Positions 1 through 54,327 of a DNA stretch of 54,327 nucleotides are shown piece by piece. Positions within the stretch are counted from its first letter, which is position 1; each line of letters starts with the position of its first letter. The DNA comes from Armatimonadota bacterium (GTDB taxonomy: Bacteria; Armatimonadota; SYMT01; JACQGL01), in contig JACQGL010000067.1 in the NCBI GenBank assembly GCA_016199525.1, positions 1 through 54,327 of the forward strand. Reading direction: 5' to 3'. A program made the translations under genes and the position numbers. Below the pieces are notes generated by a model that did no database searches, was not told the origin of the DNA, and was given only the letters and a program-made list of their open reading frames with translations.

Positions 1-1031
1 CCCTTAACCTTTGCGGCGGTGAGAAGCACGTCATCGGTAGCCGTACAGTTTGGAAACTTGGCAAGCGCGTATTCAGCCGCTTCGCGGGCGCCCGCGGCAT
101 CCTTCAGCGTGCTGCACGCGCGCACCCAGGCAGACAACGCCGCGGCCAGATTGTTGCCCTCGTCTTCACCACGCATCGATAGCGCCCATAGCCGGCACAG
201 GTCACGCGCCTTGTTCATATCTTTCAGCTGGTTTTCCGCCAGCGACTGGGCATTTTGCAGCACCGAAGGCGTGTAATAGCCCTGGGGAGACGTTTTCGCC
301 AGAGCCTCAGCTTTGGCGATAGCGGCGGCGTAGTCTTTTGCCGCAACCAGATCCTGATACTCTTTACTGGCTGCTGCGTCTGGGTCAGCGTCAGTGGGCA
401 GGCTATCCAACCGCTTGCGGACCTCTTCCCCAAGCGGCTTCAGCTCCGGCGAGCTCATAAGCTGGCCGATTACGGCTTCCACATTCCCGCGAAAGTTCGG
501 CTCCCGCCTGCACTCCCTGAACATCTCCTCAATCTGCTGCCTTATCAGGCTCTCATTCTTCTGGGATATGTAGTAGGATATCAGGCCGGCGTGCATGCCA
601 CTGCGGTTAGAGCTTCCCTTGCAGACACTCAGCATCGCCTTATAAGCGGCAAAGCTTAGCTCCGGCTTGTTCAACTGACCGGCAAGTGTGATTAACTGTG
701 TAGCGGCCGAATACGTTATAGATGGATTTTCATTCGGATACTGGGAGACTATCTCCCCGTAGGTCCCGGCAGCAGTGTAGAGGTCTTTAAGTTCCGCTGC
801 CTGAATCATCGCGATTTGCTGAACCGCGACCGCATGGTACTCGCCACTGGGGAACCTCTTGAGCACCGCCTGATACCCCTGGATGGCCTCCCGGTGATTC
901 CCCTTAGCCTCCTTAGCTCGGGCGGCATCCAGCATCGCCTGCGCGGTGAACAGTGGCTGGGCGAAGCTCACGACCTGTAGCTGGACGAGCACCACCCCTG
1001 CCGTGAGCCAAAAGAAAGCTTTGCGAATCAT
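1..1031 (-). CDS. Secreted TPR-like/tetratricopeptide protein, C-terminus truncated by window edge
   Basis: Reverse-strand reading from ATG at 1031 (MIRKAFFWLTAGVVLVQLQVVSFAQPLFTAQAMLDAARAKEAKGNHREAIQGYQAVLKRFPSGEYHAVA...) is open to the window edge, so the ORF track omits it. AAGGAGG RBS upstream, signal peptide, TPR-like helical repeats. Confidence 0.75.
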   Translation of the reverse strand, partial: MIRKAFFWLTAGVVLVQLQVVSFAQPLFTAQAMLDAARAKEAKGNHREAIQGYQAVLKRFPSGEYHAVAVQQIAMIQAAELKDLYTAAGTYGEIVSQYPNENPSITYSAATQLITLAGQLNKPELSFAAYKAMLSVCKGSSNRSGMHAGLISYYISQKNESLIRQQIEEMFRECRREPNFRGNVEAVIGQLMSSPELKPLGEEVRKRLDSLPTDADPDAAASKEYQDLVAAKDYAAAIAKAEALAKTSPQGYYTPSVLQNAQSLAENQLKDMNKARDLCRLWALSMRGEDEGNNLAAALSAWVRACSTLKDAAGAREAAEYALAKFPNCTATDDVLLTAAKVK

Positions 1032-1844
1032 CTTATAACCTCCTTCACATGAACGCCAAAAGAGGAAAAGGCTGCCAGAAGGTACGCATCATTCCGGGCA
1101 CTACGCTGCACAAATGCCACTGTCCCGCCTGGCAGTCAAGAAGAGGGCTTGCAGCGGATCCCTTTGGACCGCCGGTAAGCGATCCCTCGCTAATGAAGCG
1201 TCACGTCCACAGCGTCCTGTAGGCGGATGATAGGTGTGCGCTGAGTTCCAGCCTTCTTGAACGATGCGATGCCCGTTGCGGAGACGTACTGTCACACGGT
1301 AGGCAAGCTGTCCCCGTGGACCTTGACTCCGACGTTCCCACCGCCAGCCAAGATATTCGATCCGTCGTCAACAGAGAAGAAAGGGGCTCCGGTACTTGGG
1401 TTGACACCGCCGTTCGTCGCCTTCCTCCAGATCCTAACGAGCAGTCCACAAGTGGCTGTTGTCACAACGAGATCGGATAGATTCACCGGCACGGCGGCTG
1501 ACCGCTTCTTGAATTCGCCAAGGTTGGACCCGGGTCCTGCTATGCGATTCAGGATGAACATCACCGGCCGCTTTCCTGGGGCAGGTGATCCGTAACCCGC
1601 TGGATCGTCCGGCGCCGGGCCGGATCGGAATTGAGGCGAACCCTTCCGGCCGGACACACATCCGAAATGAACCCTTACAAGTGTCGACGGCACTCTCGGT
1701 GTGGGTGTGCAGGCTACACCAAGTGGAAGTGCGCCGCCGCACGAGGGGAGGTTCCATCGAAAGGGGTGGAAAAGCGGTCAGGCGGCAACCCTCTCCTTGG
1801 CTCTGACCCGAACTCCGTTCTGGTAGACCACTCCCTCCGCTACC

Positions 1845-2150
1845 TCGGCCAGTAGTTCCGGCGCATCCCGCCGGTCGTCGTTCCCGCCCCAAGTGGGAAG
1901 CACGCTATCTGGAATCACCGCGTGGCAAGCAGCTCTACGCCCGCCGTAGCGGGACGATCGAACCGTCGTTTGGCAACCTGAAAGAGCACTTCGGCATTGA
2001 CCCAGTGTGGGTGCGAGGGCTGGTCCCGATGCAATCGGGATCGGCACCTTCCTCCTGACGGCGATCTACGCGCACCAGGTCCTGATGTGGATGAACGTCG
2101 AAGAACGTCAGCCTGTGGGCCAGGTGCGCGACCGGATCAACGCACTGTAA
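1845..2150 (+). pseudogene. Decayed DDE transposase C-terminus (IS4/IS1182-like), frameshifted
   Basis: Frame 1: RSRPKWEARYLESPRGKQLYARRSGTIEPSFGNLKEHFGIDPVWVRGL; then a frameshift near 2025-2040 into IGIGTFLLTAIYAHQVLMWMNVEERQPVGQVRDRINAL*. Typical transposase C-terminal pattern (Y..R...EP.FG.LK..FG....RGL). Confidence 0.65.
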
Positions 2151-2396
2151 ATGGCGAGTGTCCGAAGCGCTACAGGCAGCACGATCTCGCGATGGCTCGC
2201 TTGGTCCCTGGCTCGGCGAGTCAGGGTCGGTCACCCAATCGAGGGTCAGCCACCCAGCGTAGTCCCGCTAACCCAAAACGGCAATCAGGGAGACGCTTGG
2301 TCGGGCCATTATGCACAACCCTCGATTAGGCAGATGAGAGTATTAGGATGTTAGCGCGAGTCTGACGAATACCCCTGTACAAGAGAGGGCGCCGGG

Positions 2397-2537
2397 ATGG
2401 AACCGACATTCCGGACGTGTTCCCGATGCGGAGCTTCTCTGTCGCCAGACGTTGCCTTCTGCCCGCACTGCGGCCGCCGCAACAAGCCCACAAGGGTACC
2501 CGTCGCCCAGGGCTTGCCGTCAAGGGAGGTATCCTGA
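2397..2537 (+). CDS. Small zinc-ribbon protein (46 aa)
   Basis: ATG 2397 to TGA 2535-2537: MEPTFRTCSRCGASLSPDVAFCPHCGRRNKPTRVPVAQGLPSREVS; two CxxC pairs; ATGA overlap with the next CDS. Below the ORF-track size cutoff. Confidence 0.65.
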   Translation: MEPTFRTCSRCGASLSPDVAFCPHCGRRNKPTRVPVAQGLPSREVS

Positions 2538-3466
2538 TGCGAGAGGACGATTACCTGCGGCCGGCGAGAATCTATGCCGATAAGGGCAACTATGCGCAGG
2601 CGCTCCACATCTGCCAGCGGGGGTTGGGGGAACACCCTGACAGCCTGCCGTTGCTGGAGCTCGCGGCTCAGGCGGCATTGCTCCTACAAGACGAGCACCA
2701 GCACGCTACTTATGCCCTCCGTGTTGCCAACCTGAACCTTGCGCAAGATGACCGAATGGCAGCCCGTGCCGTGTGCCAGTTCTGCAGGGAATCCAATCTC
2801 ACGCGCGCTAGGATGCTCCTGGAGACCGCATGGCGTCGGTTCCCGCGATCTGCATCTCTTGCCGCCGCCGATCTGGTGTACTGCTGCTATGCGCACCAGA
2901 TGCCCGAGGCACGGTACCTGCCACTCGCCTACCTGAACGCAGGGGATGTGCTGGCTCAATCTGGCCTGCCGATGGCGGTTGCCGTCTGGACCTGGGGCCT
3001 GGACCACTACCCTGAAGACCCCTCGCTCCACGAGCGTCTCGCCCACGCTTACACCCAATTGGGGGATACCAGCCGGGCGAGATTACACCTGGACTGGCTG
3101 CAGGTTCATCGCGCCCAACAGGCACATCAGGCGGCCAGAAGCGCGCAGACTGGTGCGATCCTAGGCGGCACAACAGCTGTGGCGGGCGGTGCAGTAGGGG
3201 TGGGCGGCGCGGTGGCAGGTACGGCTATCGGTGCGCTCGGCTTGTCGCTGACCGCGTCGGGAGCAGCGGTATCGGCAACGGGATGTGGATGCCTCATCGG
3301 GCTTCCGGTGATGGCGCTCGGTGTGCTGCTCTGCATCACCGGGGTTGCCTGGGGCGTTCTGTCTGCCGCCATCGGGGGCCTGCTCGGCCTGCTCGGGATC
3401 ACAACGGCAGGAATAGCACACTACCGGGCCTCAAAGGGACAGAACGGGCGATCACGGCGGCGATGA
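2537..3466 (+). CDS. TPR-repeat protein with glycine-rich C-terminal membrane segment
   Basis: Likely start MREDDYLRPARIYADKGNYAQALHICQRGL (GGGAGGT RBS, ATGA-coupled to zinc ribbon); TPR motifs; C-terminal Gly/Ala-rich hydrophobic region. Confidence 0.7.
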   Translation: MREDDYLRPARIYADKGNYAQALHICQRGLGEHPDSLPLLELAAQAALLLQDEHQHATYALRVANLNLAQDDRMAARAVCQFCRESNLTRARMLLETAWRRFPRSASLAAADLVYCCYAHQMPEARYLPLAYLNAGDVLAQSGLPMAVAVWTWGLDHYPEDPSLHERLAHAYTQLGDTSRARLHLDWLQVHRAQQAHQAARSAQTGAILGGTTAVAGGAVGVGGAVAGTAIGALGLSLTASGAAVSATGCGCLIGLPVMALGVLLCITGVAWGVLSAAIGGLLGLLGITTAGIAHYRASKGQNGRSRRR

Positions 3467-3467
3467 G

Positions 3468-3560
3468 ATGCGCGGCGCGGGGCGCCGCCTGGCCAAAGAC
3501 TACGAGCGACTGCCTGAAACGGTTGCCGGGCTGCATTTCGTGGTGTTCGCCTGCCTGACC
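3468..3560 (+). pseudogene. IS5-family transposase C-terminal remnant
   Basis: Translated RRLAKDYERLPETVAGLHFVVFACL matches the RRLAKDYE..PET terminus typical of IS5-family DDE transposases; the rest of the gene is absent. Confidence 0.65.
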
Positions 3561-3613
3561 CGTACGGGCCGCTGCTCGCAAGTGCATAACACACTCCAGA
3601 AGGGATTCGCCGC

Positions 3614-4801
3614 CTACGAAGGCGGGCGTGCCGATCTCCACGCCGGGTCTTCCGAGGCGAGATTCTCGATCCGGTACGGCCGGTATTGCCCGATTCTCCG
3701 ATAGTTCTCGTGATACCGCGCGAGCTTGTCCGGATCGACCTCGATCCCCAGGCCCGGCGGGGACGGTACGCCCCAGTGCGGCTGCCGGGCAATGGGAATC
3801 GGCTCGGTCAGGATGTCGTCAGCCATCATCGTGGCTGTCTGCTGGTGCCCTTCCACGATGCGCGGCAGCGTTAGCAGCACCTGCTGTCCCGCCGCCGCTG
3901 CAATGCCCAGCTCTCCGTGGGTGTGCTTGCAGACGCGCATCCCCTGGAGCGCGGCGACGCAGGAGAGGCGGTGAAAATGGCCGATGCTGCCGACCCAGTA
4001 CGGGCTGAAGCAGAGCACGTCGCAGGCGCGCCGCGTGATAACCTCCCAGGCATCCGCCACGCGCCATAACCCCTCGTTTGCGGCAAGCAGTACGTCCGTC
4101 TTCTGCTTGAGTTCGATCATGTTCTCTACGGGATCGGCAGGAACCGGCTGCTCGGCGAAATCGACGCCGTACTGATCCAGCCGCCGCAGGTTGCGTGCCG
4201 CCTCGGCGACGCTCCAGGCTTCATTGGCGTCGATGCGGATCTTGCGATCTGGCCCGATCGCCTGCCGGATGATGCGTAGCGCCTCGACCTCCCGCTCGAT
4301 GTCGATGCCCGTCTTGATGTAGAAGATCTCGAACCCGGCTGCCACGCCGCGCCGACACTCTTCCTCCAGAACCGACAGGTCGCCGGTGGGAAGATACCAG
4401 AAGTAGCTGACGCGGGTGCGGCGCAGTCCCCCGAGCAGGTTGTAGATCGGCTGCCCTGCGGCCTTGCCACAGAGGTCCCATAGAGCCATATCCACGCCGG
4501 CCCAGGCGAAGTTGAACGTCGGCTCGCGGAAATTCCAGATGCCCCGGCGGTAGCAATCGTGCCACAGCGCTTCCCGGTTCCAGGGATTCCGCCCCAGCAG
4601 CAGCGGCTCGAACGCCCGCAGCGCCTCGTAGACCGATTCGACGTTCGCCCCGCTGCAGCTCTCACCCCAGCCGACCGAGCCGTCGTCCGTCACAATCCTC
4701 ACGACCACGTCGGTAACGCCGTCACGATTCACCTGGGAACTATTCTCGCGATGGGTATAGGGGACGCTGACTGTCGTCAGCTCGAGGGCGGCGATTCGCA
4801 T
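3614..4801 (-). CDS. Mandelate racemase/muconate lactonizing enzyme (enolase superfamily) dehydratase-like protein
   Basis: [51 protein letters not shown]...; RIDANEAW and AEQPVP motifs; RBS GGAGG upstream of ATG 4801. Confidence 0.85.
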   Translation of the reverse strand: MRIAALELTTVSVPYTHRENSSQVNRDGVTDVVVRIVTDDGSVGWGESCSGANVESVYEALRAFEPLLLGRNPWNREALWHDCYRRGIWNFREPTFNFAWAGVDMALWDLCGKAAGQPIYNLLGGLRRTRVSYFWYLPTGDLSVLEEECRRGVAAGFEIFYIKTGIDIEREVEALRIIRQAIGPDRKIRIDANEAWSVAEAARNLRRLDQYGVDFAEQPVPADPVENMIELKQKTDVLLAANEGLWRVADAWEVITRRACDVLCFSPYWVGSIGHFHRLSCVAALQGMRVCKHTHGELGIAAAAGQQVLLTLPRIVEGHQQTATMMADDILTEPIPIARQPHWGVPSPPGLGIEVDPDKLARYHENYRRIGQYRPYRIENLASEDPAWRSARPPS

Positions 4802-5631
4802 CTTCCGTGGGCCTCCCTTTCTCTGCTTGGCCGGTTTATGCTCTCCATCACGTCGATATGAGCGCACTTGAACGCCGCATACCCGGCGTCCACCTGATGG
4901 ATGCTTCCCGTGATACCGCGCGCCTCGTCGGAGGCCAGAAAGAGCGCCAGCGGCACGACATCCTCCGGCGGCGGCACGGGTAGCAGATGGAGCGCCTGGA
5001 TCTGCTCGCGCGACACCGGGTCGTCCATAAAAACCGCCTGCGGCTCAGTCGCGACGAAGCCCGGTGAGATCGCATTCACGCGAATGTGGTAGCGCGCCAG
5101 TCCCGCGGCGAGGGACCGGGTCATCGCGAGGACACCGCCTTTGGCGGCCGTGTAGGCGTCCAGTCCCGGACAGCCGATCTGCGCATCCACCGTCCCCGTG
5201 AAGACCATGGCCCCACCGCCCCTCCGGATCATCGCCTGGCCCGCGTACTTCGCGCACAGAAACACACCGCGCAGGATCACCCGGTGAATGCGGTCGAACA
5301 CCTCCTCGTCCAGGTCGGTGGCGCAGGCATCCCGGAGGTTGATCAGGGGGACATCCGCGGCGTTCGTGAACAGGATATCCACACCACCGAACGTCTCCTC
5401 CGCGTGCGCCACCGTGTTCCGGACGCTCTCCGAATCGCCCACATCCGTTCGGACGAAGAGGCTCCGGCCACCGGCATCCCGTATTCTCGCCGCCACCCGC
5501 TCGCCGGAATCCGGGTTGATCTCTGCCACAACGACGGCGGCGCCCTCACGGGCAAAGAGCATGGCCCCGGCTCGGCCGATCCCCGATCCGGCGCCGGTGA
5601 TGAGCGCCGTTTTGCCTTTCAGTCGGTCCAT
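4777..5631 (-). CDS. SDR family oxidoreductase
   Basis: TGAGSGIG Rossmann motif, YTAAKGG active site, ISPGFVATE; overlaps the start of the enolase-superfamily gene. Confidence 0.92.
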
Positions 5632-5696
5632 CGCGTCCCGCCTCCCTTCCGCAACTGCCTCCCATCTCCTTTTCCCGTCGCGATCCGGGGAAACCT

Positions 5697-5725
5697 TTGA
5701 CAGCGCGGTAGGATTCCTCTACACT
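5697..5725 (+). promoter_or_regulatory. Sigma70-like promoter upstream of GH4 gene
   Basis: TTGACA (5697-5702), 17-bp spacer, TACACT (5720-5725). Confidence 0.55.
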
Positions 5726-5782
5726 CAGTCGTATTGGTTACGAGGGGAAGCGGGTCAGGCAGTTCACAGAAAGGATGGGCTG

Positions 5783-7159
5783 ATGCGAGAGAAGATCGTC
5801 TTAATCGGCGCGGGGAGTGCCATGTTCACGCGCGGCCTGCTGGCCGACCTGATCCAGCGCGGCTGGGAGGCGGAGCTGGCGCTGGTGGACACAGATCCGT
5901 CCGCCCTGGAAGTGGCGGAAGGATTGGCGCGCAAGATGATGGCGGCGAAAGCCGCTCCCCTCCGATTGTCGGCGGCGCAGGATCGGCGCGACGTGCTGCG
6001 GGATGCCACCGCCGTTATCTGCACGGTGGGGGTCGGCGGTCGGCGCGCCTGGGAGCAGGATGTCTTCATTCCTCGCCAGTACGGCCTCTACTACCCGGTT
6101 GGCGACACCGTTGGGCCGGGGGGCGCAGCGCGCGCGCTGCGGATGATCCCGGCGATGGTGAGGATCGCCGAAGACATTCTGGATCTCGCCCCGCAGGCGC
6201 TCTTCTTTAACTATGCCAACCCGATGTCCGCCAACTGTCGGGCGATTCGCAAGGCGACGGGCGCCCCGGTCGTTGGGCTGTGTCATGGCGTCTCCGGTGT
6301 CGGCCACTACCTCGCAGAGACGTTGGGAGTCGCCCGGTCAGAGATCCGTTACGCAGCGGTAGGCATCAACCATCTCACCTGGTTTGTGGAGGTGCGGGTG
6401 GGTGGAGAAGATGCCCTGCCTCGTCTGCGAGAGATCGCGGCACGGAAGGTGGCCCAATACGCCGAGCAGCAGGCGCGGTCCACGGAGGGAACGGAGGGCG
6501 GGGTGGGCGAGTCGTATCGAGAGAACCCCTTCTGCTGGCATCTGGTGCACCTGTTCGGTGCGTTTCCCTCCGCCATGGATCCGCACGTCACAGAGTTCTT
6601 TCCCCAGTTCTTCCGCGACGGGCGGTACTACGGCAAGATCCTGGGGGTGGATGCCTTCAGCTTCGAGCGCCGCATCGCCCGCGGCGACGCGATCTACGCA
6701 GAGATGCGCGAAGATGCTCTCTCGCCGCAACCACTCGGCCCCGACTACTTGGGCCGGACCGGCGGGGAGCACGAGCAGGTGCTGGACATCATCGAGGTGA
6801 TCCGCACGGCGAGGAGCACGATCTACTCTGCCAATCTCCCGAACGCGGGCCAGGTCCCGAACCTACCTCCGGCGGCGGTGCTCGAAAGCCCGGCGGTTGC
6901 CGATGGCGGCGGGTTGCGCGCCATCCAGCAGCACCCCCTGCCGACGGCGCTCGCTGGTACACTCGCCACGCGGTTCCTCTGGGTGGAGACCGTCGTCGAT
7001 GCCGCGCTGGAGGGCAGCCGGGAGAAGTTCATCCAGGCGCTGGTTCTCGACGGGGCGGTCGACTCCCTGGAAACGGCGACCCGCCTGGCGGATGACCTGC
7101 TAACCGCCCACGCCCAGTTCCTGCCCCAGTTCGAGCGGGCCAGAGCCGGAAGAGCGTAG
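5783..7159 (+). CDS. Glycoside hydrolase family 4 (alpha-galactosidase/alpha-glucuronidase/6-phospho-glycosidase type)
   Basis: [25 protein letters not shown]..., [31 protein letters not shown]4 NAD-dependent signature. Start 5783 chosen over the upstream in-frame start. Confidence 0.9.
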
Positions 7160-7185
7160 CGGCGAGCTGTCCGGACCACCCCTTT

Positions 7186-7209
7186 GGGGCGGTGCCCCGT
7201 CACGATGTC
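7186..7209 (+). terminator. Possible terminator hairpin after GH4 gene
   Basis: ACCACCCCTTTGGGGCGGT hairpin shortly after the stop codon. Confidence 0.3.
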
Positions 7210-7485
7210 CTCGATGCGATGCGTCCGCCACTGGAAGAAGGCACCATGAGCCGGGCCGGCGTCAACGCGACCTTCACCAATCCCACCCGCCTCACCTTGG
7301 TAGTGATGAACTCCTGCCCGTGTGCTCATTAGCTCCGGTAACGCCTGCACCCTGGAGCGGAAGTACGTCAGCCTCTGCGGGAGGTGGATAGGACAGGCGG
7401 AGCGGTGGCGGGCAGTCTGACGACGGCAGGAGCGAGTACCGCCGGTCGTGCGACTCGGAACGCAGTGGGCATCCTTCCAGCCCCG

Positions 7486-9357
7486 CTATCGCGCCACCCC
7501 AACCCAGACGCCCTCGTGGCACTCGAAGTCGACGGTGAACTGCCCGATGTTCGTAATCGCGGCGTTGGGGTCATAGACGATGAAGAGGACGCAGGCCCCC
7601 TGCTGGCGGTACACGAGCACACGGCTCGTCATCTCGGTCTGGATGCCGTTCAGCCGGTCCCTACCCCGCACGTACTTGAACTCCAGGAAGAGCGGCTTCG
7701 CGCCGTCCGTGGGCAGGTCGGAGAAGTCCGCCTTCGTAGTGACCGCGCCGAAGGGTAGTTGCGGCGTCTCCCGGTACAGAGTCTCCATCGCACCCTGGAA
7801 CACGGCCTCGCCAACGTCCTGAACGTGCCGTTCGCTCCTCGCCTCCTCGGTCTGGAACGCGGACGGGAGCGCCGAGCAGAGGAGGTCTCGCAAGCGGTGC
7901 GCGCAGCGGTCACGCGGGTCCACGACGTGCTGACCGCGCCCCATCAGCCCCAGGAGCGACGTGGGCGGGAGCGTGCCCCGGCGTATCAGCGCGGCGTGGT
8001 GCCCAATCATCAAGTCGAGGACCCCATTCACGTTCTGCTGGTGGCGTTGGAACAAAGACCAGAGTTGCTCGCCGTGCCAGTCCGGGTTCCCATCCGTGGG
8101 CAGGCAGTCGTACAGCTCCGGAAACTGTTTGAAGAAAGCGTCGGCGTTCGGAAGCTCTTCCAGCAGGCGCGCAAACCGCACGTAGTTCTCGGCGTGCGTC
8201 CGCTCCACGCCCTCGCCCAGCGGGCCGATGAAGATATCCTTCTCATACCGCTTCGCCAGGTCGTACATCTGCATCTCGGCGGCAATCGAGGCGAAGCGCC
8301 GGTCGATACACTGGCTGCACACGCCGCAGTGGGGCTGCTGCTTCGTCATCGCCTCCAAGTGCGCGCAGGAGACGGTTTCCTGGAGAAGCTCCGGGTGGCC
8401 GGAGGCCCGGATATCCTCGAACACCTCCCGGCGCGTTTTGTAGATGAAGGTGTTCCTGATGGTCAGCCCGGCGCGCCCGGTCAGGATGCGTGCAAACTCT
8501 TGCAAGAGTTCCAGGTGGCGCGGGTGCGTGGAGCGCGTCAGGAAGGTGCCGACGTTCTGCCCGGACTGCGGGAGGTTGATGCTCACCACGCCGTTGTCGC
8601 ACAGCCGCACGTCGTCCAGGCCGAGCATCGCCGCCGTGACCACGCCGAGGCTGGCGAAGAGGAACGAGCGGCTGCGCTGCGACTGCTCCTTCGTCCGTGG
8701 GCCACCCTTGCGATTGACCCACATACTGATGTGCGGAAAGTCCCACGCCGGGTACCTTTTCCGGATAAGGCCGACCAGGTTTCTCTGGCGCGCATCTACC
8801 ACCGGAGCGGCGCGGTGGCTTACCAGGACCGGCCGGTGCCCCTGCTGCACAGCTTCGAGAACAGCGGCAAGCGAGTCGGCTCCCCCGGAAAAAAGAATGA
8901 CTACATCCGCTCTCGGCAGCGGGTGGATGGGTTCGTGGAAATGGAGTACCTTCTGGATCGGCTCCCCCTCGGCCCGCTGCACGAACTCGAAGGACCACTC
9001 GTCACCGGTGAGGAAGCGGAGTGTTTCATCCAGCGCCAGCTGCACCTTCGGGTCTTGCCAGAGCGCCAGGTCCCAGACCGGCACTACCATGCGGAACCCC
9101 CGACACCAGCGGTCGGCGAACACGTCCTTCGGCGTGTAGCGCAGCACCCCCCGGTCTGCCATGTAAACGAAGCTCGCCACCCAGAGCAGGTCGTCCAGGT
9201 AGCGCGGAATCTCCTGGCCGAAGCCGGTGCGGAACACGTCGATGTCCCGCCGGAGGTTCTGGTCCGGGCCATAGGTGGATAGTCAGACATCCGAGGCAGA
9301 GGGTGGAGCGTGGGCGGGGAGCGGAGCGCCGTCCGCAAGAACGAAATACTCGTTCAC
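7486..9357 (-). CDS. QueC-like PP-loop ATPase fused to PD-(D/E)XK (DpnII/MboI-like) nuclease; interrupted by in-frame TGA at 9283-9285 (uninterrupted ORF is 7486-9237 from GTG)
   Basis: ILFSGGADS PP-loop; C-x-HLEA...HCGVCSQCIDRR QueC-like Cys motif; C-terminus HVQDVGEAVFQ...RETP...KADFSDL...PLFLEFKYVR...VLFIVYDP (D...ExK nuclease). The frame continues upstream through TGA 9283 to GTG 9357, which overlaps the TGA of the preceding gene. Confidence 0.75.
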
Positions 9358-10133
9358 CGGCGGCCCTCCTGAAGTTCCATCGCTATCTTCTCAATGGCAT
9401 AGGCGGTGAACCCGGCGGTGTTGGCCTCCGTGATGTTGTTGTTGCTCTGCCAGTTATGCTTCGAGAACCAGCCCGACGCGAACTCCTCGACGATCTTTGC
9501 GCTCTCGAAGCAGTACCCGTCCAGGGACTTGTGGAACTCCAGGACGACACTCGGAGAGGCGAAGGAACCTTCCGGCCCCACGTGGTTGGAGAGTTCCTTG
9601 TCCACGAGGTAGCGGAGGGACCGGCTCATCAGGTCGGCAAAGAACTGGCGTGCTACCCGGCCGAAGCGGGCTTCGGTGGAGAGGGCACGCCACGCGGCCT
9701 GAATACCCACCGTCTCGGTGCCGAAGAGCGAGCGGGACTGCTCCAGGATGTTGGCGGAGACGACCTCCCGCAATCCCAACTGCGCCATGCGGGAGAAGAC
9801 GTTCGGCTCGCCTCGCAGGCGTGACTGCCGCTCCACCGCCTGCGATAGCTGGTGGACGAAGGAAAGGCCGGAGGTGAAGGAGGTAACCCGGAATCCCAGG
9901 CGCAGAAGCTCATCCGTGAAGTCGCCGCTCCGCGCGGACGTGGCGATGCGGACCAGGGTCCAGAAGCAGAAATTGATGATGGGGTCGCCCGCGAGCGCGG
10001 CGAACCGCTCCTCCGCAGCTTCTGCCGTTGCTGCGGCCAGGTCCGGCGCGTTCGGAGCGGCGCTCTCCAGGGCCGAGAAGACCGCCCTCCACTTCCGGGT
10101 TTTGGGAAGCCGCCCCAAGCGGATGTGGCCCAT
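9354..10133 (-). CDS. Uncharacterised helical protein, partner of the QueC-nuclease gene
   Basis: 259-aa ORF MGHIRLGRLPKTRKWRAVFSALESAAPNAP...GWFSKHNWQSNNNITEANTAGFTAYAIEKIAMELQEGRR; GTGA overlap (9354-9357) with the downstream QueC-like frame. Confidence 0.75.
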   Translation of the reverse strand: MGHIRLGRLPKTRKWRAVFSALESAAPNAPDLAAATAEAAEERFAALAGDPIINFCFWTLVRIATSARSGDFTDELLRLGFRVTSFTSGLSFVHQLSQAVERQSRLRGEPNVFSRMAQLGLREVVSANILEQSRSLFGTETVGIQAAWRALSTEARFGRVARQFFADLMSRSLRYLVDKELSNHVGPEGSFASPSVVLEFHKSLDGYCFESAKIVEEFASGWFSKHNWQSNNNITEANTAGFTAYAIEKIAMELQEGRR

Positions 10134-10208
10134 TGCAGAAAGTCCGAGGGTCGTCTAGTGGCTGCACGGTCCTCGACGCGCAGATCGCCGCGTGCGTGGT
10201 AGGAAAAG

Positions 10209-10281
10209 TGGACCTGGTCGGATTCGAACCGACGACCTCCACAATGCGAATGTGGCGCTCTCCCAGCTGAGCCACAGGCCC
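10209..10281 (-). tRNA. tRNA-Ala (anticodon CGC)
   Basis: Reverse complement GGGCCTGTGGCTCAGCTGGGAGAGCGCCACATTCGCATTGTGGAGGTCGTCGGTTCGAATCCGACCAGGTCCA folds to a cloverleaf: acceptor GGGCCTG/CAGGTCC, anticodon loop TTCGCAT, T-arm GTCGG-TTCGAAT-CCGAC. Confidence 0.92.
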
Positions 10282-10428
10282 GAACGGCCGTATCATACCA
10301 CGACCCCCCGTTGCCGTCAACCATTGCCTCCTCTCAGAAATCCCCCCTTTACGTTAAATCGTGGCTTCCACCAAAGTTCGAAAGCAGGGACACGTGCGTC
10401 GCCTTGGGCAACGTGCTGCATCAAGCAG

Positions 10429-10448
10429 GCCCCGAAAGCTTTCGGGGC
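10429..10448. repeat. 20-bp perfect palindrome GCCCCGAAAGCTTTCGGGGC (REP-like)
   Basis: Direct reading; related copies at 27524, 54187 and 54237. Confidence 0.8.
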
Positions 10449-10536
10449 AGGCCACCCGGTTGTTCGGCGTGCCCAAAGCCTGCGCCTTGGGCCCCCTGGC
10501 TATCGCATGGCCAGAGCGGGAAGATCTCTATCTTCC

Positions 10537-12543
10537 CTACCCTCGGGCGGCGCTCTTGAGCTGCTGGTAGATGGATTGGACCACCGCCGCGGGCAGCGCG
10601 TAGGTGGCTGTCCGGTCGGCACGAGCGATGTTCATCCCCACACACCGCCCGTCGGCGTTCATCACCGGACCGCCCATCTGGCTAGGCTTCAGGGCCGTGT
10701 CGTGCTGGAAGGCTTCCGCGAACGGCCCTTGCATCCGGCTCACGTCTCCCGAGAGGATGATCGCCAGGTTCCGCTTCTGGATTCCCGCCGGGCGCGCTCC
10801 CAGGATGATCGCTCGTTCCAGACGCGTCTCACCCCGAACCATCCGCAGCACCAACCGCTCGCCGGGCTTCTTGCGACTCACATAGTCGACCAGCTCGTTC
10901 GCTTCCCGCACCCGCAGCGCGTCCACCTGATAAAGGATATCCCCTGTTTGCACTCCCGCCTGCGCTGCGGGTGATTCCGGCTCGACCGCCAGCCGCACCC
11001 CGCCCGGGATTCCCGCTTGCCGCAACGCTTCCACATCTAAATCGTGCAGGAAAACCCCCATGAAGCCGCTACCCGGGGGCGGCGAACCACCCAGGCCTCG
11101 ATCGGTGATGGCCAGCTTTGCCACGCTCACCGCGCCGATCGCGGCCACAGCCCCCGCCTCGTCCGGGGTGAGGAGCCACTGGCCCACTGCCGGTTCCGGC
11201 GCCGTCGGAGCAAACCGCACGGGCTCCACCTCGCCGCCGGGCACCTTCAGCAGCGCCACATCCCATTTCTCGTCCGTTCTCTGGCGCACGGCAGGCAGCC
11301 GACGGCCGTCGGCCAGCACACAGGTAATCTCCCCTTCTGGCAGCTCGCTGGCCTTGGTCAGCACATCCCCTTCGGAGGAAACCACCAGCCCCCATGCCAC
11401 CTCTTGACTCCCGGAGAACAGCCGGACCGCCCCCGTCAGCGGTACTTCAGGCAGGCTCGCGGCTGCCTTTCTCATCTCCGCTGCGGATCTGCGGACCCCT
11501 GGGATACCCGCCCAGCGATCCATCTGTTCCAACAGGAGCCGGAAGCGCGGCTGCCGAGCCAGGCCGGCCAGATCACCGTCAGTGCGCAGCGATGGAGAAT
11601 CGTTGAAGCCCAGGCTCGCCGCTCGCTCCAGGCTGGTGAGCGCCCCCTCCGTCCGGCCCAGGCGGGCGTAGGCCCGTCCCAGCAGCAGCCAGGCCATGGC
11701 ATCGTTCGCATCTACGTTCAGCACCGCCCGCAGGTGCTCCACCGCTTCCGCGGCTCTGCCCTGCTCGAGCGCCTCTTTCCCCCGCGTAAACCGCTCCTGA
11801 ACCGCCGCCGGGGGGCCGGCTTCGGTGAGCATGCCCGGCTCCTTGAGCGCCTCCAGAACACCCCGTGCCAGGTTGATGGCGGTATGGAGGCTCACCCCCT
11901 CCGGCTGGTCCCCCAGGCTGGAGACCATCGCGTGGATGCCCACCACGCGACCGTCCAGATCGAACAGCGGCCCGCCGCTGTCCCCGCTGATGAGCGGCGC
12001 GTCGGTGATCACTCTAGCAGATGGCCTGTCCGGGGATCGTGGGCGCGGCATGGCCACCACGCGGCCCACGCGCAGCACAGGCGGCCGCTGCCCGTGAAAG
12101 CCCAGCGGATGCCCTGTCGCCACAACCCACTGCCCGCGCCGCAACGTGTTCGCATCGCCCAATGAGGCCACCGTGACCCCCGCCGGCGCGGCGAACTTCA
12201 CCAGCGCGAAGTCGGCCTGCACGTTGCAGCCGAGCGACTGCCCGGGGAACTCGCGCCCATCCGCCAGGCGTACCACGCAGTCTCGCCCTGGCCCGCTCAC
12301 CACGTGCGCAGCGGTGAGCACGTAGCCCTCGGCGGAGATGATCACCCCTGACCCGCTATTCGGCCCCGTGCGGATCCCCACCGTGCTCCCGATCAGACGC
12401 TCCTGGAGGCTGGTAACCCGCTCCTGGATCGCCAGGAAGGTCAGTCGGGTGCGGGCCTGCCCCGTGGCCGCCGCGGCCCCCACCAGAAGCAGGGCCAGAA
12501 CCAGTAAACGGCGGGCCGCCATCAGGGCCTGACGATGGCTCAT
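10537..12543 (-). CDS. Secreted trypsin-like (HtrA/Deg-type) serine protease with TPR, degenerate second protease module and PDZ domain
   Basis: Signal peptide; VLTAAHV, DFALVKF, ISGDSGGPLF catalytic triad; TPR (AMAWLLLGRAYARLGRTEGAL); PDZ (VRLAVEPESPAAQAGVQTGDILYQVDA). Confidence 0.85.
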   Translation of the reverse strand: MSHRQALMAARRLLVLALLLVGAAAATGQARTRLTFLAIQERVTSLQERLIGSTVGIRTGPNSGSGVIISAEGYVLTAAHVVSGPGRDCVVRLADGREFPGQSLGCNVQADFALVKFAAPAGVTVASLGDANTLRRGQWVVATGHPLGFHGQRPPVLRVGRVVAMPRPRSPDRPSARVITDAPLISGDSGGPLFDLDGRVVGIHAMVSSLGDQPEGVSLHTAINLARGVLEALKEPGMLTEAGPPAAVQERFTRGKEALEQGRAAEAVEHLRAVLNVDANDAMAWLLLGRAYARLGRTEGALTSLERAASLGFNDSPSLRTDGDLAGLARQPRFRLLLEQMDRWAGIPGVRRSAAEMRKAAASLPEVPLTGAVRLFSGSQEVAWGLVVSSEGDVLTKASELPEGEITCVLADGRRLPAVRQRTDEKWDVALLKVPGGEVEPVRFAPTAPEPAVGQWLLTPDEAGAVAAIGAVSVAKLAITDRGLGGSPPPGSGFMGVFLHDLDVEALRQAGIPGGVRLAVEPESPAAQAGVQTGDILYQVDALRVREANELVDYVSRKKPGERLVLRMVRGETRLERAIILGARPAGIQKRNLAIILSGDVSRMQGPFAEAFQHDTALKPSQMGGPVMNADGRCVGMNIARADRTATYALPAAVVQSIYQQLKSAARG

Positions 12544-12763
12544 TTTGCGTCTCCGCTTGCAGTCTAGACTACGCGCCAGGTCACTGGCCGAGGACGCACT
12601 CGGTCAGTGCGCGGGCAACACTGCTCACTCACAATTAGACGACGATCGGGCGTTTGGGTTTGCACAGCCGGCGCTCGCCCTCTCCGGCGGCGCCTCCGGT
12701 GACCACCTTCTCTGCCCTATCATTGCGCTGCGGGCAGTGACTCTCCTTGGCTGCCGGGCTCCG

Positions 12764-12895
12764 GGGATACGGGGAACGTTTCTGGTTCCTGGTTCCTCGC
12801 CTCTGGTTGACAGCTGGTTGCGTTGCCGCAGCCTTGAGCGGGCGCTCTGCCCGCCAGGATGCCAGAGCGCCGACCCAGAAACCGGAAACAGGATA
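12764..12895. repeat. Intergenic imperfect long inverted repeat
   Basis: TTTCTGGTTCCTGGTTCC (about 12779) versus CAGAAACCGGAAACAGGA (12876-12893); inner arms GGCGCTCTG/CAGAGCGCC. Confidence 0.5.
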
Positions 12896-12996
12896 CACTC
12901 CTTAGCGGCTTAGCGAGAAGTGGAGCCAGGTGACACGACACCCGGGCCCGGGTATCGTGCAAGGGAGAAGTCGCTACGCCGGCGCAGATACCACCG

Positions 12997-14055
12997 ATGA
13001 CCATCGCTCTCTATTACGACGCGCTCTTCCTGGAACACGATACGGGTGCGCACCCTGAGAAGGCGATCCGGCTCACCGCCTGCGTGGACCGGCTGGCGGA
13101 GGTGGGGCTGTGGGACCAGGTAGAGCATCCGAACTTCGCCCCCGCGCCCTGGGAGGCGCTCACCGCCTGCCACGACGAGCACTACCTGCGCTTTCTACAG
13201 CAGACCGCCCGGCGCGGCGGCGGCTATCTCACGCCCGACACGCCGTTCGGCCGCCATTCATTCGATGCCGCCCGCCTCGCCTCGGGAGCGGCCATCCAGG
13301 CCGTAGAGGCCGTTCTGGACGGCAAGTTCCCGCAGGCGTTCATCCTCTCCCGGCCCCCGGGCCACCACGCCACCCACAACCAGGGCATGGGGTTCTGCCT
13401 TATCAACCACGCCGCCGTTGCCGTGCGCCACCTGGTGCACGGGCGAGGGCTGGAGCGGGTGTTGATCGTGGATTTCGACGTGCACCACGGCAACGGGACG
13501 CAGGATATCTTTTACGAAGATCCCGCGGTCCTCTATATCTCCACGCACCAGTACCCCGCCTATCCCGCCACTGGCTCCCTGCGCGAGGTGGGCCGCGGCG
13601 CAGGCGCGGGCTTCACCGTGAACGTGCCGCTGCCCGCAGCGGTGGGGGACGCGGGCTACGCGCGGATCTACGAACAGGTAGTGGCGCCCGCGGCGCGGCG
13701 GTTCCGGCCCCAGTTCTGCTTCATCTCCGCCGGCTATGACGCTCACTGGACCGACCACCGCTACCTTAGCAGCATCCGGATGCAGGTTTCGGTGGCCGGG
13801 TTCACGGCCATCGTACGGCAGCTGCGAGATCTGGCAGAGGAGCTGTGCGCGGGCCGGGTGGTGTTCCTGCTCGAGGGCGGCTACGATCCCACGGCGCTCA
13901 GCGGGTCGGTGCTGGCCACGCTGAACGTCCTGCTGCACCGCCCTGTGGAGGACCCGCTCGGCCCCTCGCCACACGGCTGGCCGGAGCCGGACGTTGGTCC
14001 CCTCATCGCCAACGTGCGGGAAATTCACGATCTTGGAACTCACAGCCGCAGATGA
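12997..14055 (+). CDS. Histone deacetylase/acetoin utilization (AcuC-like) family protein
   Basis: RPPGHHAT, GFCLINHAAVA, VDFDVHHGNGTQDIFY, SAGYDAHW motifs. Confidence 0.93.
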   Translation: MTIALYYDALFLEHDTGAHPEKAIRLTACVDRLAEVGLWDQVEHPNFAPAPWEALTACHDEHYLRFLQQTARRGGGYLTPDTPFGRHSFDAARLASGAAIQAVEAVLDGKFPQAFILSRPPGHHATHNQGMGFCLINHAAVAVRHLVHGRGLERVLIVDFDVHHGNGTQDIFYEDPAVLYISTHQYPAYPATGSLREVGRGAGAGFTVNVPLPAAVGDAGYARIYEQVVAPAARRFRPQFCFISAGYDAHWTDHRYLSSIRMQVSVAGFTAIVRQLRDLAEELCAGRVVFLLEGGYDPTALSGSVLATLNVLLHRPVEDPLGPSPHGWPEPDVGPLIANVREIHDLGTHSRR

Positions 14056-14213
14056 GCGCGGATGGACGTGAGTACATGAACGGACTGCCAAGCCGCCAGG
14101 AACGCCCAGAGAACGAGGATACTCTCGCTCGGGTTTGCCCTGACTCCTCGAGCTCGCAGTTACTTCCACCCTCCCCGATTCGCGTGCATTCGTGGCTTGT
14201 TCCTCGCCTGCGC

Positions 14214-15158
14214 TTACTCCAGATCGTTGCCGCTCAGGCGGCGGAAGATCTCCCGGTAGCGCTCCGCGGTGGCGCTGACGATATCAGGAGGCAGGGCAGG
14301 CGCGGGAGGCTCGTGGTTCCAGCCGATCCGGTCCAGGTGGTCGCGCACGAATTGCTTGTCGAAGCTTGGCTGCGGAGCACCGGGGGACCAGGCGGCGGCG
14401 TCCCAGAGTCGTGAGGAGTCGGGCGTGCACACCTCGTCGATGAGAATCACCTCTCCCTGGAAGACACCGAATTCGAGCTTCGTGTCGGCGAGGATGATCC
14501 CCCGTTCCAGAGCGTAGGCGGACGCAGCGTCGTAGACGGCCAGGCTATAATTCATCGCCTTGCGCAGGTGGCCCGGCTCGGCGAGGTGCATCATCTCACG
14601 TACGGTGATGTTCTCGTCGTGGCCCGTCTGGGCCTTGATGGCGGGGGTGAAGATCGGCTCCGGCAGGCGGTCTCCCTGGCCCAGCCCGCGCGGCAGCTCG
14701 ATCCCGCACACCTTCCCCTCGCGCTGGTACTCCCGCCAGGCAGAGCCATCCAGGTAGCCGCGCACCACGAACTCCACCGGCAGCGGCCGCGCCTTGTTCA
14801 CCAACATGGAGCGGCCTTCCAGTTGCCACGTGGGCAGCTCGGGGTTGAACAGCGCCACCTCCGTCATGATCTGGTCTATGTCCGTAGTAATGAAATGGCT
14901 GGGGCAGACGTTCTGCAGGTACTCGAGCCAGAATGCGGAGAGCTGGTTCAGCACCCGCCCCTTGTCGGGGATGCCCGTGGGGAGGATCGAGTCGTAGGCC
15001 GAGATACGGTCCGTGGCGACCATCAGGAGGTGAAACTCCAGGTCGTAGATGTCGCGCACCTTGCCATTGGCAAACGGAATGAGGCCCGGCAGATCGGTGT
15101 TCAGGATCACCTCCCGACCGGGCGCCGCGAGCAAGGCAGAATCTTGATCAGTCCGCAT
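14214..15158 (-). CDS. purC: Phosphoribosylaminoimidazole-succinocarboxamide synthase
   Basis: GKVRDIYDLEFHLLMVATDRISAYD, NKARPLPVEFVVRGYLDGSAWREYQ, DTKLEFG, IDEVCTPDSSRLWD. Confidence 0.93.
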   Translation of the reverse strand: MRTDQDSALLAAPGREVILNTDLPGLIPFANGKVRDIYDLEFHLLMVATDRISAYDSILPTGIPDKGRVLNQLSAFWLEYLQNVCPSHFITTDIDQIMTEVALFNPELPTWQLEGRSMLVNKARPLPVEFVVRGYLDGSAWREYQREGKVCGIELPRGLGQGDRLPEPIFTPAIKAQTGHDENITVREMMHLAEPGHLRKAMNYSLAVYDAASAYALERGIILADTKLEFGVFQGEVILIDEVCTPDSSRLWDAAAWSPGAPQPSFDKQFVRDHLDRIGWNHEPPAPALPPDIVSATAERYREIFRRLSGNDLE

Positions 15159-15165
15159 CACCGTT

Positions 15166-15323
15166 AACTCACCACAGACATCGAGCCACAAAGAAGGAAA
15201 GTGTGGTACGTAGGTGTCTGGGAGAGAGCGGGGGAACGGAGGAATAGGTGCATTGAAGACCGACTGTTGACTCCTACGCTCCTATTCTTCCATTCTCCCA
15301 CTTCGTATCTCCGTGGTTTGTAG
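15166..15323. repeat. Intergenic imperfect long inverted repeat between purC and thrC
   Basis: Left arm CTCACCACAGACATCGAGCCACAAAG...GGGAACGGAGGAATAGG; right arm CCTATTCTTCCATTCTCCCACTTCGTATCTCCGTGGTTTG. Confidence 0.55.
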
Positions 15324-15328
15324 CGTCT

Positions 15329-16411
15329 TCAAAATCCGATGGCGACGAGCACCGCGTCCAGCTCTGCGGGCACGGGCGCAGGCGGCTCCAGCGCGGCCAC
15401 CGCCGTCTGGGGGTCTTTCAGCCCGTGGCCCGTCAGGGTGCAGACGACGGTTGCCTCGGGCGGAGCCGTGTCGAAATAGCCCGCGCGCGCCAATTGGGCC
15501 ACACCCGCCACGCTGGCGGCACTGGCGGGCTCGCAGAAGACGCCCTCCCGCTCGGCGAGCAGCCGGTAGGCAACGAGGATCTCCTCATCCGTTACTTTCT
15601 CGATCCGGCCGCCGCTTTCGTCCCGCGCGGCAACGGCGCCCTGCCAGCTGGCGGGGTTGCCGATGCGAATGGCGGTCGCCACCGTCTCCGGCGCGGGCAC
15701 CACGTGTCCCTCCACGATGGGAGCCGCCCCTGCCGCCTGGAATCCCAGCATCCGCGGGCAGCGCGTGGTACAGCCTTCGGCGTGGTAGGTGCGGTAGCCC
15801 CGCCAGTAGGCGGTGATGTTGCCCGCGTTCCCCACTGGAATGGCGTGGTAGTGCGGGGCATCGCCCAGCGCGTCGCAAATCTCGAACGCGGCGGTCTTCT
15901 GGCCTTCGATGCGAGCGGGGTTGATCGAGTTGACGAGCGCCACCGGCCGGTCGGCCACCACCTCGCGCACCAGGCGCAGGGCCGCATCAAAATTACCCTG
16001 GATGGGGACCACCCGCGCGCCGTGGATGAGCGCCTGCCCGAGCTTTCCCAGGGCGATCATGCCGTGCGGCAGCACCACCACGCACAGCAGGCCCGCCCGC
16101 GCCGCATAGGCAGCAGCGCTCGCCGCCGTGTTGCCGGTGGAGGCGCAGATGACCGCCCGCACGCCCGCCTCCAACGCCCGCGAGATGGCCACCGTCATCC
16201 CCCGGTCCTTGAACGAACCGGTGGGATTGAGGCCCTCATGCTTGAGGAGCAGCCGCACCCGCCCGCCGGTCAGCGTGCGAGAGAGCGCGGGCGCCTCCAG
16301 GAGGGGCGTGTTGCCCTCCAGCAGGGTGACGACCGGGGTGCGATTGGTAACGGGCAGCAGCGAGCGGTAGGCTTCAATCACACCTCGCCACGGCCCGCAT
16401 GGCATCCCCAT
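15329..16411 (-). CDS. thrC: Threonine synthase
   Basis: [26 protein letters not shown] (PLP lysine), [17 protein letters not shown]. Confidence 0.93.
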
Positions 16412-16414
16412 GCG

Positions 16415-17704
16415 CTATTCCTCCACGCGGATCCAGTTGCCGATCTCGCGCACCACCGGCAGCCGTTCTATCTTCGCCAGCGCCTGGCGCATATCCCCCT
16501 CGTGCGTGCCGTGGGTGATCCAGACGATCTCCGCCTCCGTTCCTGCACCCGCCTTCTGGACCATCGATTCGATAGAAACGCCGTGGTCGCCGAACACCCC
16601 TGCCGTGGCCGCCAGCACCCCCGGGCGGTCCGCGGTGGTCATGCGGACGTAGTACTTCGTCTGGACCTCTTCCATCGACAGGGGAGGCCTGTTCTCGAAG
16701 CAGGTGCACGAGATGCGGCCCGTGGCCCCGAAGCGGATGTTACGCGCCGTCTCCATCAGATCGGCCACCACGCTGCTCCCCGTGGGGAGCGAGCCCGCGC
16801 CTCGCCCGTAGAACATCGCGTCGCCCACGGCGTTGCCGCGCACGAAGATGGCGTTGAACACATCGCTCACGGCGGCGAGCGGATGAGACACGGGCAGCAT
16901 GGCGGGATGGACGCGTAGCTCCAGGGCCCCGTCCACCTGTTTGGCAATCGCCAGGAGCTTGATCACGTAGCCCAGCTCGCGCGCGTAGCGGATGTCTCGG
17001 TCGCTGATGCGGCGAATTCCCTCGCAATACACGCTGTCCAGATCCACGCGACTCTGGAAGCCGATGGATGCGAGGATAGCCAGCTTGTAGGCGGCGTCGC
17101 GGCCGTCCACATCGTCAGAAGGATCGGCCTCCGCATAGCCGCGCGCCTGCGCCTCGGCGAGGGCAGGCGCGAACGCGAGCCCATCGGCGGCCATCCGCGT
17201 CAGGATGTAGTTCGTCGTCCCATTGACGATGCCGATGATCTGCTCGATCCGGTTGGCAGCCAGCGATACCTTTAGGGAGCGGATGATAGGGATACCGCCC
17301 GCCACACTCCCTTCGAAACTGAAGTCCAGCCGCCGCTCGCCTGCCACCACCAGCAGTTCGTGGCCTGCCTTGGCGATCAGCTCCTTATTTGCCGTAACAA
17401 TGTGCTTGCCATTGTCCAGCGCCTGGAGGATGAAGCGACGCGCGGGCTCCACCCCGCCGATCAACTCCGCCACCAGATCAATCTCGGGGTCGTTGAGCAC
17501 CTCGTCGGGGTTCACTGTCAGCAGGCTACGATCCACCTCCGGCGGGCGGGGCTTGGCCAGGTTACGAACGCAGATGCGACAGATCTCCAGGCGCGCGCCC
17601 ACAGCCTGGGTAATCGCTCCGGCATTCGCCTGCAGGGCGGCAACGGTGCCGCTCCCGACCTGGCCGCAGCCCAGGAGACCGATTTTGATGACGTCTTTGG
17701 GCAT
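16415..17704 (-). CDS. hom: Homoserine dehydrogenase with ACT domain
   Basis: IGLLGCGQVGSGTV, VNGTTNYILTRM, EADPSDDVDGRDAAYKLAILA; C-terminal ACT domain. Confidence 0.95.
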   Translation of the reverse strand: MPKDVIKIGLLGCGQVGSGTVAALQANAGAITQAVGARLEICRICVRNLAKPRPPEVDRSLLTVNPDEVLNDPEIDLVAELIGGVEPARRFILQALDNGKHIVTANKELIAKAGHELLVVAGERRLDFSFEGSVAGGIPIIRSLKVSLAANRIEQIIGIVNGTTNYILTRMAADGLAFAPALAEAQARGYAEADPSDDVDGRDAAYKLAILASIGFQSRVDLDSVYCEGIRRISDRDIRYARELGYVIKLLAIAKQVDGALELRVHPAMLPVSHPLAAVSDVFNAIFVRGNAVGDAMFYGRGAGSLPTGSSVVADLMETARNIRFGATGRISCTCFENRPPLSMEEVQTKYYVRMTTADRPGVLAATAGVFGDHGVSIESMVQKAGAGTEAEIVWITHGTHEGDMRQALAKIERLPVVREIGNWIRVEE

Positions 17705-18003
17705 AGAAAGGGGTGAGCACTCAACCGTCGGCCATCAGCGGACCGGCTTCGGGACCCCAAGTCCCGCCGCCCATCCTGCTGAATGCGGACGGCTGGCGGC
17801 TGGCGATGGGCAAGCCCAGCAATTATATCGGATTCCTCTCAGCGTGGGACAAGGCCGCTACGAACGCAAGCGCAGCACAGAGAACTGCCGGCCAGAATGC
17901 CCGCATTCGCTGCCCTGGAGCGCAGATAGGCAAGCCATCCAGCCCGGCCCTACGGCCCCGTATGGGTATGAGACGCCGGCGCGCCAACCCCACCTTCCCT
18001 GCC

Positions 18004-21000
18004 CTACGGCGCCGGGTGAGTGGAAAGCGGCAGGTTCTCCAGCGTGATGGCCACAATCTTCATCGCCGGGTTGCGGGGCAGCTCGATCGCCAGCAGCGGC
18101 TTCTGCCGGTTCGCCACGATTTCGTAGTGGTAGAGGTTGCACGGCGTCCTCGGGTCATCGCCATCCCGCGTGTGGCGGTGGGATAACCGGAACGCCACGT
18201 GCTCTCCGTGCCGGGGGGTATCGACAAAGTGGGTCATGGTAACCGGCTTCACGTCCACGCTGGCATCCGCGTAAATAAGGCGGAAGTCGCCCGCAGCGTC
18301 CTCTTCCGTCGCCAGCCCCAGCAGGTGCACCGCAATGCGGGGGGCGGCCGCGAACTCCAGACGTTGCCCATTGCAGGCAACTATATTCGGCGTCCTGTCC
18401 GCCTTGCCGGGGAACATAAAGGTCACGCGGTCCCCCTGCGCGCCCACGGGCCGGACCCACAGCCCGCAGGGAACCATCGGGCTCGGCGTGCGCCCCGGTC
18501 CCACCGTCGGTCGCATAACGTAGGGAGGGAGCAGCTCTGCGGGAAGGGAGTTGAAACGCCCGTCAATGTTCCCGTCGGCGCGATCGCTGTCCTGGCTGAT
18601 CCCATCCACGCTCTGGTGGGCCCCCAGCGGGAGGGGCATCATCACCGGGCTGAACACGTTCACAGGAACCACCAGCAGATCGCCGCCCTTGCTCGCTGGT
18701 CCGATAGAGGCGGGCTCGCCTGCGTGGACGAGGTCGAACACGCAGTACATCGGCCCGAAGTAGTCGGGCACGCGCACAGGGAGGTCGCGTAGGATGGTGG
18801 GGGACACAGCGGTCTGCGTGCGCGTCTCCGGCGGCGCCGGGCGACGACCTCGGCGCCGGTGAGGGGCGGGCTTCACCGGCGTCTCCACCCCCGTGCGGGA
18901 GTAGGCGGGAATGTCCTGGGACAAAGGCACCGTCTGATCCATCCAGCTCGCCTCGGAGCCATCCAGGTAAAACCAGTGGATGGCAATGCGGTCCCGATCC
19001 GCCCGGTAACTCTCCGGCCCCGTATTGAGGAGGCCGAGGGTAACTTGCACCGTCCGCCCGGCGGCCAGTTCGGTGGGTAGGCTGGTCCCCAAGAAGCGCG
19101 GCGCCGGGTCCCGATCCACCACCGTAACTGTCTCCCGGTGGGTAGCGCCGCCTTCCTGGGAGGCCCAGCGCGCGCCATCCCACAGGTCCCATTCCAGGAC
19201 GTAGTACCACTTCTCATTGGGAGACCAGAGGGGAAGCGGCTGGCCCGCGCCGTTGGCCACGGGCAGCGAAACTGGCACGGTGATCTCCCGTCCGGGCGGC
19301 ACAACCGCCGGCAGCAGCATGCGGGGGATCTCGGCGAGGATGGTGTCCTGATCCTCCGCGTAACCGCGGAGGTAGCTGCTCACACGCCGCCAGCGCGCGC
19401 CCACGGCGAAGGTGCCCTTGGCCCAGGGACGGCTGCCGTCGTTGCGTAGCCGAATCTCCGCCTGGTAGGTGAGGCCCGACTTCACCAGCGCGGGCGCGGT
19501 GCTGCTCAGCCAGTAGGGCCGCAGCGGTGGGGCCTCGCCCACACGCACGGGCACCAGGTGGCGCCCCGCGGCCTCGGCATCCAGCCATTCCTCCCGCGCC
19601 TGGCGGAGCCCAATGCGGCGTACCAGGCCAAGTTCCAGGTCATAGTCGCCCGCCGGGAGAGGCTGTCTGCCCTTCATCGGTGCGGTCACCCCAAGGATGT
19701 AGGTGCGCACGTCACCGCGGGCCAGGGTGGCGGCAATCGCCGCGGCGGGCTGGTCACCTACCGGTTTACCACCCTTCAGCCAGCGGTAAGAGACGAATAT
19801 GCTGGACAAGGGATCCCAGTCCGCCGTGCCCGTGTTCTGTACGACCACCTCTACAGGATAGACGATACGGGGCTGCGCCACGCGGGGCACCGTGGCGCGC
19901 ACAACGCGCGCGCTGTGGGGGCCGGCGGCCTTGAACTCGCGCGCGGCGGCGCGGGTCAGGTCCTGGTACTGGAGACCGTACTCGAGGGTGGGGGCCAGCT
20001 CCGTGCCGCGCGCGTAGTCGTTCCAGGAATCCAGCAGCACCCATTCGGGGGCGGCGCGGTGGACCTGCCGCCAGTCAGCAACGTAAGTAGCGCCGTTCTG
20101 GCGCGCGCGCAACCGCCCGGGCGAGGCGAGCAGCAGGTCGTCGTAGCCGGGGCTCAGGCGTCCGGTGGAGAGCCAGGCGCCTTTTGCAGACTCTGCCCCT
20201 GTAGCGGGTGTGTCGGCCGCACAAGCGTCCAGTCGATCCGCTTTCTGCGCCAGTGCCGGGGTGCCGATCCACAGCAGCTGTGCCCCAAACTCCGCCGCGA
20301 ACCGCCGGTTACACGTGACCAGGAACGAGTTATCCGCATCGCGGACGGCGGTATCGTTAAACAGACGCACCACGCAGGCGGTTCCGGCGGGTGCGCTTGC
20401 TTCTGCCGGGGGATCCTGTGCCAGCCCCGGATGCTTTCGAGAGAGTTGCACCCAGGCGCGGAACTCCGCGGGGACGTGCAGGTAGAAATCGCGAATCAGG
20501 CCGTAAAGGGAGCGCTGCACGTCCTCATTCTTCAGGTCCACCGGCCCGCCGTACTGCCGCGCCAACGATCCCAGATCCAGCGCCAGCCCCACCTGGGGAT
20601 ACTCGTGGGGGCGGCTCAACGGCGCAACATTCTCCGCGCGCAGCTCCTTTAGGCCCTGGACCATCACGTCCAGACCTTTGATCGCGTAGGCGCCCCGCTC
20701 CTCGGCATCGCCGCGGAAGACGGCGAGAGCCACGTCGATCCCTGCGCCCGCCATGAGCTGGAGCTGGTTCCGGTGCCACTGGGAGCGGTCGGCGGAGAAC
20801 CAGGGGCCGTCGCTGTCCCACGGGTGGTGCGCGAGGCGCGTCCGTCCATCCGCCTCCCGCACAAAGCGGAATGCTGCCTTCTTGCGCCGATCCCCCTGGA
20901 AATCGTAGCGATAGAGCGCCATCACCAGGCGAGGCGTGGCTGGAGGAGGGACCTCCGTGCGCGGCGGCTCCTGCGCGAAGGCGATGGCGGTAAGTGCCAG

Positions 21001-21042
21001 GAACGGGAGCGCCAGAAGAAGCCGTTTGCGTGAGTGAATCAC
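18004..21042 (-). CDS. Large secreted protein, possibly glycoside-hydrolase-like
   Basis: 1012-aa ORF with signal peptide (MIHSRKRLLLALPFLALTAIAFAQ); N-terminal alpha/beta-barrel-like region (LVMALYRYDFQG), C-terminal beta-rich modules. Confidence 0.6.
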   Translation of the reverse strand: MIHSRKRLLLALPFLALTAIAFAQEPPRTEVPPPATPRLVMALYRYDFQGDRRKKAAFRFVREADGRTRLAHHPWDSDGPWFSADRSQWHRNQLQLMAGAGIDVALAVFRGDAEERGAYAIKGLDVMVQGLKELRAENVAPLSRPHEYPQVGLALDLGSLARQYGGPVDLKNEDVQRSLYGLIRDFYLHVPAEFRAWVQLSRKHPGLAQDPPAEASAPAGTACVVRLFNDTAVRDADNSFLVTCNRRFAAEFGAQLLWIGTPALAQKADRLDACAADTPATGAESAKGAWLSTGRLSPGYDDLLLASPGRLRARQNGATYVADWRQVHRAAPEWVLLDSWNDYARGTELAPTLEYGLQYQDLTRAAAREFKAAGPHSARVVRATVPRVAQPRIVYPVEVVVQNTGTADWDPLSSIFVSYRWLKGGKPVGDQPAAAIAATLARGDVRTYILGVTAPMKGRQPLPAGDYDLELGLVRRIGLRQAREEWLDAEAAGRHLVPVRVGEAPPLRPYWLSSTAPALVKSGLTYQAEIRLRNDGSRPWAKGTFAVGARWRRVSSYLRGYAEDQDTILAEIPRMLLPAVVPPGREITVPVSLPVANGAGQPLPLWSPNEKWYYVLEWDLWDGARWASQEGGATHRETVTVVDRDPAPRFLGTSLPTELAAGRTVQVTLGLLNTGPESYRADRDRIAIHWFYLDGSEASWMDQTVPLSQDIPAYSRTGVETPVKPAPHRRRGRRPAPPETRTQTAVSPTILRDLPVRVPDYFGPMYCVFDLVHAGEPASIGPASKGGDLLVVPVNVFSPVMMPLPLGAHQSVDGISQDSDRADGNIDGRFNSLPAELLPPYVMRPTVGPGRTPSPMVPCGLWVRPVGAQGDRVTFMFPGKADRTPNIVACNGQRLEFAAAPRIAVHLLGLATEEDAAGDFRLIYADASVDVKPVTMTHFVDTPRHGEHVAFRLSHRHTRDGDDPRTPCNLYHYEIVANRQKPLLAIELPRNPAMKIVAITLENLPLSTHPAP

Positions 21043-21446
21043 GTGTCAGACCCTCGCACTGATGCCAGCACCAGCAGTGCTATGGCGCCGATGGCCACCT
21101 GGTTCGCGAGCGAGCGGATGCGGCAGCCGTGCGGCAATCGGCCCGTATGGGTAGGAAACCATTTCTGATCGTCGTCCATCAGGCCCAGGAGCGCCAGCCC
21201 ATGCTCCACATCGGGCGCCACACCGCCCAGGGCACCCAGGAACGCGGGCGAGTGGACGCCTTCCGAGGCAGCCAGCGCCAGCAGGGTGCCGCCAAGCAGC
21301 AACGTCTCGAGGGCCAGGTCAAAGTCCCGGTGCGGCAGCAGGTCGCCCACGAGATGCGTCACCACTCCGGCGCCAAAAGCGGCCGCGGGCCGCCCGATCA
21401 GACGCCCCACAGCCGCTCCGCAGAGAGCATGGACGGCCGCCGTCAT
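21039..21446 (-). CDS. Small integral membrane protein
   Basis: 135 aa, hydrophobic, HALCGAAVGRLIGR...THLVGDLLPH; ATGA overlap with downstream gene. Confidence 0.6.
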   Translation of the reverse strand: MTAAVHALCGAAVGRLIGRPAAAFGAGVVTHLVGDLLPHRDFDLALETLLLGGTLLALAASEGVHSPAFLGALGGVAPDVEHGLALLGLMDDDQKWFPTHTGRLPHGCRIRSLANQVAIGAIALLVLASVRGSDT

Positions 21447-22477
21447 TCCTCGCCACAGAAGCGGCGGTACAGCTCGGTGACCTTGCGGATGTAGTTGCGC
21501 GTCTCGCGGTAGGGCGGAATGCCTTTGTGGCGATTTACCGCCCCCGCGCCCGCGTTATAGCAGGCTAACGCCAGGCGAATTTCCCGCTCTGTCACCTCAC
21601 CGCCCCGCTTCCGGGCGAAGGTGCGAATGTGGCCGCTCAACAGTCGCGTCGCGCCTTCCAGGTTTTGCTCGGCGTTGAACGGATCAGTCACCCCCAGCCC
21701 GGCGGCGGTGCCGGGCATCAGCTGTCCCAGCCCCATCGCCCCCGCCCGGGATATGGCATGCAGGTTGAAGTTGGATTCGCAGGCAATGACCGCCATCACC
21801 AGACGCGCATCCAGGCCGTACTTGACGCTATAGTTGATGATGTTGCGCGCGATGCGATCTGCCTGGGCCTGGTTCAGCCGACGGTTGAAGAAGCGTACTG
21901 CTTTCGAGTAGGCCTGCAGGATCTGCTCGTAGCTGGGCGAGACGTCGATCGGCACCTGGGTCTGCATCGCGCCGCGGCTGGCGCGTACGGGCTGGCGCTG
22001 CCGCTGCGCCTCGGCACGGAGCCGGGCGGCTTCCCGCACCTCTTCCGCCTGCCGCGCCTTCATCTCCTCCCACGCGCCGGCGTCGTTCTCCAATACGCCC
22101 GCCGCCGCCATCAGCATCCCCGTGCCCGTTCCCTGAACGGTGCCCACGCGACAAAGGAGACGCACCGCCGTGCGTAGCTTCAACAGGTCGAGCAGCGGCA
22201 GATCGGTCGCATCCACCATCCACACGTGCTGATCTCCATTGAGGATAAAGCTTCCCCCGCCGTCTCGCAGGGCCGAGCCTACTACCTGCCCGCGCACTTC
22301 CACCAGCCGCCCGTCGAAGTCGGTGGGCTGCGTCTGGATATTCTCCGGTGTGGCATCCGATACCACCAGATGTTTTGCCCGCAGGGCGAAGTAACGCTCG
22401 GCCTGCGGATAGGGGCTGCCGAGCGCGGTTCCGGCCAGGAACAGGGTAAGGAAGGCGCACAGATAGGCCTGCTTCAT
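21443..22477 (-). CDS. Lytic transglycosylase (SLT domain) with signal peptide
   Basis: MKQAYLCAFLTLFLAGTALG; MAVIACESNFNLHAISRAGAMGLGQLMPGTAAGLGV; LACYNAGAGAV; RBS GGAG. Confidence 0.9.
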   Translation of the reverse strand: MKQAYLCAFLTLFLAGTALGSPYPQAERYFALRAKHLVVSDATPENIQTQPTDFDGRLVEVRGQVVGSALRDGGGSFILNGDQHVWMVDATDLPLLDLLKLRTAVRLLCRVGTVQGTGTGMLMAAAGVLENDAGAWEEMKARQAEEVREAARLRAEAQRQRQPVRASRGAMQTQVPIDVSPSYEQILQAYSKAVRFFNRRLNQAQADRIARNIINYSVKYGLDARLVMAVIACESNFNLHAISRAGAMGLGQLMPGTAAGLGVTDPFNAEQNLEGATRLLSGHIRTFARKRGGEVTEREIRLALACYNAGAGAVNRHKGIPPYRETRNYIRKVTELYRRFCGEE

Positions 22478-22760
22478 CACAAAAGACTCCTGGGATGGCA
22501 TTTCCGCCCATACGGGTGGGCGTATGCCCGCACTGCCGCGGTGGGCAGCGTGGGCGCATACCTGATGAGGGCCGCCCGATGCCTGCCCGCATGTCGCGGG
22601 CCATTCTTCGCCCGCCGGCACCCGAGCGGCTGGCGCGACGGCGTACCGGCGCACAGGGCAGCGGGAGCTGCCTCGCACGCACGGTTGCTTCCCACAACTT
22701 CCCTCTGGCGGCCCGAAAGGCCACCCTATTCTAGCGGCAGAAACCTTATCGCGCAACCCC

Positions 22761-22846
22761 ATCGGGCGCCTCAGCAGTCCCCACTTTGGCCTCAAACCGG
22801 CGCCGCCATTTTAGCCTGAAAGTGGGGACTGCTGAGTATCGGGCGC
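22761..22846. mobile_element. MITE-like element with 18-bp perfect TIRs and 9-bp flanking direct repeat
   Basis: ATCGGGCGC (22761-22769), CTCAGCAGTCCCCACTTT (22770-22787), 31-nt spacer, AAAGTGGGGACTGCTGAG (22819-22836), T, ATCGGGCGC (22838-22846). Confidence 0.7.
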
Positions 22847-23242
22847 GCGGTGCATCTGCTTATGCGTCAGATCAGCAGCGACAGCCGTGGGCCTGCCGCT
22901 TCCTGGCCCGTAATCACGGTGCTTGAGGAGATGAGGCAACCCATGGTCGAAGAGATGCTCCGGAGGCGCTTCCGTTATCTTCAGGATGGAACCTGACGGG
23001 TCGCCGGGCGCAGCGTACAATAATCAATATGCGGGTCACAGAAAGCGTAACGCTCCTCGTTCCCGCTCCCGCCGGTAACTTCTCCACTTCAACCGACCGT
23101 AGTCCGGGGCGCCTGGCGACCCACCAGCGCGGCAGAATTCTGGCCCAACGAGCGGTGGTGCAGTATCTGATTGCGAACGCGAACCGAGCCGATGCTTGGT
23201 TTATGCTGCCTTGCTCTTGCCCTGTGAGGAGAAATCCTGGCC

Positions 23243-24283
23243 ATGCCAAAGCCACATAAGGCATCGTATCGGAGGAAGTTCAACGCGCGACCGACGGATC
23301 TGCAACTAGCTTACCAGGTAGCCCGACTGAAAGTCGAAGAGGGGTTATCACAGGAGGCCATCGCTGAAGAACTGGACCTGTCCCGGGGAACCGTACAGAA
23401 GCTCTGGGTGATCGCACAGGAGCAGAATATCTACATCGAGGGCGTGATCCCCCCTGTGGGCGTGGATTTTCTGGTCGATCTCCGCAAGAAGGTGATCCAG
23501 CGCCTGGGCCTGAAAGGCGTCCGGTTGGTGCCGGGACGGTCGGCGATGCTGGATGGCACACTTCCCGCCAACGCGCGCGAGGTGATCCTGCACTCCGCCG
23601 CCGCCGCGGCGGCGGAGTATCTGGGAAAGCATGTGATGAACGGGGACATCCTCTGTCTCGCCTGGGGACGGGTGGTGCACGCCATTATCCGTCTCCTCAA
23701 CATCAAGCACCCGCGGCCCAACCTGACGATCGTGCCGATGCTGGGCGTGATGAGTGTCCAGCCGCACTGGTTCGAGGCCAATGCCCTGGTGGAAGCGGCG
23801 GCGGCGGCCTACCAGACCAACCACTACTATTGCCTGCCCATCCCTGCCGTCGTCCGGAACGCGGCCCAGAAGCGCGTGGCAATGCAGCTGCCGCTCGTCA
23901 CTCCCGTCCTGCAGCAGGTGCGGCGTGCTTCCTTTGTGGTGACCTCTCTGGCCCCACCTGATCCGCAGGAGTCCACCCTGGTGCGGTACGGGATGCTGGA
24001 CCGGTCGGATATCCAGCGCGTTATCCAGTGCGGAGCGATCGGGGAGATCTGCGCCTGGTGGTTCGACCCGGAAGGTCATCCGGTGCCGGATCACAACATC
24101 GAGCCGATCGGCTTGGGACTGGACGGCCTTCGGCACGTCGTGGAGGGCAACGGTACCGTGATGGCCATGGTCGCTGCCGACCGCCAACGTATTGCCCCGC
24201 TCCTCGCCGCCATCAAAGGGAGGCTGGTGAACGTGGTGGTGACGGACCACGTGACCGCAGAGGAGCTGTTGCGGCGGGCGTAG
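23243..24283 (+). CDS. SorC/DeoR-family sugar-binding transcriptional regulator
   Basis: N-terminal HTH (VARLKVEEGLSQEAIAEELDLSRGTVQKLW) and SorC sugar-binding C-terminal domain (GDILCLAWGRVVHAI...IGEICAWWFDPEG). Confidence 0.88.
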   Translation: MPKPHKASYRRKFNARPTDLQLAYQVARLKVEEGLSQEAIAEELDLSRGTVQKLWVIAQEQNIYIEGVIPPVGVDFLVDLRKKVIQRLGLKGVRLVPGRSAMLDGTLPANAREVILHSAAAAAAEYLGKHVMNGDILCLAWGRVVHAIIRLLNIKHPRPNLTIVPMLGVMSVQPHWFEANALVEAAAAAYQTNHYYCLPIPAVVRNAAQKRVAMQLPLVTPVLQQVRRASFVVTSLAPPDPQESTLVRYGMLDRSDIQRVIQCGAIGEICAWWFDPEGHPVPDHNIEPIGLGLDGLRHVVEGNGTVMAMVAADRQRIAPLLAAIKGRLVNVVVTDHVTAEELLRRA

Positions 24284-24347
24284 CAGCCTGCCCCCAAGTT
24301 TTCCCCAGGGCTGGTCGATTTGTTTACGAGGGAGCGTGCGGCAGGGG

Positions 24348-24478
24348 ACCGTTCTTACCACACAGTAAGAACGGTGGCGGGCGCCGCGGCTAGGACGGCG
24401 CCCGCCTTCCTGCGATGGACCTGCGGTAGGAGGGCTGGGAGGCTCACGCCGCGACGGGAACGCGGGCGTGAGCCTCCC
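24348..24478. terminator. Cluster of three perfect-stem hairpins between convergent genes
   Basis: ACCGTTCTTAC/GTAAGAACGGT (24348-24375), GGCGGGCGCCG/CGGCGCCCGCC (24376-24406), GGGAGGCTCACGCC/GGCGTGAGCCTCCC (24437-24478). Confidence 0.7.
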
Positions 24479-24482
24479 GGCT

Positions 24483-25604
24483 TCACGCCGCTTCCTCCGA
24501 CCGTTCGATGACGAATTGGGCATCAAGCCGCTGCAGCCGTTCAACGATGCCCGTATACTCCAGCTCGCTCATGGGCAGCATGGCGCAGCCAAAAAAGCCC
24601 TGTCGGCGTATTTCCACGGCCTTCCGCGTGGCACGCCGTCGGATTTCCTCCCAGATCGGATCGGCGAATATGTCCGCCGGCTCCGTAAACCGACCTTCCC
24701 GCACGGAGAACGCCAGGCCGCTCACGATGGGCACGCAGTAGAACACTGTGGCGGCCGTATTGATCGGCACGGGGCAGAGGGGCATATTGTGGCTGCCCCG
24801 CGTATCCCCGGAGACGAAGGGGATGAGCGTATAGGGCGCGCCCACCTCCTCCGTAGCCGGAAAGATCTGCTGCACGCGTACCAGCGCCACCGGATCGTCC
24901 TTGCCCACGTAACGCCCGGCGATGTTGCGCAGGCGTGTGGTGCTTACCGAGGCCGCCTGCTCGCCCGGATGGGCGCGCGACCAGATCGACTCGATCACAT
25001 ACCGATGCGTGTCCCGTAACAGTGCGGCGATATCATAGAGGTTCTCGGGGGCGCTCAACGTAATGATCCGGTCTCCCTGCGTATGCTCTACGTCCATAAT
25101 GCGGAACGTGAAGCCCAAGCCGATCTCGTCTTTTAGTAGTAGCCCGGGCGAGTGCATCGGGTCCGCAAACGCCAGGTAGAGCGGCAGGTTATAGGCGCCA
25201 GGCTCGGTCTTATCCGCCGCGAAAAGGATGAACGACTCGTTCGGCCGCTCTTCAAAGGTTATCTCGGCAACTGCCGGCCCCAGGCCGCGCACGTTGCCGG
25301 AAAAGGCATCCTTCAGCAGGTCCTGCCCGGCCCCGTACAGACCCTGGCGTTTGGCCTCCTGGGTCCCTTTGCGAAAGGCCGTCCACGCCAGCTCGTGGAT
25401 CGCCGCGCTGTCGCTGCCGCGTGGGTGGGATAGGAGGAGACAGATATCATCTCCCGTATGCCCGATGTAGACGTCCAGGATGCCCACCGAAGACCGGTTC
25501 GCATCCACTACTTCGCGGACCGTTTTCAGTACTGCCTGCGATGGTTGCGTGTGCCCACCAACTGAACCGATGTCGGCTTTGACCACGGTAAGCGTTAGTT
25601 GCAT
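24483..25604 (-). CDS. Archaeal-type (class V) fructose-1,6-bisphosphate aldolase/phosphatase
   Basis: MQLTLTVVKADIGSVGGHTQPS; GHTGDDICLLLSH; FAADKTEPGAYNLPLYLAFADPMHSPGL. Confidence 0.92.
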   Translation of the reverse strand: MQLTLTVVKADIGSVGGHTQPSQAVLKTVREVVDANRSSVGILDVYIGHTGDDICLLLSHPRGSDSAAIHELAWTAFRKGTQEAKRQGLYGAGQDLLKDAFSGNVRGLGPAVAEITFEERPNESFILFAADKTEPGAYNLPLYLAFADPMHSPGLLLKDEIGLGFTFRIMDVEHTQGDRIITLSAPENLYDIAALLRDTHRYVIESIWSRAHPGEQAASVSTTRLRNIAGRYVGKDDPVALVRVQQIFPATEEVGAPYTLIPFVSGDTRGSHNMPLCPVPINTAATVFYCVPIVSGLAFSVREGRFTEPADIFADPIWEEIRRRATRKAVEIRRQGFFGCAMLPMSELEYTGIVERLQRLDAQFVIERSEEAA

Positions 25605-25914
25605 GAAGTGAACTCCGTCCAGGTTTGGAGAGAGTGAGCCGTTACCGGCTGCAAGTGTCAACGGGCGAGTAGATATGTACGGGAGCGCTCATTAGCAGCG
25701 GGACAGTAATCCCCTGTGCACGGCACGCCAACCACTCGCCATGATGGCGGTATTGTAGCCCAACAGATGCTGGAATACCGCTCAAATTAGGGAAGAAACT
25801 GAGCAGCCGCTCAGTCAGTTCTGTACCGCACGCAACCAATAAGAAGGGGACACAGCGGTCATCCGCCGCGTCCCCAGATTATGCAGGAAGCAGTATAGGT
25901 ACTGGCCTGGGTGA

Positions 25915-26928
25915 TTAGAACCCCTTCTCGGCCACGAACTCGCACAGGTCCGCCACGCGGTTCGAGTAGCCCCACTCGTTGTCGTACCAGGAAATCACCT
26001 TCACCAGGTTATCCCGAATGGCCATCGTGGACGGCCCGTCCACGATGGACGAGAGCGGGTCACCTTTGAAGTCGGTGGAAACCAGCTCCTCCTCCGTGTA
26101 GCCCAGGATGCCCCGCATCGGGCCCTCGCTTGCCGCCCGGAGGGCGGCATTCAGTGCCTCCACCGTGGTGTTCCGCGATGTAAGTACTACCAGGTCGATA
26201 ACCGACACCGTAGGGATAGGCACGCGGAAGGCAATGCCGTGCATCTTCCCCGCCAGAGCAGGAATGACGCGAGAAATCGCCTTCGCGGCTCCCGTGGAGG
26301 TGGGGATGATATTGCTGAGCGTTGCACGCGCGCGGCGTGGATCCTTGTGCGCCTGGTCCGCCACCCGTTGGTCGTTCGTGGCGGCATGGACGGTAGTCAT
26401 CAGCCCCTTTTCGATCCCCACGGTATCCAGGAGCACCTTTGCCACGGGCGCCAGGCAGTTGGTGGTGCAGGAGGCGTTCGAGATGATGGCATGGCGCCGG
26501 GGATCATAGGCATCCTGGTTGACCCCGAGAACAATGGTAACGTCTTCGTTGGTGGCGGGAGCGGTGATGATAACCTTCTTCGCTCCGCACGAGAGGTGCG
26601 CGCGGGCCTTGTTGCCATCCGTGAATACACCTGCGGACTCGATGACGATATCCACCCCCAGATCGCCCCAGGGGATATCCGCCGGGTTGGCCTGGCGAAA
26701 GACGCGGGCCTGTTCGTCGCCCACGATGAGCGTGTTGTCGCGCACCTCGACGGGCATACCGAACGCGCCGTAGTTGGAGTCGTGGCGCAGAAGGATCGCG
26801 TTCGTTTCCGGATCCACCAAGTCGTTAAGGGCCACCACCTGGATACGGCCCGCGTAGCGCTCACGCATAACGCGGTAGGTAATGCGGCCGATACGGCCAA
26901 ATCCGTTGATCCCAACTCGCACGGGCAT
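25915..26928 (-). CDS. gap: Glyceraldehyde-3-phosphate dehydrogenase, type I
   Basis: MPVRVGINGFGRIGR; ISNASCTTNCLAPVAKVL; WYDNEWGYSNRV. Confidence 0.96.
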   Translation of the reverse strand: MPVRVGINGFGRIGRITYRVMRERYAGRIQVVALNDLVDPETNAILLRHDSNYGAFGMPVEVRDNTLIVGDEQARVFRQANPADIPWGDLGVDIVIESAGVFTDGNKARAHLSCGAKKVIITAPATNEDVTIVLGVNQDAYDPRRHAIISNASCTTNCLAPVAKVLLDTVGIEKGLMTTVHAATNDQRVADQAHKDPRRARATLSNIIPTSTGAAKAISRVIPALAGKMHGIAFRVPIPTVSVIDLVVLTSRNTTVEALNAALRAASEGPMRGILGYTEEELVSTDFKGDPLSSIVDGPSTMAIRDNLVKVISWYDNEWGYSNRVADLCEFVAEKGF

Positions 26929-27455
26929 GGTTGCCAATCTCCTTGGGGCAGCGCGGGCCCGCAGCCCTGCGGGAGTTCGAGGGGACGCGGGCAACTGCGT
27001 CGTCTACTAGACTTCGGGAGTCCTCTCCTTCGTTGTTCCCCGTAGAACGCTGTTTGCCACAGGGGGGAAAACGGAGGGCGGAGTAAATCCTGTAACGCTG
27101 GGGCACCCGCTACCGCGAGCCCCCAGCCGTGGCGCGGGGCAGGCCCCGCCTGTCAGCCAGGCGCAAGCACTCTATTATACCCCATATGGCTGCCTCCCTG
27201 GTCGACCGCACGGCCAGAGTTACGGCGCTCGATACTCAACCCCGCTACTCCATGCTGAACGAGCGCCTGGCACTCGGCACGACGCGCTCCCGCAGTAAGG
27301 TCATTGTCTCTGCGGCGGCGAACCTGTTTCACGGATTGGCACCCACGCCCGGACTGCCTAAACGCCTGGACTGCTGCGTCGTCGAGTTCGCTTGGCAAGC
27401 GCCGCAGCGCCTGACGAAGAGTGGCGTTCGGGTACGAACACCCAGGTACTCACCA

Positions 27456-30134
27456 ATGCGCACGGTATTCTTCCTGCTGGCGGCGCCGATGGCCGCCGTA
27501 TTCGCCCTCCCATCGCCCAGCCTGTCCCGAAAGCTTTCGGGACCCCTCCCGGGCTGGACAGCCCGCTGGATCTGGGTCGCGGGGGCAGAGGAGCGCCCTC
27601 GTAACTACTACGCTCTCTTCCGCAAGACGTTCAACCTTCCCGCCCTCCCCCGCGCGGCGAGCGTGCGGGTTACCGCCGATAGCCGTTACCAGCTGTTCGT
27701 CAACGGCACGCGCGTGGGCCGCGGCCCGGCCCGCTGCGACCGCCGCTGGCAATCGTACGATGAGTACGATCTCACGCCGCACCTGAAGCTTGGCGGCAAC
27801 GTGGTGGCGGCGCTGGTCCATCACTATGGCGAGTTCACTTTCCAGTACATGCTGGGTCGGGGCGGCTTTCTGCTGGATGGCGAGGTGGTGCTGCCAGGCG
27901 AGGAGCGGGTGCCGCTTCATACGGATGCCTCCTGGCGGGCACGGCCGGCCACAGCCTGGCAGCGACCTCCCGGGGGCGGGCCACGGATAAACATTATGCT
28001 GGGCTACCATGAGGTCTACGACGCGCGGCAGGAGGAGGTGGGCTGGCAATCGGCGCGGTTCGACGATTCCGGATGGCCGCGGGCGGCGGAGATCGGCCCG
28101 CCGGGAATGGAGCCCTGGCCGCGCCTTGTTCCCCGTGAGATCCCGCCGATGGCGGAGCGCCCGATGGCCGCCGTACGCGTGCTGGAGATCGCAGAGGTGG
28201 AGCCCGCCGCCGCGCCGCGCGTGAACCTCCCCTCTCCAGCGGACGGGAAAGCGGGGAGCGCTGCCTCCCTGACGCAACCGGAGTCCCAGCCCCAGGACTT
28301 GCCCTCCCAGATCATGGCGAAGGAGGCGCGCCGGCCGCTGGTACAGGGGAAGGTCTCGCGTCCGGAAGCGATCCTGCGGCGTGGGGCAGGAGCAACCGTG
28401 CACACGGCCCCGGGGGCGGATGTGTCGTTCCTTATCGACTTCGGCCGCGAGGTGACGGGCTATCCTCACTTCCGCGTGCGCGGGGCGCGCGGTGGGGAGA
28501 TCATCGATATGGGTTATGGGGAGGCGCTCGACGCGCCGGGCGGCGGCTTCCTCCCCCCGGCCAGCGGCCAGATCGGCCGCCTGGATCCCGACCACGGCGG
28601 TATGCACTACGCGGATCGCTTTATCTGTCGCCCGGGTAGCCAGGAGTTCCAGACGTTCGATAAGCGCGCCTTCCGCTATATGCAGGTGGATGTGCGCCAT
28701 GCCCCCGAGGGGATTCGGCTGGACGATGTGGGCCTTCTGTTTTCCACCTATCCGGTAGAGTACCGTGGAGAGTTCCGCTGCTCGGACGAACGCCTGAACC
28801 AGATCTGGGAGATGGGGCGGTGGACGGTGCAGCTGAACATGGAGGACGGCTATACCGATTGCCCCCATCGCGAGCGCGGCCAGTGGTGGGGCGACGTACG
28901 CGTGGAAGCACTGATCAACTACTACGCCTTCGGCGACCCCCTCCTGATGCGCAAGGCGCTCCGCCAGAAGGCGCAGTCCCAGAGCGAGGAAGGCATCACC
29001 TGGGGGGTTTACCCGACGAGCTGGGAGGGAGGGCGGCTGTCAGATTTCACCCTCATCTGGATCTATTCACTCTGGGAATACTACTGGTTCACTGGCGACC
29101 TTTCCCTGGCGCGAGAGCTCTATCCAAACGTCCGCCGTGCCCTCGATGTCTTCTTCGAGCCCCGGCGCAGCGCTGCCGGGCTCCTGGCTGACCTCCCCTA
29201 CTGGGTGCTCATCGACTGGGCGGGTGTGGACAAGCGCGGTGAGGGAGCTGCCCTGAACGCCTTCTACATCCACGCTCTGGAGGCGGCCCGCGACCTGGGC
29301 CGGCTGGTGGGTGACTCCGCCGCCGCCGATCGCTACGCCGCTCTGGCGGAGCAGGTCCGCACGGCGTTCAACCGCCGCTTCTGGGATGAAGCGCAAGGCT
29401 GTTACCGCGATTGCTTCGCCGATGGAAAGCTCAGTGATACGGTTAGTGAGCAAACAAACTCTCTGGCCGTCCTCTGGGACATCGCCGATGAAGGCCGCCG
29501 CCGCCGCGTGCTGGACCGCATCCGTCCCGACTACGCCGCGGCCCCGACGGTCCGCGCCGGCTCGCCCTATTTCTCCTTCTACGTGCTCGCGGCGCTGTAT
29601 CGCGCCGACCGGCACGAGCAGGCGCTGGCTTATATTCGGGAGCGGTGGGGGCGGATGCTCGACTGGGGAGCCACCACCTGCTGGGAGGTGTGGGAGCCCA
29701 CCAACAGCCTCTGCCACGGGTGGTCCGCGGGGCCGACGCACGACCTGCCCGCCGAATTCCTGGGGGTGAAGCCGCTGGCCGCCGGCTGGCGAGAGTTCCT
29801 GGTGCGGCCGCGAATGGCTGACCTCCGCTGGGCGCGGGGCGCGGTACCTACCCCGTGGGGAGAAATCCACACCCGCTGGCAGCGTGCACCCCATCGGATA
29901 GAGATGGCGGTCACCGTTCCACCGGGCACCACGGCGATGGTTGTCGTGCCCACCACGGGCCTGCGCACGCCGGAAGTACGGGTGAATGGGGAGGTCCGGC
30001 GCCCGCGCGGCGTGGATCTACTTCCCGCTCTGCCCGGCCTCACCTTGAGGGAGGGCGAGCGGCTGTTCCGCGTCACCCGGCCGGGGAGCTACCGGTTCGT
30101 GGCGAAGGGATCGTTCAGCAGCATCAGGGATTGA
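27456..30134 (+). CDS. Secreted alpha-L-rhamnosidase (GH78-like)
   Basis: Signal peptide MRTVFFLLAAPMAAVFALP; WTARWIWV.....FRKTFNLP; DCPHRERGQWWGDVRVE; WEVWEPTNSLCHGWSAGP. Confidence 0.9.
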   Translation: MRTVFFLLAAPMAAVFALPSPSLSRKLSGPLPGWTARWIWVAGAEERPRNYYALFRKTFNLPALPRAASVRVTADSRYQLFVNGTRVGRGPARCDRRWQSYDEYDLTPHLKLGGNVVAALVHHYGEFTFQYMLGRGGFLLDGEVVLPGEERVPLHTDASWRARPATAWQRPPGGGPRINIMLGYHEVYDARQEEVGWQSARFDDSGWPRAAEIGPPGMEPWPRLVPREIPPMAERPMAAVRVLEIAEVEPAAAPRVNLPSPADGKAGSAASLTQPESQPQDLPSQIMAKEARRPLVQGKVSRPEAILRRGAGATVHTAPGADVSFLIDFGREVTGYPHFRVRGARGGEIIDMGYGEALDAPGGGFLPPASGQIGRLDPDHGGMHYADRFICRPGSQEFQTFDKRAFRYMQVDVRHAPEGIRLDDVGLLFSTYPVEYRGEFRCSDERLNQIWEMGRWTVQLNMEDGYTDCPHRERGQWWGDVRVEALINYYAFGDPLLMRKALRQKAQSQSEEGITWGVYPTSWEGGRLSDFTLIWIYSLWEYYWFTGDLSLARELYPNVRRALDVFFEPRRSAAGLLADLPYWVLIDWAGVDKRGEGAALNAFYIHALEAARDLGRLVGDSAAADRYAALAEQVRTAFNRRFWDEAQGCYRDCFADGKLSDTVSEQTNSLAVLWDIADEGRRRRVLDRIRPDYAAAPTVRAGSPYFSFYVLAALYRADRHEQALAYIRERWGRMLDWGATTCWEVWEPTNSLCHGWSAGPTHDLPAEFLGVKPLAAGWREFLVRPRMADLRWARGAVPTPWGEIHTRWQRAPHRIEMAVTVPPGTTAMVVVPTTGLRTPEVRVNGEVRRPRGVDLLPALPGLTLREGERLFRVTRPGSYRFVAKGSFSSIRD
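27524..27543. repeat. 20-bp perfect palindrome GTCCCGAAAGCTTTCGGGAC inside GH78 coding sequence
   Basis: Direct reading; encodes the linker LSRKLSG just after the signal peptide. Confidence 0.8.
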
Positions 30135-30147
30135 GGAAACTCCGACC

Positions 30148-31311
30148 GTGAACATCTCCCATCGCGCGGCATCTTTCCAGGAATCGGTCATCCGCGAGAT
30201 GACACGACTCCACGTTCTGTACGGGGGCGTGAACCTGGCGCAGGGGTTTCCGGACTTCGATCCGCCGCCAGAGATCATTGAGGCTGCCTGCCGGGCCCTG
30301 CACGAGGGCTGCAACCAGTACTCGATCACCTGGGGCACGCCCCGCCTGCGGGAGGCGGTCGCCCGCCACGCCACGGAGTTCCTGCGCATCCCCGCCGACC
30401 CGGATACCAACGTCACCATCACCTGCGGGGCGACGGAGGCGATGATCGCCGCCCTGATGGCCCTCCTCAACCCGGGTGATGAGGTGGTGATCTTCGCGCC
30501 GTTCTACGAGAATTATGGCCCTGATGCCATCCTCTCCAGCGCGCTGCCTCGCTATGTAGCCCTGCGGGAGCCGGACTGGCGCTTCGATCCCGAGGAGCTG
30601 GCCGCCGCCTTTACACCTCGCACGCGGGCAGTGATCGTCAACACGCCGCACAATCCCACGGGCCACGTGTTCACGCGCGCGGAACTGGAAACCATCGCCG
30701 AATTGTGCCTGCGCCACGACGCCTTTGCGGTGACGGATGAGATCTACGAGCGCATCCTCTATGACGACCGCGAGCACGTCGCCATCGGCAGCCTGGATGG
30801 CATGCGGGAACGAACGGTGACTATTAGCGGGGCGAGCAAGACGTTCTCGGTTACCGGCTGGCGGCTGGGATGGGCGATTGCGCCACCGGAGGCATCCATC
30901 GGCATACGCCGCGTCCACGACTTTCTCACCGTGGGCGCGCCGCACCCGCTGCAGGAAGCGGCCGTTACCGCCCTCAACCTGCCCGCTACCTACTACCGGC
31001 AGCTGGTCCGCGACTACACCGCGCGCCGCAACCGGATGGTGCAGATCATCCAGGCGGCGGGGATGCGGCCGTTCGTCCCCGAGGGGGCCTACTACGCGAT
31101 GGCGGACATCAGCCCCTTCGGCGCCCGGGACGACGTGGAGTTCACGATGTACCTGGTCAAAGAGGTGGGTGTAGCGGTGGTGCCGGGGAGCAGTTTCTAC
31201 CCGGCGGGCTGGCCGCAGGGGAAGCAGCGCATCCGGTTCGCCTTCCCCAAACGGCTGGAGACGCTGGCGGCGGCGGAAGCGCGGCTGGTACCTGCCTTAT
31301 CGGGGCGGTGA
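30148..31311 (+). CDS. Class I/II PLP-dependent aminotransferase
   Basis: GGVNLAQGFPDFDPP; NTPHNPTGHVF; SGASKTFSVTGWRLGW. Confidence 0.92.
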   Translation: MNISHRAASFQESVIREMTRLHVLYGGVNLAQGFPDFDPPPEIIEAACRALHEGCNQYSITWGTPRLREAVARHATEFLRIPADPDTNVTITCGATEAMIAALMALLNPGDEVVIFAPFYENYGPDAILSSALPRYVALREPDWRFDPEELAAAFTPRTRAVIVNTPHNPTGHVFTRAELETIAELCLRHDAFAVTDEIYERILYDDREHVAIGSLDGMRERTVTISGASKTFSVTGWRLGWAIAPPEASIGIRRVHDFLTVGAPHPLQEAAVTALNLPATYYRQLVRDYTARRNRMVQIIQAAGMRPFVPEGAYYAMADISPFGARDDVEFTMYLVKEVGVAVVPGSSFYPAGWPQGKQRIRFAFPKRLETLAAAEARLVPALSGR

Positions 31312-32012
31312 GGGTAGGGGCCCGAACGCGTTTGGGGCGGCGCCGAGCGGGAAGGGCAGAGACGTCCTGGCCGTGGCGGCGGCTCGCCTCAAACGTAGCC
31401 CGACAAGCCATGCGCAATACACGGCTCTGGCACCCACCGGGAGGGCCTGGGATGGGGGACTACGGTCGCAGAAGCTTTTGCATCCCGCGCAGGATGAGCC
31501 AGCCGAACGGCCCCTCACCGCGACCAACCGGAGCACCACGGCCGGGTCCCGGATCGGCCAAAACCCGGACTGCCCCCCCTTCACCTCGATGTAGCCAACC
31601 GGGGAAGCGATCACGCCGCCCCCGCCGCCCGCGCCTTCCTCACCCAACCGCTGCCGGCCGCCGCCTCCGCCAAAGCCTCACCGCGCGGTAACCACAGGGA
31701 TCATGGTCACCCCGTAGCGCCTACCGGCCCCGATTTCATCGGGCCAGTAGCTCCAGTTCGCGCTCGATGTTTGTGGTCATCAGCGTCCTCCCGTTGTTTG
31801 ATTACCCCGCCCGCCAGCGAAGTTTGCCCGCTCCAGAACCCAGGTCAGCAAGCATTCTCTTGTCAACTGAATGAGCGCTATTGCCCCACCTTCCCTCTAT
31901 CTTTGGATTAGGGGTCATAGAGAATATCAATCTGGCGGATGGATTTTAGCGAAGTATGCTGGTCTAAGGTAAAGCAGTCGCTCATTCCCCACAGAACCGA
32001 GGAGGAACTCAC

Positions 32013-33443
32013 GTGCCACGCACCGCCCTTATCGGCACCCTGGCGCTGGTGTTGCTGTCTACCACTCCCGGCTTCGGGCAGCAGCCATCGCCACCCGCGG
32101 CCCCGGTTTTGCCCGCGGAGGTTCAGGCGTTGCGGGAGGAACTGGCGCGGCTTCAGCGCGAGGCGGAGGAACGCCAGAAGCAGCAGGAAGAGCGCATCCG
32201 GGCTCTCGAGCGACAGGTGCAAGCGCTGCAGAAGCGTGCGCCCGCCCCGATTTCACCGGGGCCGTCTGAACCCGGCCCCGTCACCGTCCGGCCGGGCTTC
32301 AAGGCGCGGCTGTATGGCTTCGCGCGGGCGGACGTGGATGTGGACTCCCGCCGGATGTTCGCCGGCCCGCACCTGCCGTTCTGGGTGCTCTCCCCCCAAG
32401 ATCCGCGCGCCGCCAATCGCACCGACGGCGACTTTTCGATTCACCCTCGTCTCACCCGCCTGGGTCTGGACACGGAAGCCCCGCCAGTCGGAATTCTGGG
32501 TGATGCCAAACTCACCGGCAAGCTCGAAATTGACTTCTTTAATATCTTACCGGATCGGAACTCGGCGACTTCCAACTCCCGCGCCTTCGTTCGTATGCGG
32601 CACGGGTACGGGCGGCTCGACTGGCAGCGCGCCCACTTCCTCTTCGGCCAGACGTGGGATCTGATCTCACCCCTCTTCCCCATGGCGAACGACGACGTGG
32701 TGATGTGGACCGCCGGTAACCTGGGGGACCGGCGTCCCCAGTTGCGCTTTGTGTGGGAACCCACGGCTGGAAAGGGCAAGGCCAGCCTGGGCGTGATGGT
32801 CGGCTCTCCGGGCGCCGTGGACTCCCAGGACCTGGACGCGGACCAGGTAGTGGACGGTGAAGAGAGCCGCCGGCCCACGCTCCAGGCACGGGTGGCCCTG
32901 AATCAGCCCTCCTGGGTGGCCGGGCAGACCTGGGAGGCGGGCCTCTGGGGCCACAGCGGCCAGTTCCGTATCGATCGTAACAAGGCGGTCAGCGGCCACC
33001 GGTCCTTCAACAGCCAGGCCCTCGGGATTGACCTCCGCCTGCCGCTTACCAAGAAGCTGCTTCTCCAGGGAGAGGGGTGGTTTGGCAAGGCGCTGGCCGA
33101 CGTGCGCGGCGGCGTGGGCCAGAATATCAACACCATCACCGGCGAAGAGGTGCACTCCCACGGCGGCTGGGCGGAGCTGCTGTACCAGTTCAACGAGATC
33201 TACACCCTGGGCGGCGGCTTTACCATCGACGACCCCAAGAACGAGGACGTGACCCCCTTCACGGGCGCCAACCAGACCGCCGTGGGCCGGACCCTGAACC
33301 GCTCTTACTACGTCGTGAACCGCCTGAACCTGGGAAGCGGTTTGACGGTGGGCATCGACTGGATGCTGTTCCACACGCAGTTTCGCGGGCTGGATCCCGG
33401 TACCAACAACCGCTGGAACATCTGGCTACGACACGCCTTCTAG
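32013..33443 (+). CDS. DcaP-like trimeric outer-membrane porin with N-terminal coiled coil
   Basis: Signal peptide; coiled coil EVQALREELARLQREAEERQKQQEERIRALERQVQAL; beta-barrel repeats; C-terminal Phe (LRHAF). Confidence 0.75.
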   Translation: MPRTALIGTLALVLLSTTPGFGQQPSPPAAPVLPAEVQALREELARLQREAEERQKQQEERIRALERQVQALQKRAPAPISPGPSEPGPVTVRPGFKARLYGFARADVDVDSRRMFAGPHLPFWVLSPQDPRAANRTDGDFSIHPRLTRLGLDTEAPPVGILGDAKLTGKLEIDFFNILPDRNSATSNSRAFVRMRHGYGRLDWQRAHFLFGQTWDLISPLFPMANDDVVMWTAGNLGDRRPQLRFVWEPTAGKGKASLGVMVGSPGAVDSQDLDADQVVDGEESRRPTLQARVALNQPSWVAGQTWEAGLWGHSGQFRIDRNKAVSGHRSFNSQALGIDLRLPLTKKLLLQGEGWFGKALADVRGGVGQNINTITGEEVHSHGGWAELLYQFNEIYTLGGGFTIDDPKNEDVTPFTGANQTAVGRTLNRSYYVVNRLNLGSGLTVGIDWMLFHTQFRGLDPGTNNRWNIWLRHAF

Positions 33444-33482
33444 CCAGAGGGATGTCGCGTGGGTGCAGGGGCCTTACTCGGC

Positions 33483-33605
33483 CGCAGCGAGACGGGCAAG
33501 AAATAAGGGAACGCCAAAACGGGGAAACGAAGATAAAGAGAAGACGAGGAAACGGATCTGGGCGAGCCTTCATCATCCGGCCTGTTGCCTCGTTGTGTCA
33601 TCCCT
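33483..33605. repeat. Intergenic imperfect inverted repeat with repeated words
   Basis: GAGACGGGCAAG...GGGGAAACGAAGA...GACGAGGAAAC versus TTGCCTCGTTGTGTCATCCCTTCGTCTC. Confidence 0.4.
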
Positions 33606-33622
33606 TCGTCTCTCCTGAAACC

Positions 33623-34663
33623 ATGGCAACCTTGAACATCGGCATCATCGGCGCGGGAGGAATCGTCCGGCGGCGGCACCTGCCGGAGTTGAAGCTAATT
33701 CCCGCTGTGCGCGTGGTGGCGGTCTGCAACCGCACGCGAGCCACGGCGGAGGCAGTGGCGCAGGAATGGGGCATCCCCCGCGTGACCACCGATTGGCACG
33801 ACGTGCTGGCGATGGACGACGTGGACGCGGTGTTCATCGGCACGTGGCCCAATATGCACGCGGAGGTGAGCATTGCCGCCCTGAATGCGGGCAAGCACGT
33901 CTTCTGCCAGGCGCGGATGGCGCGCAACCTGGCGGAGGCACGCGCCATGCTCCGCGCCGCTCGCGAGCACCCGGATCGGGCCACTATGCTCTGCCCTGCC
34001 CCGCACGGGATGCGTGGGGACCGCGTCATCCGCCGCCTCTTATCCGAAGGCTTCCTCGGTGAGCCGCGCGAGGTCCACGCCACCGGCTTCTCCGCTGCCA
34101 ACCTGGACCCGAAGACGCCCCTCCACTGGCGGCAGAACTTCGATATCCAGGGCTATAACACGCTGACGCTGGGGATGTGGATCGAAGTGATTCACCGCTG
34201 GCTGGGCACCCACCGGCTGGTGACCGCGATCCTGAAGACTCACACCCCCCTGCGTGCCGATCCGGAGACAGGGGTGTGCGTGCCGGTGCGGATTGCGGAG
34301 AGCGTGGCTATCGCCGCCGAGATGGAGAACGGCGCTCTCGCCGGTTACCACTTTAGCGGCGTTGCCCCCAACGCTCCGCACAACCGGATCGAGATCTACG
34401 GCACGGGCGGCACGCTGATCTACGACCTGGACACCGACGAGATCTTCGGCGCGCGGTCGGACGAGCAGGGACGGCGGCCTATCCCCATCCCGCCGGGGGA
34501 AGCGCGAGAGTGGACGGTGGAGGCGGATTTCGTCCGCGCGGTGCGCGAGGGCGGCGCCACGGAGCCTTCGTTTGCAGACGGCGTGCGATATATGGAGTTC
34601 ACGGAGGCGGTATATCTTTCCGCGCAGCGACGGGAGACGATCGCGCTGCCGCTGCCAGAATGA
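33623..34663 (+). CDS. Gfo/Idh/MocA family oxidoreductase
   Basis: MATLNIGIIGAGGIVRRRHLPELK; NAGKHVFCQ; typical two-domain architecture. Confidence 0.9.
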   Translation: MATLNIGIIGAGGIVRRRHLPELKLIPAVRVVAVCNRTRATAEAVAQEWGIPRVTTDWHDVLAMDDVDAVFIGTWPNMHAEVSIAALNAGKHVFCQARMARNLAEARAMLRAAREHPDRATMLCPAPHGMRGDRVIRRLLSEGFLGEPREVHATGFSAANLDPKTPLHWRQNFDIQGYNTLTLGMWIEVIHRWLGTHRLVTAILKTHTPLRADPETGVCVPVRIAESVAIAAEMENGALAGYHFSGVAPNAPHNRIEIYGTGGTLIYDLDTDEIFGARSDEQGRRPIPIPPGEAREWTVEADFVRAVREGGATEPSFADGVRYMEFTEAVYLSAQRRETIALPLPE

Positions 34664-34669
34664 CACCCG

Positions 34670-35971
34670 TTAACGAACGCCTCCAGGCTCCAGATAGATG
34701 ACGCCGTGCCTGTCATCATAGGCAAGCAGCTCAGCGTAGCGACCCCAGCCCACCGCAGTTTCGATCTGGCGCTCCGCCTCTGGAGGGGGGAAATCCAGAC
34801 CGAGGGCGGTTTGCGCGACGTCCGCTTCAATCTGATGGTTGTCGGCGGCAGCGAGCATAGCGAGGAGCCACCTGAAAAGCGGCAAGCGGCGGATGCGGGT
34901 GGCAAATATTTCCTTGCGCGCCACAATGCTGGCAGCGGCAAAGGTTTCTCCCAGGGGAGTGAGGCTGATATCGCCCTGGGCGACGGTGGCGAATCCAAGC
35001 AACTCCGCCGCCTCCGTGAGGCGGAGAAGGTGATCCGAATTGATCTTGAGGTCGTCGGCCAAGCGGTAGATATCGGCGCGGTGGTGCGGGACGTCGGCCA
35101 GATGTTCCAGCACCGCCGCCAGCTCGTTCACTGTGACCAGCGGCAGCGCGCGTGTGCGGCCGGGTTCGCCAGGGGCGGTGCCCATTTCCACGTGCTCCGG
35201 CTCCGTCTGGCCCGCCAGGGTAGCGTAGACGCGATCCACCACGGCCAGAAATTCCGACCCTTTATGGTGCCGCGGGTGTGGCAGGTTCACCGGCAGGTCC
35301 GCGACCACGCGCCCCGGGTCTTTTTCCATCACCACGATGCGGTCCGCCATGAAGACGGCCTCTTCGATATTGTGCGTGACCATGAGGATGGCGCGCGTGG
35401 GGATGCCGCCGCCGAGCCACAGTTCCAGCAGCTCCCCGCGCAGCGCGTCCGCGCTCAGCACGTCCAGAGCGGAAAACGGCTCGTCCAGACAGAGCAGTTC
35501 CGGCTCCACGGCCATCGCGCGCGCGAACCCCACCTTCTGCCGCATGCCACCAGACAACTCGCGCGGGTAAGCGGTCTCGAAGCCGTCCAGGCCTACCCTG
35601 TCCAACAGGTCTATGGCACGGAGCGAACGCGGCTGCGGTGGCACCCCGCGCGCCTTGAGCGCCACTTCCACATTCTGCTGGACGGTGAGCCAGGGAAAGA
35701 GGGCGAAGCTCTGAAACACGATCGTCGCATAGGGGTTGACACCATGCAGAGGCTGACCGCGATAGAGGACCTGACCCTCGGTGGGCGCCTGCAGGCCGGT
35801 GATAATGCGCAGCAGCGTGCTTTTCCCACACCCTGAGGGCCCCAGGAGGGCGACGAACTCTCCTTCGTCTACCACCAGGTTAACATCCTGCACGGCGGGG
35901 AACTGGCGCTGGCCAGTGGTGTAGATCATGTGAATGTGCTGCAGTTCCAGCAGGTGGCTGTTCGTGGTCAT
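34670..35971 (-). CDS. ABC transporter ATP-binding protein (nitrate/sulfonate type) with C-terminal AAA-associated domain
   Basis: LLGPSGCGKSTLLRII, LSGGMRQKVGFARA, LLCLDEPFSALD; C-terminal AAA_assoc-like extension. Confidence 0.92.
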   Translation of the reverse strand: MTTNSHLLELQHIHMIYTTGQRQFPAVQDVNLVVDEGEFVALLGPSGCGKSTLLRIITGLQAPTEGQVLYRGQPLHGVNPYATIVFQSFALFPWLTVQQNVEVALKARGVPPQPRSLRAIDLLDRVGLDGFETAYPRELSGGMRQKVGFARAMAVEPELLCLDEPFSALDVLSADALRGELLELWLGGGIPTRAILMVTHNIEEAVFMADRIVVMEKDPGRVVADLPVNLPHPRHHKGSEFLAVVDRVYATLAGQTEPEHVEMGTAPGEPGRTRALPLVTVNELAAVLEHLADVPHHRADIYRLADDLKINSDHLLRLTEAAELLGFATVAQGDISLTPLGETFAAASIVARKEIFATRIRRLPLFRWLLAMLAAADNHQIEADVAQTALGLDFPPPEAERQIETAVGWGRYAELLAYDDRHGVIYLEPGGVR

Positions 35972-35974
35972 GGA

Positions 35975-37708
35975 TCACTCCATGCGAAAACGTTCCTCTG
36001 CCAGCCGGTAGAACCGGCGCCACACGAGGCGGTTAATGGCGACCACGGTGAGGATCATGGCGAGCGTGGCTGCGAGGAGGAGCGGATAATCGCCGGTAGC
36101 GGTAGCCTGGGCGATGAGAGCGCCAATCCCGATGGTTTGCCGCGTCCGGCCGCCAAAGGTCACGTACTCGGCGACAATGCTGGCATTCCAGGCGCCGCCG
36201 CCGGCAGTGATGGCCCCGGTGATGATATAGGGGAACAGCGCCGGCAGGATCAGGGTGATCCAGCGCTGCCACCGGTTCAGTTGCAAGAGAGCGGCGGTGT
36301 ACTTGAGATCCTGGGGAATAGCGCTGGCGCCCGCAATGATGTTGAACAGGAGATACCACTGCGTACCCATCAGCATCAATAAAAGGGCGGCCAGGTTCAA
36401 CCCGCCCGGCAGATGAAGGACCAGCAGCAGAAAAACGGGAAAGAGCGCGGTAGCGGGCACGGACGCGACAATCTGCACCAGCGGTTGCAGCCATATCGCC
36501 AGGCGACGGTTGGTGCCGATGGCGACGCCTATGGGAGTGGTCCAGGCAAGGGCAATCGCCAGCGCCGCCGCCACACGGAGCAGCGTCGCCACCAGCCCGA
36601 CACCGATTGCTCCCCACTCGGCCAGAGGGACCTTCAGCAACATGTCCCCCGCCAGGCCCGCGCCATAGAGAAGCCCCATGCCCCCCAGAACGGCGGCCGG
36701 ATAGACGGCCAGCGAGGTGCCCGCCTTCTCCGGCGCGGTGGCTACGGCGGCCGGAAACCGGCGCAGCAGGGCGCGATCCAGGTGTTCCGACAGGGGCGAC
36801 AGAAGGTGCCGTCCCAGCGATTCGACGACGCGGGAAGCCCGCAGCGTCTCGTAGAACCAGGACGTAGATGGGTTTTCACTTTCGACGAGTTCCAGGCTAA
36901 AGCGATCCGACCAGGCCAGCAGCGGGCGCCAGACGAGCTGATCCATAGCGATGATCAACAGAATCAGCGTGCCGATACCCAGCGCCAGGGCGTGGAGGTT
37001 CGCCTGGCGGGCAGCCTCGCTCAGGTAGGCTCCCAGGCCGGGCAGCCGGAAATCCCGCTGGCCGACGGTGAAGATCTCGGCGGCCATAAGGAAGAACCAG
37101 CCGCCCGCCCAGCTCACCATGCTGTTCCAGGTGAGGCTGATGGCGCCGAACGGCAGCTCCAGCGTCTTGAGCCGCAGCCAGCCGTTGAACCGGAAGATAG
37201 TGCTGGCCTCTCGCAGCTCTTTGGGAATGGTGGTCAACGCCTGGTACCAGGCGAAAGTAAGGTTCCACGCCTGACTGGTGAAGATGAGCGCCACGGATGC
37301 CAGTTCGGCGGCCACGTGCTGCGGCAGAATGGCCCGCAGGCTGAGCATTACCACGGGCAGAAATGACAGGATCGGTATGCTCTGGAGCACATCCAGCAAC
37401 GGCAAGAGGATCTTCTCTGCCCGGCGGTTGTAGGCCGCCAGATAGCCGTACACCAGGGAGAAAAACAGAGATAGGAGGTAAGCCACTCCCATACGGGCCA
37501 GGGAAAGCCCTGCGTATAGCGGCAACGCGCGGGGGGAGAGCGAAATGGCGGGGCCGTGGATCACCGCCGGCGTAGCCAGGGCCAGGCGCACCCCGACGTA
37601 GACCAGCACGGCAACCCCGAGCAGCACCACGGCGTCTCCCCACGCGAGGGGCCGCAGGGTGAACTGTCGGATGCTAAAGACCCGGACACGCTGTTCCATA
37701 GACGTCAT
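35975..37708 (-). CDS. ABC transporter permease, two fused permease domains
   Basis: 577 aa, duplicated binding-protein-dependent permease domains, EAA-like loops (KELREASTIFRFNGW...; QDLKYTAALLQLNRWQRW). Confidence 0.9.
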   Translation of the reverse strand: MTSMEQRVRVFSIRQFTLRPLAWGDAVVLLGVAVLVYVGVRLALATPAVIHGPAISLSPRALPLYAGLSLARMGVAYLLSLFFSLVYGYLAAYNRRAEKILLPLLDVLQSIPILSFLPVVMLSLRAILPQHVAAELASVALIFTSQAWNLTFAWYQALTTIPKELREASTIFRFNGWLRLKTLELPFGAISLTWNSMVSWAGGWFFLMAAEIFTVGQRDFRLPGLGAYLSEAARQANLHALALGIGTLILLIIAMDQLVWRPLLAWSDRFSLELVESENPSTSWFYETLRASRVVESLGRHLLSPLSEHLDRALLRRFPAAVATAPEKAGTSLAVYPAAVLGGMGLLYGAGLAGDMLLKVPLAEWGAIGVGLVATLLRVAAALAIALAWTTPIGVAIGTNRRLAIWLQPLVQIVASVPATALFPVFLLLVLHLPGGLNLAALLLMLMGTQWYLLFNIIAGASAIPQDLKYTAALLQLNRWQRWITLILPALFPYIITGAITAGGGAWNASIVAEYVTFGGRTRQTIGIGALIAQATATGDYPLLLAATLAMILTVVAINRLVWRRFYRLAEERFRME

Positions 37709-37825
37709 GCAGGCAGGATTGGGCGCTACTGGCAGGAACTGACGATGGCGTGACGGCGGTGCTCACTGGTCATCTTACCCCAGTTCACTGCACGGGCATC
37801 CGACCGGTGCCGAACTACGGAAGGG

Positions 37826-37985
37826 GGTTGGAGGGTTGGAAAGTTTGAAGGTCGAAGATTGGCAGGTTCAACGGTCCGGACGCGCGAGCCTGCCAACCTG
37901 CAATCTGTGTACTACAACCTGTTAACCTGTAAACGCACCGATCTACGACCCGCTCATCTGCCAATGTGCCAGCCTCCCAACGGGC
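37826..37985. repeat. Intergenic imperfect inverted repeat of GGTTGGA/CCAACCT words
   Basis: GGTTGGAGGGTTGGAAAGTTTGAAGGTCGAAGATTGGCAGG versus CCAATGTGCCAGCCTCCCAAC and CAACCTGTTAACCTG. Confidence 0.5.
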
Positions 37986-37998
37986 CGACGGTTGTGAT

Positions 37999-38361
37999 CT
38001 ACTCTCCCCACCGCGGCCCCCAGCGGTGCGCAACCCAATCGTAAAGGCGGTCGCTGATCCAGTGAAACCCGGGGAGGCGGCGGAGCGGCCGGAGCAACCA
38101 GCCGCCGGGCGCCAGGTAGAGGGTGTGCCAGATAGCATCCGCGCCCATCCAGCGGCGCCCGTCCGGAGCCAACAGCCAGGCGTGGCGCAGGCGCTCCTCG
38201 GCGGGCACGTCCTCCAGAAGGCGCGCCGCTACCTCGCTGCGCAGGGGTACGAGCCGCAGTCGGGCTTCCCCTACCAGGCACACGGCCCGGCGCGCCCAGC
38301 GGGCTCAGACACTTCACCGGCTCTCGTATAGAAGAATGTAGCGGCGGTCGGTCTGGGTCAC
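37999..38361 (-). CDS. Candidate selenoprotein: DCC/DUF393 thioredoxin-like protein with UxxU in place of CxxC
   Basis: GTG 38361 (GGGAG RBS) to TAG 37999: VTQTDRRYILLYESR[TGA]SV[TGA]ARWARRAVCLVGEARLRLVPLRSEVAARLLEDVPAEERLRHAWLLAPDGRRWMGADAIWHTLYLAPGGWLLRPLRRLPGFHWISDRLYDWVAHRWGPRWGE. Both in-frame TGAs lie where the DCC family has its active-site Cys-x-x-Cys. Confidence 0.65.
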
Positions 38362-38461
38362 GGAACGTCTCCCAGAACAGCGGCGGAGAGGTGCGCACGC
38401 CGGTGCCGCTGCGGGCGCTCGACCATGCGGCATTAATGCGGTGCACCGGATACCTTGTCAC

Positions 38462-38625
38462 CAGACCACTGCCGGGTGAAACCACGAAACGAGAAAACGA
38501 TGAGACGACCAGAGGCGGAAATGAAGGGCAGCGGCCCCTCGCGCCCCGTTTTCTCATTCTGTCGTCGCCTGGCTTCTTCGTGTTCCGGCTTCCTCGTCGC
38601 TTGGTTTCCTCATCTGCCAGGTACC
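38462..38625. repeat. Imperfect inverted repeat upstream of SpoIID gene
   Basis: ACGAAACGAGAAAACGATGAGACGAC versus GTTTTCTCATTCTGTCGTCGCCTGG...TTCGTGTTCC...CTCGTCGCTTGGTTTCC. Confidence 0.45.
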
Positions 38626-38649
38626 CGCACGCTCCCGAAGGCCATCGGG

Positions 38650-39930
38650 ATGGGCCTCTCGCTCGCCGCGCTCGCGCTCGGGTGTGCTGCCAACCGGCCA
38701 TCGTTGCCCAGGCATCCGGGAGCACCGCCCGCCCTGGCTGCCCCGGCGCCCCGCCCCACGCCCCACCCCGGGAGCAACCCGGTGCTGCGTATCGGACTCC
38801 GCAAGGCGAGCGGTGGCGTGGCGGTAACGGTGGTTCCGAGCGCACGCGCCATGCTGGTGGATGCGGCCACCGGGCACCGCCTGGCCGTTCTGCCATCCGG
38901 TCAGCCGGCGCGCCTGGTCCTGGATGTGCACGCAGGGCAAATACAGATCGAGCGCCCGGGGCCGGTGATCGCCGCTCCCAGCGTGCGGATCCAGGTGCGC
39001 GGCGGCCGCCTGGCGATCCCGACTACCTCGGGACGCTATCCTTCCCCGCTCCTGGTCTACCCCGCTGCGGGAGGGCTCCAGGTGGTCAACGAGGTGCGCC
39101 TGGAGACCTATCTGGAAGGCGTTCTACCGGGCGAGCTGCCCCCTTCCTTCGCCCCAGAGGCACAGAAGGCCCTGGCGGTGGCCGCCCGCACCTACGCCCT
39201 GCGGAACCTGGACAAGCATACGGACGCGGGCTACGATCTCTGTGACGGCCCCCACTGCCAGGTCTACCTGGGCCATACGACCGCTTCCCCGCGCGGGCTG
39301 CGAGCGGTGCGCGCTACACGTGGCCTGTGCGTCTGGTTTCGCGGCCAGCTGGCCTGCACCTTCTATTCTGCCGACTGCGGCGGGCAAACAACGTTCGCCC
39401 GCGAGGTACCGCTGCCGGATATGCCCGCGCCGCCGCCGTCCTACCTCCGGCCCGTGCGGGATGCTCCTCGTCCCGCAGGCCCGGACTACTGCCGTCGGAG
39501 TTCGCACCACTGGTGGTCTGCCCGCGTGCCAGTGGCGGAGCTGGAGGCACGGCTGAACGAGGACCCCGGGACGGCGGTCGGGAAACTGCTGTCGGCGCGG
39601 TTTGGCGACCGGGATGTCACCGGCCGGGTGCAACGCGTGTTCCTTGAGGGGGAGGTTCTGGCGCCGACCGGCGCCACGCAGCGCCTGACGCGGATGCTCT
39701 CCGGCTGGGAGTTCCGGCGGCGGGTGGGGCCGCGGCAGATGCGCTCCACGCTGGCGAAGATCGAGCGGGTTTCGCCAGAGGAGTTCCGGATCACAGGAAC
39801 GGGCAACGGCCATGGGTTGGGCCTGTGCCAGATCGGTGCGGACGGAATGGCGCGCCCACCCTACTACGCCAACTTCCGTCAGATTCTGCGGCATTACTAT
39901 CCAGGGGTGCAGGTGGGGAAGGAGGGGTGA
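38650..39930 (+). CDS. SpoIID/LytB-domain protein, probable lipoprotein
   Basis: LETYLEGVLPGELPPSFAPEAQKALAVAARTYAL; HCQVYLGHTTASPRGLRAVRATRGLCVWFRGQLACTFYSADCGGQTT; lipobox LALGC. Start uncertain. Confidence 0.8.
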   Translation: MGLSLAALALGCAANRPSLPRHPGAPPALAAPAPRPTPHPGSNPVLRIGLRKASGGVAVTVVPSARAMLVDAATGHRLAVLPSGQPARLVLDVHAGQIQIERPGPVIAAPSVRIQVRGGRLAIPTTSGRYPSPLLVYPAAGGLQVVNEVRLETYLEGVLPGELPPSFAPEAQKALAVAARTYALRNLDKHTDAGYDLCDGPHCQVYLGHTTASPRGLRAVRATRGLCVWFRGQLACTFYSADCGGQTTFAREVPLPDMPAPPPSYLRPVRDAPRPAGPDYCRRSSHHWWSARVPVAELEARLNEDPGTAVGKLLSARFGDRDVTGRVQRVFLEGEVLAPTGATQRLTRMLSGWEFRRRVGPRQMRSTLAKIERVSPEEFRITGTGNGHGLGLCQIGADGMARPPYYANFRQILRHYYPGVQVGKEG

Positions 39931-39964
39931 CCCGCTTGTCTCCGCCAACGTTCAGGAGCGCACG

Positions 39965-40879
39965 ATGATCCAGTCTTTCTGCCGCTGTCTCGCCCTGGCG
40001 TTGCTGCTCGCATCCTCGGCGTGTGCGGCGCCGGAGTGTCCGTATACGGAAGGGAAGGTGCTCTGCCGGCTCCAGAGTCCTCTGATCCAAGAATCGAGCG
40101 GCCTGGTGGCCAGCTCCAGGTCGGACGATTACTTCTTTACCCACAACGACAGCGGCGACGGGCCGAATCTCTACGCGGTGAACCGGAAGGGGGAGGTACT
40201 GGCCACATTGCGCGTGACGGGCGCTGCCCACCTGGACTGGGAGGATATGGCTCGCGGCCCGGACGAGAAAGGTAAGCCCGCGCTCTATCTGGGGGATATC
40301 GGGGACAATTTAGGCTTCCGCCCGGTGGTGAGCGTCTATCGCATCCCGGAACCGGTGATAGACGCCACGCGGATCGGAATCTCCGCCGCTACCGCGCCCG
40401 CCCTCCGTTTCGACCTGCAGTACGAAGACGGAGCGCACGATGCGGAGACGTTGCTGGTGCATCCGCGCACAGGGCAGGTGTTCATCGTCACTAAAGCCCG
40501 GAAAAGCAGCGCCGTCTACGTCGCGCCTACGCCATTGCGGGCTGGCAGGATCAATCGGCTCCGGAAGGTTGCCGAGGTGAACTTCGGGCCCTTTCCTCCC
40601 GTGGCGGGCTCCCAGCGCCACGCGGACGATAACTTCCTGGTTACGGGGGGAGATATCTCACCAGACGGGAAGCGGGTGGTGGTGCGCACCTATGCCAACG
40701 CCTACGAATGGAAGGTGGAGCAGGATGACATGGCGGGCGCTTTCCGACGGCAGCCGGTACGGATCCCTCTGCCCGCTGTCAGTGGCGGCGAGGCGATTGC
40801 CTATAGCCGTAACGGGCGCTCGTTGCTGACCAGTAGCGAAGGGCTGAACACACCCGTGTACGAGTTGCTACGCCGGTGA
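39965..40879 (+). CDS. Secreted beta-propeller-like hypothetical protein
   Basis: Signal peptide MIQSFCRCLALALLLASSACA; LDWEDMARGPDE..LYLGDIGDN; DAETLLVHPRTGQVFIVTKA. Confidence 0.7.
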   Translation: MIQSFCRCLALALLLASSACAAPECPYTEGKVLCRLQSPLIQESSGLVASSRSDDYFFTHNDSGDGPNLYAVNRKGEVLATLRVTGAAHLDWEDMARGPDEKGKPALYLGDIGDNLGFRPVVSVYRIPEPVIDATRIGISAATAPALRFDLQYEDGAHDAETLLVHPRTGQVFIVTKARKSSAVYVAPTPLRAGRINRLRKVAEVNFGPFPPVAGSQRHADDNFLVTGGDISPDGKRVVVRTYANAYEWKVEQDDMAGAFRRQPVRIPLPAVSGGEAIAYSRNGRSLLTSSEGLNTPVYELLRR

Positions 40880-41131
40880 GACGGGCGGTGCCGACCTGTT
40901 CGTAGTAGCGATAGGGCGTGTCCACGGTTGCGGAACCGCGCGTTGCTGTGAACGAACGGCAATCAACCGCCTTACCACGAGCGGTAGGAGAGTCAGGAGA
41001 CATCCCGCCTGCCGTTACCAGAAGGGATCAGCCGAACGGGCAGCGAACGCTCAGATGAGCGCCTGCACGGGTAGGTGCCGCCATCTAGCGCTCTTCTCCA
41101 GAGGGGCGGTTAACCGTGGAGCCGCCGGGCC

Positions 41132-42130
41132 ATGCAGCGGACCCTCCCCCGGAAAGCCGGCATCTTGCTGTTTCTCCTGGGCAGCGCCGTCGGCTGGCCT
41201 GCCGCGGCGGTCCCCATGCAGCCGCCACGCCACCCGCTGGCGCTCACTGATGCCCTTCGGCGCGCCCTCCCTGCCTTTACCGCCGCCGAAGTGCACCTTG
41301 CGGATGGGGAGTGGACGGACCCGGTTTGCTCCCTGGACGGTCGCCGGCTGGTGGTGGCGTACCGGGACCCGGACGGGCCTCCGGCGAGCTGGCAACTGCT
41401 GCTTCTGCAGGCCAGCGGGCAGCAGATCCGTGTCCTGGCGGGACGCACGTTCGCGGTGACCGATCTCGCCTGGGGTCGGTCGCCTACCGAAGTCGTGGTG
41501 GCGGAGGGAAACGCCATCTGGTCCGTGCCCACGCACGGCGGCACGCCGAAGTGGACCTCCCTGGGAGACGTGCCGCTCTGGAGCCCTGACGGCTCCCTGT
41601 ACGTGCTACCCGTGGAGGATGGCTTCCGGCGGTTTACGGCCACCAGGCGTGCCGTGGGAACGATCTTGCACGGTGCACGGATGCCATCCTGGTCGCCAAG
41701 CGGGCAGTGGCTTGCCTATCCGCAGGCGCGGATGAAGCCGGCGGGTCTCCCTGATGAACAGTTTTCGCCCACGTGCGAGATTCGGCTCCTGGAAGCGCGG
41801 GGGCGCACGCCGCGGATCGCTTGGAGCTGGCCGGCATGGAAGCGCGAACAGCAGCGCCGGCGATGGGCCCGGGCATCCGGCCCCCATCAGGTGTTCTGGA
41901 CGGCAGACGGCCAGAGCCTTGTCGGCCTCATCGAGGTGCGCGAACGGGGGCACCGTCTGCACTACCTGCGCCGGTGGGACCTCGGCGCGAATGCCATCCA
42001 CCTTGCGCCGGTCGATGGCGGCGCCGCGCTGCTAAGCGCCTCGCGAGATTGGCGCACGTGGCTCGTTCGCCTGGAGGGAAGGCTCTGGCTGCTCAGGTTC
42101 CTCCCTCCGCGGGGCCGTGCCCGCCGTTAA
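41132..42130 (+). CDS. Secreted TolB/PD40-like beta-propeller protein
   Basis: Signal peptide; repeated WSPDGSLYV, WSPSGQWLAY, FWTADGQSLV. Confidence 0.7.
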   Translation: MQRTLPRKAGILLFLLGSAVGWPAAAVPMQPPRHPLALTDALRRALPAFTAAEVHLADGEWTDPVCSLDGRRLVVAYRDPDGPPASWQLLLLQASGQQIRVLAGRTFAVTDLAWGRSPTEVVVAEGNAIWSVPTHGGTPKWTSLGDVPLWSPDGSLYVLPVEDGFRRFTATRRAVGTILHGARMPSWSPSGQWLAYPQARMKPAGLPDEQFSPTCEIRLLEARGRTPRIAWSWPAWKREQQRRRWARASGPHQVFWTADGQSLVGLIEVRERGHRLHYLRRWDLGANAIHLAPVDGGAALLSASRDWRTWLVRLEGRLWLLRFLPPRGRARR

Positions 42131-42157
42131 GAATCTACCGTTCCCATTGTTGGCCGA

Positions 42158-42186
42158 TTGACGGATATCTTCTCGTGTGGTACACT
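42158..42186 (+). promoter_or_regulatory. Sigma70-like promoter of MoxR operon
   Basis: TTGACG, 17-bp spacer, TACACT. Confidence 0.5.
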
Positions 42187-42219
42187 GCCCCTATGCAGTG
42201 CCGTTGAGGACCAACCCGC

Positions 42220-43185
42220 GTGATGCAAGTATCGGAAGCATGCCCCCGAGTCCGCCACCTCGTAGAGGAGATCGAGCGAGTTATCGTCGGAAAACGCCCC
42301 GTGGTGGAATTGGCGCTCGTGGCGTTCTTCGCGGAAGGCCATCTCCTGATCGAGGATGTCCCCGGGGTGGGCAAGACAATGCTGGCGCGCTCCCTGGCGC
42401 GCTCCCTGGATTGCTCCTTTAAGCGCATTCAGTTCACGCCCGATCTGCTCCCTTCCGACATCACCGGTACCTCGGTATTTAACCAGAAGACGAGTGAGTT
42501 TAACTTTCACCCAGGTCCCGTATTTGCCAACATCGTGCTGGCGGACGAGATCAACCGCGCCACCCCGAAGACACAATCGAGCCTGCTGGAGGGTATGGAG
42601 GAATTCCAGGTATCCGTGGACGGGGTGACACACATACTGCCGCGCCCATTTTTCGTCATCGCCACCCAGAACAACATCGAATATCAGGGAACGTTTCCCC
42701 TCCCAGAGGCGCAGCTGGACCGCTTCGTCATGCGGCTGTCGCTCGGTTACCCGAGCGCCGATGATGAAGCCACCATCCTCTCGCGGCAAGAGCGCTACCA
42801 CCCGATTCAAGACGTTCGACCCGTGCTCGCCGGCGCGGAGGTGAAGGAGATTTGCGCCGCCCTCCGGGAGGTCCACATCAGTCCGGCAATCAAGGATTAC
42901 ATCGTCGCGCTGGTGCAGGCGACGCGTGCTCATCCGTCCCTGGCGTTGGGAGCGAGTCCGCGAGGTTCGCTGGATCTACTTCATTGCTCGCAGGTGCTGG
43001 CCGGACTGCGCGGCCGCAGCTATGTCTTGCCGGACGATATCAAGCTATTGGCTCCTTACGTGCTGCCACACCGGCTGGTGCTTCAACCGGAGGCTCGCCT
43101 GCGTCGGATTAGCGGCGAGCAGACGATTCGCGACGTGATGCGGCAGGTGCCGGTGCCTGTGGACGCCGCGCCCAGCCGCGCCTAA
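42220..43185 (+). CDS. MoxR-family AAA+ ATPase
   Basis: LLIEDVPGVGKTMLARSLARS; ADEINRATPKTQSSLLEGMEE; FFVIATQNNIEYQGTFPLPEAQLDRF. Confidence 0.95.
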   Translation: MMQVSEACPRVRHLVEEIERVIVGKRPVVELALVAFFAEGHLLIEDVPGVGKTMLARSLARSLDCSFKRIQFTPDLLPSDITGTSVFNQKTSEFNFHPGPVFANIVLADEINRATPKTQSSLLEGMEEFQVSVDGVTHILPRPFFVIATQNNIEYQGTFPLPEAQLDRFVMRLSLGYPSADDEATILSRQERYHPIQDVRPVLAGAEVKEICAALREVHISPAIKDYIVALVQATRAHPSLALGASPRGSLDLLHCSQVLAGLRGRSYVLPDDIKLLAPYVLPHRLVLQPEARLRRISGEQTIRDVMRQVPVPVDAAPSRA

Positions 43186-43232
43186 TCCCCGACTGCGGGC
43201 ACACGCCTCCCCGTGTGGACGGCGGAACCGCG

Positions 43233-44462
43233 ATGAGGGCTACAAAACTCATCACTGTACTGGCGGCGGCGTTCTGCATCCTCACCGTGGGCGTGATCCT
43301 GAACCTGCCCACGATGTACTGGATGTGCGGCATCCTCCTGTCGCTTCCCGTATCGGGCTACCTCTACGCCATTACCCAGCCCCGCAGACTGTCCGTGGAC
43401 CGAAGGGTCCCGGCCACGGGCTCGGTGGCCGAGCACCTCTCCGTGGAACTCACGGTGCACAATGGCCATCCGTGGCCCAAGCTGCACCTCACGGTGGCGG
43501 ATGAGCTTCCCGTGGGCCTAGTGGCCGTGGGCCGTGCCGAGCTGCCCATCCACCTGCCGCCGCGCGGCAGCGACCGCGTGGGCTACGTCGTCCGGCCGGA
43601 GGTGCGGGGTTTGCACCGCCTGGGTGCAACGCGGATTGAGAGCGCGGATCCGCTGGGCATGTCGAAGAGGACAACCATCCTGCCGGTACGTTCAGAGGTG
43701 CTGGTATATCCCCGCGTGATCCCGCTGCCGCCGCACCTGCTGCCGGTGGGCCTGACGAGCAGTGTTTCGCCTATGGATTCGACCGGGCAGCGCGGGGAAG
43801 GGAATCTATTTTTTGGCATCCGGGAGTACCGGCCGGGAGATCCTTTACGGCGCATTCACTGGCGCTCGTCCGCACGCATCGGCCACCTAGCCGTCCGTGA
43901 AATGGAACAGGAGCGGACGTCGGAGGTCATCCTGGCGTTAGAGACGATCCGGGGCTCAGAGCTGGGGGCGCCGCCGCACACCTCGCTGGAATATGGCGTC
44001 ACACTGGCCGCCAGCCTGGCGACGGTGGCGGCGCGGCGGGGCGACTCCATCCGGCTGGTGGCCCCGGGGTGGTCCGTGTGGCGACCCTCCTCCGAGCCGG
44101 GGCAGCGCGCGTTGGCGGGGATTATGGAAACGCTGGCCCGCCTTCGGGCATCAGCCCCGCAGGGCGTGGAGCACGAGCTTCTCCAGCACCTGGGGCAGAT
44201 CACCGCCGGCGCCAGCGTTCTCTGGATCACCCCGCGTCTCGGTCCGCCACTGCTGCAGACGGTCGGGGTGCTGCAGAGCGCGCACGTGGACGTGACCGTG
44301 CTGGCACTGGACCCAACGAGCTACGATCCGAACGCGCCGGCGCTGGATGCGCGCCACTTCGGGGCGCAGGTGACGGCGATGGGCGCGGCCTTCCTTCTCT
44401 TCCGGCGCGGTGACGACCTGGGGGAGGTGCTGGCCGCGGTAGTTCAGGGAGGTGGACGATGA
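43233..44462 (+). CDS. DUF58 domain-containing membrane protein
   Basis: IREYRPGDPLRRIHWRSSARIGHLAVREMEQE; two N-terminal TM helices. Confidence 0.93.
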   Translation: MRATKLITVLAAAFCILTVGVILNLPTMYWMCGILLSLPVSGYLYAITQPRRLSVDRRVPATGSVAEHLSVELTVHNGHPWPKLHLTVADELPVGLVAVGRAELPIHLPPRGSDRVGYVVRPEVRGLHRLGATRIESADPLGMSKRTTILPVRSEVLVYPRVIPLPPHLLPVGLTSSVSPMDSTGQRGEGNLFFGIREYRPGDPLRRIHWRSSARIGHLAVREMEQERTSEVILALETIRGSELGAPPHTSLEYGVTLAASLATVAARRGDSIRLVAPGWSVWRPSSEPGQRALAGIMETLARLRASAPQGVEHELLQHLGQITAGASVLWITPRLGPPLLQTVGVLQSAHVDVTVLALDPTSYDPNAPALDARHFGAQVTAMGAAFLLFRRGDDLGEVLAAVVQGGGR

Positions 44463-46639
44463 TCGGAAGCGCCGCCACTGCCCGCCCATCCCCGCGCGAC
44501 CAGACGGTAGAGACGCTGCTTCCCCTCTACGCCGCCAGCGCCCTGGTGACTCTCTGTGGCGTGGGGGCCGTATCCGTAACCCTAACTCGACTCCCGTATT
44601 CGCAGCTGTGGATTGCCCTGGTTCTCACGGGACACGCCGTTAGCCTTGTCCTCCGGCGCATACGCGTTGACCCCAGAATAGTGTTGCTCGCGGTGCTCAC
44701 GCTGGCGGGAGTGTGGATCATGGAGGGTCTGCCTTACTACCGGGGGCAGACCCGAATGGCACGGCTGCCGACAGACCTGCAGGCGGCCACCATCCTTGCC
44801 TGGCTCGCGGTATTTCTCAGCTTTGCCGCCATCCGCAATGCCTCGCTCCTGTTCAGCGCCGTACCCAGCCTGGCAATGCTGGGATTGATGAGCAGCAACA
44901 ACCCGAACCTCGAGATGCCCGTATTCTTCAGCCTGTTTGTTTTCGGCGTCATCTTTATGACGATCTACGAGCAGCACCTGCAACGGGTTGAAGATGTGCA
45001 CGGGGTGCCACGTCCGGTGAGTTGGCACCTGCTGACCGCCGCAGGGATCTTCGGCCTCTGTCTTGTGGGCGGCGCCCTGTTTACCGCGGTAGGGCAGCCC
45101 GTACTGGCAAGCCTGACGTCCTCCGCGCTGCCGACGTTGGGCCGCACCCAGCTCCCGCGCACGTTCAACATGGCAACCCAGTTTCTCGTGGGTACGGTTC
45201 CCGTCGGCGCAGGGCCGATTACACTCGCATCCGACCCGGTGCTCAATGTCTACACCAAAGCATCGGCCCCGCTGCTGCTCCAGACTTCCATTCTGGACGA
45301 ATACGTGTGGAACGGTTGGGCGGTGCTGGGCCGCGGCACCCGCCAGCCGCAATACGCCTTTGAGGCGGTGCCGCCCGAACTCCCGCCTGGGGCGGAGGAG
45401 GCCACGACGCGCCAGTGGTATATCCACCACCTGGCCCCTGACCCTGACCGACGGCAGACACAGGGAGTGCACACGACGGTTGTTGACCAGCTGGTGCTGC
45501 TACGCAGCACCTTGAGTCCGGTCCTGCCCGTTCTGGTCCGACCAGTTGAGATACGCCATCCGAACCCGGCGCTGAATGTTGAGCCAGCGGGGACGGTAAC
45601 CAGCTCGTCCTACCTGTATCCGGGGACGGTTTATAAAGTTAAATCTGAAGTAGTTACGATTGAACCAGAGGCGCTGCGCCGTGCGCCACCGGCCAATCTG
45701 GCGACGTTCGAGCCCCGCTCCTACCTGTCCGTACCGATTCAGTCCGTCCGCCTCCGCGAGCTGGCGACGCGGGTGACACGCGGCCTGACGAATAGCTATG
45801 ATAAAGCGCAGGCTATCATTCAGCACATCGAGAAGACCTGCTCCTATACCCTGGCGGAAGAACCAACACCCCGGGGGGAGGACGCGGTTGAATTCTACCT
45901 TTTCCATTCCCGGCGCGGGGCGTGTGACCTGGCGGCATCCGCCGCGGTGCTAATGTGCCGCGCCGCCGGCGTGCCCGCCCGCGCTGCCATCGGCTACCTG
46001 ACGGAAGAACCGCTCCGGAATGGCAATGGTTACGTGGTTCGCCAGAGCGACGCCCACATGTGGTTCGAGGTCTACTTCCCGAGCTACGGCTGGGTGGCTT
46101 TCAATCCTGCTCCTCCGGCAGCGGAGCTGGTAGAGAGTCCGGTCGTCTCGATGGTAAGCGGCGTGGGGCGCTTTCTGCGCCAGCTGTTCCAGGGCGGGCT
46201 GGATAGGTACTTGCTGTTGGCGGTCCTGCTCGCGGTACTGCTGTCCGCCTTGCACGTGGCGAGTCGCCCGCTCTGGCAAGGCCTCCTTCGCTGGCGGAAG
46301 AGTTACCGCCGGCGTGAGCCCGTCTCGGACGTGTGGCTTACCTACCGCCGGATGCTTCGCCTCCTGGCGCGCCGCGGCTGGTCACGTCAGCCCTGCATGA
46401 CACCGCTGGAGTACCGCCGGTGGCTGGCGCGGCAATGGGGAGAGGACGCCCCGGCACTGGCGGTGGTGGAACGGGTAACGCAGGCGTTCCAGGAGGTCTT
46501 CTACGGCCGCGACAGCCTCCTTACCACTGACGAGGCCGCCTGGCGGGCGGACCTGCGTCACCTCCGCAATACCGTGCCGCGGGCCCCTCGCCAGGCGAAG
46601 TGGCGGCGGGATTCAGCGTTTCCGGGCTCCATCGGCTAA
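44459..46639 (+). CDS. Transglutaminase-domain membrane protein (TgpA-like)
   Basis: N-terminal TM helices; FLFHSRRGACDLAASAAVLMCRAAGVPARAAIGY; SDAHMWFEVYFPSYGWVAFNPAPP; ATGA overlap with the DUF58 gene. Confidence 0.93.
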   Translation: MIGSAATARPSPRDQTVETLLPLYAASALVTLCGVGAVSVTLTRLPYSQLWIALVLTGHAVSLVLRRIRVDPRIVLLAVLTLAGVWIMEGLPYYRGQTRMARLPTDLQAATILAWLAVFLSFAAIRNASLLFSAVPSLAMLGLMSSNNPNLEMPVFFSLFVFGVIFMTIYEQHLQRVEDVHGVPRPVSWHLLTAAGIFGLCLVGGALFTAVGQPVLASLTSSALPTLGRTQLPRTFNMATQFLVGTVPVGAGPITLASDPVLNVYTKASAPLLLQTSILDEYVWNGWAVLGRGTRQPQYAFEAVPPELPPGAEEATTRQWYIHHLAPDPDRRQTQGVHTTVVDQLVLLRSTLSPVLPVLVRPVEIRHPNPALNVEPAGTVTSSSYLYPGTVYKVKSEVVTIEPEALRRAPPANLATFEPRSYLSVPIQSVRLRELATRVTRGLTNSYDKAQAIIQHIEKTCSYTLAEEPTPRGEDAVEFYLFHSRRGACDLAASAAVLMCRAAGVPARAAIGYLTEEPLRNGNGYVVRQSDAHMWFEVYFPSYGWVAFNPAPPAAELVESPVVSMVSGVGRFLRQLFQGGLDRYLLLAVLLAVLLSALHVASRPLWQGLLRWRKSYRRREPVSDVWLTYRRMLRLLARRGWSRQPCMTPLEYRRWLARQWGEDAPALAVVERVTQAFQEVFYGRDSLLTTDEAAWRADLRHLRNTVPRAPRQAKWRRDSAFPGSIG

Positions 46640-46674
46640 AATCTGCTGACGCTTCGTCTGAAGGGAGGTCGAGG

Positions 46675-47796
46675 GTGGCCGTTCGAGCCGCGAATGCGGG
46701 GAGCTCCGGTGACGCCGGTGGGCCGCGCGCCGTGCTTCTCTGGGGCGCGGAAGAGGAAGAGAAGCGCTGCATCCTGGCGCGGCTGATTGAGGAACGCGTT
46801 GCCCCCGAGAACCGGGATCTGGACGTGGAATACCTCGACGCTACCTCGCCCGGCTTTACCGCGGACACGGTGATCCAGGCGGCTCGTGACCGCGCCATGT
46901 TCTCCGAGCGCCGCGTGGTCGTCGTCTACAACGCGCAGCGGTTCCGGGACCGGCGGACGCAAGGAGTCCAGGATGCGCTGGCAACGGCGCTGCCGCGCCT
47001 CCCCGACTACGCCACGGTCATTTTCGTGGCGCGGCACGTTGAGGAACGGGACTCCCGGCCCCGCGCGCCCGTATCCCCCTCCTTGATAAAGGCGATCCGC
47101 CACTGCGGCCAGGAGGTGCTCTGCGGTCCGGCGAGGCCGCCGGACCTCGCTCAGCGAGCGCAGGCTGAGGCGAGAGCGCTGGGAAAGCGGTTCCTCCCCG
47201 CCGCTCTCACGGAGCTGATCCAGCGGGCAGGCCCGGGCGCCGCCGGCGTGATCCAGGAGGTCCACAAGCTGGTCGCCTACGCGGGAGAGCGCGTGGAGAT
47301 CACCGCGGACGATGTGCGCCAGCTCCTTCCCCCGCGCCCGGACGACAACATCTTCCACCTGCTGGATGCGGCTGCCGCGGGCAAGCGAGTGGAGGCGCTG
47401 GCCCTGCTTCGCCAGTTGCTGGCAGCGGGCGAGCCACCCTCTCGTATTCTGTTCTGGCTGCGCCGCACCCTCCGCGAACTGCTCCAGGCGAAGTTCGTCC
47501 AGGAGCATGGCATCTCGCACGTTCACGAGGCGGACCAGCTGCCCGCCGGGGTGGCGGCGGCGCTTCCCCGGGAGGGCAACCTGTACGTGAGCGCGCGCCA
47601 GGTATGGAAGCGAAAGAACCTGTGGCTGCAGGCGGGGCGATTCAGCTGGGAGCAGCTAAGGGCGGCGTTCGACCGACTCTGCCTGGCGGAGGCAGGGCTA
47701 AAAGGTTGGGAAAGGGGCGTGGAGAACCCCGAACTGGCGCTGGAGGTGCTGGTGATCCGACTTTGCTCCGGCGAGCCGGCGGCGGGGGAAAGATGA
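46675..47796 (+). CDS. holA: DNA polymerase III subunit delta
   Basis: LLWGAEEEEKRCILARLI; VVVVYNAQRFRDRR; DNIFHLLDAAAAGKRVEALALLRQLLAAGEPPSRILFWL; GTG start with GGGAGG RBS. Confidence 0.85.
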   Translation: MAVRAANAGSSGDAGGPRAVLLWGAEEEEKRCILARLIEERVAPENRDLDVEYLDATSPGFTADTVIQAARDRAMFSERRVVVVYNAQRFRDRRTQGVQDALATALPRLPDYATVIFVARHVEERDSRPRAPVSPSLIKAIRHCGQEVLCGPARPPDLAQRAQAEARALGKRFLPAALTELIQRAGPGAAGVIQEVHKLVAYAGERVEITADDVRQLLPPRPDDNIFHLLDAAAAGKRVEALALLRQLLAAGEPPSRILFWLRRTLRELLQAKFVQEHGISHVHEADQLPAGVAAALPREGNLYVSARQVWKRKNLWLQAGRFSWEQLRAAFDRLCLAEAGLKGWERGVENPELALEVLVIRLCSGEPAAGER

Positions 47797-47833
47797 GCGA
47801 CTCGGGATGGCGTCGGATCTACCCCATCCCGCC

Positions 47834-48622
47834 CTACAGCTTCGTCCGCCCAGCGGCCTGTCCCGCAGTTGAAGGGCGAGGGGCAGGCCGGGCAGGGCCC
47901 TCTTCCGGCAGGGGCATCTCCTCGATGGCGCCGATCAGGTCCGCCACCCGGGCCTGTGCCGAGGCCAGGTTCCCCACGCGCACTGCTTCAATCACCGGGT
48001 CCAGCGCACTCCGGCAACCGATATCCGCTGACCGTCCCCCCAGGGCATAGAAGAGGGGGCAGAACTGGCAGCGGTAGGCGGTGGGTGTGGGACGCTCCTG
48101 GAAGATCTCCTCGGCGCGCTCGCAGAGCGTGAACATCGAGGTGATCTGGCGGAGCACTTCCGCCGGTGGCCCCTCTTCGATCGCTTCCTGGATGGCGCAC
48201 CAGCGGGCCAACGTTTCCATCCGCGCCACCGCCCAGCTCTTCGGCGCGGACGGGGACGGTCTTCCGCACCGCAGCGCCGCGGCGGCGGCCTCCTCCGTGG
48301 GGAACACGGGAAGGATCTGGGTGAGGCCCACCACCTGCAGCAGACGCGCCGTTCGTTCGGTTCCCGCTACCACAACCAGGCGGCGCCCATCCTGCCGCAA
48401 TCGCTTGAAGGTATGGAGAATGGTCAGAATCCCCTCCATATCCAGAAAGCAGCAACCGGAGAGGTTCAGGGTGAGCGCGGGATGGCCGAGTATCACCAGG
48501 AGGTTCAGCTCCCGCCGCAGGGCTTCGGATGAGGCCACGCTCAGCTCGCCTGCACAGCGCAGAATCGGGCCAAACTCGCCAGGCAAGCGCACTAGGCGCA
48601 GCGCCCGTGGAGAACTGGCCAT
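47834..48622 (-). CDS. STAS-domain protein with cysteine-containing C-terminal extension
   Basis: N-terminal STAS-like (ALTLNLSGCCFLDMEGILTILHTFKRLRQDGRRLVVV); C-terminal YRCQFCPLFYALGGRSADIGC. Confidence 0.75.
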   Translation of the reverse strand: MASSPRALRLVRLPGEFGPILRCAGELSVASSEALRRELNLLVILGHPALTLNLSGCCFLDMEGILTILHTFKRLRQDGRRLVVVAGTERTARLLQVVGLTQILPVFPTEEAAAAALRCGRPSPSAPKSWAVARMETLARWCAIQEAIEEGPPAEVLRQITSMFTLCERAEEIFQERPTPTAYRCQFCPLFYALGGRSADIGCRSALDPVIEAVRVGNLASAQARVADLIGAIEEMPLPEEGPARPAPRPSTAGQAAGRTKL

Positions 48623-48721
48623 CTTCCCTCTTCCTTCTTTGCCACGGTGGAGCCGGTGGGGCGTCCGCCCGTAGAAAGGATTCGCTCTGGCGCCGCGCCG
48701 TGCCTCCCTGCGGGGAGAGGT

Positions 48722-49474
48722 TTATGCAACCATCACCTGGCAGCGCAGCCGGTCGAGCGCGCGCCGCTCCAGGCGGGAAACGTGCATCTGCGATACGCCC
48801 AGCCGCCGTGCTGCCTCCCTCTGGGTCAGGTTCCTGTAATAGCGCAGCTCAATGATCTCCTTGAGCGGTGGATCCAGCTCATTCACCGCCTGGCTCCAGG
48901 CAACTTGGGCCTCTATCTGCGCCAGCCCCGGGTCTTCCACCCCCAGGCACTCCTCGAGCACGACTGGCTGGTCGCGTTCCAGCGATTCCATTAGCCCGTC
49001 CAGCGAGTAGGGATGGCAGGCTTCCTCAATGGCGAGGGCTTCCGTTACCTGATCCGGCTCCACGCTGAGGGCGCTGGCCAGCTCAGGGATGGCGGGCGTG
49101 CGCCGAATGCGGACGGTCAGTTCGCGGTCCTTGGCGACCACCGCGGCGTGCAGGTCGAGCAACGAGCGGGGGGGACGCACTGGACGGGAGTGGTCGCGCA
49201 GGTAGCGCTTCAGCTCGCCTAAAATGGTGGGCACGGCGAAGGAGGAGAAACGATTGCCCAGAGCGGGATTGAAATGATCCACCGCCTTCACGAGGCCGAG
49301 CAGAGCCACCTGTTCCAGGTCCTCGTCGCCACGGCGACGGATGCGCCTGAGGACCGAATAGGCCAGTGGGCGGTACTGCTCAATGAGCCGCTCGCGTAGA
49401 CGGCGGGTCGGATGGGAGGCGTAAGCCGACCAGAGGTGATCGGCGGTCTCCGCGCTCGCTTGCTGGGTTACCAT
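48722..49474 (-). CDS. RNA polymerase sigma factor, SigB/SigF/SigG-like
   Basis: DEDLEQVALLGLVKAVDHFNPALGNRFSSFAVPTILGELKRYLRDHSRPVRPPRSL; region 4 IIELRYYRNLTQREAARRLGVSQMHVSRLERRAL. Confidence 0.93.
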   Translation of the reverse strand: MVTQQASAETADHLWSAYASHPTRRLRERLIEQYRPLAYSVLRRIRRRGDEDLEQVALLGLVKAVDHFNPALGNRFSSFAVPTILGELKRYLRDHSRPVRPPRSLLDLHAAVVAKDRELTVRIRRTPAIPELASALSVEPDQVTEALAIEEACHPYSLDGLMESLERDQPVVLEECLGVEDPGLAQIEAQVAWSQAVNELDPPLKEIIELRYYRNLTQREAARRLGVSQMHVSRLERRALDRLRCQVMVA

Positions 49475-49630
49475 TGCCCACCTCGCAATAAAAAAAGCCC
49501 TACTCCCGAAGATCCGGTGCAGAGCACCAGCGTCCACGAGAGAGGGCATGCCTGGCCCTCGGAGACCGCACGGTCAGGGTCACGGCCTCCGATTGTCAAC
49601 AATGAAGACGCATCAGCGTCGCGTTCTGTC

Positions 49631-50227
49631 TCACCGATTTGCAACAGAAAAAGAGGAGAGCGTCCGCCGGAGGCGACTGAGGCCGCGCTCGATTTGAGTG
49701 GCGACGGTACTGCGTGGGCGTCCGAGGCGACGGCCGACCTCGTCCTGCGGTATCCCCTCGAGCAGGTGGAGCTGGATCGGCTCCCGGTAGAGGGCGGGCA
49801 GGCGGGCCAGGGCACGGCCCAAATCCGCCCGCAGCAGGGCCAGGTCATACGGGTCGCTGACCTCCCGTGCGCCGACGATTTGTGCCTCGGGCGCGGGCAG
49901 GGCATCCAGCGACAATCCCGAACGCTTGCGGGACCGCAGGGCATCCAGGGCGGCGTGATGCACCAGGCGTCGCGCCCAGAGGGGAAACGCGCGCGGACGG
50001 CGCAGCTGGGGAAGGCGCTCCAGTACCCGCAGCTGAGCCAGCTGGGCAACGTCCTCGGCGTCCTCCGGCCCCAGGTGGTAGGTCCCGCGCGCCAGGTCTA
50101 TTGCCAGCTCGCGGACCGCCTCCAGCAGGGGGCGCCAGGCGATGGGATCCCCGCTGGCGCAGCCGGTTACCAGCCGCTCCAGGTCCTCTCCGAGCTGGCT
50201 CCGCAGTCGTTCCGTCCTTCCGACCAT
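49631..50227 (-). CDS. ECF-type RNA polymerase sigma factor
   Basis: MVGRTERLRSQLGEDLERLVTGC; DAEDVAQLAQLRVLERLPQL; region 4 HLLEGIPQDEVGRRLGRPRSTVATQIERGLSRLR. Confidence 0.88.
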   Translation of the reverse strand: MVGRTERLRSQLGEDLERLVTGCASGDPIAWRPLLEAVRELAIDLARGTYHLGPEDAEDVAQLAQLRVLERLPQLRRPRAFPLWARRLVHHAALDALRSRKRSGLSLDALPAPEAQIVGAREVSDPYDLALLRADLGRALARLPALYREPIQLHLLEGIPQDEVGRRLGRPRSTVATQIERGLSRLRRTLSSFSVANR

Positions 50228-50251
50228 CTTTTTTCTCCCAACCAACAAACA

Positions 50252-50405
50252 CGCCCGGGCTGGATCCCAAAGGCGGTTAGGATCCGTGCCCGGGCGATCA
50301 TGGCCCGGCCCCCGGCGGCGACGACCGTGGTCGCCGATGAGGCTCACATCTTCAGTTGTGCCCGCGCTGTACCGTTAGGCTTTCGCAACCCCGACCGTTG
50401 TCGGG
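50252..50405 (-). promoter_or_regulatory. Multi-hairpin leader upstream of ECF sigma gene (possible attenuator)
   Basis: CGCCCGGGC.GGATCC...GGATCC..GCCCGGGCG (50252-50296); GGCGAC...GTCGCC (50317-50335); CCCGAC-CGTT-GTCGGG (50390-50405). Confidence 0.45.
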
Positions 50406-50422
50406 ACGGAACACCGGTGCGA

Positions 50423-51004
50423 CTATCCCAGCAGTTCGGCAGCGACCAGCACCTGCTCTGCCGTCTGCTTCAGGGTCTGGCGCCGATCCCGGCTAAGCTT
50501 CTGCAGCCGCCGGTACGCTTCATCCTCGGCTAGTTTGTAGTGGCGCATGAGGACTCCCTTGGCACGCTCTACCACTTTACGCGTCTCCAGGGCTTCTTTC
50601 AGGTCGGACACCTCATTGCGCAGTTCCCGCAGCTCGGCGAAGCGGTTTAATGCTACGGCGAGGGCAGGTTCGATCTGCTCCTCGCTGACCGGTTTGACGA
50701 GATAACCTGAGGCGCCCGCGTGCAGGGCGGCATCCACCAGTTCTCGCTCGCTATAGGCAGTAATCATCACGATGGCGGTGGGCTGCGTTTGCATGATCTG
50801 CTCGGTGGCCGCGATGCCGTCCAGCTTCGGCATTCGGATGTCCATCAGGATGGCATCCGGTTGCAGTCGTACGGCGGCGGCGACTGCTTCCTCTCCATCC
50901 CTGGCCTCGCCCACCACCTCGTAACCCAGATTGGCCAGGCTAGTCCGCAGCCGTAGCGTCGTCAGGCCTTCGTCTTCGCAGATCACTACTCTTGCGCGCG
51001 CCAT
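50423..51004 (-). CDS. Response regulator with ANTAR RNA-binding domain
   Basis: REC domain (VVICEDEGLTT...DAILMDIRMPKLDG...ITAYS...GYLVKPV) and ANTAR (LKEALETRKVVERAKGVLMRHYKLAEDEAYRRLQKLSRDRRQTLKQTAEQVL). Confidence 0.95.
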   Translation of the reverse strand: MARARVVICEDEGLTTLRLRTSLANLGYEVVGEARDGEEAVAAAVRLQPDAILMDIRMPKLDGIAATEQIMQTQPTAIVMITAYSERELVDAALHAGASGYLVKPVSEEQIEPALAVALNRFAELRELRNEVSDLKEALETRKVVERAKGVLMRHYKLAEDEAYRRLQKLSRDRRQTLKQTAEQVLVAAELLG

Positions 51005-51013
51005 GTATTCTCT

Positions 51014-53956
51014 CTACCAGGGAAACCAAATCTGCGCCACCAGACCGGGGCCACCCCCCAAGGTTAGCTTACCATTCAGATCCCGCTCGGCCAGGGTCTG
51101 CACCACGATCAGACCCACATTGGCGTGGGTGTGCAGATCAAAGTCGGGCAGCAGCCCAGGGCCGTCATCCTGGACACGCAGGAGCAGGCCATCGTCCGTC
51201 TGTTCGAGGCGCACCTGGAGCCGCCCGCCCTGGCGTCCGGCGAAGGCGTGCTTGGCGGCGTTACTTACCAGCTCGTTCACGATTAACGCCAGCGCGGTGG
51301 CTTTCTTGGAGGAAAGCGGGACGGAGGGAACCTGAACGTTCAGCGCCACGGTTGCGGGAGAGAGGCCACTGCTACGCAACACCATCGGCACCAGGCGTTC
51401 CACCACGGCGCGCGCGTCTACCACGCGGACGTCCTCTTCCTGGGACAGGAGATCGTGGACCAGGGCGATGGCCTGGATACGTTCCATGCTCTCCCGCAGG
51501 GCGTCGCTGGCGGAAGCACCACTCTTGGAGGAGAGTTCCAGGTAGAGCAGATCGGAAATGGCCTGGAGGTTATTCTTGATCCGGTGGTGCGCCTCCCGCA
51601 CCGATAGTTTCAACTGCTCGCTCTTTTCCCTTTCGCTGGCCAGGAGATGAGCGCGTTCTTCCTCCGCCCGTTTACGTTCGGTGATGTCGGTGGAGATCCC
51701 GCAGACCGCGTAAGGCACGCCGGTGGAATCGTAAAGCGGGAACTTGATCGAGATATAGGTGTGGATTCCATCCTGGTGCGGGGCAGCTTCCTCTATCTCC
51801 AGGGGCGCTCCGGCTTCGAGCACGTTCTGATCGTTGGCGCGAAATGCGTCAGCCATTTCCTTGGGGAAGAGATCGTAGTCGGTCTGGCCGGCGACCTGCT
51901 CCCTGGAGGTATTGAACACGGTTTCAAACCAGCGATTGATGAATATGTATCTACCCTGGGTGTCCTTCAGGTAGATGACCGCAGTGGAGTTATCCAGAAT
52001 GGCCTGCAGCCGCTTCTCACTCTCCCGTAATGCCTCTCCTGCTCGCTTCCGCTCCATGAATTGGCCGATCTGGGAGCCAATATCAGCCATCATTCGCAGG
52101 AGGTTGTCATCGGGCTGGCGGGTGCCGCGGCTGAAGAACACCATAATGCCGGTAACTTTACCACCGCTCTGGATGGGGAAGGCGAAGGCGCCGTGCAGTC
52201 CCTCTCTGGATGCGGTATCAGAACGGAGAAAATCTCCTTCGGTGGCAACGTCGATAATCCATTCGGGCTGGCCAGTGGCCCAGACGCGACCTGGCAGGCC
52301 GACTCCCGACGGGAAGGTAATCTCGCGACTGATCGCCTCGAGCTCCCTGACTTGGAGCGAGGACGCGTGCCAGGTTGCCTCCCAGCGTAATCGGTTGGCG
52401 AGCGGATCCCCTCGCCAAAGCTCGCCTACCTCCCATCCTGTACCTTCACAGAGGGCTTGCAGGAGCCGGGGGATGGCGTCGCCGATGGTGGCCGCCTCGG
52501 CCAGGATGCGAGACACGGCGAACTGTGTGGTCTGACGCTCCTCGGCTCGCTTACGCTCGGTAATGTCGCGGACGACACTGATGACCACGGCGCCGTTCTC
52601 GGTGGACGTGGGGCTCAGGCTGATCTCCACGGGAAACTCGCTGCCATCCTTGCGCCTGGCAAGGAGATCGAGACCAACTCCCATCGGCCGGGTGCGAGGA
52701 TGGGAGTGATAGTGGGCGCGGTGCGTAATGTGCACCTTCCGGTACCGCTCGGGCATCAGCGTCTCAATCGATTGGCCCAGCAATTCTTCCTGACGGTAGC
52801 CGAAGACCTTCTCCGCCTGCGTGTTGACGAGTAAGATGCGCCCATCACTGTTAAGAATCACGATCGCATCTGGTGCAGATTCGAGTAGGACACGAAATCT
52901 TGCCTGCGCGGCTTCGGCCTCGGCACGCGCCGCCTGCTCAGCGAGGAAGAGACGGGCATTGGCAATCCAGACGGAGGCCTGGTTGGCGAAGATCATCGCC
53001 AGCTCTATCTCATCCGGGGAAAGGCGAAGTGGCTGCTCGCAGCGATCTCCCAGCAGCAGGCCGATCACCTGGTCGTGCGCCACCAGCGGTACGGCGAGGG
53101 CAGCACACATCCGTGTCCGGTAGACAAAATCGGCAGGGAGGAGGCCTTCGGCGGCGGGATCCTCGCTTACTACGGGCTGTCGCCCTTGCAGCACAGAGGC
53201 TGCCAGCGGCAATGCCTCCAGGCAAGCCCGCAGCTGGCGGACCTCCTCTTCGCTGAAGCCGGAGCTGGCGGTCCCCACCAGTTCTCCCGATTCGGGCAGC
53301 CAGTAGACCACGAGGGTGCGCTCCAGGCGTACCAGCTGCGCCATCCGCTCGGTAGTCAACTGCAGCGCCCGATCCAGGTCCGGGGCCGGGCCCACGTCCT
53401 GGCTGCACTGGTGGAGGGCGGCCAGGTACTCGATTTTGCGCTGCGCCGCCGCGTAGAGCTCTGCGTTACCCAGCGCCATGCCCACCTGGTTTGCCAGCGC
53501 GGTGAGCAATTCCCGGTCGGCCGCTTCGAAGGGGCGGACGCGGGTATCCGCCATACTGAGACAGCCGAGCAGCATCACCTTGCACTGGAGCGGCACGGAG
53601 ACGAACGTGTGGTAGCCGTGCCGCACCCAGGGGGAATGGACGTAGGGGCTGCGCGCCAGGTCATCCACCACCAGCAGCTCGCGCCGCTGGGCCGCGAGTC
53701 CCCCCGGTGCATCGCCTACACGGATCTTACAACGGGTGGTTACTACCTCCTCCGGCAAACCCTGGTGGGCAGTGAGGACCAGCTCGCCAGTGAGCGGGTC
53801 GAGCAGGCGGATCACCCCGCTGGGGAAGTCGAACACCTCCAGGACCTTCTCCAACGCGTGGGGGAGCAGGACGTTCAGGTCCAGCGAGGCGTTGACGGCG
53901 TTGGAGATGGAATAGAGCGCTTCCAGGGATACGCGGGTGTGTGTGCCGGCATCCAT
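51014..53956 (-). CDS. GAF/PAS sensor histidine kinase (HisKA_2 type), cognate of ANTAR regulator
   Basis: Tandem GAF and PAS domains (ITERKRAEE linkers); SVREAHHRIKNNLQAISDLL phospho-acceptor; HATPase VNELVSNAAKHAFAGRQGG...VQDDGPGL. Confidence 0.95.
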   Translation of the reverse strand: MDAGTHTRVSLEALYSISNAVNASLDLNVLLPHALEKVLEVFDFPSGVIRLLDPLTGELVLTAHQGLPEEVVTTRCKIRVGDAPGGLAAQRRELLVVDDLARSPYVHSPWVRHGYHTFVSVPLQCKVMLLGCLSMADTRVRPFEAADRELLTALANQVGMALGNAELYAAAQRKIEYLAALHQCSQDVGPAPDLDRALQLTTERMAQLVRLERTLVVYWLPESGELVGTASSGFSEEEVRQLRACLEALPLAASVLQGRQPVVSEDPAAEGLLPADFVYRTRMCAALAVPLVAHDQVIGLLLGDRCEQPLRLSPDEIELAMIFANQASVWIANARLFLAEQAARAEAEAAQARFRVLLESAPDAIVILNSDGRILLVNTQAEKVFGYRQEELLGQSIETLMPERYRKVHITHRAHYHSHPRTRPMGVGLDLLARRKDGSEFPVEISLSPTSTENGAVVISVVRDITERKRAEERQTTQFAVSRILAEAATIGDAIPRLLQALCEGTGWEVGELWRGDPLANRLRWEATWHASSLQVRELEAISREITFPSGVGLPGRVWATGQPEWIIDVATEGDFLRSDTASREGLHGAFAFPIQSGGKVTGIMVFFSRGTRQPDDNLLRMMADIGSQIGQFMERKRAGEALRESEKRLQAILDNSTAVIYLKDTQGRYIFINRWFETVFNTSREQVAGQTDYDLFPKEMADAFRANDQNVLEAGAPLEIEEAAPHQDGIHTYISIKFPLYDSTGVPYAVCGISTDITERKRAEEERAHLLASEREKSEQLKLSVREAHHRIKNNLQAISDLLYLELSSKSGASASDALRESMERIQAIALVHDLLSQEEDVRVVDARAVVERLVPMVLRSSGLSPATVALNVQVPSVPLSSKKATALALIVNELVSNAAKHAFAGRQGGRLQVRLEQTDDGLLLRVQDDGPGLLPDFDLHTHANVGLIVVQTLAERDLNGKLTLGGGPGLVAQIWFPW

Positions 53957-54186
53957 CGAGGTAATCCTATCCACGATCCGGGCCATTTGTAACGAAGAGC
54001 GCCGCCGACGGCCTATCCGTCGGTATCGGCGCTCCTGGCCTGCAAGCCCCCGGCAATCCTGGACGGCGAGCTGTGCGCTTGGGAATCTAACTACATTCCT
54101 TATAATCCGATTGCTGCCGCAAGTCAACCGCTATTTTTGGGTGCGTTCGAGGTGAGTAGGTAAGGAATTCGTGCCCGAGGCGTAGC

Positions 54187-54283
54187 GCCCCGAACGCTTT
54201 CGGGGCATGCCCCCGCACGGAGGCCGCTGCGTGCAGGCCCCGAACGCCCCGAGCCTGACGGCCCGAGGGCAGGCTTTCGGGGC
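54187..54283. repeat. Two more GCCCCGAA-CG/C-TTTCGGGGC palindromes, the second split by about 27 nt
   Basis: GCCCCGAACGCTTTCGGGGC (54187-54206); GCCCCGAACG ... CTTTCGGGGC (54237-54246 / 54274-54283), followed by GCAGGCAGGATGCCTGCGCTACCC. Confidence 0.7.
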
Positions 54284-54327
54284 AGGCAGGATGCCTGCGC
54301 TACCCACTGAACCGGCCACAAGAAGGG

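What the first reader, a model, noticed from the sequence alone, without database searches (positions are those of the whole stretch)
37999..38361. Candidate UxxU selenoprotein of the DCC/DUF393 thioredoxin-like family
The reverse-strand frame reads VTQTDRRYILLYESR-TGA-SV-TGA-ARWARRAVCLVGEARLRLVPL...GADAIWHTL...WISDRLYDWVAHRW and ends at TAG. The DCC (DUF393) family has its redox motif as (Y)DGxCxxC at this exact position and spacing, so both in-frame TGAs replace the two active-site cysteines. Two random nonsense mutations hitting precisely both Cys codons, with the flanking frame intact and a GGGAG RBS upstream, is improbable; selenocysteine at both positions is the simpler reading. A GC-rich potential stem-loop (CCCG-CTGGGCGCGC-CGGG, GG in the loop) starts about 11 nt after the first TGA, within the usual bacterial SECIS range for that codon. 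I have not folded it, and a SECIS for the second TGA is less clear. Standard ORF calling gives only the 94-aa fragment 37999-38283.
Basis: partly seen in the sequence, partly recalled or inferred. Interest (0 to 1): 0.92.

Follow-up and report, generated by a model that had tools for sequence, protein, structure and literature searches.

The report
Double-selenocysteine DCC-family redox gene
A small bacterial redox-enzyme gene has UGA codons in place of both active-site cysteines, and related genes in other bacteria show the same pattern, so it most likely encodes a selenium-containing version of a protein family (DCC/DUF393) that is not on the current published list of selenoproteins.

Summary
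The reverse-strand frame 38361-37999 has two TGAs, no other internal stop, coding-like codon composition, and matches Pfam PF04134 (DCC1-like). Both TGAs fall on profile positions 7 and 10, the CxxC active site.

Support came from homology searches blind to stop position. Among about 155 listed DCC matches in 291 genomes of the phylum, only two carry an in-frame stop. Both are TGA on the second active-site Cys (CxxU), one in the window's own order. A GTDB scan found a fourth case, UxxU in a Polyangia MAG, among 75 CxxC relatives. All six TGAs in the four genes sit on active-site cysteines. Three of the four, the window included, are followed by a hairpin stronger than most synonymous recodings. 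AlphaFold2 folds the read-through protein confidently.

The weak point is machinery. The 88%-complete assembly lacks selA, selB and tRNA-Sec, but holds the start of a selD gene whose own catalytic codon is TGA, cut by a contig end. Both relatives in the order have all four.

Best reading: a UxxU selenoprotein of the DCC family, absent from a 2026 inventory of 119 prokaryotic families. A recent pseudogene is the main rival.

The parts
37999..38361 (-). DCC/DUF393 (PF04134) gene, GTG to TAG, 120 residues with two in-frame TGAs (UxxU)
38314..38316 (-). first in-frame TGA, residue 16, at PF04134 profile position 7 (first active-site Cys)
38305..38307 (-). second in-frame TGA, residue 19, at PF04134 profile position 10 (second active-site Cys)
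38274..38299 (-). candidate bacterial SECIS stem-loop, 10 bp with loop CGGGCC; loop starts 24 nt after the first UGA and 15 nt after the second
   Evidence: local MFE -16.8 kcal/mol, p=0.03 against synonymous recodings, not unusual against dinucleotide shuffles
38369..38373 (-). GGGAG, possible ribosome-binding site 7 nt before the GTG
   Evidence: sequence only

Best explanation
The gene encodes a selenoprotein of the DCC (DUF393, PF04134) thioredoxin-like family whose active site is UxxU instead of CxxC. During translation SelB with Sec-tRNA(Sec) is recruited by one stem-loop just downstream and inserts selenocysteine at both UGAs; the ribosome then continues to the TAG. The 120-residue product would be a thiol/selenol-disulfide oxidoreductase with a diselenide/diselenol pair at the start of helix 1. 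Shown here by sequence and models: the frame, the TGA register, recurrence of TGA at the same cysteines in three other genomes, a hairpin at about the expected distance, and a TGA-containing selD in the host. Inferred: actual Sec insertion, use of one SECIS for both codons, and the redox role. The physiological partner is unknown.
For: TGAs in register with CxxC. Of about 155 listed DCC matches in the phylum only two have an in-frame stop, both TGA on an active-site Cys; an independent UxxU gene in Polyangia among 75 CxxC relatives. Confident fold with residues 16 and 19 at the start of helix 1, pLDDT 91.9, pTM 0.84. Hairpin ranks 8 of 79 against synonymous recodings; two other TGA genes rank 2 and 4 and share the hairpin CCUG-GGU-CAGG, 17 nt after the second UGA. 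Host selD has a catalytic TGA, and both other genomes of the order have selA, selB, selD(U) and tRNA-Sec. Both contigs fit the bin by composition.
Against: selA, selB and tRNA-Sec not found in the host assembly. No close homologue of this particular gene found, so selection on the read-through frame could not be measured. The usually conserved DG before the motif is ES here. The hairpin is unremarkable against dinucleotide shuffles and its loop is 1 nt too close to the second UGA for the published rule. With X at the TGAs the N-terminal segment adds no profile score.
Confidence: 0.82

Rival explanations
1. A recently inactivated DCC gene: either both cysteine codons mutated to stops, or it was a selenoprotein gene that died when this lineage lost its Sec machinery and has not yet decayed further.
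For: selA, selB and tRNA-Sec are missing from the assembly; the DG of the motif is replaced by ES; long end branch of 1.23 in the tree.
Against: Two stops both on the active-site codons have probability about 0.001-0.01 by chance; no other disruption; codon composition intact; the same pattern in three other genomes; the host's selD itself depends on Sec.
Confidence: 0.12
2. UGA is read as cysteine or another amino acid by a suppressor tRNA, not as selenocysteine.
For: From general knowledge, opal-decoding cysteine tRNAs have been described in some bacteria; no tRNA-Sec was found in the host assembly.
Against: A pattern search of the host genome for tRNAs with anticodon TCA, checked with ARAGORN, found none, although that search is not exhaustive. 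The host has a Sec-type selD, and relatives have a normal tRNA-Sec.
Confidence: 0.03
3. The real product is something else: the 94-aa fragment starting at 38283, an ORF in another frame, or an artefact of two sequencing errors.
For: A 94-aa ORF and a 317-aa ORF (37943-38896, -) are open under the standard code.
Against: The 94-aa piece would lack the first strand and the active site of the fold. The 317-aa ORF and the + strand ORF match no Pfam family, and the 317-aa ORF has codon composition unlike the neighbouring genes. Two separate errors on the two active-site codons, with the same pattern in another phylum, are improbable.
Confidence: 0.03

Closest known systems
DCC1-like thiol-disulfide oxidoreductases (PF04134, DUF393), CxxC form
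   Same: Same fold and profile; TGAs occupy the two active-site cysteine positions
   Different: Both cysteines replaced by UGA; DG before the motif is ES
Prx-like thiol:disulfide oxidoreductase (PF00578), putative mercuric reductase (NF041115) and FmdB (TIGR02605) UxxU selenoproteins
   Same: Two Sec replacing both members of a CxxC motif (PMC13188914 Table 1)
   Different: Other protein families; PF04134 is not in that inventory of 119 families
Thioredoxin and glutaredoxin selenoproteins (UxxC)
   Same: Thioredoxin-like fold with Sec at the start of helix 1
   Different: Single Sec, separate families; fold matches to thioredoxin-like and glutaredoxin structures are weak, best E=0.03

Membership tests
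DCC1-like / DUF393 (PF04134) | Profile match above the curated cut-off | tested here: met
   55.2 bits with TGA as Cys, 41.3 with X, against a cut-off of 27.8
DCC1-like / DUF393 (PF04134) | DxxCxxC motif at profile positions 4-10 | tested here: inconclusive
   Reads ExxUxxU: positions in register, Asp replaced by Glu, both Cys by UGA
DCC1-like / DUF393 (PF04134) | Thioredoxin-like fold with the motif at the start of helix 1 | tested here: met
   AlphaFold2 pLDDT 91.9, pTM 0.84; strand 8-12, helix 17-30; PDB matches weak but thioredoxin-like among the best
Bacterial selenoproteins | In-frame UGA at a position that is a redox Cys in homologues | tested here: met
   Both UGAs; same positions in three other genomes
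Bacterial selenoproteins | Bacterial SECIS: 3-9 nt loop with G in its first two positions, 4-16 bp stem, 16-37 nt from the UGA, MFE at most -7.5 kcal/mol | tested here: inconclusive
   Met for the first UGA (24 nt); 15 nt for the second; weak statistics
Bacterial selenoproteins | Host has selA, selB, selC and selD | tested here: inconclusive
   selD with TGA found at a contig edge; selA, selB and selC not found in an 88%-complete assembly; all four in both relatives of the order
Bacterial selenoproteins | Selenium in the expressed protein | not testable with these tools
   Needs 75Se labelling or mass spectrometry

The most novel reading that the evidence does not exclude
The DCC family is an overlooked selenoprotein family in which Sec and Cys have been exchanged several times (UxxU in this lineage and in Polyangia, CxxU in at least two other lineages), with one short stem-loop serving two UGAs nine bases apart to make a diselenide active site.
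Probability: 0.6. Interest if true: 0.68.

Novelty: new variant of a known kind. Interest (0 to 1): 0.62.

Why it matters
If right, it adds a family to the known prokaryotic selenoproteins and supplies rare UxxU cases, in which one recoding signal must act on two UGAs three codons apart. Standard gene callers truncate or miss such genes, so DCC annotation is probably wrong wherever the family uses Sec. Cys and Sec forms of the same small protein are available (L134 against L121), which makes the catalytic benefit of Sec directly testable.

Tried and rejected
One search used an RNase P family by mistake and says nothing about Sec. The best tRNA-Sec hits in the host are ordinary tRNAs; its selB hits are LepA and two EF-G-type factors; its selA hit scores only 26 bits. 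The apparent TGA homologue L059 is a short chance match; that genome's real DCC gene is intact (G163:C122). A plasmid search and a GTDB scan with the window protein found no relative. Compensating frameshifts around the motif were considered and dropped by reading the sequence: no other frame gives CxxC at the right spacing. Dinucleotide shuffles do not single out the window hairpin (z about -0.9); only the synonymous-recoding test gives weak support. For G002 the hairpin is not supported (rank 50 of 79). Rfam has no match here. A PDB sequence search with the DCC profile gave only chance hits. Gene neighbourhoods looked at for the window, L134 and L116 share nothing obvious.

Full report
1. 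What is in the sequence. On the reverse strand, 38361 to 37999 reads GTG...TAG with two TGAs at 38314-38316 and 38305-38307 and no other internal stop. GGGAG lies 7 nt before the GTG. Codon-position GC (0.75/0.56/0.83) resembles the neighbouring genes. An overlapping 317-aa ORF in another frame (37943-38896, same strand) and a 121-aa ORF on the + strand match no Pfam family.

2. Family and register. With TGA as Cys the protein matches PF04134 at 55 bits. The piece after the TGAs alone gives 42 bits, and with X at the TGAs the N-terminal 20 residues add nothing. The strength of the case is therefore register: the TGAs fall on profile positions 7 and 10, which are the two cysteines in intact members. 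AlphaFold2 with 42 homologues folds the whole 120 residues (Cys at the TGAs) at pLDDT 91.9 and pTM 0.84, strand 8-12 leading to helix 17-30, so residues 16 and 19 occupy the classical CxxC position. Foldseek against PDB gives only weak matches, with thioredoxin-like, glutaredoxin, redoxin and GST structures among the better ones.

3. Do relatives carry TGA too? A profile search of 291 genomes of the phylum, reading through stops, listed about 155 DCC matches. Two had an in-frame stop. Both are TGA and both sit on the second active-site cysteine: WDGNCGFU in G002, from the window's own order, and IDGECGLU in G072. A scan of GTDB genomes with that subfamily returned 78 loci: 75 CxxC, these same two CxxU, and one UxxU (WDGDUGFU, locus L134, a Polyangia MAG) whose Cys relatives in Myxococcaceae are about 66% identical. 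One of the two search patterns in that scan required the cysteines, so TGA forms are probably under-counted. On one-step paths to a stop, two hits both on the active-site codons have probability about 0.001 in the window gene and 0.002 in L134 (0.011 and 0.028 if only TGA counts); for the two single-TGA genes it is about 0.05 each. A tree of 70 sequences puts the four TGA genes in four places; well-supported branches force at least two changes. The direction of change is not shown, and the alignment is short.

4. SECIS. The published bacterial model is a 3-9 nt loop with G in its first two positions, a 4-16 bp stem, 16-37 nt from the UGA and at most -7.5 kcal/mol (PMC13188914). The window hairpin (38299-38274, loop CGGGCC) meets all four relative to the first UGA (24 nt, -16.8 kcal/mol) and misses the distance by 1 nt for the second. 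L134 and G072 have nearly the same hairpin, CCUG-GGU-CAGG, with GGU 17 nt after the last UGA; part of that likeness comes from the shared peptide AWVRR. Against synonymous recodings of the same peptide the four TGA genes rank 2 (G072), 4 (L134), 8 (window, p=0.03) and 50 (G002) of 79 sequences. Against dinucleotide shuffles the window hairpin is unremarkable.

5. Sec machinery. The host assembly (3.74 Mb, 266 contigs, 88% complete) has no tRNA-Sec above cut-off, no selA and no selB; the hits are ordinary tRNAs and elongation factors. It does have the first 93 residues of selD with a TGA at the catalytic position (MNTVTTMRLTETVRCGGUASK...), running off contig C159. The two other genomes of the order have the same TGA in selD, tRNA-Sec beside it, selA and selB. 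A selD that itself needs Sec implies a working Sec pathway (inference). In those relatives tRNA-Sec lies just beyond the 3' end of selD, which is where the host contig breaks. The sequence upstream of selD in the host is not selA, so selA would have to lie elsewhere. The window contig and the selD contig fit the bin's tetranucleotide profile (correlations 0.92 and 0.81; pieces of the window as long as the selD contig give 0.74-0.84). Whether the genomes behind L134 and G072 have the machinery was not tested.

6. Taxonomy. G002 corresponds to SYMT01000257.1, labelled Actinomycetota at NCBI, so the labels do not agree.

7. Literature. No paper in the searched library combines selenoprotein or selenocysteine with DUF393, DCC family, DCC1-like or oxidoreductase DCC. 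A 2026 inventory of 119 prokaryotic selenoprotein families (PMC13188914) lists UxxU in three other families and does not list PF04134. Subscription papers and database annotations were not searched, so earlier notice elsewhere is possible.

8. Verdict. Selenocysteine at both positions is the best reading (0.82). The main rival is a gene that died recently, perhaps with loss of the Sec machinery. The decisive data are a more complete genome and expression evidence.

Noticed in passing
L116 5736-6098 (G002:C188, SYMT01000257.1): DCC gene with a CxxU active site (WDGNCGFU) in a genome of the window's order that has selA, selB, selD(U) and tRNA-Sec; its downstream hairpin is weak.
   Followed up: partly
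L117 1734-2105 (G072:C45, JAICGT010000045.1, Fimbriimonadales): DCC gene with a CxxU active site (IDGECGLU) followed by a strong GGU-loop hairpin 17 nt after the UGA; Sec machinery of that genome not checked.
   Followed up: partly
L134 2989-3351 (JAUHXR010000254.1, Polyangia MAG): DCC gene with a UxxU active site (WDGDUGFU); Cys relatives in Myxococcaceae about 66% identical; hairpin CCUG-GGU-CAGG nearly the same as in L117.
   Followed up: partly
L082 1-284 (G000:C159, reverse strand): Start of selD with an in-frame TGA at the catalytic position, running off the contig end: a second likely selenoprotein gene of the window's genome.
   Followed up: yes
window 37943-38896 (-): Open 317-aa frame overlapping the DCC gene in another frame; no Pfam match and codon composition unlike the neighbours, but likely to mislead gene callers.
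   Followed up: yes
window 34670-37708 (-): ABC transporter pair downstream on the same strand: a permease with two BPD_transp_1 stretches and an ATPase with a C-terminal AAA-associated domain; no evident link to the DCC gene.
   Followed up: no
window 38455-39930 (+): SpoIID-domain protein encoded divergently just upstream of the DCC gene.
   Followed up: no
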